Shown here: piece after piece, positions 1 to 64,000 of the stretch
Layout of the letters: each line of letters opens with the position of its first letter
Position numbering within the stretch: the stretch's first letter is position 1
NCBI GenBank assembly: GCA_029863605.1
Contig: JAOTVB010000001.1
Coordinates: 534,187 to 598,186 of the forward strand
From: Myxococcales bacterium
GTDB lineage: Bacteria; Myxococcota_A; Polyangia; Polyangiales; Houyiibacteriaceae
Direction: 5' to 3'
DNA length: 64,000 nucleotides
The notes under the pieces: generated by a model
Databases searched by the model: none
What the model was told of the DNA's origin: nothing
Seen by the model: the letters and a program-made list of their open reading frames with translations, nothing else
Program-made: the position numbers and the translations under genes

Positions 1-260
1 GCGAAACCGCGGTCATCGGAAACAACGTGAAGCTCTACCAGGGAGTCACCCTCGGGGCGCTCAGCGTCTCGCGCGGCGAGATCGGCAGCGGGCACGGGGG
101 CAAGCGGCATCCGACCATTGAGGATGACGTCACGATCTATGCGGGTGCGTCGATCCACGGGGGCGACACCACGATCGGCAAGGGATCGGTCATCGGGGGG
201 AACGTGTGGCTCACCAAGTCGGTGCCCCCGGGCTCGAAGATTTTTGGGCGGGGAAAGTAG
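1..260 (+). CDS. cysE: Serine O-acetyltransferase, C-terminal part (gene starts before window)
   Basis: The first full codon is at position 3, and about 85 C-terminal residues are visible. They form left-handed beta-helix hexapeptide repeats. The segment [20 protein letters not shown] corresponds to the conserved cysteine-pathway transferase motif (GG-RHP followed by G-GA), which lies at the acetyl-CoA/serine site of CysE/SatA enzymes. The family acetylates L-serine to O-acetylserine, the first step of cysteine synthesis, in the cytoplasm. The protein ends with the usual loop [11 protein letters not shown]. The TAG stop is fused to a dispersed intergenic repeat (258-292). Other hexapeptide acetyltransferases are possible, but the GGKRHP motif favours CysE. 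Confidence 0.85.
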
Positions 261-292
261 GCGATAATGCGGGGGTGGACCGGGACCACGCC
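258..292 (+). repeat. Dispersed stop-codon-linked repeat, copy 1
   Basis: Begins with the TAG of the cysE-like gene and reads TAGGCGATAATGCGGGGG, then TGGACCGGGACCACG. It aligns with copies at 17226-17275 and, on the minus strand, 58207-58260, sharing the GCGATA, GYGGGGG and CGGGACCA blocks. It fills the gap to the convergent ACP gene. This copy lacks the GGCC-N3-GGCC end found in the other two. Confidence 0.6.
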
Positions 293-293
293 G

Positions 294-524
294 TTACGCC
301 AACTTTTCTTTCACCTTTTCGTAGACCGCCTTGAGGTGGATGAGCTCGGCTAGCTCCTCTTCTTCGATCGTGACGTCGTAGTTCTTCTCGATGTCGGCCA
401 CGATCTCGATCGCCATCATGCTGTCGATTCCAAGGTCCGCAAACGGGGTATCCTCTGGGATCTCTTCGACTTCCGTTATCTCGATGATGATCTGTCGAAG
501 TTCCTCTTTGAGGGGATCCGGCAT
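294..524 (-). CDS. Acyl carrier protein
   Basis: A 76-residue acidic protein with the ACP four-helix pattern and the phosphopantetheine attachment motif GIDSMMAIEI; Ser35 would carry the 4'-phosphopantetheine arm. Length is typical of discrete ACPs. It differs from housekeeping FabC-type ACPs, which carry DSL, and it stands alone rather than between fabD/fabG and fabF. It is divergent from an SPT/AONS-type enzyme gene 141 bp away. In several sphingolipid-producing bacteria a dedicated ACP gene lies beside spt and supplies the acyl donor, so a similar role is inferred here. The start is the ATG at 522-524. Confidence 0.88.
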   Translation of the reverse strand: MPDPLKEELRQIIIEITEVEEIPEDTPFADLGIDSMMAIEIVADIEKNYDVTIEEEELAELIHLKAVYEKVKEKLA

Positions 525-665
525 GACGCCCGGTTATGCGTGGGTTCGCGATCTTGGTCAAGCATTTGAAAACTGGCCGGTCGGCCTGTTTCGAAGGTGG
601 TGTCCACTCGGAATTACGGTACCTTGCACGGGTTCGAAGGCGCGCCATAAACGGCGCCGAACGCT

Positions 666-1898
666 ATGAGCTGGATTTCTGACAAGGCAGCGGCCGACCT
701 AGGGCGGGTACGGGATGCGCAAGAGAAGCAGATCTACCCTTATTTCCGACCTTTCGAATCGGGCGGGCTCCATACGACCATCGACGGAAAGCCAATCGTC
801 AACTTCAGCTCGAACGACTACCTCGGGCTGACCAATCATCCGAAGGTCAAAGAGGCTGCAAAAGCTGCAGTCGATCAGTTCTCATGTGGCCTCAGCTCGT
901 CGCGAGTGCAGGCCACCGCGACGGAGCACGTCGAGCTCGAGGCGCGGCTAGCGAAGTGGTACGGCTTCGAGAGCTGCCTGATCTTCACGACCGGCTACCA
1001 AGCGATGGTCGGGACGATCATGTCGCTTGCTGACAAAGAGACCACGATCGTCCTCGACAACCTAAGCCACGCTTGCATTTTGGACGGAACCTTTCTCGCG
1101 GCGGGCACGCCGATGCGCGCTCCAGAGGTCCGCTTCTTCAATCACAATAGCGCCAAGGCGCTCGACCGGGTGCTTCGTAAACGTGAACGCAAGAACGCGC
1201 TCGTCCTGATCGAAGGCATCTACTCCCTCGACGGCGATGAAGGCGAGGTCGAAGCGTTCGTCGAGGTATGTGCCCAGCACGAGAACACCGTGATCGTTTG
1301 TGACGACGCGCATGGCACGGGAACGCTCGGACGGGGCGGGCGCGGCATCATCGAAAAGTATGGCCTCGAAGGGAAGATTCCGGTCGTCATCAGCACCTTT
1401 TCGAAGACGTTTGGCGGCATCGGCGGGATTCTCCTGGGCGAGTCCGACGTCATCGATCTCATCAAGCACAACGCGCGGTCGTTTCTGTTCAGCGCCTCGT
1501 TGCCGGTTCCGATCGTTGCCGCTGCGAGCACGATACTCGATATGCTCGAGGCCGACGGCGAGGCTCTCGTCAGCGAGCTTCACGAGAAAGCCGGCTACAT
1601 GCGCAAGGGCCTCACCGACATCGGATTCGACCTCGGCGACAGCAACACCCACATCATGCCTCTCATGCTCCGCGACGAAACGAAGGCGATGCTCATGCAC
1701 GTGGCGCTTCTCGAAAACGGCGTTCTGATGGTGCCGATCATGTACCCGGCCGTGAAACAGGGGGAAGAGCGACTCCGCCTCAATGTCACCCGCGGCCACA
1801 CCTACGAAGACATGGACAAGGCCCTCGAGCTCTTGAAGCGTTACGGCGAGTCGTTCCAGTTGATCGGGGAGCGGCCTGCCGAGATTGCGGAGGGATAG
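666..1898 (+). CDS. PLP-dependent alpha-oxoamine synthase, probable serine palmitoyltransferase
   Basis: A 410-residue fold-type I aminotransferase of the AONS/KBL/SPT family, which condenses an amino acid with an acyl thioester with loss of CO2. Visible motifs are NFSSNDYLGL near the N terminus, the PLP-stacking His135 (SHAC), CDDAHGTG with Asp214, and the PLP-binding Lys247 in STFSKTFGG. Length and the C-terminal LRLNVTRGHT segment fit SPT or AONS. No biotin genes are near, and an ACP gene is divergent immediately upstream, so serine palmitoyltransferase (3-ketodihydrosphingosine formation) is favoured over BioF or Kbl. Assignment within the family is inference. No clear Shine-Dalgarno is seen before the ATG. 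Confidence 0.8.
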   Translation: MSWISDKAAADLGRVRDAQEKQIYPYFRPFESGGLHTTIDGKPIVNFSSNDYLGLTNHPKVKEAAKAAVDQFSCGLSSSRVQATATEHVELEARLAKWYGFESCLIFTTGYQAMVGTIMSLADKETTIVLDNLSHACILDGTFLAAGTPMRAPEVRFFNHNSAKALDRVLRKRERKNALVLIEGIYSLDGDEGEVEAFVEVCAQHENTVIVCDDAHGTGTLGRGGRGIIEKYGLEGKIPVVISTFSKTFGGIGGILLGESDVIDLIKHNARSFLFSASLPVPIVAAASTILDMLEADGEALVSELHEKAGYMRKGLTDIGFDLGDSNTHIMPLMLRDETKAMLMHVALLENGVLMVPIMYPAVKQGEERLRLNVTRGHTYEDMDKALELLKRYGESFQLIGERPAEIAEG

Positions 1899-1996
1899 GC
1901 GCTCCGACAGCTACTTCACGGAGAAGAGGCCCCTTCGGTACCTCGGATCAGTATACGAACGCGGGAGCGATTACAACTCCGTCGTGGCTATCAGCA

Positions 1997-2536
1997 ATGC
2001 GATGCATCTCATCTAGGATCCTCGATGGCCCAAAGCGCCAGCTCGAGGAACGCCTCCGTGAACTCGGGTTGGAAGGTGCCATGCGCCCGGGCGCTGTGGA
2101 ATTGGAAGCCGGCCGGTGGCGACGCCACCTGTCCGTTACAGTCGACCATCGGGTTGCCCGAGTGAGTGGCGAGATCGAGGTTGCCGGTCACGTACCGATT
2201 TCGTCGGGGTGGGGACCCTGTTCCAGCTTCGGCTTCCTGGCGGGCCAAGAGTGCACGCTGCAACAGTCGCAGGGCCTGGTTCGTCTGCTGAAGTTCTCAC
2301 TTAATTCCTTTGGCGAGCGAGACGTGATCGTGATCGCGGGCTTGAATCGTTGGACGATCTTGACCAACTCGGAGGGTCGCGAGCTGATCGCAGGCGGTCG
2401 TTGGGTGGAGCTTCCCGACGCCACCGAAATCACGATGACCGTCCAAGATGCCGACGACGCGAACGCGCCGATTTACGAGCTCCAGTATCGATTCGACGGG
2501 GACCAGTTCACCGTCAGGTCGTTCATCGAGCTGTAG
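1997..2536 (+). CDS. Hypothetical protein
   Basis: A 179-residue open frame with protein-like composition and alternating beta-strand-type segments in its C-terminal two thirds (for example DVIVIAGLNRWTILTNSEGR). It has no signal peptide, membrane segment or motif I recognise. It sits alone between the SPT-like gene and the convergent copper lipoprotein, 11 bp from the latter's stop. The first 30 residues are less convincing, and translation could start at the internal ATG near 2081. A real gene is likely but no function can be proposed. Confidence 0.5.
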   Translation: MRCISSRILDGPKRQLEERLRELGLEGAMRPGAVELEAGRWRRHLSVTVDHRVARVSGEIEVAGHVPISSGWGPCSSFGFLAGQECTLQQSQGLVRLLKFSLNSFGERDVIVIAGLNRWTILTNSEGRELIAGGRWVELPDATEITMTVQDADDANAPIYELQYRFDGDQFTVRSFIEL

Positions 2537-2547
2537 TTTCGTGCGGG

Positions 2548-3438
2548 CTAGAAGAGGACTAGCGACCCTCGGCTCGGGTAGTAGTAGGCCCAGAAGAAGC
2601 ACATTTCGTCGTTTACGCCAGTGCCAAACGTAACCACGCTGTCGCTGAGGTTGTTCCATTCGCAGGTGAGATTGAAGCCGCCGCCGTCTGGGATGGTGAA
2701 GGGCGAGTCGTACTTGACCGTTTCAGGCTCGTCCCATCGGAAGTTGAAGACGTCGTACACCGGCGTACCGGGCATTCCTGATCCAGCGGTCGTCTCGACG
2801 TAGACATCGGTGCCCCACTGGTGCTCGTGACCGGTGATCGCAAAGTAGTTCACGCCATGAAATGCGGGGGGCACCTGAATGAATCTGGGTCCGACTGTTG
2901 CTGTGCTCTGTGCCGGAATCACGATGCCGATGTCGCCCATGAACATGACATCGGCTTCGTCGGTGACCTCATCAGCGGGCATCGGGATGAACGTTGACGT
3001 GGCTTCCGCCATTTGCGGGGCCGCGCTCACGTTGATGTAGTGGAGCTCGAGGCGGACCATCTGGTTCGGTTCGAGTTGATAAGCCACTCCGGCTGGGAGC
3101 GTCAGCAAATCGTCAGCCTTCTGTGTGATCATCAGCGGAGGGTCGTCGAGCACGTCGAGGAACGGCTGACACGGCCGTGGCTCCAACTGCTCGACCGTAT
3201 CGTTGACCTTGTAGACGATGAAATGATGCGACGTCGCCCCGAGGACGTTGTGAATCTCGTGGATGAACGTACCGCCAGGGTTCCCGAGCCTCTTCACGAC
3301 GCACTGGGTCGACTCGGTCCCGGCGGGCACCGCGGTAGGACCCCATTTCACCGTGTACGAGTCAGCAGCCGTGCCTTGGCTCTCACCGCATCCGACGGCC
3401 AATGCGAACAGGACTATCCAATAACCGCGCCACTTCAT
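2548..3438 (-). CDS. PHM-like copper type II monooxygenase-fold lipoprotein
   Basis: About 296 residues. Start chosen at ATG 3438 because GGAGG lies 6-10 bases upstream and a lipoprotein signal follows (MKWRGYWIVLFALAVGC, Cys17 lipidated). The body resembles peptidylglycine alpha-hydroxylating monooxygenase. It has a His-His pair at 71-72 and His133 in ELHYIN (CuH-type ligands), an HxH at 204-206 in GHEHQWG, and Met279 in NDEMCFFW (CuM-type ligands), so the full two-copper ligand set seems present. Family enzymes hydroxylate substrates with ascorbate and O2. The bacterial substrate is unknown. It would act in the periplasm or on a membrane surface. Confidence 0.72.
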   Translation of the reverse strand: MKWRGYWIVLFALAVGCGESQGTAADSYTVKWGPTAVPAGTESTQCVVKRLGNPGGTFIHEIHNVLGATSHHFIVYKVNDTVEQLEPRPCQPFLDVLDDPPLMITQKADDLLTLPAGVAYQLEPNQMVRLELHYINVSAAPQMAEATSTFIPMPADEVTDEADVMFMGDIGIVIPAQSTATVGPRFIQVPPAFHGVNYFAITGHEHQWGTDVYVETTAGSGMPGTPVYDVFNFRWDEPETVKYDSPFTIPDGGGFNLTCEWNNLSDSVVTFGTGVNDEMCFFWAYYYPSRGSLVLF

Positions 3439-3486
3439 GACGACCTCCGACTCTCCGCGAACGTTCCAGGTTAGCACGGCGTCAGA

Positions 3487-3499
3487 GTCAGCGTCAGCG
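3487..3499 (+). repeat. GTCAGCGTCAGCG repeat, left flank of MaoC gene
   Basis: A 13-base motif, preceded by GTCAGA at 3481-3486, in the gap between the copper lipoprotein and the MaoC gene. Its exact reverse complement occurs at 4023-4035 on the other side of the MaoC gene, so the pair forms an inverted repeat around a single gene. Confidence 0.4.
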
Positions 3500-3540
3500 C
3501 TACGCTGGCACTGGCCTCAAGACCGGCTAATCTCCGTCCC

Positions 3541-4005
3541 ATGGCCGTCATCATCGAATCCCCCCACGACCTCAAGGACATGGTTGGCAAGCATCTCGGG
3601 TACAGCGAGTGGCTCAAGATGGAGCAAGACCGCGTCAACAAGTTCGCCGACGCCACGGGAGACCACCAGTGGATCCACGTCGACGTCGAGCGTGCGAAGA
3701 AGGGGCCTTTTGGGGCGCCGATCGCCCATGGATATCTGACCCTTTCCCTGGTCAGCAATTTCCTGATGCAGATTGTCGAGGTGCGTGGCTTCGAGTTCGC
3801 GGTCAACTACGGCACCAACAAAGTTCGATTTCCGGCTCCCGTGAAAGTCGGTTCGAGGATCCGCGGTGGCGCCGAGGTGATCTCGGTCGAAGAGGCCAAG
3901 GGCGGGATCCAATCGATCGTACGGGTGACGGTCGAAGTCGAAGGCGAAGAACGGCCAGCCTGCATCGCAGAAACGGTAAGCCTGTACTTCCCGAAGAAGG
4001 GCTAA
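3541..4005 (+). CDS. MaoC-like (R)-specific hydratase family protein
   Basis: A 154-residue single hot-dog domain. The hydratase-2 motif is FADATGDHQWIHVD with candidate catalytic Asp41 and His46, followed by GPFGAPIAHGYLTLSL, the usual substrate-loop helix. The family hydrates trans-2-enoyl-CoA to (R)-3-hydroxyacyl-CoA. Length and the GDHQWIH form match the NodN/MaoC stand-alone subgroup. It starts with ATG and lies alone between two genes on the opposite strand, flanked by an inverted repeat. The physiological substrate cannot be told from sequence. Confidence 0.85.
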   Translation: MAVIIESPHDLKDMVGKHLGYSEWLKMEQDRVNKFADATGDHQWIHVDVERAKKGPFGAPIAHGYLTLSLVSNFLMQIVEVRGFEFAVNYGTNKVRFPAPVKVGSRIRGGAEVISVEEAKGGIQSIVRVTVEVEGEERPACIAETVSLYFPKKG

Positions 4006-4022
4006 TCCCGACCCCGGCCGGT

Positions 4023-4035
4023 CGCTGACGCTGAC
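4023..4035 (-). repeat. GTCAGCGTCAGCG repeat, right flank of MaoC gene
   Basis: Plus strand CGCTGACGCTGAC, the reverse complement of 3487-3499. It lies between the MaoC stop and the convergent DUF502 stop. Similarity continues weakly outward (ACCGTCACTG). Function unknown; it could form a long-range inverted repeat or belong to a dispersed family. Confidence 0.4.
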
Positions 4036-4039
4036 ACCG

Positions 4040-4627
4040 TCACTGCCCCTGATTTAGCTCGATTCCGTCTATCATCGTCTTTGCTGCGCTCATCGCGGTA
4101 ACGCCGCCTGACATGATGAAGGCCATGAACTCTGCGCCGTCCGCGTCCAAGAGGTGCACTCTTTCTCGGGGCACAACGATCAAATTACCCGCGAAGTTGT
4201 AAGACTCCGGTAAGTAGACGGATACGTGGCCTGCGAGGTGCGGGTCGTCGAAACGCTCGCCCGTGAGGAACCCGAGGACTTTCAGCCCGTGGCGATTGAT
4301 CTCGACGGCGACCGGCTTGTCGAACTTGCGTTGACCTCCGACAAACGCCCCGAAGAGATCCCGAAGCGAGTTGTAAAGCAGCTTGATGATCGGCACGCGT
4401 TGAAGCCCCGCCTCCAAGAACGTGACGAGCCGGCTGCCGACCACGTTGCCGGTCAGGTACCCGATGAAGGTGATCCCCACCGCCGCGATCAGGATGCCGA
4501 GGCCGGGAATCGGAGCGTTCAGCCATTGGTCGAGCTTGGTGACCGTGAACACGACCACCCAAACCGTGATGGCGACCGGCGCCAGAACCAACAGGCCCTG
4601 CGCAAAGCTTTTGGTGAGTATTCTCAT
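4040..4627 (-). CDS. DUF502 family integral membrane protein
   Basis: A 195-residue protein with two N-terminal transmembrane helices (about residues 10-32 and 42-66) followed by the DUF502 signatures: LEAGLQRVPIIKLLYNSLRDL, a PVAVEI strand, LGFLTGE, and a VYLPESYNFAGNLIVVPRE segment resembling the usual VFVPTTPNPTSG block. The C terminus has the typical SGGVT motif. The family is widespread in proteobacteria and plants (LIKE-COV) with no established bacterial activity. The ATG start overlaps, on the opposite strand, a region upstream of the divergent transporter gene. Confidence 0.87.
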   Translation of the reverse strand: MRILTKSFAQGLLVLAPVAITVWVVVFTVTKLDQWLNAPIPGLGILIAAVGITFIGYLTGNVVGSRLVTFLEAGLQRVPIIKLLYNSLRDLFGAFVGGQRKFDKPVAVEINRHGLKVLGFLTGERFDDPHLAGHVSVYLPESYNFAGNLIVVPRERVHLLDADGAEFMAFIMSGGVTAMSAAKTMIDGIELNQGQ

Positions 4628-4733
4628 GCGTCTCTCCTATCACCAGGTTGCACTCCGCGCATTTGCATGCACAACCCGCGGCGTGTCGCTCCTCCTTCGA
4701 CCCTGGCATGGCCTTTCGCAAGGGCTGCGGCAC

Positions 4734-5564
4734 ATGGTGGTCGGCTCGCTGTTTTTCAGCGTCATGAGCGTCTTTGCAAAGCTCGCGGGGGAACGCCTCC
4801 CAACCATGGAGCTCGTGCTTGCTCGCGTCGTCGTGACCCTGGTGATGAGCTGGTGGGCGCTCAAAAGCCTCGGGATCGACCCATGGGGCAACAACAAGCG
4901 CCTCCTCGTATGGCGGGGGCTGGCCGGGTTTGGCGGATTGAGCTGCTACTTTTACGCCGTAACGCATCTTCCGCTGGCGGACGCGACCGTGATCCAGTTC
5001 TGCAACCCGATGATCGCAGCCCTGATCGCGGTGTTCGCCCTCCACGAGCCGCTCCGAATGATCGATGTTGCGGCGACCGCTCTGAGCATGGTCGGAGTGG
5101 TCCTCGTGGCACAGCCGTCCTTCCTGTTCACCGCAGGCACGCCGCTCGACCCGGTTGCGGTCGTCATCGGTGTGTTTGGCGCGATTTTTTCCGCGATCGC
5201 ATACGTGATCATCCGCCGTCTAGGAGCGACCGAGCATCACCTCGTGGTGGTCTTTTACTTTCCCCTGATCACCGGGCCTGCATCGCTTCCGATCCTCGCC
5301 GTCGAGGGGCTCGCGATGCCCAGCGGGTGGGAGTGGCTTCTGCTGCTCGGCATCGGGGTGACCGCGCAGCTCGGCCAGATCGAGATCACCAAGGGCTACA
5401 AGCTCGAAACCGCCGGACGCGCATCTTCGATGACCTATCTGCAGATCGTGCTCGCCTACACGTGGGGAGTGCTGATCTTCAGCGAATTCCCGAACGCCCT
5501 CAGCGTCCTAGGCGCCGTGCTGGTGGTCCTCGGAGTATTGAGTGTGGCGCGCCGTCAGCCTTGA
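4734..5564 (+). CDS. EamA/DMT-family transporter
   Basis: A 276-residue protein with ten predicted hydrophobic helices in two EamA repeats, the classical layout of the drug/metabolite transporter superfamily. Near the start is LFFSVMSVFAKLAGERLP, and each half ends with a GAVLVVLGVLSVARR-type helix. The start at ATG 4734 is preferred because AAGGG lies 9 bases upstream; in-frame ATG 4626 would add a non-hydrophobic Arg-rich tail and overlap the divergent gene. DMT proteins export metabolites, amino acids or nucleotide sugars, and the substrate here is unknown. The 3' end overlaps the convergent next gene by 10 bp. Confidence 0.85.
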   Translation: MVVGSLFFSVMSVFAKLAGERLPTMELVLARVVVTLVMSWWALKSLGIDPWGNNKRLLVWRGLAGFGGLSCYFYAVTHLPLADATVIQFCNPMIAALIAVFALHEPLRMIDVAATALSMVGVVLVAQPSFLFTAGTPLDPVAVVIGVFGAIFSAIAYVIIRRLGATEHHLVVVFYFPLITGPASLPILAVEGLAMPSGWEWLLLLGIGVTAQLGQIEITKGYKLETAGRASSMTYLQIVLAYTWGVLIFSEFPNALSVLGAVLVVLGVLSVARRQP

Positions 5565-6304
5565 AAGAGAGGGTCGAACAGCTCGGGGCTGACGCCCAAC
5601 CCTTCGAGGTCTTCGGTGCCTTCGGCGTTGGTAATGAACGTGATCATCTTCCGGCAGCCCTCGTGCTCGGTCGAGATTAGAGCGCCCGTACTCAGCTCGG
5701 TCCAACTCGTCCATGTCATCGAAACTCCGCCGACGGGAATGATGCTCACCCACATGCGCCACCTGACGGGCAAGCCATTCTGATCGACGTACCAGAGATA
5801 GGCATCCCCTGGCGTCACCCCGCCCGACGTATAGGTCACCAGCAGTCCCTTCTCGCCGTCTTCCTCGGTGACGATTTCGCGCTTCACGCCGGGGTCGAAA
5901 ACCTTCACGACGGGGTTCAGCCAGAAGGAGTCGTTGACCCAGAACCTGTATGCCGTCTGCAGGGCCGACTCGGCGTCGTCGCCGGTGACCTCGCCATCCT
6001 TGCCCCAGACCCGCCCGGTTTTGTCACCTGTTCGGAGCAGCACCCGGGTGTCGCCCCAGCGAACCTCGACCAGATCGCGCTTTCGGTCCCAGACGTAGTG
6101 ATGCTCCTCGAAGAAAGACCAGCGCACCGCTCCCGTTCGGTCCCAGGCCTCCTTGTTGACGGCCCGCTCCATCTTGTGGGCGAACTCATCTGCCTCTGGC
6201 GCGTCTTGTCCTTCCGGCCTCGGCTCACTCATGAAATAGGCCGCTCCGGCGACCACGATCACGCCGACGAACAGCACCGCTGCTAGCACCTTCAAAACCC
6301 GCAT
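5555..6304 (-). CDS. Hypothetical membrane-anchored or secreted protein
   Basis: A 249-residue protein with one N-terminal hydrophobic segment (residues 4-24, VLKVLAAVLFVGVIVVAGAA) and no lipobox, so a signal anchor or cleaved signal. The remaining 220 residues are rich in Trp and beta-strand patterns (VEVRWGDTRVLLRTGD, YLWYVDQNGLPVRWRMW), reminiscent of lipid-carrier or outer-membrane-associated beta folds such as LolA-like domains. That resemblance is only in style. It is convergent with the EamA gene and divergent from the chlorite-dismutase-family gene. Unknown function. Confidence 0.7.
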   Translation of the reverse strand: MRVLKVLAAVLFVGVIVVAGAAYFMSEPRPEGQDAPEADEFAHKMERAVNKEAWDRTGAVRWSFFEEHHYVWDRKRDLVEVRWGDTRVLLRTGDKTGRVWGKDGEVTGDDAESALQTAYRFWVNDSFWLNPVVKVFDPGVKREIVTEEDGEKGLLVTYTSGGVTPGDAYLWYVDQNGLPVRWRMWVSIIPVGGVSMTWTSWTELSTGALISTEHEGCRKMITFITNAEGTEDLEGLGVSPELFDPLFQG

Positions 6305-6358
6305 AGTCTCCCTCGCGAGCGGCTAGCCTACACTGTGCAGAGCGGCCGTAAAAGCGCT

Positions 6359-7108
6359 ATGAGACCTTCCATGGGTGATTCCTCGATCGACGTACATGAG
6401 CGTGGCGCTGCACGCGACGGCGAGCCTCAGGTCATGGACCGGCGTTTGTTCATGCAGCTGCTGGTGTTTCAGATCCCAACCGGGACTTCGATCTCGGAAA
6501 ACCAAGATGCCTTGATCGAGGCTGTCCGGGCAGCCGGCGTGCCGTCCGTCGTCTACGCCGATGCCAACGATCCGCGTGGTGTGGGCCTTCTGACGTTCAC
6601 CGAAGACCCGGCGCGCTTCGTCGATTCGGTGCGTCCGCTTTTCGAAGCGGAGCTTCTTCGCGATTGGGTGCTTCGGCCCGAGCTCACGATGATCGGCCGA
6701 ACCTACAGCAGTGGCTACGAGCAAGATCTCGAGTTTTGGTTGATCGACCGACCCCAGCAAACCGTGCTCAATCACGACTGGAATTGGGCAGTCTGGTATC
6801 CGCTTCGTCGCAGTGGTGCGTTCGAGCAGCTCGCAGGCAAGGAAAAGGGCGGAATCTTGCGAGAGCACGCAACGATCGGGCGCGCATATGGTGCTCAAGA
6901 CCTCGCCCACGACGTCCGTTTGGCGTGCCACGGTCTCGATGCGAATGACAACGAGTTCGTGATCGGCTTGGTCGGCTCGAACCTCCATCGTCTTTCACAC
7001 GTGGTCCAAGCGATGCGTGGCACGGTGCAGACGTCGCAATACATCGAGCAGATGGGGCCCTTCTTTGTCGGTCGCGCGATTGGGCGACAGGCGGGGAACA
7101 AAGGATGA
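6359..7108 (+). CDS. Chlorite dismutase/HemQ family protein
   Basis: About 249 residues from ATG 6359; an in-frame GTG at 6335 and ATGs at 6371 and 6434 are alternatives. The second half carries family landmarks: WAVWYPLRRSG, LAGKEKGGILREHATIGRAYG (the His of REHATIGR fits the proximal haem ligand), RLACHGLDANDNEFVIGL, and MGPFFVGRAIGR at the C terminus. The family includes chlorite dismutases and HemQ coproheme decarboxylases. No hem genes are adjacent, so which activity applies is open. It runs straight into aroC (6 bp gap), suggesting co-transcription. Confidence 0.8.
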   Translation: MRPSMGDSSIDVHERGAARDGEPQVMDRRLFMQLLVFQIPTGTSISENQDALIEAVRAAGVPSVVYADANDPRGVGLLTFTEDPARFVDSVRPLFEAELLRDWVLRPELTMIGRTYSSGYEQDLEFWLIDRPQQTVLNHDWNWAVWYPLRRSGAFEQLAGKEKGGILREHATIGRAYGAQDLAHDVRLACHGLDANDNEFVIGLVGSNLHRLSHVVQAMRGTVQTSQYIEQMGPFFVGRAIGRQAGNKG

Positions 7109-7114
7109 TTCGGG

Positions 7115-8215
7115 ATGCCGGGTAGCACGTTCGGCCTAGCGTTCCGCGTGACCACTGCAGGCGAGAGTCACGGCCCCGCCAATGTCGTGATCATCGACGG
7201 CTGCCCGCCGGGGATCCCGCTATCGGAAGCGGACATCACGGGTGACCTCGATCGACGTCGCCCGGGGCAAAGCAAGATCGTCACCCAGCGTAAAGAACCG
7301 GACACCCCCGAGATCGTTTCCGGCGTGTTCGATGGCGAGACGACGGGCACTCCGATCGCGATCATCGTGCGCAATCAGGATCAACGCCCGAAAGACTACA
7401 CCAAGATCAAAGACGTCTATCGCCCGGGTCATGCTGACTACACTTTCGATGCCAAATTCGGACGCCGTGACTTCCGCGGTGGCGGACGGAGCAGCGCTCG
7501 CGAGACGGTGGTGCGGGTGGCGGCGGGGGCCGTCGCGAAGAAGCTCCTCTCCCATTCATTCAGCGGTGAAGTGGTCGGATACGTCACGCGGATCGGCCAC
7601 ATCGAAGCGGAGATCCCGCAGACCGTGACGCTCGAACAGGTGGAGACGCTTCCCAGTGGCGAGCCCAACATCGTTCGCTGTCCGGATCCTAAAGCTGCCG
7701 CGCGTATGATCGAGCTGATCGAAAAGATGCGCAAGGCCCAGGACTCGATCGGCGGCGTTGCCGAGATCGTCGCACGCAATATTCCTCCGGGCTTGGGCGA
7801 GCCCGTGTTCGACAAGCTCAAGGCCGACCTCGGCAAAGGCCTTTTCAGTCTTCCAGCCGTCATGGGCGTCGAGTACGGCGCGGGCTTCGGCGTGGCTGCG
7901 CTCAAGGGCAGCGAGAACAACGACGTCTTCGAGACCGACGCGCAGGGCAATGTCCGGACCCGCACCAATCGGCATGGGGGCATGCTCGGTGGCATTTCGA
8001 GTGGGATGCCGATCGTCGTGCGTGCGGCGGTAAAGCCTACGAGCAGCCTTCCTCGTGCCCAAGACACCGTGACTGCCGACGGGGACGCCACGACCATTCG
8101 GACGACCGGCCGCCACGACCCCTGCCTTTTGCCACGCTTCGTTCCCATGGCGGAGGCGATGGTTGCGCTCGTTCTCGCCGACCATTGGCTCAGGTGGCGC
8201 GCGATTCGCGACTGA
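7115..8215 (+). CDS. aroC: Chorismate synthase
   Basis: A 366-residue enzyme converting 5-enolpyruvylshikimate-3-phosphate to chorismate with reduced FMN, the last step of the shikimate pathway. Signatures seen: [20 protein letters not shown] near the N terminus, [38 protein letters not shown] (the classical chorismate synthase signature and FMN/phosphate site), and [13 protein letters not shown]. Full length for the family. AAGGA lies 9 bases before the ATG. It sits 6 bp after the chlorite-dismutase-family gene. No other aro gene is in the window. Confidence 0.97.
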
Positions 8216-8218
8216 GCG

Positions 8219-8461
8219 CTAGCGGGCGAAGTTCCAGGCGATGATCGCGAGCGCCGCGGTCACTAGGATGGCCGTCCAAAGGAGGTTGCTTCCTTTGCGC
8301 TCGCCTTTGGCTTCCTCGGAGCCCACTGCGCGTCGAAAGCCGCTGACCATCCCGCCCATGACGCCCGTGCTCTGGCCGCCGACCGTGTTGCGAGAAGGGC
8401 CGTGCCCACCCTTACCTCGCTTCTTCCGGCTGGCGCTCTTCTTCTGATACTGCTTCGCCAT
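8219..8461 (-). CDS. Small C-terminally membrane-anchored protein
   Basis: 80 residues. The N-terminal half is strongly basic and Gly-rich (MAKQYQKKSASRKKRGKGG), followed by a GGMVSGFRRAVG segment, and the protein ends with one hydrophobic helix of about 18 residues and a short NFAR tail. This is a tail-anchored layout with a positively charged cytoplasmic domain. No family recognised. It is convergent with aroC (3 bp apart) and 9 bp downstream of the stop of the pentahaem cytochrome gene, so it may be the last gene of that transcript. Confidence 0.7.
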   Translation of the reverse strand: MAKQYQKKSASRKKRGKGGHGPSRNTVGGQSTGVMGGMVSGFRRAVGSEEAKGERKGSNLLWTAILVTAALAIIAWNFAR

Positions 8462-8470
8462 CGATTCATC

Positions 8471-10636
8471 TTACCGAAGTTTGGCGGTCGCGTGAATCGC
8501 CTTTCTGGGAGGGGGTGAGAGGGTATATTGGGGTATTGGTTGCCGGTCCGTGCGACACCTCACATGGTCGCGTTCGCAGGCTGCCAGCATCTTTGGGGCT
8601 GAATCGGGCGTGCGATGTTGGAGCCACGCCTCCTCTGCCACAGCGGCGTCAGGGTGCCCGAGGCTGGTCAGCGCCAGCGATCGGCTCCGGAGAAGACTTT
8701 CGTCGCGAGGTGCCAGTCGAAGTCCGAGCTCCGCGGCGGCGAGCGCGTTCTGGTCGTCCGCGAGGCTCCCGTAAGCGCGCGCCAGGGCACGCCATGCGGT
8801 CCAGTCTCCGGGAGAAGCCTCCACCACCTGACGGTACGCTTCTGCCGCCTCCGACCATCGCCAGACCCGCGCATAAGCATCACCCCGAACGCGATCAAAC
8901 ACTGGGTGGGGGCCCACGAGCGCTTCGGCACGTCGGGCGGCCGCAACCGCGTCTTCGGTCCGGCCCTGCACGGAGGCTAAGCGCGCGAAGAGGAGCTCGA
9001 CGCGCGCGATCAGGTCTTTGGACTTCGAAGCACTCGCCAGAACGAGCGCACGATGTAGGCTCGGCTTCGTCAGCTCCAGGTGCTCTTGTGTCCCGCGTAA
9101 CAGCCCAAGCGCCTGGTCGAGAAGTCGCTCGACCGTGGGGCGTGCGGCGCCGCCGAGCGAAACTTCGTCCGTCGCACCATTCCCCATCCACGCCGTGGCG
9201 CTCGCGATCACCGTGAGCGGTTGGCGATTGCACGGATCGAGGGCGACTTTGCCTAGGAGCTGAGCCCAGTGCGCGAAGGCCTTGCCTCGCTCGGTGCGGC
9301 TTGCCTCGCACGCTGCGCGCTGAAACAGACGGCTGTGCTTTCGGTGCATCAGTCGCGAATCGATGCGAAGCGGCAACGATGCACGGTTTGGCGCGGTAAG
9401 CTCATAGCGGACGATCTGTGCATCGTGAGTCGGCAGGGTTCGGTCGAAGGCCGGGGTGGCGAAGCGATGCACCTGGTGCAGGATCTCTGGGTCGGCCGAC
9501 GCATCGAGCATCGTCGACCGCAGCACGAACACGTCGTCGTTGTCGACTTCGGAAGGGCGGGAAACCGCGAGCAGCCGACCCGAGGCGTCGCGGACGTCGA
9601 TTTCGACCCATACGTCGTGCATGTCGCGAGTACCCCCGGGAAAACGATGCCCGACCCCGGCGTTCTGCAACACGACGTCGAATACCACGTGCTCGCCACC
9701 TCGGATCGCGGCCTCCTCGGGAAAAAGAACCCTCTTTCCGTTGACGCGCGTGGCGCCAATGTCGATCACGACCGAACCGACCAGCGTGTCGTCGACGCGC
9801 TCGCCTTGCGCGCGATCGGGCAACTGCGCCGCCATTGCCGTATGGGACGCCGCCCACCGATGCCCGCTCACCAGCCCATCGGTTGCGGCTAGGTCTCCAG
9901 TCGACGCCGGCTCGGGCGTCATGTGACAACCCCGGCAGTCGCTCTCTGCGACGGCGACCCAATGGTTGGGAACCGACCCCGCGAACGCGGACGCGCTCCA
10001 GTCGCCAAGATCATCGATGCCGGGCAGGTGATGTTCGTTTCCGATCGCAGGCCCGGAGAACGACCGATGGCAGGAACCGCACAACGCGGCCGAACGGAGG
10101 GTCGGCATGGCGAGGCGTTCGCGATGCGCTTCGATCTCCGCAGGTACGGCCGGGTCGGGAATCAACACGGGTCGATCGGTGAGGGTGAAGCTCCCGTTTC
10201 CGTCCGGCCGGGTCGATTCGACGCTGTGGCAGACCAAGCAGGTGATCCCGGCGTAGGCGAGCTCATTTTCAGGCTTCACCTGCCGATCGATGTCACCGGA
10301 CAACAGCAAGAGAGGGTCGTGACATCCCGCGCAGAACCGACTCGCCTTTGCACCGCGGTGCTCCCGAAATTCATCGACGCTCGTCCGGTACCAGGGGTTG
10401 TCGAACGACGCATAGGCGTGTGCGCTATGCATCCAATGCGATGCGACGTCGGAATGGCACCCCGCACAATCGTCGGTCTTAGCGAGGCGCTCGAGATCGA
10501 TCGTCGAGGGCGCGGAGAGTAGAGACGGGCTCGACACCCTCTGCATCGCATCGCCAAAGGGCACCGGGGGCCCCGAGCATGCAGCGCAGAGCCCCCACGC
10601 GATGAAGAACGCCCCCATGAAAAGCTGCCGTGCCAT
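8471..10636 (-). CDS. Pentahaem c-type cytochrome with C-terminal TPR region, secreted or lipoprotein
   Basis: 721 residues from ATG 10636. Opening further upstream to TTG 10693 would add a hydrophilic tail before the signal peptide. The signal MARQLFMGAFFIAWGLCAACSG has an atypical lipobox (Cys20, Cys at -3). Five CxxCH haem sites lie at about residues 57, 102, 133, 186 and 234, arranged like cytochrome c554/multihaem NrfB-type modules. A beta-rich middle domain of about 150 residues follows, then TPR-like helical repeats (GRTEDAVAAARRAEALVG, WSEAAEAYRQVVEASPGDWTAW). Probably a periplasmic electron carrier or multihaem scaffold. Its partner oxidase or reductase is not in the window. A second cytochrome/TPR fusion lies at 26784-29051. 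Confidence 0.82.
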   Translation of the reverse strand: MARQLFMGAFFIAWGLCAACSGPPVPFGDAMQRVSSPSLLSAPSTIDLERLAKTDDCAGCHSDVASHWMHSAHAYASFDNPWYRTSVDEFREHRGAKASRFCAGCHDPLLLLSGDIDRQVKPENELAYAGITCLVCHSVESTRPDGNGSFTLTDRPVLIPDPAVPAEIEAHRERLAMPTLRSAALCGSCHRSFSGPAIGNEHHLPGIDDLGDWSASAFAGSVPNHWVAVAESDCRGCHMTPEPASTGDLAATDGLVSGHRWAASHTAMAAQLPDRAQGERVDDTLVGSVVIDIGATRVNGKRVLFPEEAAIRGGEHVVFDVVLQNAGVGHRFPGGTRDMHDVWVEIDVRDASGRLLAVSRPSEVDNDDVFVLRSTMLDASADPEILHQVHRFATPAFDRTLPTHDAQIVRYELTAPNRASLPLRIDSRLMHRKHSRLFQRAACEASRTERGKAFAHWAQLLGKVALDPCNRQPLTVIASATAWMGNGATDEVSLGGAARPTVERLLDQALGLLRGTQEHLELTKPSLHRALVLASASKSKDLIARVELLFARLASVQGRTEDAVAAARRAEALVGPHPVFDRVRGDAYARVWRWSEAAEAYRQVVEASPGDWTAWRALARAYGSLADDQNALAAAELGLRLAPRDESLLRSRSLALTSLGHPDAAVAEEAWLQHRTPDSAPKMLAACERDHVRCRTDRQPIPQYTLSPPPRKAIHATAKLR

Positions 10637-10679
10637 GCCGTATTGGACGTTCGCCGCCCCCTTTGGATCTGATTTCCGG

Positions 10680-11501
10680 CTAGAGGGTGCCAATGCTCAC
10701 GAAAATCTGCGTGAGAAGTGCATCCGCCATCAAGATGCTGATCGAGACGACCACCACCGCTCGAGTGGTCGAGCGGCCGACGCCTTCGGTCCCACCGCGT
10801 GTCTGAAGGCCGAAGTAACAGCCGAGAAGAGCGATCAAGAAGCCGAAGAACGGCGTTTTGAAGACGCCACTGGCAAAGTCGTTGATGCGGAGCGTATCGA
10901 TCGCAGTCGAGTAGAAGAACTCCATCGGAATGCCGTAGGACAATGCCGCGACGAACATCGAGCTCAGCATTCCGAGGAGGAACGCGATGAAGGTGATGAG
11001 GGGCATGATCAAAATCCCAGCCACCATCCGCGGCACCACTAGCTTTCGAATCGGGTCGGCGCCGAGCGCGCGAATGGCGTCGATCTGTTCGGTGACCGCC
11101 ATCGAACCAATCTCGGCGGCCATACCTGCCGCGATGCGGCTCCCGACGACGAGCGCTGTGAGTGACGGAGCGAGCTCACGTGCCTCGGAAACTCCGATTA
11201 CACGCCCTAAGGTGTCCTTGGCACCAAACGCTTCCATCGATACCGCGAACTGAATGGTCATCACGATTCCGACGAAGATGGCGGTCGCTGCCGCGATGGC
11301 GATGCTTCGTACACCGAGCTGCTCGATCTGATAGATGAACTCGGGTGTATCGAAGCGTGTGGTGAACAGCGTGCGAAAGGTACGGATCGCGAGAAGGGTC
11401 GCACCGCCCACCTCCTCGACGAAGGTGCGCAGCTGGCGAATCCGAGAGTCGGCCCACCCTGTGAAGCTTCCTGGTCGTGCCGAGGGTCGTGCTGACGTCA
11501 T
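10680..11501 (-). CDS. MlaE-type ABC transporter permease
   Basis: A 273-residue membrane protein with the MlaE/TRIC-permease pattern: an N-terminal amphipathic region, about five helices, and the conserved cytoplasmic segment ELAPSLTALVVGSRIAAGMAAEIGSM..TEQIDAIRALG, which couples to the ATPase. Family members move phospholipids or other lipids between inner and outer membranes. The partner genes mlaF (ATPase) and mlaD (MCE protein) are absent nearby, so this is an orphan or its partners are elsewhere. Its start overlaps the stop of the upstream lipoprotein gene (ATGA at 11498-11501). Confidence 0.9.
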   Translation of the reverse strand: MTSARPSARPGSFTGWADSRIRQLRTFVEEVGGATLLAIRTFRTLFTTRFDTPEFIYQIEQLGVRSIAIAAATAIFVGIVMTIQFAVSMEAFGAKDTLGRVIGVSEARELAPSLTALVVGSRIAAGMAAEIGSMAVTEQIDAIRALGADPIRKLVVPRMVAGILIMPLITFIAFLLGMLSSMFVAALSYGIPMEFFYSTAIDTLRINDFASGVFKTPFFGFLIALLGCYFGLQTRGGTEGVGRSTTRAVVVVSISILMADALLTQIFVSIGTL

Positions 11502-12013
11502 GACTTTTCCGAGATCGTACGGAACCCGTCGACGAGCGCATCGAAGTCCCCGAGGGCTTCCTCGAATGGGGGTCCTGGCGGCGTGATGAGAGCAAAGTCG
11601 TATACGCAGTCGTCCTTCTTGAGAATCTGCATGAGCATCTCACGAGGGACCCCATCGAGGTTCGCGGTGAAGCGTGTACGAAGCGCCTCACGCCCGTCCA
11701 TCGGAATCGTCTCCTCGGAGATGATCTCACGCTTCGTGAAACCGATCATCAGATGGGCGCGAAGCGCAGTGAGCGGAATGTCGAGCGATGGGTCGCACCT
11801 CGAGTCGACATGCATCACGGCCTCTTTCGAGGAGTTGTGCCATGCGAGGTCGTTTTGACCGCTGACGGAGACCCTTTGCCAGTCAGGCCCGACGGGGCCG
11901 ATGCGATAGCTCGCCCGGGCGCCCTCATAGACACCGTTTTGGAGCGTCCCGGTGGTGGCACAGGCGGTCGCCATCAGGCCTCCCAAAAGCCACGTTCCCA
12001 GCCGTCCCCTCAC
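11498..12013 (-). CDS. Hypothetical lipoprotein co-transcribed with MlaE-type permease
   Basis: 171 residues with GTG start at 12013 and a lipoprotein signal ending GGLMATAC (lipidated Cys18). The mature part has a predicted alpha/beta pattern containing YRIGPVGPDWQRVSV and a later CVYDFALITPPGPPFEEALGDFDALVDGF. Proteins of this style are common in Myxococcota, but I cannot assign a family. Four-base translational overlap with the MlaE-type gene suggests a shared role in envelope lipid transport; that is inference only. Confidence 0.75.
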   Translation of the reverse strand: MRGRLGTWLLGGLMATACATTGTLQNGVYEGARASYRIGPVGPDWQRVSVSGQNDLAWHNSSKEAVMHVDSRCDPSLDIPLTALRAHLMIGFTKREIISEETIPMDGREALRTRFTANLDGVPREMLMQILKKDDCVYDFALITPPGPPFEEALGDFDALVDGFRTISEKS

Positions 12014-12109
12014 GAGGCCAGACTCTAGCAGCCCCCGGATTCTTGTCTATTTGCCCCTATGGCGCCCGGAAGTGGGGCGTCGGCGTTTTTCGTACGTTAG
12101 ACTAGAAGC

Positions 12110-14152
12110 ATGAGTCGGGGGGCTCAACAGGAACAAGCGGCCCGGACCCGCGGGGTGGCGATTCTCGATCGCCTCGTGGTGGAGGGCAGGATTCCACCTG
12201 AACGGTACGACGAGGTGATGATCCACGCTCAGCGGACGCAGTCCACGGCCGAGGAAGCGATGATTCAGCTCGGGCTCATCAGCGAGGCAGAGCTTCTCAA
12301 GTACATCGCCAACCTCTACCACACTCGATTTGTGGGCTCCGAGCGCCTGGCGAAGGCTGGGGTCGACCCTCAACTGATTCGGAAGATCCCTCGCAAGCTG
12401 GCGAAACGGCTCACCGCTTTTCCGATCTTGTTCGACAAGGCTTCGCGTACCCTTTCCGTCGTTGCCGCAGACGTCACCGATGATGACGTCCGCCAGCAGA
12501 TGCTCTTCGCAACCGAAGCGCGCGACATCAAGATCTATGTAGCCCGCGAGGCAGCCATTCGAGCCGCCATTGCGAAGCACTACGACCAAGACAACCGTCC
12601 TTTCGAAATGCTGCTGAGCGGTGCCTCCTCTCGCGAGGTCCGGACGTCGCGTGAGTCCGATCCCGTGCCGGGGTGGGGTCAAGTCTTCGAGGAAAAGGAC
12701 GGCTTGCTCGTGCACCGAGAGCCCGCGAAGCCAGCCAATGTGGAGCCCGCGAACGACCACGCGCCCAACGTGGCCGCGCCGGAGTCACCTCTCGAGACGC
12801 AACCAGGAAACGCCACGATGATCGAGGCGCTCTCGGCGGCAGCGGAGGGCGGCGATCTCAAGGTCGAGCCAGAGGTCTACCTCGAGACTCTCAACGTGCT
12901 GGTGACATTGATCGAACAGCTCAATCGCGATCGCGGGGGCCACTCCACACGCGTGGCGCGACTTTGTGAGAAGCTCGGGGACCGGATTCGACTCACCAAG
13001 CCACAGGTCCAGGGGATCTTGATCGCCGCCTATCTCCACGATGTGGGGGTCTCGAACGAGTCTCACGTGACTCCGCTCGACGTGGCCAGCGATGAAACCA
13101 AACGCGAGCTGGCGCGCAGAGCGTACACGGCGCCGATCCGGTTTCTCGAGGCCGTTGCGCTTCCAACAACTGCCGTCGATGCGCTGCGGCATCGCCACGA
13201 GTGGTTCGATGGGCGCGGCTTTCCCGAGCGGCTCAGCGGCAAGAACATCCCTCTCGGAGCGCGGGTCTTGGCCGTGGCAGAAAGCTACGTCGACCTCACC
13301 CAGAGCCAGCAAAACGCCGCAGGTCGTCGGCTGGCGGCAGAGGACGCCTGCGACTTCCTCGACCTTCACAAGGGCACGACCTTCGACCCAGCCGTAGTCG
13401 ATTGGCTCCGACACATCGTTCTCGACGACGGGATGCAGACACAGCTGCTAGCTTCGCGCAACCGCGTGTTGATCGTCGATCCCGATCCCGAAGAAACCTC
13501 GGTGCTCGAGGTGCGATTCGCCGAGCGGGGTTACGAGGTCACGATCGAACGAGAGCCGACGGCCGCGCTCAGGCGGCTCGAGGCCGAGAATTTCGATATC
13601 GTCGTGAGCGAAGTGCAGCTGACGAATGGCGATGGATTCGAGCTGTTGACGCGCATACGCGACAACGGTCACAAGGTGCCGATGATGTTCCTCACGGCGA
13701 AGCGTGACCAATTGTCGGTGAACCGTGGGCTCGAGCTCGGGGCCGCGGACTACGTCGTCAAACCGGCCTCGGCCGCCGTCGTGGCGGCGAAAGCTGGTCG
13801 CATCATCGAGGAAGCGCGGAGTCAAAAGCCGGGCGGTCGTGGGGTGTCGGGGTCGCTTCAGGAAATGGCGCTTCCCGATGTCATTCAGATTCTCGCCAAC
13901 GGTCGAAAAAGCGGACGTCTCAAGGTCCGAAGCGGGCGTCTTGAGGGCGAAATGATGTTTCAGGCCGGCTCGATCCACGACGCGGTGTTCGGCGACCTCA
14001 CGGGAGCGGAGGCCGTCTACGGAATTCTGCGCTTGACCGATGGCGATTTTGCGCTGGATCCGAACATGGATCCGATCGAGGACCGAATTGGGATTCCGGC
14101 GCAACATCTACTGCTCGAGGCCATGCGGCGGATGGACGAAGGCGCACGGTAG
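12110..14152 (+). CDS. MshEN-like / HD-GYP / receiver / PATAN composite regulator
   Basis: 680 residues. Residues 13-158 resemble the GspE/MshE N-terminal domain, which in some proteins binds c-di-GMP. Residues 250-440 are an HD-GYP domain with HD at 310-311 and HRHEWFDGRGFP at 361-372 (GYP present as GFP), as in c-di-GMP phosphodiesterases. Residues 451-568 are a receiver, but the phospho-acceptor is Glu501 (VVSEVQL) and the acidic pair is DP; Lys551 and Thr529 remain. Residues 578-675 are a DUF4388/PATAN domain (MALPDVIQILANGRKSGRL). A cytoplasmic regulator that may read and degrade c-di-GMP while its receiver is locked in a phosphorylated-like state. Isolated, with its own promoter region. 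Confidence 0.85.
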   Translation: MSRGAQQEQAARTRGVAILDRLVVEGRIPPERYDEVMIHAQRTQSTAEEAMIQLGLISEAELLKYIANLYHTRFVGSERLAKAGVDPQLIRKIPRKLAKRLTAFPILFDKASRTLSVVAADVTDDDVRQQMLFATEARDIKIYVAREAAIRAAIAKHYDQDNRPFEMLLSGASSREVRTSRESDPVPGWGQVFEEKDGLLVHREPAKPANVEPANDHAPNVAAPESPLETQPGNATMIEALSAAAEGGDLKVEPEVYLETLNVLVTLIEQLNRDRGGHSTRVARLCEKLGDRIRLTKPQVQGILIAAYLHDVGVSNESHVTPLDVASDETKRELARRAYTAPIRFLEAVALPTTAVDALRHRHEWFDGRGFPERLSGKNIPLGARVLAVAESYVDLTQSQQNAAGRRLAAEDACDFLDLHKGTTFDPAVVDWLRHIVLDDGMQTQLLASRNRVLIVDPDPEETSVLEVRFAERGYEVTIEREPTAALRRLEAENFDIVVSEVQLTNGDGFELLTRIRDNGHKVPMMFLTAKRDQLSVNRGLELGAADYVVKPASAAVVAAKAGRIIEEARSQKPGGRGVSGSLQEMALPDVIQILANGRKSGRLKVRSGRLEGEMMFQAGSIHDAVFGDLTGAEAVYGILRLTDGDFALDPNMDPIEDRIGIPAQHLLLEAMRRMDEGAR

Positions 14153-14198
14153 AACCGGCCAGGTGTTCAGCAGAGTCGTCCGAGTTTGAGCGTAGCTT

Positions 14199-17100
14199 GT
14201 GGTGGGATATGCTGGTCGGGTGCACTTGTGCGTACAATGTGGCGCCTCGGTCGAAGACGGCGCGCGTTTCTGTTCCGCGTGCGGGGCACCGGCGGACGAA
14301 GGCGGTGGATCGGGGGCCTCGGACCCATTGATCGGCCGGATTGTCGGCGGCAGCTACCTGTTGCAGGAGGTGGTCGGCGTCGGCGGCATGGGGCGCGTTT
14401 ACAAAGCCGAGCAGTCGACGCTCGGGCGAACGGTGGCGGTGAAGGTGATCCACCCCCATCTCCTCAGCGATGAGCAAACGGTAGCGCGCTTCTATCAGGA
14501 GGCGAGAGCGTCCAGTCGACTCAACCACCCTAACAGCGTCAGCATCATCGACTTTGGTCGCACCGACGACGGCATTCTCTACCTGGCGATGGAGTTCTTG
14601 AGTGGAAAGGACCTCGCGCTCGTGATGCACGAGGAAGGCCCGCTCGCGGTAGACCGCATCTGCAACATCCTGATCAACAGCCTCGATGCGCTTGGCGAAG
14701 CCCACGAACTCGGTATCGTCCATCGAGACCTCAAGCCGGAGAACATCATCCTGCGCCCGCTTCGTTCCGGCGACGACCTCGTCAAAGTGGTCGACTTCGG
14801 GCTAGCAACGATTGTGGGGGGCGAAAGCTCGATCACGAAGCCCGGCTTGGTTTGCGGAACGCCCGATTACATGTCTCCCGAGCAAGGTCGCGGGGATGAC
14901 GTCGACGGGCGGGGAGACCTCTACGCGCTCGGCGTAGTGCTTTTCGAGCTGCTAGTTGGGCACCTTCCGTACATCGACGATACACCGACACGGGTCGTCC
15001 TTCGCCATCTCAACGACCCAATCCCCGATCCACGCGTAGCGAGCCCGAAGCGGGCCATTCCCGACCGACTTGCTCGCGTGACGATGAAGGCGCTGGCCAA
15101 AGATGCCAACGACAGGTTCCAGAAGGCCCGCGACATGCAGCAATCGCTCCGGGAGGCCCTCGATGAGCTCCGTGTGCAGCGAACGTCCGTCGTTCCGTGT
15201 CCCAATTGCGGCGCACCGGCCACGCTCCTTCAGAACTTCTGCGGGGAGTGCGGTGCGCGCCTCGGAAGCGAGGCCCCGTCGTACGCAACCCATCGATCGC
15301 TGCGCCCGTCTTTTTATCCGCCGCTCGGTTCCCAGCGCGATTTCATAGGGCGCGAAGCCGAGCTACGGCTTGTTCGCGAGCATCGCCACGCCGCGTCCCA
15401 AGGAGCTCACTGGTTGCACGTCTGTGGAGAATCTGGCGTCGGCAAGACTCGGTTCCTCACGGAAATTGCAGAGATTGCGGCGGGGGAGGGAGACCTCGTC
15501 ATCGGGGCGGGAGCACACCCCTCGGGTGCTCCGGTTCCGTATACAGCGGTGAGAACGATCCTCACAGAGCTTCTGGAAGTCGATGATTCCGAGCTCAAGA
15601 GGATGGTGGACCGGGGTGAGGAGCTTGGTTCTGCCTTGGCGAGCGCGGGCGTCGACGAGGTCATCAAGCCCGCCGGGCTCTTTGGCGGGGACGGTCGATC
15701 ACGTACCGGCGCGGTAGCCGAAGCCTTGGCTTGCGGTGTGCGTCGCGCGAGGGGCCGCGCCACGAGCGGCCGGGTCATGTTGATCGTGGACGACCTCCCT
15801 TATTGTGATGGGTTGACTCAACGGACGGTGATAGAGCTAGCTCGCGTGCTCGGAACGGAGCCGGTCCTGCTAGTGACGGCGGGCGACGACGATCGAGAGG
15901 TTCCTGCCAACGAGGTGATCCGCCTCGAGGGGCTCGCATCCGAAGACGCACAACGATTCTTGGCCAGTTCGTTTCAGCTGCGGCTGGTTTCTGGTCTCCA
16001 TCGGCTCACCGACGCCATCGGGGGCCGCATTCTTCCGCTCCACCTCGAACAGCTAGAGGCTCTCGGCATGTCCCCCGACGACGGCCCGCCGCCCCGCCTT
16101 GCGGATGCGATTCTGCAACGCATCGAACGGCTTGACGTCAGCGCGCAGCGGCTGCTTCAAGCGGCGGCAGTGCTCGGTCGCACCTCCGAGCTCGATACCC
16201 TTCGTAGCGTGATGGGGAACGATGATCTCGAGGGCCTCGACGAGCTTGCAGGCACTTCGATCGTTCAACTCAACGGCTCGCGCGCGAGCATCGTGCATCC
16301 CTTCATCGCGGAGCTGGTCGAAGCTTCGATACCGGCCGAGGCGCGGCGTGACCTTCATCGGCGTGCCTACCGCGCGCTCAGCGAGCTCCGTGCCCCGGAG
16401 GAAATTCGCGCCCTTCACGCATTTCGTGGCGTCGATCCCGTGAGCAGCTTGGTGATCCTGGAGCGGGCCGGAGACGCAGCCATGACCCGAGGAGATCACT
16501 TGGGCGCGGTGCTCCAGTATCGCCGGGCTCTCGAGCTCGCTCGCCGCGAGACTCTCGAGAGCGGGGACACCGTGCTCGATCGCGCGATCTCTACGTTCAG
16601 CCGCAAGCTCGGCGAAGCAATGTCGCGCTCCGGGGATCCCGCTGGTGCGGATGGCGTCCTTCGCGAGGCGTTGGACCTGACGACGCCCAGGAGCGCGGAC
16701 CGTGCTCGCATGTTGCTTTCTCTCGGGCGCATTGCGGCCCGGCGCGACCGACCGCGAGATTCCATGCGTCATTTCGGACAGGCGCTCGAGCTGGTTGCCG
16801 GGGTCGAGCCCGAAGTCGAGTCGCACCTCCAAGTCGCAATCGGCCGTATTCGTCGGATCGAGGGGGACCCGCAACACGCCGCGAATGCTTATCGTCGAGC
16901 GCTCGAGCTGTTTGATGAAGTAGGGGCGTCCGAGTACACCACAGCTCGCACCACTCTGGAGCTCGCGGATGCGCTCACTGCGGCTGGAGATCATGAAGGC
17001 GCGGCGCGCGAGCTATTGCAGGTCGAAGAAAACGGCCGGCGGACCGGCTCGCTGAGCCTCGTTGCGCGGGCAGTCGGCATGCTTGGCTCGATCGACGAGC

Positions 17101-17228
17101 TCGCCGGCCGAGCTCGCGATGCTCAGCATCGCTACGAAGATGCTGCATCGCTTGCCGCGCAAGCCGGTGACGCACCTGGCTATCGCCGTTGGCTCTCGGC
17201 CAGCAAAACTCTGCGCGCCAGCATCTAG
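14199..17228 (+). CDS. Ser/Thr protein kinase with AAA-type ATPase and TPR domains (PknK-like)
   Basis: Up to 1009 residues. GTG codons at 14199, 14202 and 14220 are possible starts; the last gives MHLCVQCGA. An N-terminal zinc ribbon (CVQC...CSAC) precedes a kinase at about residues 46-322 with GVGGMGRVYKAE, Lys82, HRDLKPEN (175-182), DFGLA (199-203) and SPEQ. A second zinc ribbon (CPNC 334-337, CGEC 348-351) follows. Then comes an ATPase with Walker A GESGVGKT (410-417) and Walker B-like VMLIVDDLPYC, then TPR repeats to the end. This matches the kinase/STAND-like signalling proteins frequent in myxobacteria. No transmembrane segment. Targets unknown. Its TAG stop begins a dispersed repeat. 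Confidence 0.92.
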   Translation: MVGYAGRVHLCVQCGASVEDGARFCSACGAPADEGGGSGASDPLIGRIVGGSYLLQEVVGVGGMGRVYKAEQSTLGRTVAVKVIHPHLLSDEQTVARFYQEARASSRLNHPNSVSIIDFGRTDDGILYLAMEFLSGKDLALVMHEEGPLAVDRICNILINSLDALGEAHELGIVHRDLKPENIILRPLRSGDDLVKVVDFGLATIVGGESSITKPGLVCGTPDYMSPEQGRGDDVDGRGDLYALGVVLFELLVGHLPYIDDTPTRVVLRHLNDPIPDPRVASPKRAIPDRLARVTMKALAKDANDRFQKARDMQQSLREALDELRVQRTSVVPCPNCGAPATLLQNFCGECGARLGSEAPSYATHRSLRPSFYPPLGSQRDFIGREAELRLVREHRHAASQGAHWLHVCGESGVGKTRFLTEIAEIAAGEGDLVIGAGAHPSGAPVPYTAVRTILTELLEVDDSELKRMVDRGEELGSALASAGVDEVIKPAGLFGGDGRSRTGAVAEALACGVRRARGRATSGRVMLIVDDLPYCDGLTQRTVIELARVLGTEPVLLVTAGDDDREVPANEVIRLEGLASEDAQRFLASSFQLRLVSGLHRLTDAIGGRILPLHLEQLEALGMSPDDGPPPRLADAILQRIERLDVSAQRLLQAAAVLGRTSELDTLRSVMGNDDLEGLDELAGTSIVQLNGSRASIVHPFIAELVEASIPAEARRDLHRRAYRALSELRAPEEIRALHAFRGVDPVSSLVILERAGDAAMTRGDHLGAVLQYRRALELARRETLESGDTVLDRAISTFSRKLGEAMSRSGDPAGADGVLREALDLTTPRSADRARMLLSLGRIAARRDRPRDSMRHFGQALELVAGVEPEVESHLQVAIGRIRRIEGDPQHAANAYRRALELFDEVGASEYTTARTTLELADALTAAGDHEGAARELLQVEENGRRTGSLSLVARAVGMLGSIDELAGRARDAQHRYEDAASLAAQAGDAPGYRRWLSASKTLRASI

Positions 17229-17275
17229 GCGATAGCGTGGGGGCGGCGGGGCGGGACCAATTGACAGGCCGTAGG
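17226..17275 (+). repeat. Dispersed stop-codon-linked repeat, copy 2
   Basis: Starts at the TAG of the kinase gene: TAGGCGATAGCGTGGGGG, then CGGCGGGGCGGGACCAATTG and a GGCC-GTA-GGCC end. Over about 48 bases it matches the minus-strand copy at 58207-58260 at most positions. A degenerate second GCGATAGTGTGGTGG follows at 17295-17309. The GGCC arms could pair as a very short hairpin. The element contains TTGACA at 17261-17266, which could act as a -35 for the next gene. Confidence 0.65.
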
Positions 17276-17330
17276 CCCGACCGGGATTACCCAAGCGATA
17301 GTGTGGTGGTAGGGTAGGTTAACGTCGCCT

Positions 17331-17903
17331 ATGATTCCGGCCATGCGGCATGGTTGGTGGCTTTGGGTGCTCGTCGCCGCGGCGGGATGTGACTCGCTGG
17401 GCGAGTTCGCTACCGGCGATGGCGAGATCTATAGGGGCTCCATCGTGGGCGTGGATGATCCCGACAACTGCCCCGACGGGATCGACTGCTCCTTCATTCG
17501 TCGCGGATTCCCTTTCGGCGCCACGTTGGACCTGAAGTTCGACCCGTTCGGCGTCTACGATGACCCAGGCATGATCAGCACACGCGGCGAGAATTGCGGC
17601 GCAACTTTCGACAACACACCCTTGCTTCCCATCCCCCCACTGCAGCATGACCAACTCGGGCTCTACGAGTTCCCCGGCGGTGGGCGGCTCCGCAACTACA
17701 TGTTCGTCGCGAGGCCAGAATCGGGTCCCTTGGCCGGGCGCGATGCCATGGTCTTCCTCTCACTGATCCGCGGGGGATCGATCGAAATTCGCATCGTCGC
17801 TGGCCCCGGCCTGGTGCTTTGCGACCCGAGCGACTGCACTCAGCTCGACGCCGGAGAATGCGACTTCTTCGGTTTCTTTTCTCTCGGACGGCAGCCGCTG
17901 TGA
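17331..17903 (+). CDS. Hypothetical lipoprotein
   Basis: 190 residues. The signal peptide MIPAMRHGWWLWVLVAAAGC has a clear lipobox AAGC (Cys20; the start could also be ATG 17343). The mature protein has six further cysteines, some in short acidic contexts (DDPDNCPDGIDCSF, CDPSDCTQLDAGECDFF), suggesting disulphides or metal binding. No family recognised. It stops at TGATG, sharing bases with the tsaD start, so it is translationally linked to tsaD, but no functional link is evident. Confidence 0.72.
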   Translation: MIPAMRHGWWLWVLVAAAGCDSLGEFATGDGEIYRGSIVGVDDPDNCPDGIDCSFIRRGFPFGATLDLKFDPFGVYDDPGMISTRGENCGATFDNTPLLPIPPLQHDQLGLYEFPGGGRLRNYMFVARPESGPLAGRDAMVFLSLIRGGSIEIRIVAGPGLVLCDPSDCTQLDAGECDFFGFFSLGRQPL

Positions 17904-18979
17904 TGCGCGTTTTGGGAATTGAGAGCTCTTGTGACGAAACGGCGGCGGCACTGGTCACCGACCAGGGCGAAGTGCTTGCGGACGTGGTCGCCAGCCAGAT
18001 CGCAACGCACGGGCCCTACGGCGGGATCGTCCCCGAGCTAGCCTCGCGCGCCCACATGCGGGCTATCATTCCGGTCATTCACGAAGCATTCTCGGGCATC
18101 CCCGGCGGTCTAGCTGGCGTGGATGCGATCGCGGTCACACGAGGCCCCGGCCTCGTCGGATCGTTGTTGGTGGGGGTGCAGGTCGCCAAGGCGCTCGCCT
18201 GGAGCCTCGATAAGCCATTGTTGGGCGTGAATCACTTGGACGGCCACCTATTCGCCATCTATCTCCAACGCCCTGAAGGCCGCGAACCGATGCCTGTGCC
18301 CAAGATGCCGTATGTGGGCCTGCTGGTGAGCGGCGGCCATACCGCGCTCTATCGCGTCGAAGGATTCTCGGATATCGGGCTATTGGCCCAAACCCGGGAC
18401 GATGCGGCCGGCGAGGCGTTCGACAAGGCCGCCAAGCTTCTGGGTCTCGGCTATCCAGGAGGCCCGATCGTCGACAGGCTGGCCGCTCTTGGGCAAGCGG
18501 ATGCGTTCTCGTTCCCGCTCCCAATGGCGTCACGAAAGACACTCGACTTCAGCTTTTCCGGGCTCAAAACAGCGCTTGCGCGTCACATGCAGCAAGCGGG
18601 CGTTCCCAAAGACGAACAGACGCTCGCGAACCTTTGTGCATCGTTTCAAAGTGTCATCGTCGAAAGCCTGGTTCGTAAGTCACTGCTTGCCTGCCAGCGC
18701 GAGCGAATTGACCAGCTGGTGATCACTGGCGGCGTCGCAGCCAACCGTGGTTTGCGAGCGAGCGCCAAAGTAGCCTGCGACGAGAACGGGATCACCCTGT
18801 TCGTGCCGCCGCCGAAATCGTGTACCGACAACGCTGCGATGATCGCGATGGCGGCTGTTCATCGATTGGCCGATGGCGAGCGTGACGATCTGTCGTTTGC
18901 CGTGTATTCTCGCGACCCCGACAGGCGTCGCGGCAAGTTTCGAGCCGATGGAACTCTCGTCGAGCACAAGTCAGAGTAG
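17903..18979 (+). CDS. tsaD: tRNA N6-adenosine threonylcarbamoyltransferase
   Basis: 358 residues from ATG 17903, which overlaps the preceding stop as TGATG. The Kae1/TsaD/Gcp family installs t6A37 on ANN-decoding tRNAs with TsaB, TsaC and TsaE. The N-terminal ASKHA motif GIESSCDETAAALV, GVNHLDGHLFAIYL (metal-binding histidines), LLVSGGHTAL, GYPGGPIVDRLA, DFSFSGLKTA and VTGGVAANRGLR-type segments are all present. Full length. The 3' end overlaps the priA start by 32 bp. An extended upstream in-frame start is rejected because homologues begin at MRVLGIESS. Confidence 0.97.
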   Translation: MRVLGIESSCDETAAALVTDQGEVLADVVASQIATHGPYGGIVPELASRAHMRAIIPVIHEAFSGIPGGLAGVDAIAVTRGPGLVGSLLVGVQVAKALAWSLDKPLLGVNHLDGHLFAIYLQRPEGREPMPVPKMPYVGLLVSGGHTALYRVEGFSDIGLLAQTRDDAAGEAFDKAAKLLGLGYPGGPIVDRLAALGQADAFSFPLPMASRKTLDFSFSGLKTALARHMQQAGVPKDEQTLANLCASFQSVIVESLVRKSLLACQRERIDQLVITGGVAANRGLRASAKVACDENGITLFVPPPKSCTDNAAMIAMAAVHRLADGERDDLSFAVYSRDPDRRRGKFRADGTLVEHKSE

Positions 18980-21269
18980 AACCTCGGCCGGAGGCCCCAC
19001 GGCGGCGCTCGTCGCGGCGTTCGTCGAAGTGGCGCTTCCGGTACCGATTCGCAGAGTGTTTACTTATCGAGTACCCGAGGGTTTGGTCGGGAAGCTCAGC
19101 CAGGGCTCGCGGGTTGCAGTGTCGTTCCACCGCCGAAAGCTTCCGGGTTTCGTGGTTGGTTCGCGGGCCGACATGCCCGAAGGCGTGAAGCGAGCGTTGC
19201 CGGTGGCCGGGCTTCTCGAGGCCGAGCCGGTATTCACACCGGAGTTGCTGCGATTTCTCGAGCAGGCCGCCAAGTACTATATGCACCCGCTCGGTGAAGT
19301 GCTGCGGGCAGCGGCGCCGGCGCTACCTACAGGAGCGATGCGCCGACTCCGTGACGACGGTTTTCTCGAAGCCGAGGAGCACCTTCCAGGGCAGCGCGTC
19401 GCCCATCGCACGACCTGGAAGATCACGGCAACCGGAAAGGACTCCTCGGACGTTCGACTCGGGGCCCGCCAGCGGGAGGTCATGGAGCGCTTTGCGAGTC
19501 GGCAATCGCTTTTTCTCGACGAGCTTCGGTGCACACACGCGAATCCGCGTGCGGTCATCCGGGCGCTTGCGGCCAAGGGCCTCGTCGAGCTCGAAGAGGT
19601 CGAAGCCAATCCCGACCCGTTTTTTCGTGCTCCCGTCCCACGCGACGAACCACCGACGCCGACGGGGGAGCAGCGATTCGCGATAGACGCGATTTGCCAG
19701 GCCCTCGAGAGGCACGGGAGCGATGCATTCCTGCTCCATGGTGTCACCGGCTCGGGTAAGACCGAAGTCTACCTCCGCGCGATCGACGAAGTTCGCAAAG
19801 GCGGTCGTGGCGCGATGCTGCTCGTGCCCGAGATCGCGCTGACCCCGCAGCTCGTGGGACGTTTTCGCGCGCGCTTTGGAGATGAGATCGCGGTGCTTCA
19901 CAGCGGGCTCACGGGCCGGCAGCGTGACGATGCATGGCAGGCGCTCCGCCGTGGTCACGTTCGGGTCGCGATCGGCGCACGCTCGGCGTTGTTTGCACCG
20001 GTCGTCGATCTCGGGATGATCGTCGTCGACGAAGAGCACGACCCTTCGTTCAAGCAGGACGACGGTTTTCGCTATCACGCCCGGGACATGGCTCTGCTTC
20101 GAGCCCAATATGCTCAGGCGGTTTGCGTGCTCGGAAGCGCAACACCTTCGATGGAGACCTATCATCGCGCGACGGAGGGCAAGATCCGTCTCCTCTCGCT
20201 GCCGACACGCGCGACCGGGCAGCGACTCCCGGAGGTGGAGATCGTCGATCTGCGGAGGCATCGTCACGGGCCGACGGGGCATCCACTGCTCTCGGGCCCG
20301 CTTCATCACGGCCTCGAACAGTGTTTGGAATCTGGTTTCCAGGCCATTCTGTTTCTCAACCGACGTGGATTCTCGCCGAGTGTGCGGTGTGTTTCGTGCG
20401 GGGCCGTCGCCGAGTGCCCCGCTTGCAGTGTCGCCCTGACCGAGCACCGAAGACAAAGTGCGCTGCGCTGCCACTATTGTGACTTTCAGCGGGCAGTCGC
20501 CGTGCCATGCGTGGCATGTGGAGGCTTGAAATATGACAGGCTAGGCATTGGCACCGAACAGCTCGAGCAGGCCATCAAGGAGAGTTTTTCGAAGGCCAAG
20601 GTGGCCCGGCTCGACCGCGACACCGCTACCGGCGCGGGCGTCGAGGAAGTTCTCGACCGCCTGCGTGATGGTGAAGTCGACGTCATGGTCGGTACGCAGA
20701 TGGTGACCAAGGGGCACGACATCGCAAGGGTGACGCTCGTCGGTGTCGTCCTTGCCGACCAGAGCTTGGGGTTTCCGGATTTTCGCGCGTCCGAGCGGAC
20801 GTTCCAATTGCTTGCGCAGGTTGCGGGAAGGGCAGGACGCGCCGACACGCCAGGCAAGGTCATCTTACAGACCTATCAACCAGACCATCCGGCGGTCCGT
20901 CTCGCCGCGCAACACGACTACGAAAGCTTTTACGCTGCCGAGATTCAAGCTCGACGAGAGGTCGGGTATCCTCCCTTCACCCGCCTCGTCAGCGCACGCA
21001 TTCATGCAGGCGCCGAAGCCGACGCCCGCCGTGCCGCTCAAGCGCTCGCTACGACCGCGCGTCGACACGACACTGTTCGCGACGGGATCGTCGAAGTGTT
21101 GGGCCCGGCACCGGCTCCCCTCGCGCGGCTCCGAGGGCGTTACCACTACCGGCTTCTTCTCAAGTCCTCGGACCGAAAAGCCCTCCGCTTCCTAGCGGCC
21201 CAACTTGCAGCCCAGATCGACGAAGGCCTCGCTCCGGCTCGCGCTTCCCTCGACATCGACCCTCTCTAA
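18948..21269 (+). CDS. priA: Primosomal protein N' (replication restart helicase)
   Basis: About 773 residues from ATG 18948, inside the tsaD 3' end. PriA restarts stalled replication forks. Seen: an N-terminal 3'-DNA-binding domain (VALPVPIRRVFTYRVPEG..GSRVAVSF), Walker A GVTGSGKTEVYLRAI, Walker B DEEHDPSFKQDD, the zinc-binding insertion CVSCGAVAECPACS..CHYCDF..CVACGG with paired CxxC sites, helicase motif V/VI region VGTQMVTKGHDIARVTLV and QVAGRAGRAD. Length is normal. The gene is convergent with the flavoprotein gene and overlaps it by four bases. Confidence 0.97.
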   Translation: MELSSSTSQSRTSAGGPTAALVAAFVEVALPVPIRRVFTYRVPEGLVGKLSQGSRVAVSFHRRKLPGFVVGSRADMPEGVKRALPVAGLLEAEPVFTPELLRFLEQAAKYYMHPLGEVLRAAAPALPTGAMRRLRDDGFLEAEEHLPGQRVAHRTTWKITATGKDSSDVRLGARQREVMERFASRQSLFLDELRCTHANPRAVIRALAAKGLVELEEVEANPDPFFRAPVPRDEPPTPTGEQRFAIDAICQALERHGSDAFLLHGVTGSGKTEVYLRAIDEVRKGGRGAMLLVPEIALTPQLVGRFRARFGDEIAVLHSGLTGRQRDDAWQALRRGHVRVAIGARSALFAPVVDLGMIVVDEEHDPSFKQDDGFRYHARDMALLRAQYAQAVCVLGSATPSMETYHRATEGKIRLLSLPTRATGQRLPEVEIVDLRRHRHGPTGHPLLSGPLHHGLEQCLESGFQAILFLNRRGFSPSVRCVSCGAVAECPACSVALTEHRRQSALRCHYCDFQRAVAVPCVACGGLKYDRLGIGTEQLEQAIKESFSKAKVARLDRDTATGAGVEEVLDRLRDGEVDVMVGTQMVTKGHDIARVTLVGVVLADQSLGFPDFRASERTFQLLAQVAGRAGRADTPGKVILQTYQPDHPAVRLAAQHDYESFYAAEIQARREVGYPPFTRLVSARIHAGAEADARRAAQALATTARRHDTVRDGIVEVLGPAPAPLARLRGRYHYRLLLKSSDRKALRFLAAQLAAQIDEGLAPARASLDIDPL

Positions 21270-23026
21270 GGGCCACTCTTTGAAACGCTCAAGCCCTGGA
21301 AATCACGAGGAATTTCTGTGGAAGACAGGGGGAGGGTCGCTGCGGCTTCCGCAGCGAGAAAGCCGAATGTGAGGGCTGGACCGATCGTGCCGCCCGCGCC
21401 TGGGTACGTGCGACCCATCATCGAAGCGGTCGAGTTGCCTGCAGCGTAAAGTCCGGGAACGGGCTCCCCCTCCTCTTTCAGCACGCGACTGTGTTCGTCG
21501 GTGCGGAGGCCTCCCTTGGTGCCGAGATCACCTGGATAGATCCGGACTGCGTAGAACGGCCCGGTCTCGACGGGGCCAAGCGAGCAATTCGGCTTTACGC
21601 GCGGATCGCCGTAGTAGCGATCCTGCGCGCTCCATCCGCGGTTGTAGTCCGGGTCTTCGCCCTTGATGGCACTCTCGTTGAACCGCGCGATGCTGGCCTT
21701 CAATGAGTCGGCGGGTATGCGGATCTGTTCGGCGAGCTCTTCGAGCGTGTTTGCGCGGAAGAGGTAGTTTCCATCGCGGTACCGGCGGGGCACTTGCGTG
21801 TCGGGCATGACCTTGCCTGGGGCGATTGGGCCTTCGATCGACGACCTTCGATACGTGGCATCGAAGATGTGATACCAGCGCGGATCCGCTGTCTGCGTCT
21901 TGGCGACGTCTTCGTACATTCCATTGACCACGTCGATGTAGGGAGCGGCTTCGTTCGTGAACCGTTTCCCATCCTGGTTGACGAACACGCCGTGGGGTAG
22001 GCTTTTCTCGACCACGAGCACCCACGAATAGGGCGACTTGGGAACCAGTGACACAGGGGTCCACCAAGCTTCATCCATCAAGCCAACCGTCCCGCCGGCC
22101 TTTTGGCCGAGCAGGATCCCATCACCCGTGTTCGATGGGGTACCGGCAGTCCACTCGGTGCTGATCGGTTGGCGTTGGTACTGTTGACGCATCTCGAGAT
22201 TCCGCGAGAAGCCGCCAGCGGCGATCAGCAGGCCTCGGTTGGTCTTCACCCGAAACCCCTTGCCCTCTTTATCGAGGATCGCCCCTACGACCCGACCGTC
22301 TTCGAAGATCAGCTCTTCGACGCTAGTGTGGAGCCAAGCCGGGATGTTGCGCTCGTTGAGTGAAAGCAGGAGGCGCCCCATCAGCGAGTTTCCCGCGCAC
22401 AGTTTGGTGTCACGTCCCCATCGCTTTCGTTTCGGATAGCGAAGCAAATAGAGAATCATTTGCCATGCCATGAATAGCATCGTGCGGAACCCGACTCCGA
22501 TCGCGGCCTGCGCTTCCCTGGCCGTGATGCCGAACTTGCCTAGGATCTGTGACTGAGGGTGCGGCCTTCGCAGCTGCATCAATTGCTCCCGGAGCTTCGA
22601 GCCGTCGAATGGCACGGGGTCCATCGACCGACCGCCTGATCGGCCGCCGGGCGCCTCGGGGTAGTAGTCGGTGTACTTCGTCAGCGGAACGTACCGCACG
22701 TGGGTGTTTTCATGGAGGTAGGCGAGCACGCGTTTGCTTTCGCGGATGTACAACCAGAGCCGCTCATCGGCGACTTCACCCTTCGTGATGTGCTTGAGGT
22801 ACGTGAAGCCCTCTTCATCCGAGTCCGCAATGCCCTCCCTTGCCATGCCGGGATTGTTCGGCACCCAGCAAACGCCGCCCGACATCGCTGTGTTGCCGCC
22901 GAAGAGCTCGCTCTTTTCGACCAGGAGTACGTCGAGACCCAGGTCGTGCGCCCGGACCGCCCCACTCATTCCAGCGGCTCCACTTCCCATGACCAGCAAA
23001 TCGACCGTACGATCCCACTCCGCCAT
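21266..23026 (-). CDS. FAD-dependent 3-ketosteroid dehydrogenase-like flavoprotein
   Basis: 586 residues from ATG 23026; AGGAGG lies 8-13 bases upstream and the protein begins MAEWDRTVDLLVMGSGAAG. It is of the fumarate-reductase/3-ketosteroid-delta1-dehydrogenase flavoprotein family: dinucleotide motif GSGAAG (14-19), GGNTAMSGGVCWVP, and C-terminal MGRTYPGAGGTIGPALTFGF. The last corresponds to the KstD block with the catalytic Tyr and following Gly. Family enzymes oxidise steroid A rings or reduce enones, and substrate choice cannot be proved here. Regulation by a KstR-like repressor is suggested by a perfect palindrome over its promoter (23063-23076). Confidence 0.82.
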   Translation of the reverse strand: MAEWDRTVDLLVMGSGAAGMSGAVRAHDLGLDVLLVEKSELFGGNTAMSGGVCWVPNNPGMAREGIADSDEEGFTYLKHITKGEVADERLWLYIRESKRVLAYLHENTHVRYVPLTKYTDYYPEAPGGRSGGRSMDPVPFDGSKLREQLMQLRRPHPQSQILGKFGITAREAQAAIGVGFRTMLFMAWQMILYLLRYPKRKRWGRDTKLCAGNSLMGRLLLSLNERNIPAWLHTSVEELIFEDGRVVGAILDKEGKGFRVKTNRGLLIAAGGFSRNLEMRQQYQRQPISTEWTAGTPSNTGDGILLGQKAGGTVGLMDEAWWTPVSLVPKSPYSWVLVVEKSLPHGVFVNQDGKRFTNEAAPYIDVVNGMYEDVAKTQTADPRWYHIFDATYRRSSIEGPIAPGKVMPDTQVPRRYRDGNYLFRANTLEELAEQIRIPADSLKASIARFNESAIKGEDPDYNRGWSAQDRYYGDPRVKPNCSLGPVETGPFYAVRIYPGDLGTKGGLRTDEHSRVLKEEGEPVPGLYAAGNSTASMMGRTYPGAGGTIGPALTFGFLAAEAAATLPLSSTEIPRDFQGLSVSKSGP

Positions 23027-23062
23027 CACGGCGCTCCTCCTGCTAAGGTGTTCGCGAGAAAA

Positions 23063-23076
23063 TAGAACATGTTCTA
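23063..23076. promoter_or_regulatory. KstR-type operator palindrome
   Basis: TAGAACATGTTCTA is a perfect 14-bp palindrome and fits the TNNAACNNGTTNNA consensus known for KstR, the TetR-family repressor of steroid catabolism in actinobacteria. It overlaps the -10 region of the minus-strand promoter of the ketosteroid-dehydrogenase-like gene, a classic repressor position. No tetR gene is in the window, so the regulator would be encoded elsewhere. Confidence 0.7.
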
Positions 23077-23094
23077 GTGGAACGTGCCTGTCAA
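23066..23094 (-). promoter_or_regulatory. Promoter of the ketosteroid-dehydrogenase-like gene
   Basis: On the minus strand a perfect -35 TTGACA (23094-23089) is followed after 17 bases by CATGTT (23071-23066), a weak -10. The -10 lies inside the palindrome 23063-23076. The start codon is at 23026 with AGGAGG between, giving a leader of about 30-35 bases. Confidence 0.55.
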
Positions 23095-23107
23095 CTCGCC
23101 CAGGATC

Positions 23108-23136
23108 TTGCGGTAGGCCACCCCGGGCGCTAAAAA
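23108..23136 (+). promoter_or_regulatory. def: Possible promoter for def
   Basis: TTGCGG (23108-23113), a 17-base spacer and TAAAAA (23131-23136), the first part of a nine-A run at 23132-23140. The match to sigma-70 elements is moderate (3/6 and 4/6). It lies about 50 bases before the def start on the plus strand. Confidence 0.3.
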
Positions 23137-23186
23137 AAAACTGTCGTTGCAAGGTGTTGAGCGGCCAGCTCCTCGGAGGTTTCCCG

Positions 23187-23702
23187 TTGATTCGCCCGAT
23201 TCTCTTTTACCCAGACAAACGTCTCCGCAATCCCGGCAAGGAAGTCGAGGAGTTCGACGCCGAGCTGCGCGAGTTGATCGAGGACATGGCCGAGACGATG
23301 TACGCCGCTCCGGGGGTTGGTTTGGCTGCTCCCCAGCTCGGGATTTCGAAGCGACTTTTCATCGTGGACGTCGCAACTGGGGAAGACGAGCCGAGTGATC
23401 TTCGCGTCTTCATCAATCCGGAGATTATCGAAGCCGAAGGGGACACCACCTTCAATGAGGGTTGTCTGTCCTTCCCGGGCATCCGCGAAGACATCGACCG
23501 CGCCGAACGCATCAAAGTGCGCGCCGCCGATCCCGACGGCAAGCCCTTCGAGCTCGAAGCCGACGGGCTCTTAGCGATCGCGATTCAGCACGAAAACGAT
23601 CATCTCGACGGCAAGTTGATGATCGATCATCTCAGTGTGTTGCGCCGCCGCCTCGTGCATCGCGCGATGACCAAACGGGCCGCGGTCGACGCCGCGCAGT
23701 GA
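23187..23702 (+). CDS. def: Peptide deformylase
   Basis: 171 residues from a TTG start at 23187, chosen because GGAGG lies at 23175-23179 and homologues begin with a short stretch before I-P-L-Y/F-PD. The enzyme removes the formyl group from nascent N termini. All three motifs are visible: GVGLAAPQ (motif 1), EGCLSFPG (motif 2 with the metal-binding Cys) and QHENDHLDG (motif 3, HExxH-type His and Glu). Directly upstream of fmt (7 bp), the usual def-fmt pairing. Confidence 0.96.
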   Translation: MIRPILFYPDKRLRNPGKEVEEFDAELRELIEDMAETMYAAPGVGLAAPQLGISKRLFIVDVATGEDEPSDLRVFINPEIIEAEGDTTFNEGCLSFPGIREDIDRAERIKVRAADPDGKPFELEADGLLAIAIQHENDHLDGKLMIDHLSVLRRRLVHRAMTKRAAVDAAQ

Positions 23703-23709
23703 GCGGTTG

Positions 23710-24657
23710 ATGAGGTCGGTGTTCTTCGGCAGCCCCGATTTTGCGGTGCCCTGCCTCGAAGCGCTGGACGAGATCAGTGACGTCGCCGTGGTGATTTCCC
23801 AACCAGACCGACCGGCGGGGCGGGGACTGTCCATCCGACAACCCGCGGTAAAGCGGCGCGCTCTCGAGCTAGGCCTCGAAGTTTGGCAGCCGAAGAGGGT
23901 CCGGACACCCGAGTTTGCGGCCAGCCTACGCGAGCTCAGCGCGGATGTGGGCGTCGTGGTCGCTTACGGTCGGATCTTGCCCCGTGCGGTTCTGGACGCC
24001 CCGACAACGGGCTGTGTGAACGTGCATGCGTCGCTGCTGCCGCGGTGGCGGGGTGCGGCGCCGATCCAATGGTCGATTGTGCACGGTGATTCCGAGACTG
24101 GGGTCACGCTGATGCAGATGGACGAGGGCATGGATACGGGTCCGATCTTGGCCACGGCGACGACCGCGATCGAACGCAACGATGATGCGGCGAGCTTGGG
24201 AGAACGCCTTTCGAAGTTGGGAGCCGATCTCTTGCGCGAGAAGCTTCCGCAGTACGTGGCTGGCGAGCTCATGCCAATACCGCAGGACGATGCCGAGGCC
24301 ACGATGGCCCCGCTTCTCGACAAGGCCCACGGCCGAATCGACTGGAACAGGTCAGCCCGCGAAGTGCATGATCAGATTCGCGGGATGAATCCGTGGCCCG
24401 GGGCGTTCACCATGCTTGGGGGGCGCCGCATCAAGGTGTATCGCACGCAGCGCTCGACGCTCGATCCGGAAGGGGCGCCCCCGGGGCAAGTCATTGCCCT
24501 CGACCCCGAAGGCATTCTTGTCGCTTGCACGGAAGGCACGATCGAGCTTCAAGAGCTTCAGGAAAGTGGACGCAAGCGAGTGGATGCCCGAGCGTTCACC
24601 ACGGGACGCGGGATCCAGGTCGGGGACCGGTTTTCGAGTGAAGGGACCGACGCATGA
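23710..24657 (+). CDS. fmt: Methionyl-tRNA formyltransferase
   Basis: 315 residues from ATG 23710 (a TTG is adjacent at 23707). It formylates Met-tRNAfMet with 10-formyl-THF. The N-terminal Rossmann part reads RSVFFGSPDFAVPCLEAL. The catalytic formyltransferase motif VNVHASLLPRWRGAAPIQW (Asn, His) and GVTLMQMDEGMDTGPIL follow, and a C-terminal OB-like domain includes AHGRIDWNRSAREVHDQIRGMNPWPGA. Full length, in operon with def and the cobalamin adenosyltransferase gene, which it overlaps by ATGA. Confidence 0.97.
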   Translation: MRSVFFGSPDFAVPCLEALDEISDVAVVISQPDRPAGRGLSIRQPAVKRRALELGLEVWQPKRVRTPEFAASLRELSADVGVVVAYGRILPRAVLDAPTTGCVNVHASLLPRWRGAAPIQWSIVHGDSETGVTLMQMDEGMDTGPILATATTAIERNDDAASLGERLSKLGADLLREKLPQYVAGELMPIPQDDAEATMAPLLDKAHGRIDWNRSAREVHDQIRGMNPWPGAFTMLGGRRIKVYRTQRSTLDPEGAPPGQVIALDPEGILVACTEGTIELQELQESGRKRVDARAFTTGRGIQVGDRFSSEGTDA

Positions 24658-25208
24658 AGATCTACACCAAGACAGGCGACGCGGGCGAGACCGGCCTCTT
24701 CGGTGGCGCCAGGGTGTCCAAAGCCTCCCTTCGGGTTGACGCGTACGGCGAGGTCGACGAGCTCAACAGTGCGATCGGCTGGGCGCGCGTAGCGGTTTCC
24801 GACGCCCACCTCGACGCGCTCCTCAATCAAATCCAGAACGAGCTCTTCGAAGTGGGGGCGGAGCTCGGGTCTACCGCGGCCCGCAAAGAGAAGGGTGGTT
24901 TGCCGCTCATCGAAGAAGCCCAAGTGCGAACCCTCGAACGAGCGATCGATGAGTACGAAGAAGGGCCGCCAGCACTGCAGTCGTTCGTCCTGCCAGGGGG
25001 GAGCGAGAGCGCGGCCCGCTTCCACCTTGCGCGATGCATCTGCCGACGTGCCGAACGCGGAGTCGTCGCGCTTGGCGCGCAGGAAACGCTGCGCGGCGAG
25101 CTATTTCGTTACCTGAATCGTCTGAGCGATCTGCTGTTCACGCTGGCCCGCTACGCCAACCACGCCGCCGGGGTCGAAGACACCCCCTGGAAAGGGCGAG
25201 GCGGCTAG
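24654..25208 (+). CDS. PduO-type cob(I)alamin adenosyltransferase
   Basis: 184 residues. The N-terminal signature KIYTKTGDAGETGLFGGARVSK is the ATP-binding P-loop-like motif of PduO-type adenosyltransferases, followed by VDAYGEVDELNSAIGWAR. The C-terminal part has ARFHLARCICRRAERGVV and YLNRLSDLLFTLARYANH, both diagnostic. The family transfers the adenosyl group of ATP to cob(I)alamin, making coenzyme B12. It starts inside the fmt stop (ATGA 24654-24657) and overlaps the convergent acyltransferase gene by four bases. Confidence 0.94.
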   Translation: MKIYTKTGDAGETGLFGGARVSKASLRVDAYGEVDELNSAIGWARVAVSDAHLDALLNQIQNELFEVGAELGSTAARKEKGGLPLIEEAQVRTLERAIDEYEEGPPALQSFVLPGGSESAARFHLARCICRRAERGVVALGAQETLRGELFRYLNRLSDLLFTLARYANHAAGVEDTPWKGRGG

Positions 25209-26710
25209 GGCATATCGTCCGGGTCCAAGGCGAAGCCGGGCGTCGCGCTGATTCGGCCGTCATCGCGTACTCGCCCTGGCAAATCGAGCCCTTGACTGAT
25301 TTCCTCGAGCGCTTGAAACAGAACCGCGCGCTCCCGGGAGATCTGTTCGACGATCGTTGCGCCCCATTTTCGCTTCGCCCGGATCTTGATCGACGTCCAG
25401 GTCCGGTCGACCAACTCGAGATAGATCAGAGCGAGCGCTCCCCCGAAGGCGCCAATGAAAAACGTCGTGACGCCGGCGGCCCATGGGGCACGCGGGATTC
25501 CTGAAAAGGATTCGTGAAGCTGGATCTGACCGAGCCCAACGAGCAAGGCGGCGGTCAACCACGTCAATGGGAAGACAATCATCCCAACCAGCAGCTTGAC
25601 GGTCGCTGTGTCCTTGTATTGCCTCGCGGCGAGCTTCGAGGCCAGGTTGGTCACGAAGTAAGGGCCCACGTTGATCAGCAAACCCAGGAACAGAACGGGC
25701 GGAAACACCAAGAATACGACTGCCGCTTGAAGCCCGAGGAGGAACGGAATCCATTTCGACTCGATCGGCGGCGGCTTGTCGAGGTCATCGTCCTCTAGTT
25801 TGACCTCGCGGAGCGCCGAATCGTAGGCGGCAACCTGGTCCAACAGGGCCTCGACAGCTTGTGGATCGGTCTTCACGAGGTCGTAGTACGCCCTCCACAC
25901 GCGCGCCATCCCGAGGGTGCGTTCGGCCATGTCGGGTGCTTTCAGATTCGCCCCAGCCCTCTTGGCGCGCTCTGCCCTCATGAGGGAGCGCACGCGGCCC
26001 ATCAGTCGGTTGAGCTCCCAGCTTTCGGTGGCATGCGTCACTTCTTGCAGAATCGGCTCGAGCTCTGCCGTGAGCGCGCTGCTTCGAGCCCGAAGCACCT
26101 CGTCGTCGTCATCGGGAATCGGCTCGTCGAGCTCGGGCGTCAACTCGATCGGTGCATGGAACTCGACGAGAGCGTCCGAACGAAACGATGTCTTGTCGTC
26201 ATAATGTAGGCCTACCGGGATGATGACCGGTGGCACTCCGTTCGGATCGCTGAGTTGCTTCGCGCGGTAGTAGAGTCGTGCGGCACCGGTCTTGAGATCC
26301 TGCAAGAACGGGGCATCGTGGCTCACGCCCTCGGGGAAGAGTGCGGCGAAGCGTCCGTCGCAGACCGCTTGGGCCAACGCATCGAGGCTCTTCCGATTGG
26401 CGTTGCGCCGCGCTTCATCGTCCGCGTCCTCGAGGTCGACAGCCCGGTAGATCGGAACCGTGCCGAGGGCGCGCATCAGCTGGCCTACGAACGGCCATTT
26501 GAACAGTCCATGACGTGCGCCAAACACCACTCGCCTCGGAAACGTGCTGACGATGAGCGCCGGATCGACGAGCCCGTTGGGGTGCCATGCGATCAGAATC
26601 CCCCCACCGCTTTGCGGCACGTGTTCAATGCCGGCCACCCCAACGCGTCGAAAGAACATTCCCACCAAGAATCGAACGAGACGCACCGCGCTGCTGGTGG
26701 TGATGGCCAT
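25205..26710 (-). CDS. PlsC-family glycerolipid acyltransferase with C-terminal membrane domain
   Basis: 501 residues from ATG 26710; longer in-frame extension lacks a sensible N terminus. The acyltransferase domain covers roughly residues 10-250, with the catalytic block IAWHPNGLVDP (an H-x5-D spacing known from this PlsC-like subgroup), GARHGLFKWPFVGQLMRALGTVPIYR and FPEGVSHD. The second half is helical and carries three to four hydrophobic helices (FLLGLQAAVVFLVFPPVLFLGLLINVG and following). The family acylates lysophosphatidate or related lipids at the inner membrane. No partner gene is adjacent; divergent from the octahaem cytochrome gene. Confidence 0.82.
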   Translation of the reverse strand: MAITTSSAVRLVRFLVGMFFRRVGVAGIEHVPQSGGGILIAWHPNGLVDPALIVSTFPRRVVFGARHGLFKWPFVGQLMRALGTVPIYRAVDLEDADDEARRNANRKSLDALAQAVCDGRFAALFPEGVSHDAPFLQDLKTGAARLYYRAKQLSDPNGVPPVIIPVGLHYDDKTSFRSDALVEFHAPIELTPELDEPIPDDDDEVLRARSSALTAELEPILQEVTHATESWELNRLMGRVRSLMRAERAKRAGANLKAPDMAERTLGMARVWRAYYDLVKTDPQAVEALLDQVAAYDSALREVKLEDDDLDKPPPIESKWIPFLLGLQAAVVFLVFPPVLFLGLLINVGPYFVTNLASKLAARQYKDTATVKLLVGMIVFPLTWLTAALLVGLGQIQLHESFSGIPRAPWAAGVTTFFIGAFGGALALIYLELVDRTWTSIKIRAKRKWGATIVEQISRERAVLFQALEEISQGLDLPGRVRDDGRISATPGFALDPDDMP

Positions 26711-26727
26711 GCCACATGATATCCCGA

Positions 26728-26752
26728 GAAAATGGGGACGGTCCCCTTTTTC
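26728..26752. repeat. REP-like 25-bp imperfect palindrome
   Basis: GAAAATGGGGACGGTCCCC followed by TTTTTC is nearly identical to its own reverse complement. It sits in the 73-bp divergent gap between the acyltransferase and octahaem cytochrome genes. The GGGGAC/GTCCCC core resembles REP-type palindromes seen in many proteobacteria. It also looks like a plus-strand terminator (stem then T5), but no plus-strand gene ends upstream of it. Confidence 0.5.
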
Positions 26753-26783
26753 GATCTTCCGATACGCGCTAGACACGCTCGTG

Positions 26784-29051
26784 ATGAGAGGCGAGCGAAT
26801 CGTGTTCCTGGGTGCCGCGCTCGCCACTCTTTCGTTGGGCTGCAAGCAGAAGGAGGAGACGGTCGTCGTGTCCCCTGCACCCGCGGTGGAGGCAGCTCCG
26901 GAGTATGCGGGTACCGACACCTGCACGTCCTGTCACGAGAAGGCGCACGAGGACTGGATGGGGTCGCATCACGACCTCGCGATGCAAGTCGCGACGTCCG
27001 ATACCGTGCTCGGCGATTTCGGCGGAACGACGGCGCGCTACTATGGCGAGACCGCAATTTTCGTTCGCGAAGGCGACGCGTTTTTCGTGGAGGTGGTCGA
27101 CGCCGATGGCAAGCCAACTCGCTTTCCGGTGGAGTACGCGTTTGGCATTGCGCCGCTTCAGCAATATCTGGTCGAGACGGAGCCCGGCCGTCTGCAGGCC
27201 TTCCCTTTTGCTTGGGACACTCGCCCAAAGGAGCGCGGCGGGCAGCGTTGGTTCCACCTGCAGCCCGAGGAATACATCGAACCGGGAGATCCGCTTCATT
27301 GGACGGGCCCGAGCTACAACTGGAACCATGCGTGCGCCGATTGTCATTCGACCGCGCTAAAGAAGAACTACGATCGCGCCTCCAAGCGCTATGCGACCGA
27401 GTACCTCGAAGTAAACGTCGGCTGCGAGGCGTGCCACGGGCCTGGGTCGAAGCACATCGAGCTCGCCAAGGCGAAACGACGTGCCAAAACCACCGGGTTT
27501 GATCGTCGCCTCCCGGCGTTCGGGGAGCGCAAATGGGGCTTTGTCGAGGACGCTGACATCGCCGTTCTCGCTACGGGGTCGCCCAGCGACGAGCTCGAAA
27601 CCTGTGCCCCCTGTCACTCGCGTCGCGCCGATCTCGGTGGCGAACATGGCGGCTACCACAATCGCTATCGCCTCGCGGTGCTCGATGAGCATCTCTACTT
27701 CGATGACGGGCAGATCAAAGACGAGGTGTACGTCTACGGATCGTTCTTGCAGAGCAAAATGTACGCGGCGGGCGTCGTTTGTAGCGACTGCCACGAGCCG
27801 CACAGCGCGACCCTCCGCGCCGAGGGGAATGCCCTGTGTACCCGATGCCACAAGGCCGAAGTATTCGATAGCCCTCAGCACTCCTTTCACGAACCTGGAA
27901 CGCCTGGAAGCCTCTGCACCGATTGCCACATGCCCAAGCGCACGTACATGGTGATCGACGATCGCGGAGACCACCGGTTCGAGCTTCCTCGCCCCGGGCT
28001 TTCGGCCAGCGTCGGGGCACCGGATTCGTGTACGGGTTGTCACTCGAAGAAGACCACGGCGTGGGCGGAGCGAGAGATCGCCAAACACTTCGAATCGCGA
28101 TCGGACCATGAGTTTGCGGAGGTGCTGTTCGCGGCACGGCATCAACAACCCGGTGCCGAGGCAGGTTTGGTGGAGCTCGTGGCCGCTGGTTCCGCTCCGG
28201 CGATCGTGCGTGCCACGGCGCTCCTCGAGCTTCGAAACCTGAGCTCGCGTGCTCTGCCGGCGCTCCTGATGCGGGCCTCGAGTGACCCGAGTCCGGTCGT
28301 CCGTCGCTCGGTAGCGACTGCAGCGAGAGACTTGCCCCCCGACCTTCGCCCCGAGGTCGTGGTGACCCTCCTCGATGATCCCGTGCGCACCGTCCGGATC
28401 GAGGCGGTAGCCGCCTTGCTTGGCAGCAACACTCGGGATTGGAAGCCATCCGATCGCAAGGCGTTCGACCAAGCCAAGGCCGAGTATGAGGATGCCCGTG
28501 CGTTCAACGCCGACCGCGGTGAAGGGCTAGTCGACCTCGCATACCTCGCGACCGTCGAGCGCAAACCGAAGCAGGCCGAAGTGATGCTTCGAGAGGCCAT
28601 CGACACCGATCCGACGTTCACCGCGGCGTACGTCAACCTCGCCGATCTCTACCGAAGCCTCGGTCGCGACGACGATGCCGAGACCGTGCTCCGTGAGGCG
28701 AAAAGAAGTGCTGCCGACCAACCCTCGGTCGAGTACGCATTGGGTCTCACCCTCATTCGCCTCGGCCGACATGCGGAAGCGACGAAGCACCTGGCCCGCG
28801 CTCATGAGCTCCGTCCGGAAAGCATTCGGTTCGGCTACGTCTACGCGGTGGCTCAGTTCGATCAAGGCAGGCAAGACGCCGCGCTCCGAACACTCGGCGA
28901 GATACACATGCGCTACCCGGCCAATCTGGAGATCCTAGTCCTGCTCCGAAACTACAATCGCCAGCTCGGCCGCGAGCGGGCCGCAGCGCATTACTCTTCC
29001 AAGCTTCAGGAGTTGGGAGTGACACCAGGACGACCAGACTTCGTACCTTGA
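26784..29051 (+). CDS. Octahaem c-type cytochrome lipoprotein with HEAT-like and TPR repeats
   Basis: 755 residues from ATG 26784 (GTG 26781 also possible). Signal MRGERIVFLGAALATLSLGC, lipidated Cys20. Eight CxxCH sites lie at about residues 47, 184, 214, 274, 333, 352, 378 and 416. The spacing and the CSDCHEPHSATL and CTDCHMP segments resemble cytochrome c554/NrfB-like multihaem proteins. Residues about 430-560 look HEAT-like (GSAPAIVRATALLELRNL, PSPVVRRSVATAARDLP). Residues about 600-750 are TPRs (AYVNLADLYRSLGRDDDAE). Likely a surface or periplasmic electron carrier. Its redox partner is not encoded nearby. Architecture parallels 8471-10636. Confidence 0.88.
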   Translation: MRGERIVFLGAALATLSLGCKQKEETVVVSPAPAVEAAPEYAGTDTCTSCHEKAHEDWMGSHHDLAMQVATSDTVLGDFGGTTARYYGETAIFVREGDAFFVEVVDADGKPTRFPVEYAFGIAPLQQYLVETEPGRLQAFPFAWDTRPKERGGQRWFHLQPEEYIEPGDPLHWTGPSYNWNHACADCHSTALKKNYDRASKRYATEYLEVNVGCEACHGPGSKHIELAKAKRRAKTTGFDRRLPAFGERKWGFVEDADIAVLATGSPSDELETCAPCHSRRADLGGEHGGYHNRYRLAVLDEHLYFDDGQIKDEVYVYGSFLQSKMYAAGVVCSDCHEPHSATLRAEGNALCTRCHKAEVFDSPQHSFHEPGTPGSLCTDCHMPKRTYMVIDDRGDHRFELPRPGLSASVGAPDSCTGCHSKKTTAWAEREIAKHFESRSDHEFAEVLFAARHQQPGAEAGLVELVAAGSAPAIVRATALLELRNLSSRALPALLMRASSDPSPVVRRSVATAARDLPPDLRPEVVVTLLDDPVRTVRIEAVAALLGSNTRDWKPSDRKAFDQAKAEYEDARAFNADRGEGLVDLAYLATVERKPKQAEVMLREAIDTDPTFTAAYVNLADLYRSLGRDDDAETVLREAKRSAADQPSVEYALGLTLIRLGRHAEATKHLARAHELRPESIRFGYVYAVAQFDQGRQDAALRTLGEIHMRYPANLEILVLLRNYNRQLGRERAAAHYSSKLQELGVTPGRPDFVP

Positions 29052-29095
29052 CAGAGCACTAGGCCACGGGTGAGCCTCCAGGGAGGAGGCGATCG

Positions 29096-29425
29096 ATGAC
29101 GAGGGTGATGTCGTGGACGGTAACCGTGCTCGCGTGCCTGGTCATGGCAGCGTGTGAGGCTGGCGTCACTCACCCCGCCGACGCACCGCGCCAAAGCATG
29201 GAGCCTGCAAGCACGTCTTCGATGCCCTCGCCCCGCCCAACGCCGACACGAGCATCACCTGCGACGAAGCCCATCCCAGCCGAGCAGCCGGCGAACTCTC
29301 CCCGTGCTGCACCGCCGCCCTCTGCACCCGCGCCGAGCGTAGGGCCCGGGCCAACCAGCACGCCCCCGGAACGCTCACTTCCGAAAAATCGCAACGCTCG
29401 CTGTGGGCCACCTCTGGTCGCGTGA
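29096..29425 (+). CDS. Small Pro-rich lipoprotein
   Basis: 109 residues. A strong GGGAGGAGG Shine-Dalgarno precedes ATG 29096, and a lipoprotein signal ends LACLVMAAC (Cys20). The rest is low complexity, rich in Pro, Ser, Thr and Ala, with no folded domain evident, ending KNRNARCGPPLVA. It may be a short extended surface lipoprotein or linker protein. It lies 44 bp after the octahaem cytochrome and could be co-transcribed with it. No family recognised. Confidence 0.6.
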   Translation: MTRVMSWTVTVLACLVMAACEAGVTHPADAPRQSMEPASTSSMPSPRPTPTRASPATKPIPAEQPANSPRAAPPPSAPAPSVGPGPTSTPPERSLPKNRNARCGPPLVA

Positions 29426-29443
29426 GCGGGTTTCGGTCCTCCG

Positions 29444-31945
29444 CTAGGCGTCGGTGCCGTCGTCAGCGCCAGTGTCAGCGCCAGGGATGAGGCCTGTTGG
29501 CACACCACGTAGATGCAAGTCCCTCTGCGGGAATGGAATCTCGATCCCGGCCTGCGTCAACGCCTGGTTAATCGCTACAATCAAGTCGCTGGGCACTTCT
29601 AGTACATCTTTGGGGTCCATGAACACGCGCAGCTCGAAGTCGAGCGAGCTCTCACCGAAACCGCGAAAGAGCGCCAACGGCGCCGGGGCTTTGAAGACTC
29701 TTTCATGCGCGTCGGCGACCTTCCTCAGGATGGCGAGGACCTGGGCTGGGTCGGTCCCGTAGGCGATGCCCACTGGGATGATCACGCGTTGTTGTGGGGC
29801 CGACAAGGTCCAGTTGACGACCCGCCCGGAGATCAAATCCCCATTGGGGACGATCACCTCCGCGCCATCGAAAGTGCGAATCCTGCTCGCGCGAATGCCG
29901 ATGTCACTCACGTGGCCGAGAATGTCGCCCATCTGGACCTTATCGCGAAGCCGAATGGGCCGCTCTGTCAATAGAACGAACCCGGACACGACATTGTTGA
30001 CGAGGTTTTGAAGACCGAACCCGATTCCGACCCCGAGAGCGCTCAGAACGATGGTCACTCTGTCGAGCGGAAGGCCTAGAATCGAAATGGCGGCCACGAA
30101 GCCAATCGCGATGATCGCATAGCGAGTGAAGGTGGTGAGCGCGAAAGGCACACCTTGCTTCATGCGCAGGCGAGGAAAGAACTCCTCTTGAAGCACGAAG
30201 CTGACGAAGCGTGCGAGCACCCAGCTCGCCCACAACATGATGAAGAAGGCGAAAAAGTCCCCAAAGGTGACCCCGGTCGTGGCAAAATCAAGTCCGAGGT
30301 CCGCGGCGAGAATGCGGCCAAGCCAGCGTCCAACAGGCCGCCAGACCGACGTCACGTCAGCGAACGTCCACGCAAGCATGGCCGTGGCGAGAAGACGTAT
30401 GATGCGACTCAACGTTTGCGAGGTCACATCCCGGTTCGCGCGGACCATGCGGAAGGCATCCGCTCGACCCGAATACACCGCCGTCGAGACAACGGCTTCG
30501 CCTATTCGCCCAACTGCCATCCAGGCGGTCGCCAAGATCGTTCCGATCACCGTCACAATCGCGGCTTCCGTCGCGAAATAGGTGTAACCAAGCGCGGTCG
30601 CGCCCGCGCCGATCGAGGCGATCAGCAGAGCAAGCCTCGCCCAAAGACTCGTCACAGAGAACCAAAATCCTTGCCGGGTCCGCTTCGGGACGTCGACGTC
30701 GCGCAAGAACCGAATGAGCCAAACGGCGCCGCCGCACGTCAACAGCAATTCGACGAACGACAAGACACGCTCAATGCTAGAGCGGTCGGAGGCCAAGGCC
30801 ACCACGATGTGAAGCGTCCCGAGCAAACCGAGCCCGACGAGCGGCTTGCGGAACGCGGCGGGTACCATCTCCTTGTAGACCACGAACCAGAGCGGGAGCG
30901 CCACCACCCACGTCAAGATGATGATCTCGACCGTCCGGCCAAGATCGAAGACGCGTGCCGAGGCAATGCCCAACAAGAGCGCCGCAGCCCATGGATGCCG
31001 AAGCGCTTCCATTGCTCGGTCCTCCCAGGGGGTGCCGCCAGCCTGTTGCCGTCTGTCGATCCGCGCGGTCAACGCCGCTCGTGCCCGCACGAGGAGCCAT
31101 CCGAGGATGAGCACGAGGAACAGCTGCAGCAACAGGACTCCGCGCTTTGCATGCAGGTAGTCGGCGACGGCCGTCCTGGAGAGGCTAATCTCATAGCCCA
31201 CCCGTTCCGCACCCTTGTCCGAGATGGTGTCAGCTTCCCAAAAAGGGGGATCCTGCCGCTCAAAGACGCTGTCGACCTGCTCACGTTGTGCGATCTTGAC
31301 TTCCTGCCGGGTCGCCAGAACCTTGTCGCGAACATCGAGCGCCCGCGATTGAAGCGCGAGCACCTCGTCTGATCTTTGTTCCAACTCTTTTCTGCCGGAG
31401 CGTAGGCCCTGCAGGATCGAGGCGGTGCGATTTCGCACCGATTCTGGCACGGACGGTCGTCGCGCGCGTCGAAGGGCTTGAGTCCAACGCTCGATGTCCT
31501 GATCGTTCTGAGTCGACAATTTCTCGAGCTCGACGGAATAGACGCTGAGCCGGTCGATCTGGTTGTCGGTTCGCGCGCTCAGCGCCTCGAGCCCAACGGT
31601 GAAGACATTGAGCTCGGAGCTCATCGCTCGGCGGGTGGCAAGTGCCTCGAAACTTTCGCTAACCTCGGCGACCTCGGCTTCGATCGCGTCCAGCTCGCCG
31701 TTCACCTCGGTGACCACATCGATCAGGGAGATCCGTGCTTGAATTTGCGACAGGCGGTCGTCGACCGCGTTGGCCTCAATTGCGAAGTCGGCGAGGGAGA
31801 TCTCTTTTGATTCCTGCGGTTCCTCGGGTGCAGGCGCTTCGGGCTTCGGAGGGGGGGCCTGCGCGCTCAGCGACGGGGCGAAGGTGAGACAAGTGCCATT
31901 CGCAAGCGCGAACGCTGCCAGCCAGAGCCAGCTGCGATTAGACAT
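29444..31945 (-). CDS. MscS/KefA-type mechanosensitive ion channel
   Basis: About 833 residues from ATG 31945, preferred because AGGG lies 9 bases upstream; ATG 31954 and 31972 are alternatives. Signal-like N terminus, then a coiled-coil periplasmic region (about residues 50-230, many Glu/Gln/Arg), about eight further hydrophobic helices, and a typical MscS core: LGVGIGFGLQNLVNNVVSGFVLLTERPIRLRD (pore helix and linker) and VPNGDLISGRVVNWTL in the beta domain. Releases solutes on hypo-osmotic shock. The tail GADTGADDGTDA is low complexity. A structured leader with a terminator lies just upstream. Confidence 0.93.
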   Translation of the reverse strand: MSNRSWLWLAAFALANGTCLTFAPSLSAQAPPPKPEAPAPEEPQESKEISLADFAIEANAVDDRLSQIQARISLIDVVTEVNGELDAIEAEVAEVSESFEALATRRAMSSELNVFTVGLEALSARTDNQIDRLSVYSVELEKLSTQNDQDIERWTQALRRARRPSVPESVRNRTASILQGLRSGRKELEQRSDEVLALQSRALDVRDKVLATRQEVKIAQREQVDSVFERQDPPFWEADTISDKGAERVGYEISLSRTAVADYLHAKRGVLLLQLFLVLILGWLLVRARAALTARIDRRQQAGGTPWEDRAMEALRHPWAAALLLGIASARVFDLGRTVEIIILTWVVALPLWFVVYKEMVPAAFRKPLVGLGLLGTLHIVVALASDRSSIERVLSFVELLLTCGGAVWLIRFLRDVDVPKRTRQGFWFSVTSLWARLALLIASIGAGATALGYTYFATEAAIVTVIGTILATAWMAVGRIGEAVVSTAVYSGRADAFRMVRANRDVTSQTLSRIIRLLATAMLAWTFADVTSVWRPVGRWLGRILAADLGLDFATTGVTFGDFFAFFIMLWASWVLARFVSFVLQEEFFPRLRMKQGVPFALTTFTRYAIIAIGFVAAISILGLPLDRVTIVLSALGVGIGFGLQNLVNNVVSGFVLLTERPIRLRDKVQMGDILGHVSDIGIRASRIRTFDGAEVIVPNGDLISGRVVNWTLSAPQQRVIIPVGIAYGTDPAQVLAILRKVADAHERVFKAPAPLALFRGFGESSLDFELRVFMDPKDVLEVPSDLIVAINQALTQAGIEIPFPQRDLHLRGVPTGLIPGADTGADDGTDA

Positions 31946-32029
31946 CTGAGACATCCCTGCGCCACTTAGCATAGATGGGATGCAAGGTGCGGCATCTCTC
32001 CATTCATCGGGGAGCCCTGATGCTGACCC

Positions 32030-32060
32030 AAAAAAGAAGAGCCGACTCTCTCGAGCCGGC
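32030..32060 (-). terminator. Intrinsic terminator ahead of the MscS-type gene
   Basis: Minus strand: GCCGGCTC, loop GAGA, GAGTCGGC, then TCTTCTTTTTT. The 8-bp stem contains one G.U pair, which would be an A.C mismatch on the plus strand, so the minus strand is the functional one. It lies 58 bases upstream of the first possible MscS start and about 240 bases after the stop of the upstream gene. Confidence 0.7.
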
Positions 32061-32240
32061 CCCCAAAGATAGTCCTGACCGTCGTGCCGTGGGATCTATG
32101 TCGAGTCGAATCCCTACCGTTCTAGTAGGTGGGAACAGATACCGTACGCTTAAGGCACCCCGATGAAGCTAGCCGGGTCCGCACACCACATACGCTGAAG
32201 TTCCCAATTCGACCTAGTCAGGGATTCTCTACTCCTTCCT
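32061..32240 (-). ncRNA. Candidate structured RNA (leader or independent sRNA) in the 326-bp gap
   Basis: This is the only gene-free stretch over 300 bp (31973-32298). Pairings in plus coordinates: 32074-32079 with 32217-32222 (6 bp), 32105-32111 with 32207-32213 (7 bp), 32130-32135 with 32201-32206 (6 bp) and a local hairpin 32113-32117/32125-32129 with a 7-base loop. The 7- and 6-bp helices stack without a gap on one strand, making a three-way junction. A further helix (32143-32148/32189-32194) needs a G.U pair on the minus strand but would be C.A on plus. It ends at the terminator. A 6S-like RNA was considered; resemblance (CCCACCT..GAAC, GCCTTAA) is weak. Confidence 0.4.
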
Positions 32241-32298
32241 CACCTGCACAACAGAGGGACCTCGAGACAAGGTAGAGCCGGGCTTACCGGGGGTCAAC

Positions 32299-34158
32299 TC
32301 ATAGCTTGACCGGGCTCGCCTTGAGCGCTGCCCGCCCTTCTTTCACGTACACCGTGAAGCGAACCGAGGCCGCATTGTGCCGTTTCATGACCTGCTCGCG
32401 AGCGGCATGAAGTTTGCTGACGAACTTGTCGAAGCTGAGGCCGGCCACAGGACCGCCGCACTCCCTCTGTGTGGCGACGAATTCGTCGAAGACCTCGCGG
32501 AAGTGAGCCTCTTCGCTTTGCTCGCCCGGGCCGGACTGCTCGAGCAGCTCTTTCGGAATGTGCGTGACCTGCGTCGACTGCTCCGTATCGCCGAAGCCAT
32601 CGTCGAACTCGTCGAACTCGTCGTGCTCGTCGACGATCGCGCGCGGGCGAGTCGGTGGATCATCGGGCGGAGGCGTCACATCCTTCTCGGCTCTTGCAGC
32701 CGGCGCCTGGCGATGCCGGGGCGTTGGTGCTGGTGGGCGTGACGACTGCGAGCGATCTGGTCTCGACGTCGGAGCGCCGTTGGGCCGCGCAGTCGGAGTA
32801 TCCTTGGGGCGCGCTGTGGTCTTGCCCCCCGCGTTCGGTACTCCGTTTGCCTTCGGACCGTCGCCCGCCCCCGGCTGAGCCTGCGCACCAGGCTTCGTGA
32901 CTACGGTCTTGCCGTCGGCCACTTGATCCGCTTCGTCGACTGAAGTGCGCCGTGCCGTGGGCGCTTCGTTCCCAAACCCGAAGTAGCCCGTGTCCGCGCT
33001 GCCACGCGTGGAGCTCAGCATGTCGTCCAGATCGACGGAGGCGCGTTTGTGGGCGTCCTTCTTGAAGCCTACGCCGGCATACAGCGCAGTGTTGATGTTT
33101 TCCGCGATCTTGCGGTAGTGACGGCGGAGCTCGCCAGCCGGGAGCCCACTGATCTCGTTTTTCGCAAGCGCCGAGCTTGCTTTGCCCAAAATCCTGACTC
33201 CCTTGTCGTGCTCCAAATAGAGCAGCAAAAGCCCCAGGGCGAGGAGCACCAACGGAATTCCGATGATTGCCCACCACGGAAGTGATGCAACATCCTCCGA
33301 GAAGGTGTTGGCGAATAGACCACCGAGCCCGGCGCGGCTTCCGTTCCGTCCGACCATGTAGCCGACCCGCGCGTGCCCTGCGTCGCCTCGCATGGGTGAC
33401 GCGATCGCCCGACTTCGTTCGTCGATCTCCACCGTGCCCTCGGTGTCGGACATGTTGGCAACGACTCCAGCAAGGGCGTTTTTCACTTCGCTGCGTGTGG
33501 GAGCGTTCGCGCCCCCCGTGTGTGCGCCGATCACGTCGTCGCCGAAGAAGAACACTATGGTCGCGTTCGGCAGCTTCTCACCGAGACGCCTGGCTAGGTC
33601 GTCTCCGACAGCCATGCCATGGACGATCGCGCCTACGTAACGCCCGCCGTCGAACACGGGTCGGGCCGCCATCCGGTATACGTCACCGTTGTAGACCCAC
33701 ACGTCATCGCGCATGAACCCCCGAAGAGCATCTCGGACGAGCGGCATCTTGTTGAGCCGCTGCTCGCTCACGTCGTTCTTGTCGAGTGTCGCTACGACCT
33801 CACCCTCCACGTCAACGGCGAAAACCAGGTCTCCTTTGCCCTCTTCGAGCTTCCTGTTGAGTACATTGAGCTTGTTACTCAGTCGCTTGCGCACGCTCGG
33901 ACTCGGCGTGCCACGCGTGCCGCTCGAGTTGCGAAGTGTCTGCCGAACCTCGGGTTCCACTGCGAGCGCTGCGAGGGCGTCGAGGCGGAGTCGAGCATCC
34001 AGTCGCAGCCAGAGCTCGGCTTCGACGCGGTCGCGGCGTAACTGCTCATCCAGCTGAAACTCTACCTCTCGGCTTGCTGCAGACTTGTTGAGAAAGGCGC
34101 CTGCCAATGCAACGCCCAGAGCTACGGCGAGAACCAAGTACCAAAGACGCGACAACAT
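32299..34158 (-). CDS. Cache-like sensor membrane protein with C-terminal conserved domain (MXAN_5187-like)
   Basis: 619 residues. Helix at 5-23, an extracytoplasmic region of about 260 residues with Cache-like features (KGDLVFAVDVEGEVVATLD, VYRMAARPVFDGGRYVGAIVHGMAVGDDLA), a second helix near 293-314 (WWAIIGIPLVLLALGLLLLYL), a HAMP-like stretch, a long disordered Pro/Thr/Arg/Asp linker, and a compact C-terminal helical domain (EEAHFREVFDEFVATQREC to the end). From memory this resembles the myxobacterial MXAN_5187 family. No kinase or methyl-accepting domain is visible. It starts 3 bp after the upstream secreted protein's stop, so the two are an operon. Function unknown. Confidence 0.8.
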   Translation of the reverse strand: MLSRLWYLVLAVALGVALAGAFLNKSAASREVEFQLDEQLRRDRVEAELWLRLDARLRLDALAALAVEPEVRQTLRNSSGTRGTPSPSVRKRLSNKLNVLNRKLEEGKGDLVFAVDVEGEVVATLDKNDVSEQRLNKMPLVRDALRGFMRDDVWVYNGDVYRMAARPVFDGGRYVGAIVHGMAVGDDLARRLGEKLPNATIVFFFGDDVIGAHTGGANAPTRSEVKNALAGVVANMSDTEGTVEIDERSRAIASPMRGDAGHARVGYMVGRNGSRAGLGGLFANTFSEDVASLPWWAIIGIPLVLLALGLLLLYLEHDKGVRILGKASSALAKNEISGLPAGELRRHYRKIAENINTALYAGVGFKKDAHKRASVDLDDMLSSTRGSADTGYFGFGNEAPTARRTSVDEADQVADGKTVVTKPGAQAQPGAGDGPKANGVPNAGGKTTARPKDTPTARPNGAPTSRPDRSQSSRPPAPTPRHRQAPAARAEKDVTPPPDDPPTRPRAIVDEHDEFDEFDDGFGDTEQSTQVTHIPKELLEQSGPGEQSEEAHFREVFDEFVATQRECGGPVAGLSFDKFVSKLHAAREQVMKRHNAASVRFTVYVKEGRAALKASPVKL

Positions 34159-34161
34159 CGG

Positions 34162-34845
34162 TTATTTCCCCCCACTCTTCAGCGTCAGCGCATCGACCCG
34201 GAGTGTCTTGCCGGCGGGCACCGTCACTCGACGGCTCGCGACTTGCTCTGTCCCCTGCAGTATCCTCAACGAGTAGGGTCCGGGGGGCACACCATCGAAG
34301 CGGAATCGCCCACTCGAGGAGACCACGGCGCACGCGACTAGCTCACGAATCGAGTGCAGGTACCCGTCGACGTGACCGTAATAGAGATCACCGAGGCGCC
34401 ATGGACCGCCTGCGGGGACTGGGATCGCCCGCACTGCTCCGGGACCCGATTCGAGCGGTGTGAACCCTGGAAGGCCGTCGACGGAAAGCTCGTGTGTAAA
34501 CGCGTCGCGGTTCTCGACCCGCACCGTCGTCCCTGACCGTGCCGCGATCGTCGATGGATCGAGCGCACCGCCACTGAAGCTGAACGTGCAGCCGATCGGT
34601 GGTCCGGTGAATTTTCCGGTGAGTACCGCCAACAAACTGTCGTTGGTGTCCGCCGCAGGTTGTTCGGGCAGCGCGCCGTTCCACACTTTCCAGTAGTAGT
34701 CCTTGGTCGAGCTCGGCTCCTCTGTCGGCCCACCGGTCGATCGCACCGAGCCCTCGACGGTTTCCGCCGAAACCCCCGAGTAAGCCAGCGATACAGCTGC
34801 TGCGACCGCGGCCGTCAGCATCGTCCAAGTCGTCTTCCCCCGCAT
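34162..34845 (-). CDS. Secreted cupredoxin-like protein with C-terminal carboxypeptidase-regulatory-like domain
   Basis: 227 residues with a cleavable signal (MRGKTTWTMLTAAVAAAVSLAYSGVSA). The central segment IAARSGTTVRVENRDAFTHELSVDGLPGF has the style of cupredoxin-fold periplasmic proteins, with one candidate His; a full type 1 copper set is not clear. The C-terminal part SSSGRFRFDGVPPGPYSLRILQGTE is typical of carboxypeptidase regulatory-like (transthyretin-fold) domains. First gene of a two-gene operon with the Cache-like membrane protein. An inverted repeat (34854-34867) lies just upstream of its start. Confidence 0.75.
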   Translation of the reverse strand: MRGKTTWTMLTAAVAAAVSLAYSGVSAETVEGSVRSTGGPTEEPSSTKDYYWKVWNGALPEQPAADTNDSLLAVLTGKFTGPPIGCTFSFSGGALDPSTIAARSGTTVRVENRDAFTHELSVDGLPGFTPLESGPGAVRAIPVPAGGPWRLGDLYYGHVDGYLHSIRELVACAVVSSSGRFRFDGVPPGPYSLRILQGTEQVASRRVTVPAGKTLRVDALTLKSGGK

Positions 34846-34853
34846 CGGTATGC

Positions 34854-34867
34854 CTGTATTATTACAG
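34854..34867. promoter_or_regulatory. Inverted repeat near the start of the secreted-protein operon
   Basis: CTGTATTATTACAG: 5-bp arms CTGTA/TACAG around TTAT, nine bases before the ATG on the minus strand, in an AT-rich stretch unlike its surroundings. It could be a repressor site or a weak RNA hairpin at the ribosome-binding region. Confidence 0.3.
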
Positions 34868-34941
34868 CTTTACTGAGAGAAAGGTAACGAAATTCACCGA
34901 TGTTTCCGAAACCGACGCCCCCGAGGTGGGGTGGTGCTCGT

Positions 34942-35991
34942 TCAGCTGTCGAGCTGGGCTTTGTAGTCGACGACTCGGACGGGATTCGGGTGGAGATGCG
35001 CTCGCATCGACTCGGTCATCCCCCCGGGATCACCACCGATTTCGATGGCGGTCGGCTTCGAAAACTCGAAAACGACATCCTCTGCGTAGAAATCGTGCAG
35101 GTTGTGATTGCGGTAGGTGCCCTTCCAAGCGCTGAGCATATGTGCAGCGATGTGAAGCGGGTGGGCCGCGACGACTCGCAGACAAAAGCGGTCTTCGGGT
35201 AGGTCATCAGCGAACGGAAAAATCCTGAACCCGAATCCCCAGTACGGAATGGTCGACACCAAGGCGGCGATGCAGTCGCCGTCGAAGAGAGTTTCGCCCG
35301 CTTCGATGTAGCGCCCGGTTGGATGGCCATCTTGGTCGAGCTCTTGTGCGGGCGCTCCGCGATTGACGATTCGAACTCTGAGTCGTGGGCGGAGCGCAAG
35401 CTCTGGAATGGTCAATGCCGGAATCGAAATTGCGTACGACACTGCGCCCGTCGCGCGTTTTCCGACCCAGGGCAAGTGCCGCATGATCGCTCGCACGTCG
35501 TGGAAGTGCTTGAGACCGAGGGCGTCAAAACCAGCTCCGGCAAAGGGGGTGAGCAAGTCCTCGACTTCGATGAGACGGAGGTCCTTGTGGCCGCTGTCAC
35601 GATGAAGCCTAGCGAGGTCCGCAAACACTCCCTTTCGACTCGTGCCTGCACCGAGTGCCCATGCCAATGAATTTCCAGTCCCGAGCTTCAATAGGCCAAA
35701 GCGCGGGGGCTCTTGACCGCATTCCATGGCCTCTCGTGTGATCGTCGTCACCATTTGGACGAAAGTCCCGTCACCACCTCCGGTGAGCACGACCGAATAA
35801 CCGGATTGGACGATGTGTCGAGCGATGTTTCGAGCCTCCCCGAGGCTCTTCGACAGGAATAAGTCTCCGGTTCCGACGACTTGGTCGAAGCTCTCGACCA
35901 ACTCGTCGGTCACCTGTCTCGCATTGCCGTTCAGCACCACGGCGACGCGGTCGGCTTTGGGCAATGCGGGCCTTTTTCGTTGTTTCATCAC
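34942..35991 (-). CDS. Diacylglycerol kinase catalytic domain family lipid kinase
   Basis: 349 residues. The DAGK catalytic motif VVLTGGGDGTFVQMV (71-76 GGGDGT) is followed by FGLLKLGTGNSLAWALGAG and a C-terminal lobe with YIEAGETLFDGD (the usual substrate/metal region). The family phosphorylates diacylglycerol, sphingosine or other lipids with ATP. With a sphingolipid-type synthase in the same window a sphingoid-base substrate is conceivable, but nothing in the sequence decides this. It ends 96 bp from the divergent operon and begins 18 bp after the fabH stop, so the two are probably co-transcribed. Confidence 0.85.
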   Translation of the reverse strand: MMKQRKRPALPKADRVAVVLNGNARQVTDELVESFDQVVGTGDLFLSKSLGEARNIARHIVQSGYSVVLTGGGDGTFVQMVTTITREAMECGQEPPRFGLLKLGTGNSLAWALGAGTSRKGVFADLARLHRDSGHKDLRLIEVEDLLTPFAGAGFDALGLKHFHDVRAIMRHLPWVGKRATGAVSYAISIPALTIPELALRPRLRVRIVNRGAPAQELDQDGHPTGRYIEAGETLFDGDCIAALVSTIPYWGFGFRIFPFADDLPEDRFCLRVVAAHPLHIAAHMLSAWKGTYRNHNLHDFYAEDVVFEFSKPTAIEIGGDPGGMTESMRAHLHPNPVRVVDYKAQLDS

Positions 35992-36009
35992 CCGCCGCCG
36001 TCGGGGCCG

Positions 36010-37008
36010 TTAGAGCCTGACGAGCGCAGCCCCCCAAGTGAATCCCGACCCGAACGCGGGCATGAGGACGAGGTCGCCCTTTTTCGCGCGCCCCTCCTGA
36101 ATCGCTTCGCTCAGCGCCAAAGGAATCGAGGCGGCAGTCGTGTTTCCGTATTTCTCGATATTGTGAACGACCTTGTCAGGCGGGATCTCGAGCTTCTGAG
36201 CCACGAACTCGTTGATGCGCTTGTTGGCCTGATGTGGGACGACGAGGTCGAGGTCTTTAACGGAGATGCCGTTTCGTTCGAGCACGGATCGGCTCACTTC
36301 GGGCATCTTCGCCGTGGCCCAACGGAATACGTGGCGCCCGTTCATTGCCGGCCAAATCGCACGGTTGTCAATCATCTCGTGAGTCATGCGCGGCATGTGA
36401 GAGCTGCTCGGTGCTTCGATCCAAAGATCCTTGGCACCGCTTCCATCGGCATGGACCTCGACGTCGATGAGACCGGCGTCCTCGTCTTCGGTGGGGCCCA
36501 GAATCGCGCACGCTGCGCCGTCTCCGAAAAGCACGGTTACGTCGCGCCCCTCGTCACTGAAATCAAGGCCAGTGGAATGCACCTCGGCGCCGACCAGGGC
36601 CACGCGCTTGTACATCCCGCACCTGATCCAAGCATCGGCGATCTGAAGACCGTAGAGAAAGCCGCTGCACTGGTTGCGCACGTCCAACGCGGGGATCCCA
36701 CCGAGCCCCAACTTGTGGTTTAGAAAGCAGCCGCTCCCAGGAAACTCGTGGTCCGGCGAAAGCGTCGCAAAGATGATCGCATCGATTTCGGAAACGTCGA
36801 TGCCCGCGTTCTTGCACGCCATCTGGACTGCGGGCACGGCGAGATCGCTAGCCCCGATGCCGTTTTCCTCGACGTAGTGACGCTCCTTGATCCCCGTGCG
36901 CTTTTGGATCCACTCGTCGCTCGTGTCGAACATCTGTGCGAGGTCGTCGTTGGTGACGACCTTGGAGGGTACGTAGTGGCCTAATCCTAGAAACGCAGTC
37001 TTCGTCAT
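36010..37008 (-). CDS. 3-oxoacyl-ACP synthase III family (FabH-like)
   Basis: 332 residues from ATG 37008, with GGAAGGG 7 bases upstream; a longer frame to 37062 lacks homology-like sequence. The thiolase-fold catalytic triad is complete: Cys114 in RNQCSGFLYG, His259 in VVPHQANKRI and Asn289 in EKYGNTTAAS. It condenses a primer acyl-CoA with malonyl-ACP. It is isolated from other fab genes and next to a lipid kinase, so a special primer or a secondary lipid pathway is possible. The FGDGAACAI loop is intact. Confidence 0.93.
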   Translation of the reverse strand: MTKTAFLGLGHYVPSKVVTNDDLAQMFDTSDEWIQKRTGIKERHYVEENGIGASDLAVPAVQMACKNAGIDVSEIDAIIFATLSPDHEFPGSGCFLNHKLGLGGIPALDVRNQCSGFLYGLQIADAWIRCGMYKRVALVGAEVHSTGLDFSDEGRDVTVLFGDGAACAILGPTEDEDAGLIDVEVHADGSGAKDLWIEAPSSSHMPRMTHEMIDNRAIWPAMNGRHVFRWATAKMPEVSRSVLERNGISVKDLDLVVPHQANKRINEFVAQKLEIPPDKVVHNIEKYGNTTAASIPLALSEAIQEGRAKKGDLVLMPAFGSGFTWGAALVRL

Positions 37009-37096
37009 GTCGTAGCCCTTCCCGATTGCTGCGAGCCTAGCGAACCCGTCGATCTGCGACAAGCCGCGCCCGGAATGCGCCTCGAGGCGGGCCTGC

Positions 37097-37102
37097 TATA
37101 GT
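37097..37102 (+). promoter_or_regulatory. -10 element of tRNA-Leu
   Basis: TATAGT, 12 bases before the mature tRNA 5' end. A matching -35 is not convincing. Confidence 0.45.
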
Positions 37103-37114
37103 CGCGGCTCCTTT

Positions 37115-37198
37115 GGCCGAGTGGCGGAATTGGCAGACGCGCCGGACTCAAAATCCGGTGTCCGCAAGGACGTGTCGGTTCGAGCCCGACCTCGGCTA
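37115..37198 (+). tRNA. tRNA-Leu(CAA)
   Basis: 84 nt. Acceptor GGCCGAG pairs with CTCGGCT (terminal G.U), D arm GCGGAATTGGCAGACGC, anticodon stem CCGGA/TCCGG with loop CTCAAAA giving anticodon CAA, long variable arm TGTCCGCAAGGACGT typical of class II tRNAs, and T arm GTCGG-TTCGAGC-CCGAC. The discriminator is A. The following bases are CCT, so CCA is not fully encoded and must be added. Decodes UUG. Confidence 0.95.
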
Positions 37199-37227
37199 CC
37201 TAGGCGCTAAGGTGACACTGTCCATGC

Positions 37228-38961
37228 CTATCGGGCGGCGACGTGTCTTTCCATCAGCTCTTGGAGCTCCGATGGTTTGTCGTCGGGGTCCTGGCCTTGG
37301 CGCCGTTTGTCGATGTCCTCGAGGAGCTCTCTGCACTCCGGCTTGTCCCTCAGGTGATCGAGCAACAGGTCTGAAGCTTCGCCGAAAGCGTTCTCGTACT
37401 CGAGCGCTTCGCGAACTCGGCTCGCGATGCGCTCTCGCCCCATCTGTAGGTCGTTTTCCAGCGCTTCACTGTATCGCTTGAGTTGTGATCGCAGCTGTTC
37501 GATCTGTTTCCGACGCTCGGCAGCCGCGTCTTCTTTGCTCCGAGCACGCACTTCATAGTCCCGTGCCACGCCGTCGAGGACCTCGATTTCGGCACGGGCG
37601 GCGCCGAGCGACTCGTAAGCCTTGCGAACGGCCTTGATGTCGTTTCCGGCTGCTTGGGCCTCCGCCTGCGCAGCTTTGTGCTCGCGCTGCGACTTCTTTC
37701 GCTTCAGAACGAATTGGCTCAGCACGTCTCGTTCGGCCGAAGCGTCTCGGAGGGCGCGCGACTCCTCGCCCGCTAGGTCTTCAACCTTACGACCGATCTC
37801 TGCGCGCAGGGCTCGTCCCCGCTTTTCGATGGTCTCTAGCTTCTTCGAGTGGCTTTCGAGCTCTCCTTCTAGGCGAGACGCGCGCGAAGCCATCTCCCAG
37901 ATCTTGTCGGCGGCATTCTGAACTGTCTTCGGGGCGTCCCCGTCCGGATAGGCCCGCGCGACCGCGCGCAAGAAGTTGGCTGCTGTTCGGCTCCACTCGA
38001 CGACACCAGGGGCCCTTGCGGGGGGCGGCGGTGGCGGCGCAGCGGGGGCCAGGTCCGTCGGAGAATCCCATGTCCGAGCGGGGAGGGCGCGCTGCATCTC
38101 TTTGAGCTCTTCTTTGAGATGATGTCCATCGCGGAAACGATCGGCCGGATCTTTCTCGAGCAGCCTCATGATGATCCGCTCAGCCGCCTCCGGGATGTCC
38201 GCCCGGTACTTGCTTGGGCTGGGTGCCCTCGCCTTGCGCTGCATTTCGAGGAGCTCGTCCCGGTTTCCGGAACGGAACGGCAGTCGCCCGGTCAGCATCT
38301 CGAAGAAGAGAATGCCAAGAGCATAGAGATCACTCGACGCGATCGCGTCTTCACCGCGAGCCTGCTCCGGTGACATGTACTCGGGCGTTCCGAACACTGC
38401 GCCCTTCGGTGCAAGCCGAGGGTCGCGTGTCAGCGCCGCAAGGCCGAAGTCGAGGATCTTCACGAAGTCTTTACGACCGCCACGCCCGGTGATCATGATG
38501 TTGTCGCTCTTGAGATCTCGGTGCACGACTCCGAGATCGTGCGCACGTGCAAGCGCCGCAGTCATCTGCTCGAGAATGTCTACCGCGCGGGCGATTTGCA
38601 TTGGGCCTTTGGCGATCTGTGATGAGAGTGAGTCTCCTATTAGATACTCCATCACAAGGTACAGCTCGCCATCTTCGGTTTCGCCCACGTCGTGGATGTC
38701 GACGATGTGTGCGTGGTCGACTCGGTTGGCGGCACGCGCTTCGCGAACCATCCAAGCACGCAAGTGCGTCTCACCGCGTAGGTCTGGCCGAATGAGCTTC
38801 AGTGCGACGACGCGATCGATGAGCACGTGTCGTGCGCGATAGACGACGCCCATGCCGCCTTCTCCGAGCTGCGACTCCAGCCGATATCGGCCAGCCACCA
38901 CTTGCCCGAGAAGCGGGTCTTTTGATTTTTTCGCGCCCGCGGATTTCCGAACAATCCCCAT
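37228..38961 (-). CDS. Ser/Thr protein kinase with C-terminal coiled coil
   Basis: 577 residues from ATG 38961 (GGGGGAA upstream). Kinase domain about residues 20-290: GEGGMGVVYRARH, Lys55 in ALKLI, HRDLKSDN (148-155, Lys-Ser in place of Lys-Pro), DFGLA, GTPEYMSPEQARGED. A Pro-rich linker (APPPPPPARAP) leads to about 200 residues of heptad-rich coiled coil (LEGELESHSKKLETIEKRGRALRAEIGRK and beyond) with no transmembrane segment. Coiled-coil kinases of this kind are frequent in myxobacteria. Divergent from a second kinase 164 bp away, and they probably share a control region. Confidence 0.92.
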   Translation of the reverse strand: MGIVRKSAGAKKSKDPLLGQVVAGRYRLESQLGEGGMGVVYRARHVLIDRVVALKLIRPDLRGETHLRAWMVREARAANRVDHAHIVDIHDVGETEDGELYLVMEYLIGDSLSSQIAKGPMQIARAVDILEQMTAALARAHDLGVVHRDLKSDNIMITGRGGRKDFVKILDFGLAALTRDPRLAPKGAVFGTPEYMSPEQARGEDAIASSDLYALGILFFEMLTGRLPFRSGNRDELLEMQRKARAPSPSKYRADIPEAAERIIMRLLEKDPADRFRDGHHLKEELKEMQRALPARTWDSPTDLAPAAPPPPPPARAPGVVEWSRTAANFLRAVARAYPDGDAPKTVQNAADKIWEMASRASRLEGELESHSKKLETIEKRGRALRAEIGRKVEDLAGEESRALRDASAERDVLSQFVLKRKKSQREHKAAQAEAQAAGNDIKAVRKAYESLGAARAEIEVLDGVARDYEVRARSKEDAAAERRKQIEQLRSQLKRYSEALENDLQMGRERIASRVREALEYENAFGEASDLLLDHLRDKPECRELLEDIDKRRQGQDPDDKPSELQELMERHVAAR

Positions 38962-39066
38962 GGTTCCCCCGTACCTAGTGGACATTCGTATGATAGACAG
39001 AGACGAAGCGGAGCCCCAAGTGTTCCGTTCTCGCTGCAACCGCAATCTGCGGTCAGGGGGAGTAAC

Positions 39067-39096
39067 CTGACATCCGGTGCCCAACGCGCTTATATT
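39067..39096 (+). promoter_or_regulatory. Sigma-70-type promoter of the GYF/PATAN kinase gene
   Basis: CTGACA (39067-39072), an 18-base spacer and TATATT (39091-39096): five of six matches at both hexamers. The expected start site is near 39103, giving a leader of about 23 bases that carries GGAGGG six bases before the GTG start. Confidence 0.55.
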
Positions 39097-39125
39097 GATG
39101 GGATCGGTCACCAACGGAGGGATGT

Positions 39126-41126
39126 GTGAGCGAAGAGCGGCCGCTACTCGGGCCGTACCACATCGAGCGTCGCCTAGCGACGGGCGGAATGGCCGAGGTC
39201 TTCGTTGCGCGGCGTGAGGGACTTCACGGTTTCCAGAAGCGCGTCGCACTCAAGCGGATTCTTCCTCAATTTTCGAGCGATTCGGATTTCGTCTGGATGT
39301 TCATCGACGAGGCACGCCTCGCGGCGCAACTCGAACACCCCAACATTGTTCAGGTGTTCGACTTCGGCACCCTGGGTGACGACCTCGTGCTGGTCATGGA
39401 GCTGGTCGATGGGTCGAACGTCAGTCGGTTGCTCCGCGCCGGGCCGCCCGAGACGCCCATCCCCTGGGATGTGGCGCTCCACATCGCGTGCCAGACTGCC
39501 CAAGCCCTCGACTACGCCCATCATGCAGTCGACGACCAGGGCGAGTCACTCGAGTTCGTGCATCGGGACGTCAGCCCAGCCAACATCCTCCTGACGAGAA
39601 CCGGCCACGTAAAGCTCACCGACTTCGGGATCGCGACAGTCCGAAGCCGGGCGCCCACCACCGAGGATGGCCAAGTCCGAGGCAAGCTCGGGTACATGTC
39701 GCCCGAGCAGGTGCTCGGAAAGGAGCTCACGGGCAAGAGTGACGTATTCACTTTGTCGACGGTTCTCGCAGAGATGCTGATCGGCGAACCTTTGTTTCAG
39801 GGAGAGAGCGAGCTCAACGTTTTGCTGCAGATCCGTGATGCGGATCTTCGCGTGCTTGCACGGTGCGAACGGAGGATCCCCCAGGACATTCGGCTGCTCG
39901 TGCTTCGGGGCTTGCAAAAGGATCCAGCTGAGCGTCCAACTGCCGGTGCTTTTGCGGAGGCTTGCGCCGAGATCATGCGGCGAAGGGGCATGGGGCATGG
40001 ACCCGATCGCCTCGCGCGGTTGCTTTCTCAGCTGGAGCTCGTCGAAGGGGACGCTCCCGAGGTCCGCGAGCCCGGCGCCGCGGTGCCTTCCCTGGTCGAT
40101 AGCGACTTGATGCACCACGCCCGCCAAGAGCTCATCGGCCCTCAGGCGACGACTTCGCCCACGATCTACCGAGTACAACTGCCCGATGGCAGCGAGATGG
40201 GACCGATGAGCTACCCGCGTTTGATCCAGCTCATCACGACCGGGGTCATCGACAGCAGAAGCAGCAAGATCGCGAAGAGCGATGGTACGTATCTCGATGC
40301 AACACGGATTCCGGAGCTCACGCGGTTCGTGACGTCGCCCGGCCTGCAATGGAAGCTCGAAGAGCTCGCGCAGGCAGAGAAGCAGGGGCAGCTCCGGGCG
40401 GCCACTCTCTTGCCGGTCGTCTACGACATCGTGATCAAGCAAGAGACCGGCGTGCTCCATTTGTGGCAGCGCAATCGGCGAAAGAAGATCTACTTTGTTT
40501 CTGGGCGGCCCGAGTTCGTCGCGTCTACCGACAAGTCGGAGCTTCTCGGCGAGCACCTCGTCGCCACTGGACGGTGTCTTCGCATGGAGATCGAAATGGC
40601 GTTGGCGCTCTTGCCCAAGTACGGCGGGCGCCTCGGGGATGCGCTGGTAGGGCTCGGCATCCTTCGTCCCGTCGAGCTCTTCAGAGCGATCACCGACCAG
40701 GTGCGGGGCCGTCTGATGGAGTCTTTTCGCTGGAGGCGTGGCGAGTGGGCGTTCGTTCGTGGTGCCCGGAGCCACGAAGAGACGTTTCCGCTCGGGCAGG
40801 ATCCATACGAGCTCTTGCGCGACGCTGCGAATGAAGCCCATCTCGAAGAAATCGAATCGGTCCTCGACCCGTTGCGGGAGCGCGTGGTCGAGCGCTGCCA
40901 GGACGGTCCGCCCCTCGCGGCCTTTCGGCTGGACCCCGAATGGGTAAGCGTGCTCGAGTCGGTTTCGGGGGATGCAACGCTTGGAGGCCTGGTTGCGAGA
41001 GAAGGCCACTCGGGGGCAGATCTCGAGCCGGTGTATCGGGCGCTCTATCTTGGGCTTGCGTGCGGCCTGGTTCGGACCAAGGTGAGTCCTTCGCAGATGC
41101 CATTCCGAGAATCGTTCAGCGCTTGA
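39126..41126 (+). CDS. Ser/Thr protein kinase with GYF-type and PATAN domains
   Basis: 666 residues, GTG start with GGAGGG upstream. Kinase about residues 10-290: ATGGMAEVFVARREG, Lys44 in ALKRI, HRDVSPANI (Lys of HRDLKPEN replaced by Ser, common in myxobacterial kinases), DFGIA, LGYMSPEQ. Residues about 345-395 (YRVQLPDGSEMGPMSYPRLIQLI) look like a GYF_2-type domain; residues about 420-560 resemble a DUF4388/PATAN domain (GQLRAATLLPVVYDIVIKQETGVLHLW). The same PATAN class occurs in the HD-GYP protein at 12110. Targets unknown. Confidence 0.9.
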   Translation: MSEERPLLGPYHIERRLATGGMAEVFVARREGLHGFQKRVALKRILPQFSSDSDFVWMFIDEARLAAQLEHPNIVQVFDFGTLGDDLVLVMELVDGSNVSRLLRAGPPETPIPWDVALHIACQTAQALDYAHHAVDDQGESLEFVHRDVSPANILLTRTGHVKLTDFGIATVRSRAPTTEDGQVRGKLGYMSPEQVLGKELTGKSDVFTLSTVLAEMLIGEPLFQGESELNVLLQIRDADLRVLARCERRIPQDIRLLVLRGLQKDPAERPTAGAFAEACAEIMRRRGMGHGPDRLARLLSQLELVEGDAPEVREPGAAVPSLVDSDLMHHARQELIGPQATTSPTIYRVQLPDGSEMGPMSYPRLIQLITTGVIDSRSSKIAKSDGTYLDATRIPELTRFVTSPGLQWKLEELAQAEKQGQLRAATLLPVVYDIVIKQETGVLHLWQRNRRKKIYFVSGRPEFVASTDKSELLGEHLVATGRCLRMEIEMALALLPKYGGRLGDALVGLGILRPVELFRAITDQVRGRLMESFRWRRGEWAFVRGARSHEETFPLGQDPYELLRDAANEAHLEEIESVLDPLRERVVERCQDGPPLAAFRLDPEWVSVLESVSGDATLGGLVAREGHSGADLEPVYRALYLGLACGLVRTKVSPSQMPFRESFSA

Positions 41127-41133
41127 GCCACCC

Positions 41134-41976
41134 GTGACTTTCGTCGAACTGACCCAGCCGCTAACAGAGCCCAGACCAGTGCTCGTCGAAGTCCCTCACT
41201 CGGGATTGCGGATTCCGACAGAGGTCGAGCCCGAGCTCGATGCCTCTCCGCTGGCCGTCTTGCGCGATTCTGATCTATACGTCGATCAGCTCTACGCTCG
41301 GGCGCCCACCTTTGGTGCGACTCTCCTGGTCTCGCGGGTGTCGCGTTACGTGGTCGATCTCAACCGCGGGCCCGACGATGTCGATTCAGCCGCCGTGCCC
41401 CGGCACCCGAAGGCTCGACACATTCCCGCGAGAGGTGTGGTTTGGCGTGCACGCACCGATGGGACTCCCCTTCTTCGCACCCCACTGACGGTCGATCAGT
41501 TCTCTCAGAGGCTCGAGCGCTACTACGAGCCCTACCATCGAACTCTCCGCGATGTGGCGTCACGAATTCAAGAACAGCACGGCCACGTCGTCGTGGTGGC
41601 CGCGCACTCGATGCCTTCCGAAGGTCGACGTTTTGGAGGTCAACCCGTTCCACGCGCAGACGTCGTACCAGGAACCCATGGTCGTTCCACCGCTGACGGC
41701 CGCATCATCGACCTGATTGACGCTCATTTTCGTGAGGCGGGTTTCACTGTGAAGCACGATGATCCGTATCGGGGCGGTTGGACGACTCAGCACTACGGTG
41801 CACCTAGGCGCGGGCGGCACGTCGTTCAAATCGAGCTCAACCGAGCGCTCTACGTCGACGAAGGGTCGAGCGAGATCAAGAAGAACGACTTTGCGGTGTT
41901 GCAAACCGTCCTCGACCAGCTCATCGCGAAGCTCGGCGAGATGATGTCGAAAGGGGCTCAGTTCGCAACAGGGTGA
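41134..41976 (+). CDS. N-formylglutamate amidohydrolase family protein
   Basis: 280 residues, GTG start 7 bp after the kinase. FGase-family landmarks are visible: VEVPHSGLRIP (metal-binding His), RDSDLYVDQLY, SRYVVDLNRGPDD, HVVVVAAHSMPSEG, and HVVQIELNRALYVDE near the end. The family hydrolyses N-formylglutamate in histidine degradation, but no hut genes lie near, so a different N-acyl amino acid substrate is possible. The 3' end overlaps the convergent small gene by 19 bp. Confidence 0.88.
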   Translation: MTFVELTQPLTEPRPVLVEVPHSGLRIPTEVEPELDASPLAVLRDSDLYVDQLYARAPTFGATLLVSRVSRYVVDLNRGPDDVDSAAVPRHPKARHIPARGVVWRARTDGTPLLRTPLTVDQFSQRLERYYEPYHRTLRDVASRIQEQHGHVVVVAAHSMPSEGRRFGGQPVPRADVVPGTHGRSTADGRIIDLIDAHFREAGFTVKHDDPYRGGWTTQHYGAPRRGRHVVQIELNRALYVDEGSSEIKKNDFAVLQTVLDQLIAKLGEMMSKGAQFATG

Positions 41977-42215
41977 TCGACGACGCCCGACTCACTCGAG
42001 CGTACTTCGAGCCGGTAGCTGCTGTTCGCCGTCTGCAGGTAATACGTGTCTTGACCGCAAAGCTGGAGAACGCGCTTCACCGGCGTGGTCACATACTCGT
42101 GCAAGCCGTCGGCGAACTCGATGACCACGACCGACCCCTTGCGGGGGGGACGCAATAGGCGCCCCACCACAGCTCGACCCGGCTTGCGGCCAACTTTGCG
42201 AAGGACAACGTCCAC
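41958..42215 (-). CDS. Hypothetical small protein
   Basis: 85 residues, GTG start. Basic N terminus (VVLRKVGRKPGRAVVGRLLRPPRKG), then a beta-rich stretch SVVVIEFADGLHEYVTTPVKRVLQL and YYLQTANSSYRLEV, suggestive of a small SH3-like barrel. No family recognised. It overlaps the amidohydrolase 3' end on the other strand and is divergent from the sigma-factor gene. Coding status plausible, not proven. Confidence 0.5.
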   Translation of the reverse strand: MDVVLRKVGRKPGRAVVGRLLRPPRKGSVVVIEFADGLHEYVTTPVKRVLQLCGQDTYYLQTANSSYRLEVRSSESGVVDHPVAN

Positions 42216-42308
42216 GACTCGAAACTAGCATACCTCCGCCCACCAGCAAAGCTGGCACGGAATTTTCCAGCGTTTTTGTGCGTCGGGCGACCATCATCGG
42301 CCGGGGAT

Positions 42309-42364
42309 GTCGCCGCGGCGAACCGGCGTCCCGATGCGGCAAATCGCCGCGTCCGGTTGGCGAC
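42309..42364 (+). other. Strong stem-loop upstream of the sigma-factor gene
   Basis: GTCGCC (42309-42314) pairs with GGCGAC (42359-42364), AACCGG (42321-42326) with CCGGTT (42353-42358), separated by a 6-base bulge GCGGCG, and inside lies GCGGC-AAATC-GCCGC (42336-42350). The fold would end 67 bases before the ATG at 42432. It could be a leader structure affecting sigma-factor translation, or a DNA-level palindrome. Confidence 0.4.
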
Positions 42365-42431
42365 GTTCGGCGGATCCTCCGTGTTTGCTTCAGATGAAAT
42401 GGCGGCACGGTTAGTGCAACGTCGCTCACAT

Positions 42432-43241
42432 ATGGCTTCCGAAATCACTCCCAACACCCTCGACCGCTACCGCTCGTCGTTGAAACGGGTGGAGGTGCTC
42501 GATCGCGAAACTGAAAAGGTCCTGGCGAAGTCCTGGGCAGAGGGCGACGACACCGCTGGCGGCCGGTTGGTCGAATCGAGCTTGCCGTTCGTGATTTCGA
42601 TCGCGCGCGAATACCGGCGTTGGGGTGTCCCACTGGAGGATCTCGTTCAGCAAGGCAACCTGGGCCTCCTCAAAGCTGCAGCAAAGTTCGACCCCGAAAA
42701 GAATTGCCGCCTCATCACGTATGCCGCTTACTGGATACGCGCGGAGATTCGCGATTACGTCGTCCGCTCGTATCGCATCGTGCGACTCGGCAGTACGCGT
42801 ACGGAGCGTCGGGCAATGCGTGCCTTTCGACGCATGTCGGTCGACTCACCCCAAACGCTCGCCGAGGAAAGCGGGATGCCGCTCACGCGGGCGAAGCAGC
42901 TTTGGCCGCTGCTAACACGCGGCGACATGTCGCTCGATGCCAGCGTATCGAATACCATCACCCCACTCGAGCGAATGAGCTACAAGCAGCTCACACCGGA
43001 AGAGGAAATGGCGCGGGCCGAGGCCATCCATCACGTTCGGGCGGAGCTCGATTCGGCGATGCAAAGCCTGACCGATCGGGAGCAGCGCATCGTCGAGGCG
43101 CGCTTCATGGCGCCCGAGCCGCGCACCCTCGAAGCCTTGGGACGCGAGATGGGCGTCAGCAAAGAACGAGTTCGCCAGCTCGAGCTCCGGGCCCGTCAGA
43201 AGCTTCGGGATCGCCTCGGGCACCTTCGCTCGGCTGCGTGA
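42432..43241 (+). CDS. rpoH: RNA polymerase sigma factor, RpoH/sigma-32 type
   Basis: 269 residues from ATG 42432 (ATG 42399 and 42276 are in frame). Region 2 is sigma-32-like: SLPFVISIAREYRRWGVPLEDLVQQGNLGLLKAAAKFDPEKNCRLITYAAYWIRAEIRDYVVRS, here given by its key blocks only, positions 42579-42770. Region 4 has the helix-turn-helix ALGREMGVSKERVRQLELRA. There is no long region 1.1, so it is not RpoD. The family directs heat-shock or developmental genes; myxobacteria have several such paralogues, so a stress role is inferred. A strong stem-loop lies in the leader. Confidence 0.85.
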   Translation: MASEITPNTLDRYRSSLKRVEVLDRETEKVLAKSWAEGDDTAGGRLVESSLPFVISIAREYRRWGVPLEDLVQQGNLGLLKAAAKFDPEKNCRLITYAAYWIRAEIRDYVVRSYRIVRLGSTRTERRAMRAFRRMSVDSPQTLAEESGMPLTRAKQLWPLLTRGDMSLDASVSNTITPLERMSYKQLTPEEEMARAEAIHHVRAELDSAMQSLTDREQRIVEARFMAPEPRTLEALGREMGVSKERVRQLELRARQKLRDRLGHLRSAA

Positions 43242-43298
43242 CAAGGCATCGGCCACTCACTTGACTCGACGGAAGAGCCGACCCAATTTGTCGCCGGA

Positions 43299-44438
43299 AT
43301 GCCTATGCGCAGCTACCTTGCTTATGTCATCCCCCTCGCTCTTACCTTGCTAGTCGGCTGTGACCGCGACCTCGGCGAATGCAACTTGGATGGCCGCACC
43401 GATGAGGGGCGCGTCATCACTGGTCCGGCCGCTCTCGACATAGCGTATCGCGGAACCGATGGCCTTCCGATGTACGAAGGCCAAGCGCTCGTCCAGTCGT
43501 CATGTGGCAATGGCCAGTTTTGCCATTCGACGGCCGCCGAACGGTCCGACCGATTTGGTGTGCCGGTAGGGCTCGATTTCGACCTGGCCCTCGCATGCAA
43601 TGAGGCGGTCGATCCAGCTTGTGCCGACCCCGGAAGCTGTGACGGCGACGCGCAGTCGACGTACTGCGAGCAGCTGCAGCGTCTCGACAGCAATCACCGT
43701 CGCACCAACTCTTGGGCCGGGGATATGATCGCCGAAATCCGCAACGGCGCGATGCCGCCGGGAGAAGCGGGGCTTCGCGTTCGCGACGATACGCCATGGT
43801 TTCGACCCAATGGCTCGCAGGTCCCCTCGTTCGGGTCGGACGAGACCGGGGAGATCGCTCGCGCCAAGGAAATCGTTCGCAATTGGCTGGCTTGTGCGGC
43901 GCCGATCGTCTCGAGGACGGAGCTCGCTCCGAGCGAAGAGCTTCAGTTGACGCCATGCCCGACGATCGACGGAGAAACCTGCGTCTATACCGGCCCCCAA
44001 GGTGCGCTTCCGGATCCCACGTGGAGCTCGATTTACGAGAGCTTGATCTTTACGAGTTGTTTGCTCTGTCACGGGCCTGCGAACTCGAACGTCGATCAGA
44101 ATCCCGACAATCCCAGCGGCATGATCCCCGGAGGGGCGAGCCCTGAAGGCCTGGCCGCCCTCGATCTTTCCGGTGTTGATCCGATGGACACCAGCAATTG
44201 GGCGTTCGACTCGCATGCAGCGGTGTTCGACGTGCCCGCGTCCGCCGAGGGCGAGTGTGAGGGCCAAGGGACGGTCGTCGTGCCAAACGACTCGGCTGGC
44301 TCGCTCATGATCCAAAAGATGAGAGCCATCCAAACGTGCGGCGCCGAGATGCCGATCGCCACTGGAGGCCAATCGATTCCCGATGCGACCATCAACGTCG
44401 TGGCGGAGTGGATCGACATGGGAGCGCCAAACGACTAG
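43299..44438 (+). CDS. Lipoprotein with one CxxCH haem motif (planctomycete-type cytochrome-like)
   Basis: 379 residues. Lipoprotein signal ending LALTLLVGC (Cys21). Two cysteine-histidine segments occur: SSCGNGQFCHS near residue 70, a CX5CH form, and FTSCLLCHGP near residue 250, a standard CxxCH. Both sit in contexts (GDMIAEIRNGAMPPG, SLMIQKMRAIQTCGAEMP) typical of the cytochrome-like domains that precede large secreted proteins in Planctomycetes and Myxococcota. Whether haem is bound at the first is doubtful. It ends with TAGTG, sharing a base with the next gene's GTG start, so the two are translationally coupled. Confidence 0.8.
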   Translation: MPMRSYLAYVIPLALTLLVGCDRDLGECNLDGRTDEGRVITGPAALDIAYRGTDGLPMYEGQALVQSSCGNGQFCHSTAAERSDRFGVPVGLDFDLALACNEAVDPACADPGSCDGDAQSTYCEQLQRLDSNHRRTNSWAGDMIAEIRNGAMPPGEAGLRVRDDTPWFRPNGSQVPSFGSDETGEIARAKEIVRNWLACAAPIVSRTELAPSEELQLTPCPTIDGETCVYTGPQGALPDPTWSSIYESLIFTSCLLCHGPANSNVDQNPDNPSGMIPGGASPEGLAALDLSGVDPMDTSNWAFDSHAAVFDVPASAEGECEGQGTVVVPNDSAGSLMIQKMRAIQTCGAEMPIATGGQSIPDATINVVAEWIDMGAPND

Positions 44439-45250
44439 TGGCCCGTGGGCGGCTCATCGCGGTCATGGCGCTGGCGGTCGTAGCCGCTAGCTGCAAGTCG
44501 GTGCCGGCGTGCCCCGTTCAGACGCGGACCGATCCCGCAAAGGCGCTCGCCGAGCACGTGGGTCGCCAGCAGGGGTGGAGGTCGCTCAAGGCAGAGGCGC
44601 GGGTGACGCAATGGGCCGACCGGGGCCGCATTCGCGGCACCGTTTTGATGTTTCTCGAACGGCCGGGGAGCGTGCGGTTCGATGTGATGACGCAGCTCGG
44701 GCCGGCCGCGGTGTTGACCACTGATGGTGAGAGCTTTCAGCTCAGTGACTTGCGGGAGAACGTCTTCGTGCAGGGACCGACATGCCCACGAAACATCGCA
44801 CGCCTCCTCGGCATCGAGGTCGACGCAGAAAATGTCCTTCGATTGTTGACGGGCGACACACCGCTGATCGAAATCTCCGAGCAGCGCATGGAATGCCTGG
44901 ACGGGAACTACGTGGTTTCGATCTCAGCCCGGGATGGGTCGACTCAAGACATTGAGTTTTCGGTCGACGACAGGGACCGCGACCAGCCCGCAGCTGCGCA
45001 GCGCCTCACCCTCCGCAAATCAAGCGTCTGGGCAGGCAATAAAGAGCTCCAGTGGGAGGCCACCTACGACGACTACACGACCGTCGATGGCCAAGCATTC
45101 CCGACGAACATTCGTTTCGTGGACCGCGTGCACGGCGCCGATACCCAGGTTCGGGTGAAGTCGATCTCTTTGAACCCGGAGGTGCCACCCGACGCCTTCC
45201 ACCAGGTGCCGAGCCCCGGGATGGCCTTCGAACTTGCGACCTGCCCATGA
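44438..45250 (+). CDS. LolB-like/DUF4292 outer-membrane lipoprotein
   Basis: 270 residues from GTG 44438, overlapping the preceding TAG. Signal MARGRLIAVMALAVVAASC gives lipidated Cys19. The mature domain resembles the DUF4292/LolB-like lipocalin half-barrel: GWRSLKAEARVTQW, GTVLMFLERPGSVRFDVMTQLGPAAVLTTDGESFQL, RLLGIEVDAENVLRLLTGDTPL. Proteins of this type are thought to help insert lipoproteins in the outer membrane. Partner Lol genes are not adjacent. The coupling with the cytochrome-like lipoprotein is notable. Confidence 0.8.
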   Translation: MARGRLIAVMALAVVAASCKSVPACPVQTRTDPAKALAEHVGRQQGWRSLKAEARVTQWADRGRIRGTVLMFLERPGSVRFDVMTQLGPAAVLTTDGESFQLSDLRENVFVQGPTCPRNIARLLGIEVDAENVLRLLTGDTPLIEISEQRMECLDGNYVVSISARDGSTQDIEFSVDDRDRDQPAAAQRLTLRKSSVWAGNKELQWEATYDDYTTVDGQAFPTNIRFVDRVHGADTQVRVKSISLNPEVPPDAFHQVPSPGMAFELATCP

Positions 45251-45290
45251 ACAGGCGAGCTCTCGCGGTCTAGTGCTAAGGTAACGGCGC

Positions 45291-46265
45291 ATGACCGAAC
45301 CGCTGCTCCGCGTGCGTCACCTGGTCACGGCCTTCGAGACGGATGAAGGCTATCTCCGTGCCGTCGACGATGTATCGTTCGATGCGTTTCCGGGTCGGAC
45401 GTTGGGCATCGTCGGCGAAAGCGGATGCGGCAAGAGTGTGACCGCTTTGTCGATCATGCGCCTGATCCCGAGCCCACCTGGAGTGATCGAACGAGGTGAG
45501 GCGGTCTTCGAAGGGCGCGACCTTCTGTCGCTCCCAGAACGCGAGATGCGTAGCCTCCGTGGAAACGCGATCTCGATGATCTTCCAAGAGCCGATGACAT
45601 CGCTCAATCCCGTATACACGGTGGGTACGCAGATCATCGAATCTCTTCGCCTGCATCAACGTGTGAGCCGTCGAGCCGCTCGGGCGCGATCGATCGAGCT
45701 TCTCGACCTCGTTGGAATCCCGGCACCGCACGAGCGCGTCGATTCCTATCCTCACACTCTTTCGGGGGGAATGCGTCAGCGTGCCATGATCGCGATGGCG
45801 CTTGCTTGTCAGCCTCGACTGCTCATCGCCGACGAACCGACCACGGCGCTCGATGTCACCATTCAAGCCCAGATTTTGGATCTGCTTCGCTCACTCCAAA
45901 GAGAGCTTGGGATGAGCATCGTGTTCATCAGTCACGATCTCGGTGTCATGGCGGAGTTTGCCGACGAGATCGCGGTCATGTACGCCGGGAAGATCGTCGA
46001 GCATGCCGAGGCCCAGGCGCTTTTCCGGGACCCGCGCCACCCTTACACCCGCGGTCTATTGCGAAGCCTGCCTGGCGTCCACAACCGCGGCTCACGCCTG
46101 CACACGATTCCGGGCATCGTTCCTGATCTGCGGACTCTGCCCGAGGGCTGTCGCTTTCGAGATCGCTGCGAGCTGGCCACTGCGGAGTGCAGGGTCGAAG
46201 AGCCGCCTCTCGAGCTGCATGGCAAGACCGACGTGGCCTGCTTTCACGCGGAGGCGCGAGTATGA
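45291..46265 (+). CDS. Oligopeptide/dipeptide ABC transporter ATP-binding protein (OppD type)
   Basis: 324 residues. Walker [19 protein letters not shown]-loop [10 protein letters not shown], signature [15 protein letters not shown], Walker [13 protein letters not shown], and the C-terminal oligopeptide domain with cysteines ([15 protein letters not shown]). Full length. It powers peptide import with OppF as a heterodimer, but no permease (OppB/C) or binding protein lies in the window. It overlaps the next gene at ATGA (46262-46265). An upstream lipoprotein gene is 40 bp away and not obviously related. Confidence 0.95.
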
Positions 46266-47239
46266 GCGCCGAAGTCGTGGTTCGCGCGGAATCACTGAGC
46301 AAGTCGTTTCGAGGTCCAGCGCGCGGTCTGGGGAAAGGTCGCGCGGAGCTTCGCGCCGTCGACGCAGTCTCTGTCGGTGTCATGCGGCGCGAGACGCTGG
46401 GCTTGGTCGGTGAGTCGGGATGCGGGAAGAGCACCCTGGGTCGGCTACTCCTTCGCCTCTATAAGCCGACGAGCGGTACTGTCTACTTCGAGGGACAGGA
46501 CATCACCGAGCTTTCGCAAACGGCCCTCCGCCCCATTCGTCGCGAGATGCAGATCATCTTCCAAGATCCATACAGTTCGTTGAACCCACGCATGACCGTC
46601 GAGGCGGCGCTCGCCGAGCCACTCCGTGTACACCGGCTCGTCAGCTCGAAGTCAGAAACCCAGCAGCGCGTCGCTTCCTTGCTCGAGCGTGTTGGATTGC
46701 GGCCAGAGCATATGCGCCGATACCCTCACGAATTTTCGGGTGGTCAACGCCAACGCATCGGTATTGCAAGAGCGTTGGCGGTTTCTCCGAGCTTCATCGT
46801 TGCCGACGAGCCTGTCAGTGCACTGGACGTATCGATTCAGGCGCAGATCGTCAACTTGCTCAAGGACCTCCAAGAGGAGCTCGCATTGAGCTATTTGTTC
46901 ATCGCACACAACCTTCAGATCGTGGAGTACGTGAGTCATCGGGTCGCGGTCATGTACCTCGGGCGCGTGGTCGAGCTCGCCACGGCGCAGCAGATCTACG
47001 AGAGCCCGCGTCATCCCTACACCCAGGCCCTTTTGAGCGCAGTGCCTGAGCCTAATCCTTCCGACCGAAGAAAGCGTATCCTTTTGGAGGGCGACGTTCC
47101 GAGTCCGCTCGACCCGCCGACAGGTTGCGCGTTTCACCCCCGCTGTCCGATCGCGCAAAAAGGCCTGTGCGATCGCGAGGCACCCGAGCTGCGCCCCCTC
47201 GCTCAGGGCCACGAGGCTGCCTGCCACCTAGCGCAATAG
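46262..47239 (+). CDS. Oligopeptide ABC transporter ATP-binding protein (OppF type)
   Basis: 325 residues from ATG 46262. Walker [35 protein letters not shown], signature [15 protein letters not shown], Walker [16 protein letters not shown]-terminal [17 protein letters not shown]. It pairs with the OppD-type gene. As only the two ATPases are present, the permease and binding-protein genes must be elsewhere. A perfect 6-bp hairpin (47252-47267) follows the stop. Confidence 0.95.
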
Positions 47240-47251
47240 CAGCCGCTGGGC

Positions 47252-47267
47252 TGTCGGTAATCCGACA
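47252..47267 (+). other. Hairpin after oppF
   Basis: TGTCGG-TAAT-CCGACA: perfect 6-bp stem 13 bases after the OppF stop. No T tract follows, so it may stabilise the mRNA 3' end or aid Rho-dependent termination rather than terminate by itself. Confidence 0.4.
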
Positions 47268-47296
47268 CCCTTGACCAGCGTCCCCGTGCTAAGTAA

Positions 47297-48097
47297 ATGC
47301 CTTACGTGATCGGAAGGTGGGGAACGATGTGGCTGGCTTGCCTGGCGATGGGGTGCGCAACGGGGTCTGCGGCGGGCACCCCCGACGCCGAGCGGTCGTT
47401 TCGGGAGTTCCAATTGGCGGCCAGTCTTCGGGACGAGGGCCAGACCGCGAGCGCCATCGAACACTTGCACAAGGCTCTCGAGCTCGATCCCAACAATGCC
47501 GAGGCGGAGCTGCTTCTCGGCTTCATTCAGATGGAACGCCAGGCGTACCTGAGCGCAGAGGAACATTTGAGCACTGCCATTGCGCTCCTCGAAAAGCAGA
47601 AAGGCGGCGGTTCGACACTTGCTGAAGCCCGCAACATCTATGGACTTTGTCTGATCGAGCTCGAGCGCTACGACGATGCCATCGTCGCACTGCGCGAGTC
47701 CGCCTTGGACGAGCTGAACGCAGCTCCACATCTTGCGTGGGGAAATCTAGGGCTGGCACAATTCAAGCTGGGGGAATATCAAGAAGCAGTGAAGTCCACG
47801 ATGGAGGCCGTGCGAACCCAACCACGCTTTTGCGTCGGATATTTTACGATGGGGCAAGCCCTTGCACGCATGCAGCAGTGGCGAGAAGCGGAAAGAGCGC
47901 TCGTCAGCGCCATTGGTGCGGATGAGTCGTGCAAGGACAGCCCGCAGTTGCAAGGTGCGTGGCGTTTGCGTGGGGAGGTCCGAGCGCACCTCGGACATCA
48001 TCAGGACGCCGTAGCCGATCTCGAGCGGTGCGTGGAGCTCGGGCCCTACACGAATGACGGGCGAATGTGCCAAAGCTTACTGGAGGTCACCAAGTGA
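47297..48097 (+). CDS. TPR lipoprotein, Tgl/PilF-like
   Basis: 266 residues. Signal MPYVIGRWGTMWLACLAMGC (lipidated Cys20). It begins ATG 47297, since the internal ATG 47327 would leave a 10-residue signal without basic residues. Five to six TPRs follow (ASAIEHLHKALELDPNNAEAELLLGFIQ, LAWGNLGLAQFKLGEYQEAVKSTMEAVRTQP). Length and layout match Tgl/PilF/PilW pilotin lipoproteins, which help assemble type IV pilus secretins in the outer membrane. In Myxococcus tgl serves gliding. No pilus genes are nearby here. Overlaps the next gene at GTGA. Confidence 0.78.
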   Translation: MPYVIGRWGTMWLACLAMGCATGSAAGTPDAERSFREFQLAASLRDEGQTASAIEHLHKALELDPNNAEAELLLGFIQMERQAYLSAEEHLSTAIALLEKQKGGGSTLAEARNIYGLCLIELERYDDAIVALRESALDELNAAPHLAWGNLGLAQFKLGEYQEAVKSTMEAVRTQPRFCVGYFTMGQALARMQQWREAERALVSAIGADESCKDSPQLQGAWRLRGEVRAHLGHHQDAVADLERCVELGPYTNDGRMCQSLLEVTK

Positions 48098-48582
48098 CGC
48101 GTCACTCGATCGGCGCGCTGCTCAAGAGCGAGCGCGAGACTCGCGATCTTTCCATCGAAGAGGTATCGAGCACCACGCGCATTCCTCGTCGAACATTGGA
48201 ATCGCTCGAGGATGATCGGTTTGAGGAGCTACCAAGCGGTGTGTTCGTGCGAGGCTTCATCAAGGCATACGCGTCAGCCGTCGACATCGACGCACACGAG
48301 GTTTTGGCCCGTTTCGACGAGCAGCAGCCAAAACCCACCTTGACGCCGCCGCTTGCGGGCATTCCCCGTGACCGAAGCTATGTCTGGCTCTTGGCCATCA
48401 CGACGGCGGCCTTGTTTGCCATCATCGTTGCAACGTTCGTGACGGTGCGGCGCGCGCCTGCACAGAACGAACCGATTGAGCTATCCTCTCTTCAGCCGTG
48501 CCAAGTCGAACCCGACAGAGTCGAGCCTTACTCCTACGCTCCGTCGATTATCGTGACTCCGATCGAATCGTCACACTCCTGA
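48094..48582 (+). CDS. Helix-turn-helix membrane protein (RodZ-like architecture)
   Basis: 162 residues from GTG 48094. N-terminal HTH_25-type domain (IGALLKSERETRDLSIEEVSSTTRIPRRTLESLEDDRFEEL, key blocks), then VFVRGFIKAYASAVDID, a helix near residues 97-118 (YVWLLAITTAALFAIIVATFV) and a short outer tail. This is the RodZ/HTH-transmembrane layout. It follows the Tgl-like gene directly and its last 85 bases overlap the recO start in another frame, an unusually long overlap. A shape or pilus role is inferred from context only. Confidence 0.78.
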   Translation: MTRHSIGALLKSERETRDLSIEEVSSTTRIPRRTLESLEDDRFEELPSGVFVRGFIKAYASAVDIDAHEVLARFDEQQPKPTLTPPLAGIPRDRSYVWLLAITTAALFAIIVATFVTVRRAPAQNEPIELSSLQPCQVEPDRVEPYSYAPSIIVTPIESSHS

Positions 48583-49256
48583 CTGAGGACCAAGGAAAGA
48601 TCGCAGCTCTCGCCCGCGGTGCGCGAAAGAGCCAGCGTCGGTTTGGCGGCGCGCTTCAACCGTACGTCGTCATGCAGGCGTACTTTCACCGAGGGCGTGG
48701 TGAGCTCGCTCATCTGGAGCGCGTGACGGTCGATCAGTCCTTCCTCAACATTCTTCGCAACCTCACCGCGATTGGGGCAGCGGGCGCCGCACTGGCCGTG
48801 ATTCGTGAGCGTGTGCCTGACCATGAGCCGGAGCCTGCCGTGTTCGACGCCGCCGTGCGTTTCCTGGCGGCGCTAGACTCAGGTGCGCCCGCCGAGGAGG
48901 CGCTCGTGTCCCTCCACATCCGCGTGCTAGCCCTCCTCGGGTTTGCCCCAACGCTCGATCGTTGCGTCATTTGCGGGAAGAGTCCTCCCGTAGGGCGCTC
49001 GGCTTCGTTTGATGCGGGACGCGGAGGTATCGTATGTCGTGCGTGCGGTGGCGGGAGGCTCGTTCTTGGCACGGGAGCGTTGCGTCGATGGACCATGGTG
49101 CAAGCGAGCTCGGAGTTTCCGGATGAGCCATGGCCGGACACGGAGCGCGTGCAGATTCACGAGGCACTCACTCTACTCGACGCGAATCACGCCACGTCTT
49201 CCGTGCTCGAACGCACCTCTACGGCCCGGGCTGCATGGGAAGGCCGAGCAACGTGA
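48498..49256 (+). CDS. recO: DNA repair protein RecO
   Basis: 252 residues, GTG start 85 bases inside the preceding gene. The N-terminal OB fold reads SRALLLRSVDYRDSDRIVTLLTEDQGKIAALARGARKSQRRFGGALQPY, visible as blocks, and a zinc site lies in CVICGKSP...CRACGG, as in RecO of this type. RecO with RecR loads RecA at gaps. Length typical. The stop overlaps the next start (GTGA). Confidence 0.93.
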   Translation: MPSRTRQSRALLLRSVDYRDSDRIVTLLTEDQGKIAALARGARKSQRRFGGALQPYVVMQAYFHRGRGELAHLERVTVDQSFLNILRNLTAIGAAGAALAVIRERVPDHEPEPAVFDAAVRFLAALDSGAPAEEALVSLHIRVLALLGFAPTLDRCVICGKSPPVGRSASFDAGRGGIVCRACGGGRLVLGTGALRRWTMVQASSEFPDEPWPDTERVQIHEALTLLDANHATSSVLERTSTARAAWEGRAT

Positions 49257-49594
49257 GTGATGCCCCGGAGCCCGTTGAGCTGCGGGCGCCACGCGGGGCA
49301 CGCGTGCTGGAGATCGACTGGAGGGATGGCCATGCTGGGATCTACCCGCATGAGCTATTGCGAGGCTATTGCCCCTGCGCGCACTGCCAGGGGCACGAGG
49401 GCCCGATCCGGTTCGTGGAGGGGGGCAACCTCGATCTCGAAGACATTCAGCAAGTTGGCAATTACGCGCTGCGCCTCGTGTGGGGCGACGGTCACCAAAC
49501 CGGAATCTACAGCTATCGCTTCCTGCGAGAGCTGTGCACATGTTCATCCTGCGTCGAGGGAGATCCCAAGAAGCGCGCTTTTTGGCGACAGTAG
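49253..49594 (+). CDS. DUF971 (gamma-butyrobetaine hydroxylase-like N-terminal) domain protein
   Basis: 113 residues from GTG 49253 overlapping the recO stop. The stand-alone DUF971 fold is recognised by VLEIDWRDGHAGIYPHELLRGYCPCAHC, GNYALRLVWGDGHQTGIYSYRFLRELC and a final C-S-S-C pair. Paired cysteines suggest a zinc site. Stand-alone copies are common in bacteria (often beside Mrp/ApbC or hslVU genes), with function uncertain. No such neighbour here. Confidence 0.88.
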   Translation: MSDAPEPVELRAPRGARVLEIDWRDGHAGIYPHELLRGYCPCAHCQGHEGPIRFVEGGNLDLEDIQQVGNYALRLVWGDGHQTGIYSYRFLRELCTCSSCVEGDPKKRAFWRQ

Positions 49595-49654
49595 AGCCGG
49601 TGTAGGCCCTCCAGGCCCCCTAGGACTCTGTTACCCTGTGCGTGGGGGGATCCA

Positions 49655-50044
49655 TTGGCTTTTCACGCTCTAATTGTCGATGACAGCAGCGCCGTGCGCG
49701 CGTTCGTCCGCGCGTCCTTGGAGAACGCGAACTTTGCTCGAGTCGAGGAGGCCGGAACTGGATTCGAAGCTCTTCGGATCCTGGCCACTCACGCATTCGA
49801 CGTGGTGATCGTCGACGTCAACATGCCCGACATCAACGGGCTCGAGCTGCTGTCGTTCATGAATAAGAGCCCTCGGCAGCAGGGGGCACGCAAGATCTTG
49901 ATCAGCACGCAGGCAGGAGGGATCGATTCGCAGCGCGGCGTCGACCTCGGCGCGGACGCGTTTCTCAAGAAACCATTCACGGTCGAGGAGCTTCGCGATC
50001 TCGTATCGCGCCTTCTCGCGCCGGTTGAGGGGGTCTCCGGATGA
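49655..50044 (+). CDS. CheY-like response regulator (chemosensory operon)
   Basis: 129 residues, TTG start with GGGGGGA upstream. Single receiver domain: acidic pair DD 9-10, phospho-acceptor Asp54 in VIVDVNMPDINGLELL, Ser83 in place of Thr, and Lys in FLKKPF. No output domain. First gene of the chemosensory operon; its stop overlaps the cheA start (ATGA at 50041-50044). Likely the diffusible output or a phosphate sink. Confidence 0.9.
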   Translation: MAFHALIVDDSSAVRAFVRASLENANFARVEEAGTGFEALRILATHAFDVVIVDVNMPDINGLELLSFMNKSPRQQGARKILISTQAGGIDSQRGVDLGADAFLKKPFTVEELRDLVSRLLAPVEGVSG

Positions 50045-52107
50045 GTGATCCTCGCGACAATGTCCAACAGGAATTCTTGGCTGAGGCTCAGGAGCTCGTG
50101 GAGGCGCTGTCTCGCGACCTGTTGTTGCTCGATGAAGCCCATCATCGCGGCGAACGCATCGATCCCGCCTTGATCAACGAGATCTTTCGAAGTGTCCATA
50201 CCCTAAAGGGCATCGCAGGTATGTTCGGCTACAAGCACGTTGGTGCCGTCGCCCACGCGCTCGAAGACCTCCTCGATGACTTGAGGCTTGGCAGGACGGC
50301 GATTGGCCAGAACCTACTGGACATCCTCTTCGATTCCATCGAGCGCTTCCAGAGCCTCCTCACTCTCGAGGATCCGCAGTCACCTCAGGAGGAAGCGGGG
50401 GTCCAGCACTACATCGCAGCGATCCGGTCCATCGGCATCGAAGAGGAAGTCGAAGACGGCGATCCCATCGACAAATATGCGATCGACCCGGCCGTGCTCG
50501 GGGTACTGACCGAATACGAAGAGCACCGATTGCGGGCATGCATCCGCGAAGGCCTTCGCCTGTACCGACTTCGTGCGTCTTTCAAGCTCATGTCCATCGA
50601 CGACTCGATCGAGGCTCTGCGGGAAAAGGCCCAAGAGGAAGCCGAGATCATCACGTATCTGCCCAGCATGGAGGGCGGGAACGACGACACGATCGAGTTG
50701 GTCGTGCTGTTGGCCGCTCGCGTGCCGGAAGAAGAGCTCAACGCGCACTTCGAGAGTCGGTACGGTTCGATCGAAGCGATCGCCGAGCGGACCCATCTCC
50801 CAACACTGCCGCCGCGACGCACCTCGATCCCAGTGCTGAGCATGCGCCCGCCGTCGGAGGACGACGGGGGCCAAGCCTCCCTTCGGTCGGTCGCAGACTC
50901 AGTTCGTGTGGACATCCGCAAGCTCGATCACCTGATGAGCGTAGTTGGCGAGCTTGCTCTGGTGCGGAGCGCCGTGAACCGCATCGTGGACAGCTTCAAG
51001 AACGACGTGACTCACCGCCAATCGAGCATGGATCTCGATCGTATCGGTCGTGGCCTCGAGCGCCAGCTCCTGGAGCTTCGCACGGGAATCCTCGATGTTC
51101 GCATGGTGCCCCTCGGGCAGGTGTTCAACAAGCTCGCGAGGATCGTACGCCAGGCCGCGAGGGAGGACGACAAGCAGGTGCGCCTCGTGGTCACCGGTGC
51201 GAACACCGAGGTCGACAAGCTCATCGTCGAAGAACTCACCGACCCGCTCATGCACTTGGTCCGCAATGCCATCGATCATGGCATCGAGTCGCCCGAGGCG
51301 CGTGTACGTGCGCACAAGAGAGAAGAGGGCACGCTTGCGCTCAACGCTTACCACAAAGGGAGCAACGTCGTCATCGAGGTAGAAGACGACGGAGGCGGGA
51401 TGAACGCACACCAGCTTCGTGACGAGGCCATTGAACGCGGGCTTCTTACTGCAGAGGCCAGTCAGGAGTTGTCTCGCCAGGGGATGCTCGACCTAGTGTT
51501 CCTTCCCGGGCTCAGCACTCGCTCGGAAGTGACCGATATGTCTGGGCGCGGGGTCGGGATGGATGTGGTCAAGACCAACATCCTTCGACTTGGTGGCATG
51601 ATCACGATCGCGAGCGAGCAAGGCACGGGGACGAAGATCACAGTCACTCTCCCCATCACGCTGGCGATCATCCGGGCGCTCATCGTTACGGTCGCGGCTC
51701 GCACCTTTGCGTTTCCGATCACTGCGGTGCAGGAGGCGGTTCCCTACGTCCCGAATGACGTGCACACGATCCACGGGCGTAACGTCATCACGCTTCGCGG
51801 GGAAACGCTCGCGATCTGCGATTTGGGGCAGCTCTTTGGCCTCCGAAAGTCCGGCGGTCGGGAGGGGAGGTTCGTGGTCATTGCATCCATGGGCCACCGC
51901 AAGCTCGGTTTCGTCGTCGACGAGCTCATCGGCCAGGACGACGTGATCATCAAGTCGCTCGGCAAGAGCCTGTCTTCAGTTCGTGGCTTCGCCGGGGCGA
52001 CCGACCTAGGTGACCAAAAGGTGGCTCTGATGCTCGATGCGCCTTCCTTGTTCACCGAGTACTTCGAAGGGCCCGATGCGTTTCGCGCTTTGGAGAGCCG
52101 GCCATGA
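50041..52107 (+). CDS. cheA: Chemotaxis histidine kinase CheA
   Basis: 688 residues. Hpt domain with His53 in RSVHTLKGIAG; a spacer of about 170 residues without an obvious P2; dimerisation helices near 285-340 (RVDIRKLDHLMSVVGELALVRSAVN); HATPase domain with the N box LMHLVRNAIDHGIE, G1 EDDGGGMN and G2 TDMSGRGVGMDVVKTNI; and a C-terminal CheW-like regulatory domain. It autophosphorylates and passes phosphate to CheY and CheB. Flanked by a receiver and cheW in ATGA overlaps. Confidence 0.96.
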   Translation: MSDPRDNVQQEFLAEAQELVEALSRDLLLLDEAHHRGERIDPALINEIFRSVHTLKGIAGMFGYKHVGAVAHALEDLLDDLRLGRTAIGQNLLDILFDSIERFQSLLTLEDPQSPQEEAGVQHYIAAIRSIGIEEEVEDGDPIDKYAIDPAVLGVLTEYEEHRLRACIREGLRLYRLRASFKLMSIDDSIEALREKAQEEAEIITYLPSMEGGNDDTIELVVLLAARVPEEELNAHFESRYGSIEAIAERTHLPTLPPRRTSIPVLSMRPPSEDDGGQASLRSVADSVRVDIRKLDHLMSVVGELALVRSAVNRIVDSFKNDVTHRQSSMDLDRIGRGLERQLLELRTGILDVRMVPLGQVFNKLARIVRQAAREDDKQVRLVVTGANTEVDKLIVEELTDPLMHLVRNAIDHGIESPEARVRAHKREEGTLALNAYHKGSNVVIEVEDDGGGMNAHQLRDEAIERGLLTAEASQELSRQGMLDLVFLPGLSTRSEVTDMSGRGVGMDVVKTNILRLGGMITIASEQGTGTKITVTLPITLAIIRALIVTVAARTFAFPITAVQEAVPYVPNDVHTIHGRNVITLRGETLAICDLGQLFGLRKSGGREGRFVVIASMGHRKLGFVVDELIGQDDVIIKSLGKSLSSVRGFAGATDLGDQKVALMLDAPSLFTEYFEGPDAFRALESRP

Positions 52108-52592
52108 GTGCCGCACAGAAGGCGACGCTGGCGCCCGCGCCAGACAGCGATACCGGTGCGGTGGCCGTGCTCGGAGTGTTGGTTGGCAACGAAGCGTATG
52201 GGATCCCACTGGCTTGTATTCGCGAGATTCTGGTTCCACCACCGATGACGGAGGTCCCACGCGCAGCGGCCCACTTTCTCGGTGTGATTTCGGTTCGCGG
52301 CGAGATCATTACCGTGATCGACCTCGCGAAGCTGCTGAATCTCGAGGTTCGCCACGATGAGCTTCCTGGTCGCGTGCTGCTGGTCGACAACGGTCAAGAG
52401 CTCATTGGGGTAGCGGTCGATCGCGTCATTCAGGTGTATCGGTTGGAACCCGGTCAGATCGAGTACGCAAGCGCCATGAGCGCGGACCTCTCCGACTACG
52501 TCGTGGGCTTAGGACGAGTTCAAAACCAACCTGCAGGTAGCTCCGATGACATGCTGATCCTGATCGATCCAGTGTCACTTCTTGGAGAATGA
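52104..52592 (+). CDS. cheW: Chemotaxis coupling protein CheW (first copy)
   Basis: 162 residues with the CheW double beta-barrel pattern: AVLGVLVGNEAYGIPLACIREIL, FLGVISVRGEIITVIDLAKLL, and GQELIGVAVDRVIQV. CheW links receptors to CheA. It overlaps cheA by ATGA. A second CheW follows after one base, and the two differ clearly, so they may couple different partners. Confidence 0.93.
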   Translation: MSAAQKATLAPAPDSDTGAVAVLGVLVGNEAYGIPLACIREILVPPPMTEVPRAAAHFLGVISVRGEIITVIDLAKLLNLEVRHDELPGRVLLVDNGQELIGVAVDRVIQVYRLEPGQIEYASAMSADLSDYVVGLGRVQNQPAGSSDDMLILIDPVSLLGE

Positions 52593-52593
52593 C

Positions 52594-53094
52594 GTGAGCA
52601 GTAGCCGAGCCTACAGTGGAACTCTCGCCAAAGACTTGATTCGGGTCGAGGTCGGGTCGGTGTCTTATGCGCTCCAAGTTTCGCGCATCCGGGAGATCGT
52701 AAACCCACTTTCCATCGTCGAGCTCCCACGCGAGCGCGACTTCGTGCTGGGCGTCGCCGACTATCGTGACGAGATCGTCGCAGTCGTCGATCTCCGAGGT
52801 CTCTTCGATCTTCCGAGACAAGAGCCTACTCGTCGTACGAAATGGGTCATCGTAGAAAGCTCGCACCGGCTCATCGCCATCGTCGTCGACGCGGTGTTAG
52901 ACGTATTTTCGTCGGCAGAGCACGGCGAACGTGATGTTCCCGTCCTCGACGAGCGTCATCGTGCGCGCGGGATCACCTCCGCGTACAAGCATGCCAGTGG
53001 ACTGGTCTTCCTGCTGAACGCCGACCGACTCGCAGAGCCCGCAATGGAGCTTGGCCCTGGCGAGCTGTCCATGCTGCAGCCGGAGGGTCCATGA
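52594..53094 (+). CDS. cheW: Chemotaxis coupling protein CheW (second copy)
   Basis: 166 residues from GTG 52594, with GGAG at 52584-52587. CheW fold: VEVGSVSYALQVSRIREIVNPL, FVLGVADYRDEIVAVVDLRGLF, and HRLIAIVVDAVLDV. It differs from the first copy across most of its length. Overlaps the HEAT-repeat gene at ATGA. Confidence 0.9.
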   Translation: MSSSRAYSGTLAKDLIRVEVGSVSYALQVSRIREIVNPLSIVELPRERDFVLGVADYRDEIVAVVDLRGLFDLPRQEPTRRTKWVIVESSHRLIAIVVDAVLDVFSSAEHGERDVPVLDERHRARGITSAYKHASGLVFLLNADRLAEPAMELGPGELSMLQPEGP

Positions 53095-55115
53095 GGCGCG
53101 ATGACATCGAGAGGGCGCTTCATTCGGCCGACCCAGACGTCCGGCGGCGCGCCGTCCACACCCTCAGTCTACGCCCCGCCGGGACGCCGCTGACCCAGAT
53201 CGTCAATGCGCTAGGCGATATAGATTGGCGGGTTCGTCGCGAAGCGATCTCGCTGGCGGCGGCGAGCGACCAAAGAAACGAGCTGATCGACGCTCTTTTG
53301 GCTCGACTAGTCGATACCGACAACATCGGTCTGCGGAACGCATCGATCGAAGTGCTTGGGTTGATAGGGCAGGGCGCAGCCGACAAGTTCGCTGCGGCAT
53401 GCCAAGCGTCGGACACGGGCGTTCGCAAGTTTCTGATCGAGGCGATGGGCAAGACCCGCGATCCGCAGATGGTCGACCACTTGCAAACGGTGCTCCGTGG
53501 CTCGGACACCAACGCCGCCGCGGCAGCGGTCGAGGCGCTTGTTCGTATCGGTGGCGCACGCGCGGAAGGGCTTCTCAAGGGACAGCTTGCGACGCCCGAT
53601 CTCTTTCTTCGCATCTCGATCGTCGAGGGGCTCACTCGGTTGGGAACGCAAATCTCGTGGCGGGAGCTGAGCCCTGCGGTCGAGGACGCGATCGTGCGTC
53701 GCATCTCCGCCGAGTTGCTGGGCCGTACGGGCGATCCTCAGGCGCTGGAGTTTCTGCTCGAGCTCGCCACCGATGCCTCTACCCAGACTTCCGCCGCCTC
53801 TATTCGCTCGATTGGACAGCTCGTGGACAAAGCCGAATCGCACCGCGACGCGTTAGTGGATCGATTGAGTGCGTCCGACGAATCGTTTCGCAAGGCACTC
53901 TACGAAGGCCTACTCCACGGCGACACCGCGACCCGGAGCTCGGCTGCCTATCTGTCCGTTCTATGCAAAGACGAGTCGTCGCTCGAAGCCGTCCTGCAAG
54001 CAGTTGCCGACGACGTCGCCTGCACGGACACCCTCGCGGCTCTGAGAGAATGGGGAGGGAGTCTCGTCGAGCCGCTTCTCCTGCAACGGCGGGCGGAGCC
54101 CCGTGTATGGGCGCTCGCGCTCGAGCTTGCCTCCGAGCTGAGCTATTCACGCGCTGACGAGGTTGCGGTCGAAACCCGGGACAGAGTTCGGTCGGTCATC
54201 GAGCGTGACCTCATCGAGGGATCGGATCCTGTTCGTGCCGCTGCAGCGGAAAGCCTCCGATGGTGGGGCGACCCGCGAGACTGCCAGGCCTTGGTGGAGT
54301 GCTTGAACAGCTCGTCCCATCTGGTTCGGGCTGCGGCGACGAGCTCGCTCGAAGCGCTAGCCAAACGCGTTCCCGATGCCGTCGAGGCGGCGCTTGCACG
54401 GGCGGATCTCGAAGGCCCCGGCGGCGCCGATATCGCACTCGTGTTGTCGCGTATCGGTTCGGAGGGTGCGGTCGAGCTACTGAAACAGGGGCTGCACAGT
54501 GGAGAAGCGCGCACACGTAGGGCCGCGGTACAAGCCCTGGCGATGGCCGATGCAACGGATGTCGCGCAGCTGATCGGATACGCGGTCGTGGATGAGGACA
54601 TCGACGTCCAAATCGCGGCGGTCCGAACACTCGGGAAGATGCGCACCGCGGAGGCAAACCCACCCTTGCAAACCGCACTTGATTCTCCTTTTCCGCCCAT
54701 CCGTGCAGAAGCGGCGCTTGCGCTCGGGCGACGGGACGCTGGCGCTGCAATTCCTCAGATTCGCGCACTGCTACAAGACGAAGAGCCGGTCGTGGTTGCC
54801 GCGGCTATCGATGCCTTGTCCTGGCTGGGAGACTGCCAGGTTGCCTCCGCCGTTCAAGAGGCTCTCGCTCAACCTGACGACGAAGTGTTTCAGGCGGGGC
54901 TCCGTGCTGCTCGCACGCTCCCCACCCGTGACGCCGAAACCCTGATTGGTCGTGGTCTTTCTCATTCGGGATGGCACGTCCGCATGCTGGCGATCAAGCT
55001 CCTTTTGGAGCTCGGCACCGACCGGAGTCGCGAGCTTCTCGCCGAGGCGCTAGCGAACGAAACCGACGCGATGGTGCGGCACGCGATCGAAAGCGGGCTG
55101 CCATTCGGGGGTTGA
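53091..55115 (+). CDS. HEAT-repeat (PBS-lyase-like) protein of the chemosensory operon
   Basis: 674 residues built almost wholly from helical HEAT/PBS-lyase-type repeats of about 30 residues (DPDVRRRAVHTLSLRPA, DWRVRREAISLAAASD, DPVRAAAAESLRWWGDP, PPIRAEAALALGRRDAG). No catalytic motif, signal or membrane segment. It lies between cheW and cheR in tight translational overlap. A precedent is Cpc7 of the Myxococcus xanthus Che7 system, a HEAT-repeat protein that binds its chemoreceptor. A scaffold or receptor-interacting role is inferred. Confidence 0.88.
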   Translation: MRRDDIERALHSADPDVRRRAVHTLSLRPAGTPLTQIVNALGDIDWRVRREAISLAAASDQRNELIDALLARLVDTDNIGLRNASIEVLGLIGQGAADKFAAACQASDTGVRKFLIEAMGKTRDPQMVDHLQTVLRGSDTNAAAAAVEALVRIGGARAEGLLKGQLATPDLFLRISIVEGLTRLGTQISWRELSPAVEDAIVRRISAELLGRTGDPQALEFLLELATDASTQTSAASIRSIGQLVDKAESHRDALVDRLSASDESFRKALYEGLLHGDTATRSSAAYLSVLCKDESSLEAVLQAVADDVACTDTLAALREWGGSLVEPLLLQRRAEPRVWALALELASELSYSRADEVAVETRDRVRSVIERDLIEGSDPVRAAAAESLRWWGDPRDCQALVECLNSSSHLVRAAATSSLEALAKRVPDAVEAALARADLEGPGGADIALVLSRIGSEGAVELLKQGLHSGEARTRRAAVQALAMADATDVAQLIGYAVVDEDIDVQIAAVRTLGKMRTAEANPPLQTALDSPFPPIRAEAALALGRRDAGAAIPQIRALLQDEEPVVVAAAIDALSWLGDCQVASAVQEALAQPDDEVFQAGLRAARTLPTRDAETLIGRGLSHSGWHVRMLAIKLLLELGTDRSRELLAEALANETDAMVRHAIESGLPFGG

Positions 55116-55116
55116 C

Positions 55117-55998
55117 GTGAGCTTGCTTCATGACGTAGGGCCGACGCTCGATCTGAGGGACTTCCGACTTCTCCGCGACTACGTTAACCAGTTCTGCGGC
55201 ATCTACTTTGCGGATGATTCGGCGTACATCGTCGAGCGCCGTCTGCGCGAAAGACTCAGGGAGCTCGGCATCGAAGATTTCGCCGAGTACTACCGATACG
55301 TTCGTTATCATCCGAACGCCGAGTCGGAGCTCGAAAGGGCGGCCGAGGTTCTCACCACGAACGAGACATATTTCTTTCGAGAGGCCTACCAGCTGCGTGC
55401 TTTCGTCGACGAGGTCCTTCCGACGGTGCGGGCGAGGGCGCTTGCGAGAGGTTCCAAGCGTCTCGACGTCTGGAGCGCCGGATGCTCGAGCGGTGAAGAA
55501 GTCTATACGATCGGCATGCTGATCGAGGCGTCGGGGCTATTCGAGGGCTGGAACGTTCGGGTCTTTGGCAATGACATCTCACGTCGCGTGTTGCGCAAGG
55601 CTCGCGATGCCACCTACACGTCGGCGAGTTTCAGGGCAATGATTCCCGACTACGAACGCTACTTCATCTCGACGGACGAAGGGAAGCAGGTGCACCCCAG
55701 AATTAGGGCGATGTGCCACTTTGGGCACCTGAACCTCATGAATGAGAGGCGGGCGGCGATCGTGGGACGCGTGGACGTCACCTTCTGCCGCAACGTTTTG
55801 ATCTACTTCGACGACGCATCACGCCGCAAGGTATTGGATACCATCTACCAACGGCTCCAGCGCGGAGGCTATCTGCTCTTGGGGCACAGCGAGTCTCTCC
55901 TTCAAACGAGCACGGCCTTCGAGATCGCGCAGCTCACGACCGACATCGTCTATCGTCGACCGATTCCCTACACCGATCTCCCGCCGAGAAAGCCCTGA
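55117..55998 (+). CDS. cheR: Chemotaxis protein methyltransferase CheR
   Basis: 293 residues, GTG start 1 base after the HEAT gene stop. N-terminal helical CheR-N domain (DFRLLRDYVNQFCGIYFADDSAYIVERRL), then the SAM-binding fold with DVWSAGCSSGEEVYTIGML and the typical GRVDVTFCRNVLIYFD segment. It methylates glutamates on chemoreceptors, so a receptor must exist elsewhere in the genome. Full length. Confidence 0.96.
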   Translation: MSLLHDVGPTLDLRDFRLLRDYVNQFCGIYFADDSAYIVERRLRERLRELGIEDFAEYYRYVRYHPNAESELERAAEVLTTNETYFFREAYQLRAFVDEVLPTVRARALARGSKRLDVWSAGCSSGEEVYTIGMLIEASGLFEGWNVRVFGNDISRRVLRKARDATYTSASFRAMIPDYERYFISTDEGKQVHPRIRAMCHFGHLNLMNERRAAIVGRVDVTFCRNVLIYFDDASRRKVLDTIYQRLQRGGYLLLGHSESLLQTSTAFEIAQLTTDIVYRRPIPYTDLPPRKP

Positions 55999-55999
55999 C

Positions 56000-57082
56000 A
56001 TGAAAAAGCTGCATGCCTTGGTGGTGGACGACTCGGCGCTCAATCGCCGCACCATCGCAGCGATTCTGAGTGAGATTGAGGGCATCTCCCATGTCGATGT
56101 GGCACGGGATGGTGCCGAGGCGCTCCGTTTGGTCGAAGCCAAGCCGCCAGATTTCATCGCCCTCGACCTCGAGATGCCGCGTCTGGATGGATTCGAGTTT
56201 CTACACCTGCTGATGGACCGACATCCTCTTCCGGTCGTGGTCATCTCCGCGCACTACGGCAAAGAAAACATTTTTCGAGCGCTCGAGCTCGGGGCCATCG
56301 ACTTCTTGCCCAAACCAAATGGTGGGGAGGCTCCGCTCGAGCGGCTCCGTCAACAACTCGAAGAGAAGGTCCGGGTCGTGCAGCAGCTTTCGCCGCTGGC
56401 TCTTCGTCGGACGACCGTGGGCGGGCTCGACTTGAATCTCGAGCGCAACGGTTCGAGGCGGGTCCACCGAGAGCCCTCGGTGATCCGCCGGGTTCCGAGC
56501 AAAGTCATCGTGATCGGCGCCTCCACAGCAGGGCCCAAAGCACTCGTCACCTTGTTCCGTCATCTCCATGACGACCTGGACGCCGCAATTGTGATCGCGC
56601 AACACATGCCCCCACGTTTTACGAATACGTTCGCGCAACGTTTGGACAAGTGCGGGGTCATGAAAGTTTCGGAGGCCAAACAATACGAGCGTCTCGGCAG
56701 GGGACACGCCTACGTCTGTCCAGGTGGCCGCTGCATCGAGATCGTGCCTTCTGATCGTGGTCCGGCGCTCCGCGTCGTTCCTCCTGATCCTAGCGTCCGA
56801 TACGTGCCGTCGGTCGATCAGCTCTTTCAGTCGGCTGCGCGGGTCCTTGGCGATAAGGCCATTGCCGTCGTCTTGACGGGCATGGGGGATGACGGCGCTC
56901 TCGGTGTTTGCGAGATCGCCAAACGCAATGGTCAGGTGTTTATCGAGGCGCCTGAGACCGCCGTGGTATCGGGGATGCCTTTGGCCGCACGACGGTCGGG
57001 GGTCAGCCATCGAGCTCTGGGGATTTGGGGTTTGGGGGACACGCTCGCCGATCTGACCCGCCCCGACACGGATGAGGCGTGA
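56000..57082 (+). CDS. cheB: Chemotaxis methylesterase CheB
   Basis: 360 residues. Receiver domain with DD 10-11 and phospho-acceptor Asp56 (ALDLEMPRLDGFEF), a linker, and the esterase domain with catalytic Ser in GASTAGPKAL, His in IAQHMPPRF and Asp in LTGMGDDGA. It removes methyl groups from receptors and may deamidate Gln. The stop overlaps the next receiver gene at GTGA. Confidence 0.95.
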   Translation: MKKLHALVVDDSALNRRTIAAILSEIEGISHVDVARDGAEALRLVEAKPPDFIALDLEMPRLDGFEFLHLLMDRHPLPVVVISAHYGKENIFRALELGAIDFLPKPNGGEAPLERLRQQLEEKVRVVQQLSPLALRRTTVGGLDLNLERNGSRRVHREPSVIRRVPSKVIVIGASTAGPKALVTLFRHLHDDLDAAIVIAQHMPPRFTNTFAQRLDKCGVMKVSEAKQYERLGRGHAYVCPGGRCIEIVPSDRGPALRVVPPDPSVRYVPSVDQLFQSAARVLGDKAIAVVLTGMGDDGALGVCEIAKRNGQVFIEAPETAVVSGMPLAARRSGVSHRALGIWGLGDTLADLTRPDTDEA

Positions 57083-57498
57083 ACTTTGAGAAGGCCTCAT
57101 CCCTAACGTACGATGAATTGGCCATGCGCCAGTACCGCTGCCTAGTAGTCGAAGACTCCCAGACCATGCGTAACATGCTGGCTGAGTCCCTCCTCAGGAT
57201 TCCCGGGATGGAAGTCGTCACGGCCGATAATGGGCTCTCGGGGATTCGTGTACTGGCCTCGCAGCAATTCGACTTGGTTCTCACGGACGTAAACATGCCT
57301 GTGATGGACGGGCTGAAGTTGGTTAGGCACGTGCGAGGTGACCCTCGTCACGCCGATACGCCGATCGTCGTGATCACGACCGAAAACGCGCCCAACGATC
57401 GCGATCGTGCCATGGCGCTTGGAGCGAACGCTTACATCGAGAAACCGATCCAAGCTCCCCGTGTGATTCGAGCCGTCAAGAAACTACTGGAGTTGTGA
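57079..57498 (+). CDS. CheY-like response regulator (second)
   Basis: 139 residues from GTG 57079 (ATG 57124 also in frame). Receiver with ED 25-26, Asp70 in LVLTDVNMPVMDG, Thr and Lys (VVITTE, YIEKP) conserved. A short N-terminal extension precedes the domain. It is more CheY-like than the first receiver. Overlaps the histidine-kinase-like gene (GTGA). Confidence 0.9.
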   Translation: MNFEKASSLTYDELAMRQYRCLVVEDSQTMRNMLAESLLRIPGMEVVTADNGLSGIRVLASQQFDLVLTDVNMPVMDGLKLVRHVRGDPRHADTPIVVITTENAPNDRDRAMALGANAYIEKPIQAPRVIRAVKKLLEL

Positions 57499-58208
57499 TC
57501 GAGATGGGCCAGGCAGATAACGACGATCGAGAGCGGGCGGGAAAGGGGATTTTGCATCCAGAAGGAATGCGGGCGGCTCGTAATCTCGCCACGGGGGTCG
57601 TTCATGAGGTCAACAACGTCCTTGGGGTCATCATCGGGAACGCCCACCTCGTCAAGAAGAATCTTTCGAGCGCGGAGGCGGTCGAGCGCTACATCGTCGA
57701 GGTGCGCAATGCGGCCGAAGAAGGACGCGAAATAATGAGGCAGCTTTCGATGCTTGCCACTGACGGCGCACCTCGTGCGCGGGTGGTTTCGCTCAACGAT
57801 TTGGCCGATCAAGTCGTGTCTGGTTTGAAGACGCCAGTCGATGCGGAGCTGAGCATCGTCGACCCAGCGGTTCGCCTCGACGTGTGGCTCGCGCAGGATG
57901 CGCTTCTGAGTGTCGCCGGGTTCCTGTCCGCCACGCTACCGCCCACGTCGTTGAAGGTCGCTACCCGTATCCTCGGTCAGGCTGCGATGCTCACGGTCGA
58001 GGACGATGGGCCGAGCCCAACCAACGATGAGCTTGCCACCTTGTTCGCTCCCTTTACCAAGCTCGGTCGACGGCCAAAACTCGGCCTCGAGCTCACCAAG
58101 CTTGCACACCTTGCCGAGCGGCATGAAGGTCACGTGGCCGCCGCCGCCTGCGAGCCCCACGGGCTCCGGATCATATTGACGCTCCCTATCGTGAACGAGG
58201 CGCTCTAG
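57495..58208 (+). CDS. Small cytoplasmic histidine-kinase-like protein, degenerate ATPase
   Basis: 237 residues, GTG start. HisKA-type helix with H-box His37 in TGVVHEVNNVLGVIIGNAHLV, then a reduced ATPase fold: the N box lacks its usual Asn (QDALLSVAGFLSAT), and only a weak G1-like LTVEDDGPSP and a KLGLELTKLAHLAERHEGH segment remain. No sensor or membrane domain. It may be a phosphotransfer or phosphatase partner of the adjacent receivers rather than an autokinase; this is inference. Last gene of the chemosensory operon; its TAG ends at the dispersed repeat. Confidence 0.78.
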   Translation: MIEMGQADNDDRERAGKGILHPEGMRAARNLATGVVHEVNNVLGVIIGNAHLVKKNLSSAEAVERYIVEVRNAAEEGREIMRQLSMLATDGAPRARVVSLNDLADQVVSGLKTPVDAELSIVDPAVRLDVWLAQDALLSVAGFLSATLPPTSLKVATRILGQAAMLTVEDDGPSPTNDELATLFAPFTKLGRRPKLGLELTKLAHLAERHEGHVAAAACEPHGLRIILTLPIVNEAL

Positions 58209-58260
58209 ACGGCCTGCGGCCTCAGTTGGTCCCGCTCCACTTCCCCCACGCTATCACCTA
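58207..58260 (-). repeat. Dispersed stop-codon-linked repeat, copy 3
   Basis: On the minus strand it starts at the korB TAG and reads TAGGTGATAGCGTGGGGG, AAGTGGAGCGGGACCAACTG, and GGCC-GCA-GGCC. It fills the whole convergent gap between the histidine-kinase-like gene and korB. CTAGACG occurs at both borders (58205-58211 and 58258-58264), like a short direct repeat. Confidence 0.65.
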
Positions 58261-59271
58261 GACGACGGTCCAGGTGTGGCCCGTGCGGAGCAGGGCCTTT
58301 ATGTCCGGCTCCCCGAAGCGCTCTTTTGCTAGCTCACGCTGCTTCGTGACGCTTTCGTTGTACACCGGCCCCGGCTGTCGGTAGAGCACTCCGAGTGCCA
58401 CGACGCCCGGAAGATCGGTGAGCATCCACGCGAGCGAAAGGTTGGTCTCGTCGTGAATGACGATATCCGCCTCGGTGATCCCGTCTTCCCCCACCGTCAC
58501 CACCTCGAGCGTGAGGGTTTCGGGATTCATGCGAAGGCCCTTTTCACCGTTGGCGCCGAATCGCATCGGCTGTCCGTTTTCGAGCCAAAGCTGGTAAGCC
58601 GGGCCGGTCTTTCGGTCGGTGATCAGATCGAACACCCCGTCGTTGAATACGGGGCAGTTCTGAAGGATCTCGATGAAGGCTGCGCCGTCGTGCTTGCGCG
58701 CATCGGTCAATGTTTCGGGGAGCCTCTTCGACGTGTCGTAGCTTCTGGCGACGAACGTCGCGCAGGCACCCAGGGCAAAGCGCGCCGGGACGACTGGCTG
58801 ATCGACCGACCCAAGAGGGCTCGACGGGGTCACCTTCCCGACCTGCGACGTGGGTGAGTATTGGCCTTTCGTCAGACCGTAGATTTGGTTGTTGAAGAGC
58901 AAGATCTGCAGGTCGACGTTGCGACGCAAAACGTGAAGGAGGTGATTGCCGCCGATGCTCAAGCCATCGCCATCGCCGGTGATGACCCATACGTCGAGCT
59001 CGGGATTGGCCAGCTTGAGGCCAGTCGCGATGGCTGGCGCGCGTCCGTGTATCGTGTGGAACCCGTACGTATTCATGTAATAGGGGAAGCGGCTCGAGCA
59101 GCCGATGCCTGAGATGAATACGGTGTTCTCCGGCGTCCCACCCAGATCCGGCAAGATTCTTTGGACCGCGGCCAAGATCGCGTAGTCCCCGCAGCCGGGG
59201 CACCAACGCACCTCTTGGTCGGAGGAGAAGTCTTTGCGCGTGTATTTTTTCTTGGGTGCGTTCGGGCTCAT
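58258..59271 (-). CDS. korB: 2-oxoacid:ferredoxin oxidoreductase, beta subunit (KorB type)
   Basis: 337 residues. TPP-binding subunit: VRWCPGCGDYAILAAVQ, FISGIGCSSRFPYYMNTYGFHTIHGRAPAIATG, and the TPP/Mg motif WVITGDGDGLSIGGNH...LLFNNQIYGLTKGQYSPTS. The cysteines in CPGCG, GCSSR and NCPVFN fit the single 4Fe-4S cluster of two-subunit KGOR-type enzymes. With KorA it oxidises 2-oxoglutarate or another 2-oxoacid, reducing ferredoxin. Starts in the korA stop (ATGA). Full length. Confidence 0.95.
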   Translation of the reverse strand: MSPNAPKKKYTRKDFSSDQEVRWCPGCGDYAILAAVQRILPDLGGTPENTVFISGIGCSSRFPYYMNTYGFHTIHGRAPAIATGLKLANPELDVWVITGDGDGLSIGGNHLLHVLRRNVDLQILLFNNQIYGLTKGQYSPTSQVGKVTPSSPLGSVDQPVVPARFALGACATFVARSYDTSKRLPETLTDARKHDGAAFIEILQNCPVFNDGVFDLITDRKTGPAYQLWLENGQPMRFGANGEKGLRMNPETLTLEVVTVGEDGITEADIVIHDETNLSLAWMLTDLPGVVALGVLYRQPGPVYNESVTKQRELAKERFGEPDIKALLRTGHTWTVV

Positions 59272-61145
59272 TGCAGACTCCGATTCAGCCGCTCTTCAAC
59301 CGCTTCGACGAGCTCGCCGATCCGAAAAGGTTGCCCGGCAATCTTGGTCAGGCTTTCGGCGTCGACCAGGTACTCGGCTCGAAGCAGCTTCACCAGCTGG
59401 CCGTTGTTGAGCTCGGGAACCAACACACTGCCGAACGAACGAAGGAGGTCGCCGACCCCCTCGGGCAACGGCCAAATGTTGCGGAGATGAAGGTGCGAAA
59501 CCTTGCGACCTTGCTCGCGAAGCATGCGCACCGCTTGGCTGATCGCGCCGTATGTCGAACCCCATCCGACGACGAGCATGTCGCCGCGGGGGTCGCCCTG
59601 GTCGATCGCGGCCTTTGGGAAGTCTTTTGCGATCCGCTGCACCTTCGCCTCGCGGAGCTTGGTCATCATGTGATGGTTCGCCGGATCATATGAAATGTGC
59701 CCAGTGTCCTGCTGCTTCTCGAGCCCGCCGATCCGATGCTCGAGGCCTGGAGTGCCGGGGATCGCCCAGACGCGGGCTAATGAGTCCTTGTCCCGCATGA
59801 ACGGCATGAAGCCTTCTGGGTCTTCGTGGAATTTGACGGGGAAGGGCTCGAGCGCGTCGATGTCCGGGAGATGCCACGGCTCGGCGCCGTTGGCGAGATA
59901 GCCGTCGGTCAAGAGCATGACCGGAGTCATGTACTTCACCGCGATTCGTAAGGCTTCGACCGCCATATAGAAGCAGTCGCCGGGGGTTGCAGCCGCAAGC
60001 ACTGCCAACGGTGCATCCCCGTTCCGACCCCAGACTGCCTGAAAGAGATCGGACTGCTCGGTCTTGGTGGGCAGGCCAGTCGAGGGACCGCCGCGCTGAA
60101 CGTCTACAATCACCAACGGGAGCTCGGTTGCAATCGCGAGCCCGATCGCTTCTGACTTCAGGGCAACGCCGGGACCCGATGTCCCCGTGATGCCTATCGC
60201 GCCGCCAAAGCTCGCACCGACTGCTGCCGACACGGCGGCGATCTCGTCTTCTGCTTGAAAGGTCGTTACGCCGAATTGCTTGAGACGCGCCAAGTTGTGC
60301 AACAGGTTCGACGCCGGCGTGATCGGATACGACCCGTACACGATCTCGAGACCCGCGAGCCTTGCGCCCGTCACTAGGCCCCAGGCGGTCGCTTCGTTGC
60401 CGCTGATGTTGCGATACTCGCCGGGCTCTAGCTTAGCGGCTGGCACCTGATACGCCCCGATACCGTGGGGCAACTCCGCGTTTTCGCCGTAAATGTGTCC
60501 GGCGTTGAGGGCCGCGATGTTGGCTTCAGCGACCTTCGGGTTCTTGGCGAATTTCTTTTCTAGCCACCTGACAGTGGACTCTCGTTCGCGGCCGAAGAGC
60601 CAGTACATCAGGCCCAACGTCCACATGTTTTTACAACGTTGTGCGTCTTTCGAGCCGAGCCCGCTCCCCTTGACCGATTCGAGGGTCATCTTCGTAATGT
60701 CGATCGCCAAGACCCGAAACGGGTCGAGCGAGCCATCGTCGAGTGGGCTTTCTTCGTAGCCGGCTTTCGCCAGATTGTTCTTGTTGAAGGCGCCGGTGTT
60801 GATTACGACTAGACCACCCGGCTCGAGCGCGTCGATGTTCACCATCAGCGCCGCTGGATTCATTGCAACTAGCACGTCGGGCGCGTCACCCGGGGTGCGG
60901 ATGTCATGCGCGGCGAAGTGGATCTGAAATCCCGAAACCCCGTAAGTCGTTCCCGCAGGTGCACGAATCTCCGCTGGGAAGTCGGGAAACGTCGCGAGAT
61001 CGTTTCCAGCCATGGCCGTCGCGGTCGTGAACTGGCTACCTGTCAACTGCATTCCATCACCGGAATCGCCGGCAAAGCGAATTACGACAGAGTCTAAGAT
61101 TTTGCGCGGACTCGGATGCACGCGCGCGGCGGCAGATGTTTCCAT
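59268..61145 (-). CDS. korA: 2-oxoacid:ferredoxin oxidoreductase, alpha subunit with fused gamma domain (KorA type)
   Basis: 625 residues. The N-terminal gamma domain (SVVIRFAGDSGDGMQLTGSQF..) is fused to the alpha part (YGSYPITPASNLLHNLA, FQAEDEIAAVSAAVGASFGG, GPGVALKSEAIGLAIATELPLVIVDVQRGGPSTGLPTKTEQSD), as in two-subunit oxidoreductases. It starts with ATG 61145. The operon is korA-korB. No ferredoxin gene is adjacent. Acts in the cytoplasm in 2-oxoacid oxidation, as in a TCA variant. Confidence 0.95.
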   Translation of the reverse strand: METSAAARVHPSPRKILDSVVIRFAGDSGDGMQLTGSQFTTATAMAGNDLATFPDFPAEIRAPAGTTYGVSGFQIHFAAHDIRTPGDAPDVLVAMNPAALMVNIDALEPGGLVVINTGAFNKNNLAKAGYEESPLDDGSLDPFRVLAIDITKMTLESVKGSGLGSKDAQRCKNMWTLGLMYWLFGRERESTVRWLEKKFAKNPKVAEANIAALNAGHIYGENAELPHGIGAYQVPAAKLEPGEYRNISGNEATAWGLVTGARLAGLEIVYGSYPITPASNLLHNLARLKQFGVTTFQAEDEIAAVSAAVGASFGGAIGITGTSGPGVALKSEAIGLAIATELPLVIVDVQRGGPSTGLPTKTEQSDLFQAVWGRNGDAPLAVLAAATPGDCFYMAVEALRIAVKYMTPVMLLTDGYLANGAEPWHLPDIDALEPFPVKFHEDPEGFMPFMRDKDSLARVWAIPGTPGLEHRIGGLEKQQDTGHISYDPANHHMMTKLREAKVQRIAKDFPKAAIDQGDPRGDMLVVGWGSTYGAISQAVRMLREQGRKVSHLHLRNIWPLPEGVGDLLRSFGSVLVPELNNGQLVKLLRAEYLVDAESLTKIAGQPFRIGELVEAVEERLNRSLQ

Positions 61146-61290
61146 GCTCGATCGTCGAGTCTACTCCCGCAACGCCCCAAGCGCCCATGGTCTGGGGGTC
61201 GAATGCTCCGGGTTCTAAAGCGCCTGGAGCCGATCCGCAAGGGCCCTCAGGCATGTTGCGCGACCCCGCTCTTGCGGCCCATGTTGGATC

Positions 61291-61914
61291 ATGGCCGAGG
61301 TCAAGATCTGCGGGTTGACCACAGTGGACGACACCCTGCGCTGCATCGAGGCGGGTGCAGACGCCATTGGTCTCAATTTCTGGCCCGGGTCACCCAGAAG
61401 CATCGATGTCGCCACCGCTAGGGCCATCGTGGAAGCCGCTGGGGATCGCGTCCAACTGGTCGGGGTTTTCGTCGACTTCAGCGTTGCGCAGATCCGCGAA
61501 ATCCTGGCGGAAACGGGGATCGAATGGGCACAGTTGCACGGAAACGAGAGCCCGGAGCAACTCGCTGCGCTCTTGCCGCGGGCCTACAAGGCGATCGGGG
61601 TCAAGAATCGTTCTGCGATCGAGCTCGCCCGCACCTACCCCGGCGAACACCTGCTGCTCGACGCCAGTGTCCCGGGGCTTCCTGGTGGCACCGGACGCAC
61701 TTTCGACTGGACCGTTGCCGCAGAGCTAGCCCGGCAGCGAAAGCTGACCCTGGCCGGCGGGCTCGATCCGAAAAACGTAACCGAGGCGATCGAGACGGTG
61801 AATCCGTTCCGCGTCGACGTCGCATCGGGGGTCGAATCGGAGCCACGGCGAAAAGACCCGGACTTGGTGCGGTCGTTCATCGACGCGGCCAAGACGGCTT
61901 TTTCTGCAAACTGA
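61291..61914 (+). CDS. trpF: Phosphoribosylanthranilate isomerase
   Basis: 207 residues. TIM-barrel enzyme of tryptophan synthesis: VKICGLTTVDDTLRC with catalytic Cys, GLNFWPGSPRSI, VQLVGVFVDF, WAQLHGNE, HLLLDASVPGLPGGTGRTFDW with catalytic Asp, LTLAGGLDPKNV, and VDVASGVESEPRRKD. Complete. It stands alone, not with other trp genes, 145 bp from the divergent korA. Confidence 0.96.
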   Translation: MAEVKICGLTTVDDTLRCIEAGADAIGLNFWPGSPRSIDVATARAIVEAAGDRVQLVGVFVDFSVAQIREILAETGIEWAQLHGNESPEQLAALLPRAYKAIGVKNRSAIELARTYPGEHLLLDASVPGLPGGTGRTFDWTVAAELARQRKLTLAGGLDPKNVTEAIETVNPFRVDVASGVESEPRRKDPDLVRSFIDAAKTAFSAN

Positions 61915-61954
61915 TTCTCCGTGTTAGGCTCGCTGTTCACTCCAAGGAGGAATC

Positions 61955-62287
61955 ATGCGTCTTGCTCTTCTCGCTTCTGTATTGACCGCTGGCGTCATGT
62001 GGTTCGCATTCAGCGGCGCCACCGTGCAATCGCAAACCGGTGCCGAATCTTCTCAATGCACGACCTGCGGCAAGGCCAAAGCGTGCCCGCATTGCGCGGC
62101 CAAGGGTCATGGCTGGCACCATGCACACAAGTACGAATACAAATGCGTTCATCAAAGCGAGCGGACCAGCAAGAAGGCCGCGGACGCCATGACGGCGCAG
62201 TTTAGCGGCCTCGGTGAAGACGGCTGGCGCCTCTCGAAAGCCGACGGCGGCTTCTGGTGCTTCACGAGAGTCAAGAACGCCAAGTAG
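61955..62287 (+). CDS. Small secreted Cys/His-rich protein
   Basis: 110 residues with a perfect AAGGAGG Shine-Dalgarno before ATG 61955. A cleavable signal peptide (MRLALLASVLTAGVMWFAFSG) leads to a mature part with CTTCGKAKACPHCAAKGHGWHHAH and a later C-V-H-Q and W-C-F: two CxxC pairs and five nearby His, suggestive of periplasmic metal (zinc or copper) binding. The C-terminal half (KKAADAMTAQFSGLGEDGWRLSKA) resembles DUF4177-like modules. No family assigned. Confidence 0.72.
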   Translation: MRLALLASVLTAGVMWFAFSGATVQSQTGAESSQCTTCGKAKACPHCAAKGHGWHHAHKYEYKCVHQSERTSKKAADAMTAQFSGLGEDGWRLSKADGGFWCFTRVKNAK

Positions 62288-62315
62288 CCGGCGACAGCCC
62301 CGACACACCCGCCGA

Positions 62316-63872
62316 TCACGCCCTTGCGAGCATCCGGTCCGACAGATAGCTGGCCATCGCGTAGATCGTTTCCTGGGGGTTCACCAGCAGCGTCGTCGGG
62401 AACAGGCTCGCGTCGACGACGTAGACATTGTCGAGATCGTGCATCCGGCCGTCTGGGCCGACGACGCTCTTCTTCGGATCTTTCCCCATGCGCATCGTTC
62501 CCTGTGGGTGGTATGAGGCGAGCTTGTAGAGGTGCTTCCCGTTTTCGAGTGAGTTGATGACCGAGTCGATCTGATCAGGGCTTTCGATGACCGTGCGGCG
62601 AGTCGTCGGTAGGAACACACGCTCGGCACCCGCGGCGAAGTAAATCTTCGCGGCGTTACGAAAGGCCTCCTGAAGACTTGGAAAGTCGCGATCGTCTAGG
62701 TCGTAGTCGATGCGCTTGCGCCCGTTCTCCATGTAGACGCGACCGACGTTGTGGTCGTGGATGAGGGTCACCGCAGCCAAGAACCTGTTGCTCTTTTGGA
62801 TGAAGTCGGTGTACTCGCGTCCGACTCCCCCACCCGAGCCTGTGGTGAGCGACATCGGTCCGAGGAAACCCGCCTCGAGCAGGAAGCTTCCCTCCTTCGG
62901 ATCTTCGATGTTCCCCGCATAGGTCGTGATGGTGGCGCCGAGCCATCCATAGATGTCATCTTTGTGCACCGCAATCATTGCGGTCGAGGGATGGCACGCG
63001 AAGTTGCGCCCGATGAGGCCACTGCTATTGCCGATCGCATTCTTCTGAAAGAGCAGGGGTGTTTGCACTGCGCCCGCGGCGACGACCACCAACCCGGCTT
63101 TTACCGCGACGGGCTTCGTGCTGCCGCTGGCGTCGGTTGCGACCGCGTTGACCTGAGTGACGCGGCCATTGGTCACCTCGAAGGTTTCGGCGCGAGTGCC
63201 GCTCAGAATCGTAGCGCCGAGCTCGCTCGCCCATGGAAGGTACGTCACCAGCATCGATTGCTTGCGATCGGTCTTGCAACCCGACAGGCAATGGCCCGTG
63301 AGCGCGCAATGCGCGATGTTTCGCGAGACGGGGGCAGCAGGGATCCCGACCCTCTTGGCGCCTTCCATGATCAGGCGGCCGTTGAGATTGATCTCATGGG
63401 GGCCGTTCGGGTGGATGCGAAGGTTCTTCTCGACCCGTTCGAAGTACAGCGCCATCGCTTCAGGCGATAGATCGTCGAGGCCGTGGTCCTCTCCCCAGGC
63501 TTCGAGCACTTTGTCGGGCGCCCGAAAGCACACGGCGGCATTGACGACGGTCGAGCCCCCAACGCACTTACCTTGGAGAACAACCAGGTCGCCGCTCTTG
63601 TTGACCTGGTTTCCGCCCTCTTCGTAGAGCGTGTGGAACGCCTCGATCAGGCGCTCGGTGAACTGCTGCGACTTCACGTATGGGCCCGCCTCGAGGACCA
63701 CGACCTTTGCGCCGGCGCGGCTGAGCTCGTAGGCCGCGACCGCGCCACCGGCTCCTGAGCCGATCACCACTGCGTCGGCATCGAGCTTGAGGCCCCGGTC
63801 CGGCATGTCCGCAGGCTGCTGAACCCTGAGCACGGGGACCGGTGGAGGAATGTCGGTCGATGGGTCCGTCAC
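62316..63872 (-). CDS. GMC-family FAD oxidoreductase (long-chain alcohol/steroid oxidase-like)
   Basis: 518 residues, GTG start overlapping the upstream stop (GTGA). FAD motif VVIGSGAGGAVAAYELSRAGAKVVVLEAG near residue 35, GKCVGGSTVVNAAVCFRAP (GMC signature 1), CALTGHCLSGCKTDRKQSMLVTYL with the paired Cys pattern known from fatty-alcohol oxidases, VAAGAVQTPLLF, and a C-terminal HPQGTMRMG..DASLFPTTLLVNPQETIYAMA (GMC_oxred_C, active-site His and Asn). It oxidises alcohols or sterol-like substrates. Last gene of an operon with the upstream partial gene. Confidence 0.9.
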   Translation of the reverse strand: MTDPSTDIPPPVPVLRVQQPADMPDRGLKLDADAVVIGSGAGGAVAAYELSRAGAKVVVLEAGPYVKSQQFTERLIEAFHTLYEEGGNQVNKSGDLVVLQGKCVGGSTVVNAAVCFRAPDKVLEAWGEDHGLDDLSPEAMALYFERVEKNLRIHPNGPHEINLNGRLIMEGAKRVGIPAAPVSRNIAHCALTGHCLSGCKTDRKQSMLVTYLPWASELGATILSGTRAETFEVTNGRVTQVNAVATDASGSTKPVAVKAGLVVVAAGAVQTPLLFQKNAIGNSSGLIGRNFACHPSTAMIAVHKDDIYGWLGATITTYAGNIEDPKEGSFLLEAGFLGPMSLTTGSGGGVGREYTDFIQKSNRFLAAVTLIHDHNVGRVYMENGRKRIDYDLDDRDFPSLQEAFRNAAKIYFAAGAERVFLPTTRRTVIESPDQIDSVINSLENGKHLYKLASYHPQGTMRMGKDPKKSVVGPDGRMHDLDNVYVVDASLFPTTLLVNPQETIYAMASYLSDRMLARA

Positions 63873-64000
63873 GGCGCCTCGATATCTTCTGCTATTGCAA
63901 TGGGCATCGGCGCGTTTCCGAGCTTCAAGATCTTCGCTTCATCCGAAACGGGGCCTTGATAGCCGACCCGACGCGCGGCCTCGACGTCTTGCCAGTATCC
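63869..64000 (-). CDS. C-terminal end of an unidentified protein (continues beyond window)
   Basis: The last 43 codons are open on the minus strand and read GYWQDVEAARRVGYQGPVSD, then EAKILKLGNAPMPIAIAEDI and a short tail to TGA at 63869. The stop overlaps the GMC oxidoreductase start (GTGA), so it is co-transcribed. GMC enzymes often pair with a small subunit of the gluconate-dehydrogenase gamma type, but the visible piece is too short to judge. Confidence 0.6.
   Translation of the reverse strand, partial: GYWQDVEAARRVGYQGPVSDEAKILKLGNAPMPIAIAEDIEAP

Follow-up and report, generated by a model that had tools for sequence, protein, structure and literature searches.

A 6S RNA gene ahead of an MscS-type channel gene

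Does a structured RNA that lies directly upstream of a mechanosensitive channel gene control that channel, or is it a gene in its own right? We addressed this question at a locus within a 64,000-nucleotide stretch of DNA from a Myxococcota bacterium (the window). On the minus strand, the RNA sits between a gene encoding a 619-aa protein (34158-32299) and an MscS-type channel gene (31972-29444; 842 aa, with Pfam MS_channel domains). The original prediction placed a three-way junction and an intrinsic terminator at 32030-32240 and offered three options: an independent small RNA, a leader controlling the channel by attenuation, or a 6S-type RNA. 6S RNA is a widespread small RNA that restrains bacterial RNA polymerase during starvation.

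Comparing the window with all Rfam families returned two matches in total, 6S RNA and a tRNA. The 6S match (RF00013) lies at 32260-32072 on the minus strand, the strand indicated by the terminator, and runs full length, covering model positions 1-187 of 187 (E 3.3e-6 over the window). Its score of 46.6 bits is marginal against a cut-off of 46.4, and several congeners score under the cut-off. An RF00013 search of the host genome recovered a single copy. By Rfam, homologues are present in 24 of 33 family genomes, 125 of 183 order genomes and 144 of 282 genomes sampled from the phylum, with best scores of 69.6 bits within the family and 93.6 bits within the phylum. Three of the nine Rfam-negative family genomes carry 6S by BLASTN at 87% identity and five of the remaining six are less than 90% complete, so the gaps within the family are mostly an effect of threshold or assembly. 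Two genomes hold more than one match. G386 has two different strong ones (C213:20606-20791 and C84:10602-10781; 76.9 and 72.3 bits), possibly paralogues, and in G172 two inverted copies with equal scores share one contig (C83), perhaps an assembly artefact.

With this full-length match and its homologues in family and order, the third option of the original prediction proved correct. Judged from sequence, the RNA at 32260-32072 is almost certainly the single 6S RNA (ssrS-type) gene of this bacterium, equipped with its own promoter and its own terminator. As a member of a well-known family it is an ordinary find. The group itself has been little studied, and its 6S genes, this one included, score so close to the annotation threshold that they are easily missed. 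Our literature search found no paper on 6S in myxobacteria, and an earlier listing in general 6S surveys is possible.

Covariation of the fold

Folding energy does not distinguish this RNA. Its z-scores are -1.6 and -1.4, and 14 and 16 of 200 shuffles were equally stable, as would be expected if a GC-rich intergenic gap had folded by chance ahead of an unrelated terminator. What carries the fold beyond chance is the covariance-model match together with covariation. In a MAFFT alignment built without structure, 90.7% of cells are paired among the 24 family copies and 22 pairs are changed on both sides. Among 45 family and order copies, both-sided changes occur in 40 of 56 pairs, with 309 double-change cells against 119.5 expected. 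None of 500 shuffles reached the observed values on any of five measures, and sliding the partner columns abolished the signal. Given these compensatory changes, the covariance-model match and conservation across the phylum, we consider a chance fold to have a negligible probability, and we rejected it on covariation.

The covariation supports the rod structure of a 6S RNA, with a closing stem, a central bubble and an apical stem bearing conserved motifs. The apical arm (32131-32205), delineated by Rfam alignment, fold and covariation, comprises GGGAAC:GUUCCC (32205-32200 with 32136-32131), CGUAUG:CGUACG and a terminal hairpin, and contains the motifs GGUGUGC and GCCUUAAGC. The three-way junction described earlier is also present on the minus strand: its helices GUCGAAU:AUUCGAC, GGGAAC:GUUCCC and CCUAC:GUAGG are joined in the minimum-energy fold, in which no unpaired base separates the closing helix from either the apical stem or the hairpin. 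In the closing helix (helix A), 46 cells show double changes where 20.6 would be expected, and in two inner pairs of the 3' hairpin both bases are changed, columns 207/218 in 19 sequences and columns 208/217 in 14. These double changes indicate that the junction is real. The interval 32030-32240 thus captured a genuine RNA but was too short, since the ~189-nt transcript is expected to start near 32260-32262; the promoter was therefore overlooked, as was the closing stem's 5' strand.

Promoter, terminator and gene neighbourhood

A 6S promoter, TTGACC-17-TACCTT (-35 element at 32292-32297, -10 element at 32269-32274, minus strand), begins one base past the stop codon that ends the upstream 619-aa gene. 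Of the 24 family copies, 18 retain TTGACC and its 17-nt spacer, and a nineteenth has TTGCCG instead. The other five comprise two without TTGACC (L009 and L019), two whose extracts stop short of the upstream region (L006 and L012) and one that is read antisense (L024). Across relatives, a TTGACC-17-TANNNT promoter occupies a fixed place. The end of the 619-aa gene is likewise fixed: in each of the 12 genus loci that have sequence at this point, its stop codon is equally far from the RNA. At the other end, a minus-strand intrinsic terminator (32064-32037), as originally claimed, has a 12-bp stem followed by a T run to ~32029. It is the sole terminator found in the region, and by eye, terminator-like hairpins stand behind most relatives' 6S genes. 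A conserved promoter immediately behind the 619-aa stop codon points to a stand-alone gene and, with the RNA's own terminator, supports the independent small RNA at the level of sequence.

The 619-aa neighbour matches no Pfam family at E 0.001. It is conserved in the family, and several more distant loci match it best in the C-terminal ~100 aa. Elsewhere in the window, a multihaem cytochrome with CXXCH motifs, cytochrome c7/c554 domains and a TPR tail lies near the channel gene (26544-29051), and the tRNA gene lies at 37115-37198 (Rfam 55 bits).

If the RNA were a cis-acting leader, its junction would sense a signal and formation of the terminator would decide mscS expression by attenuation. 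Its position with the terminator just upstream of mscS, on the same strand, is what such a leader would require. The neighbourhood in relatives argues otherwise. Only in the window genome and a close relative (G024) is mscS the next gene; in a further congener (G018) a PLD-domain gene intervenes and mscS lies ~1.6 kb off. In most congeners 6S is retained but has no mscS beside it, and the next gene is often one with a PLD domain (cardiolipin-synthase-like), encoded on the opposite strand; beyond G024 and G018, congeners have no mscS there. In other genera of the family, 6S is flanked on one side by a member of the 619-aa gene family and on the other by a cobalamin adenosyltransferase gene, with formyltransferase and deformylase genes beyond the latter, and it occurs in either orientation. 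The RNA moreover scores full length as 6S, and its terminator forms alongside the intact RNA in the minimum-energy fold of both, an energy-only prediction that contained no antiterminator pairing. We rejected the leader on synteny: 6S stays behind the 619-aa gene and the mscS neighbour is not conserved. A leader function is therefore highly improbable, and the adjacency of mscS to this stand-alone 6S gene is incidental, an accident of gene order.

In five loci of the other genera (L026 and L032, also L028, L029 and L045), the 619-aa-type and cobalamin adenosyltransferase genes that flank 6S are convergent. The direction of 6S differs among those genera, as if the gene had been flipped in place.

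Two competing central helices

The wider interest of this locus lies in one point, the unusually clear comparative support that its relatives give to two competing helices at the centre of the RNA. A single 3' strand, AGGGAUUCGAC (32105-32115), is complementary to two 5' segments. In helix B, which corresponds to P2, GAAUCCCU (32220-32227) pairs with AGGGAUUC (32115-32108), and Infernal aligns this pairing to the central pairing of the Rfam consensus. In helix A, GUCGAAU of the distal 5' central bubble (32207-32213) pairs with AUUCGAC (32111-32105), next to the 3' central-bubble hairpin CCUAC...GUAGG (32113-32129; strands 32129-32125 with 32117-32113). Over 45 sequences, 95.6% of the helix B cells are paired. 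The window RNA is predicted to be equally stable in either form (-70.4 and -70.3 kcal/mol), with helix probabilities of 0.44 and 0.50. Across the predicted folds of the free RNAs, helix B exceeds a probability of 0.5 in 29 of 45 and helix A in 8 of 45.

We computed duplex energies for 5' and 3' segments of the same RNA and compared them with those for segments taken from different RNAs. For helices A and B, own strands pair better: with kinship ignored, none of 10,000 permutations matched the observed values in the full set, nor in the subsets from the order outside the family and from Myxococcota outside the order. Inside the family the result was weak (386 of 10,000 for A and 1383 of 10,000 for B), the sequences there being too alike. 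By pairing potential and covariation, then, this RNA has what characterizes the B. subtilis type, a potential collapse helix that is mutually exclusive with P2.

Release of polymerase from 6S would begin with the copying of a short product RNA (pRNA), and the 5' side of the bubble suggests where. The column of 32217 is a pyrimidine in 44 of 45 sequences, the template base opposite pRNA position +2 is A in 39 of 45, and a CCC block is kept in 43-45 of 45. Read 5' to 3' in 6S RNA, the conserved C-C-C-N-N-A-Y fits a pRNA with a purine at +1, U at +2 and GG at 5/6; GG at these positions has been described (PMC8414754). The conserved pyrimidine, the adjacent A and the CCC block suggest a pRNA GUCAGGGAUUCUCU starting opposite the C at 32217, with a predicted template at 32217-32230. 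We also considered an alternative pRNA, AUUCGACC..., whose start would face the tip of helix A, but 32217 fits the pattern of purine, U and GG better.

Masking the predicted 14-nt template in fold predictions raised helix A above a probability of 0.5 from 8 to 34 of 45 RNAs and the 3' hairpin from 18 to 37, and lowered helix B from 29 to 0, a partly circular outcome given that helix B cannot form once its 5' strand is masked. An equal-length control mask further upstream gave helix A in 19 of 45 and the hairpin in 27. The masking outcome is consistent with a switch and serves as a consistency check on it, not as proof.

From what is known of the family, the mechanism may run as follows. Once expressed, with accumulation expected in stationary phase, the rod-shaped RNA would mimic an open promoter and sequester the RNA polymerase holoenzyme that contains the housekeeping sigma factor. 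A renewed supply of nucleotides would then lead the polymerase to copy a short pRNA from the 5' side of the central bubble. Starting near 32217, this pRNA would disrupt the ground-state helix P2 (GAAUCCCU:AGGGAUUC). The freed 3' strand could then pair with GUCGAAU as a collapse helix beside the CCUAC:GUAGG hairpin, generating the three-way junction that the original prediction had recognized. In this collapsed state, the polymerase would presumably be released.

A different account holds that the RNA is 6S by descent but that its centre exists mainly in the three-way-junction form, with pRNA-driven release different or absent. The isoenergetic forms of the window RNA fit this account, as do two relatives in which the junction form is favoured (L072 and L004). 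Set against it are the preference of free RNAs for helix B over helix A and the compensatory changes that maintain both pairings; energies of the isolated RNA, moreover, do not predict the polymerase-bound state. We regard a predominantly junction-form 6S RNA as unlikely. We lean, with modest confidence, towards Myxococcota 6S RNAs being evolutionarily maintained two-state switches, among which the window RNA would lie near the balance point. If true, this would amount to broad comparative evidence that refolding through a collapse helix has been selected as a release mechanism outside Firmicutes and Aquificales. The value of the group is comparative, in that its copies differ enough for compensatory changes to show in each of the two rival central helices. 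How 6S releases polymerase also becomes testable through simple compensatory mutants.

Comparison with known 6S systems

The window RNA resembles the RF00013 6S/SsrS family in its length, rod shape, closing and apical arms, central bubble, apical motifs and consensus central helix. It differs from the family model in scoring just at the gathering threshold and in having a short distal 5' bubble that can pair with the 3' strand as helix A. In E. coli 6S, a hairpin on the 3' side of the central bubble is likewise able to form once P2 opens (PMC8876501), but that hairpin has 9 bp and refolding is described as proceeding through it rather than through a collapse helix. An analysis spanning Rfam reported no compensatory changes for the alternative helix of E. 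coli-type 6S (PMC7657543).

The closest likeness is to B. subtilis 6S-1. There, P2 is opened by pRNA synthesis, which frees its 3' strand to pair with the distal part of the 5' bubble; the 'central bubble collapse' helix formed in this way sits beside a small hairpin on the 3' side (PMC8876501). In position and logic, P2 has its counterpart here in helix B, the collapse helix in helix A and the 3' hairpin in the CCUAC hairpin. The 6S RNAs of both B. subtilis and A. aeolicus have been described as refolding via a collapse helix (PMC8876501; PMC4227106). Compared with these two, the Myxococcota RNAs stand apart in two respects: their collapse helix has broad covariation support across the phylum, and in the window species it is nearly isoenergetic with P2.
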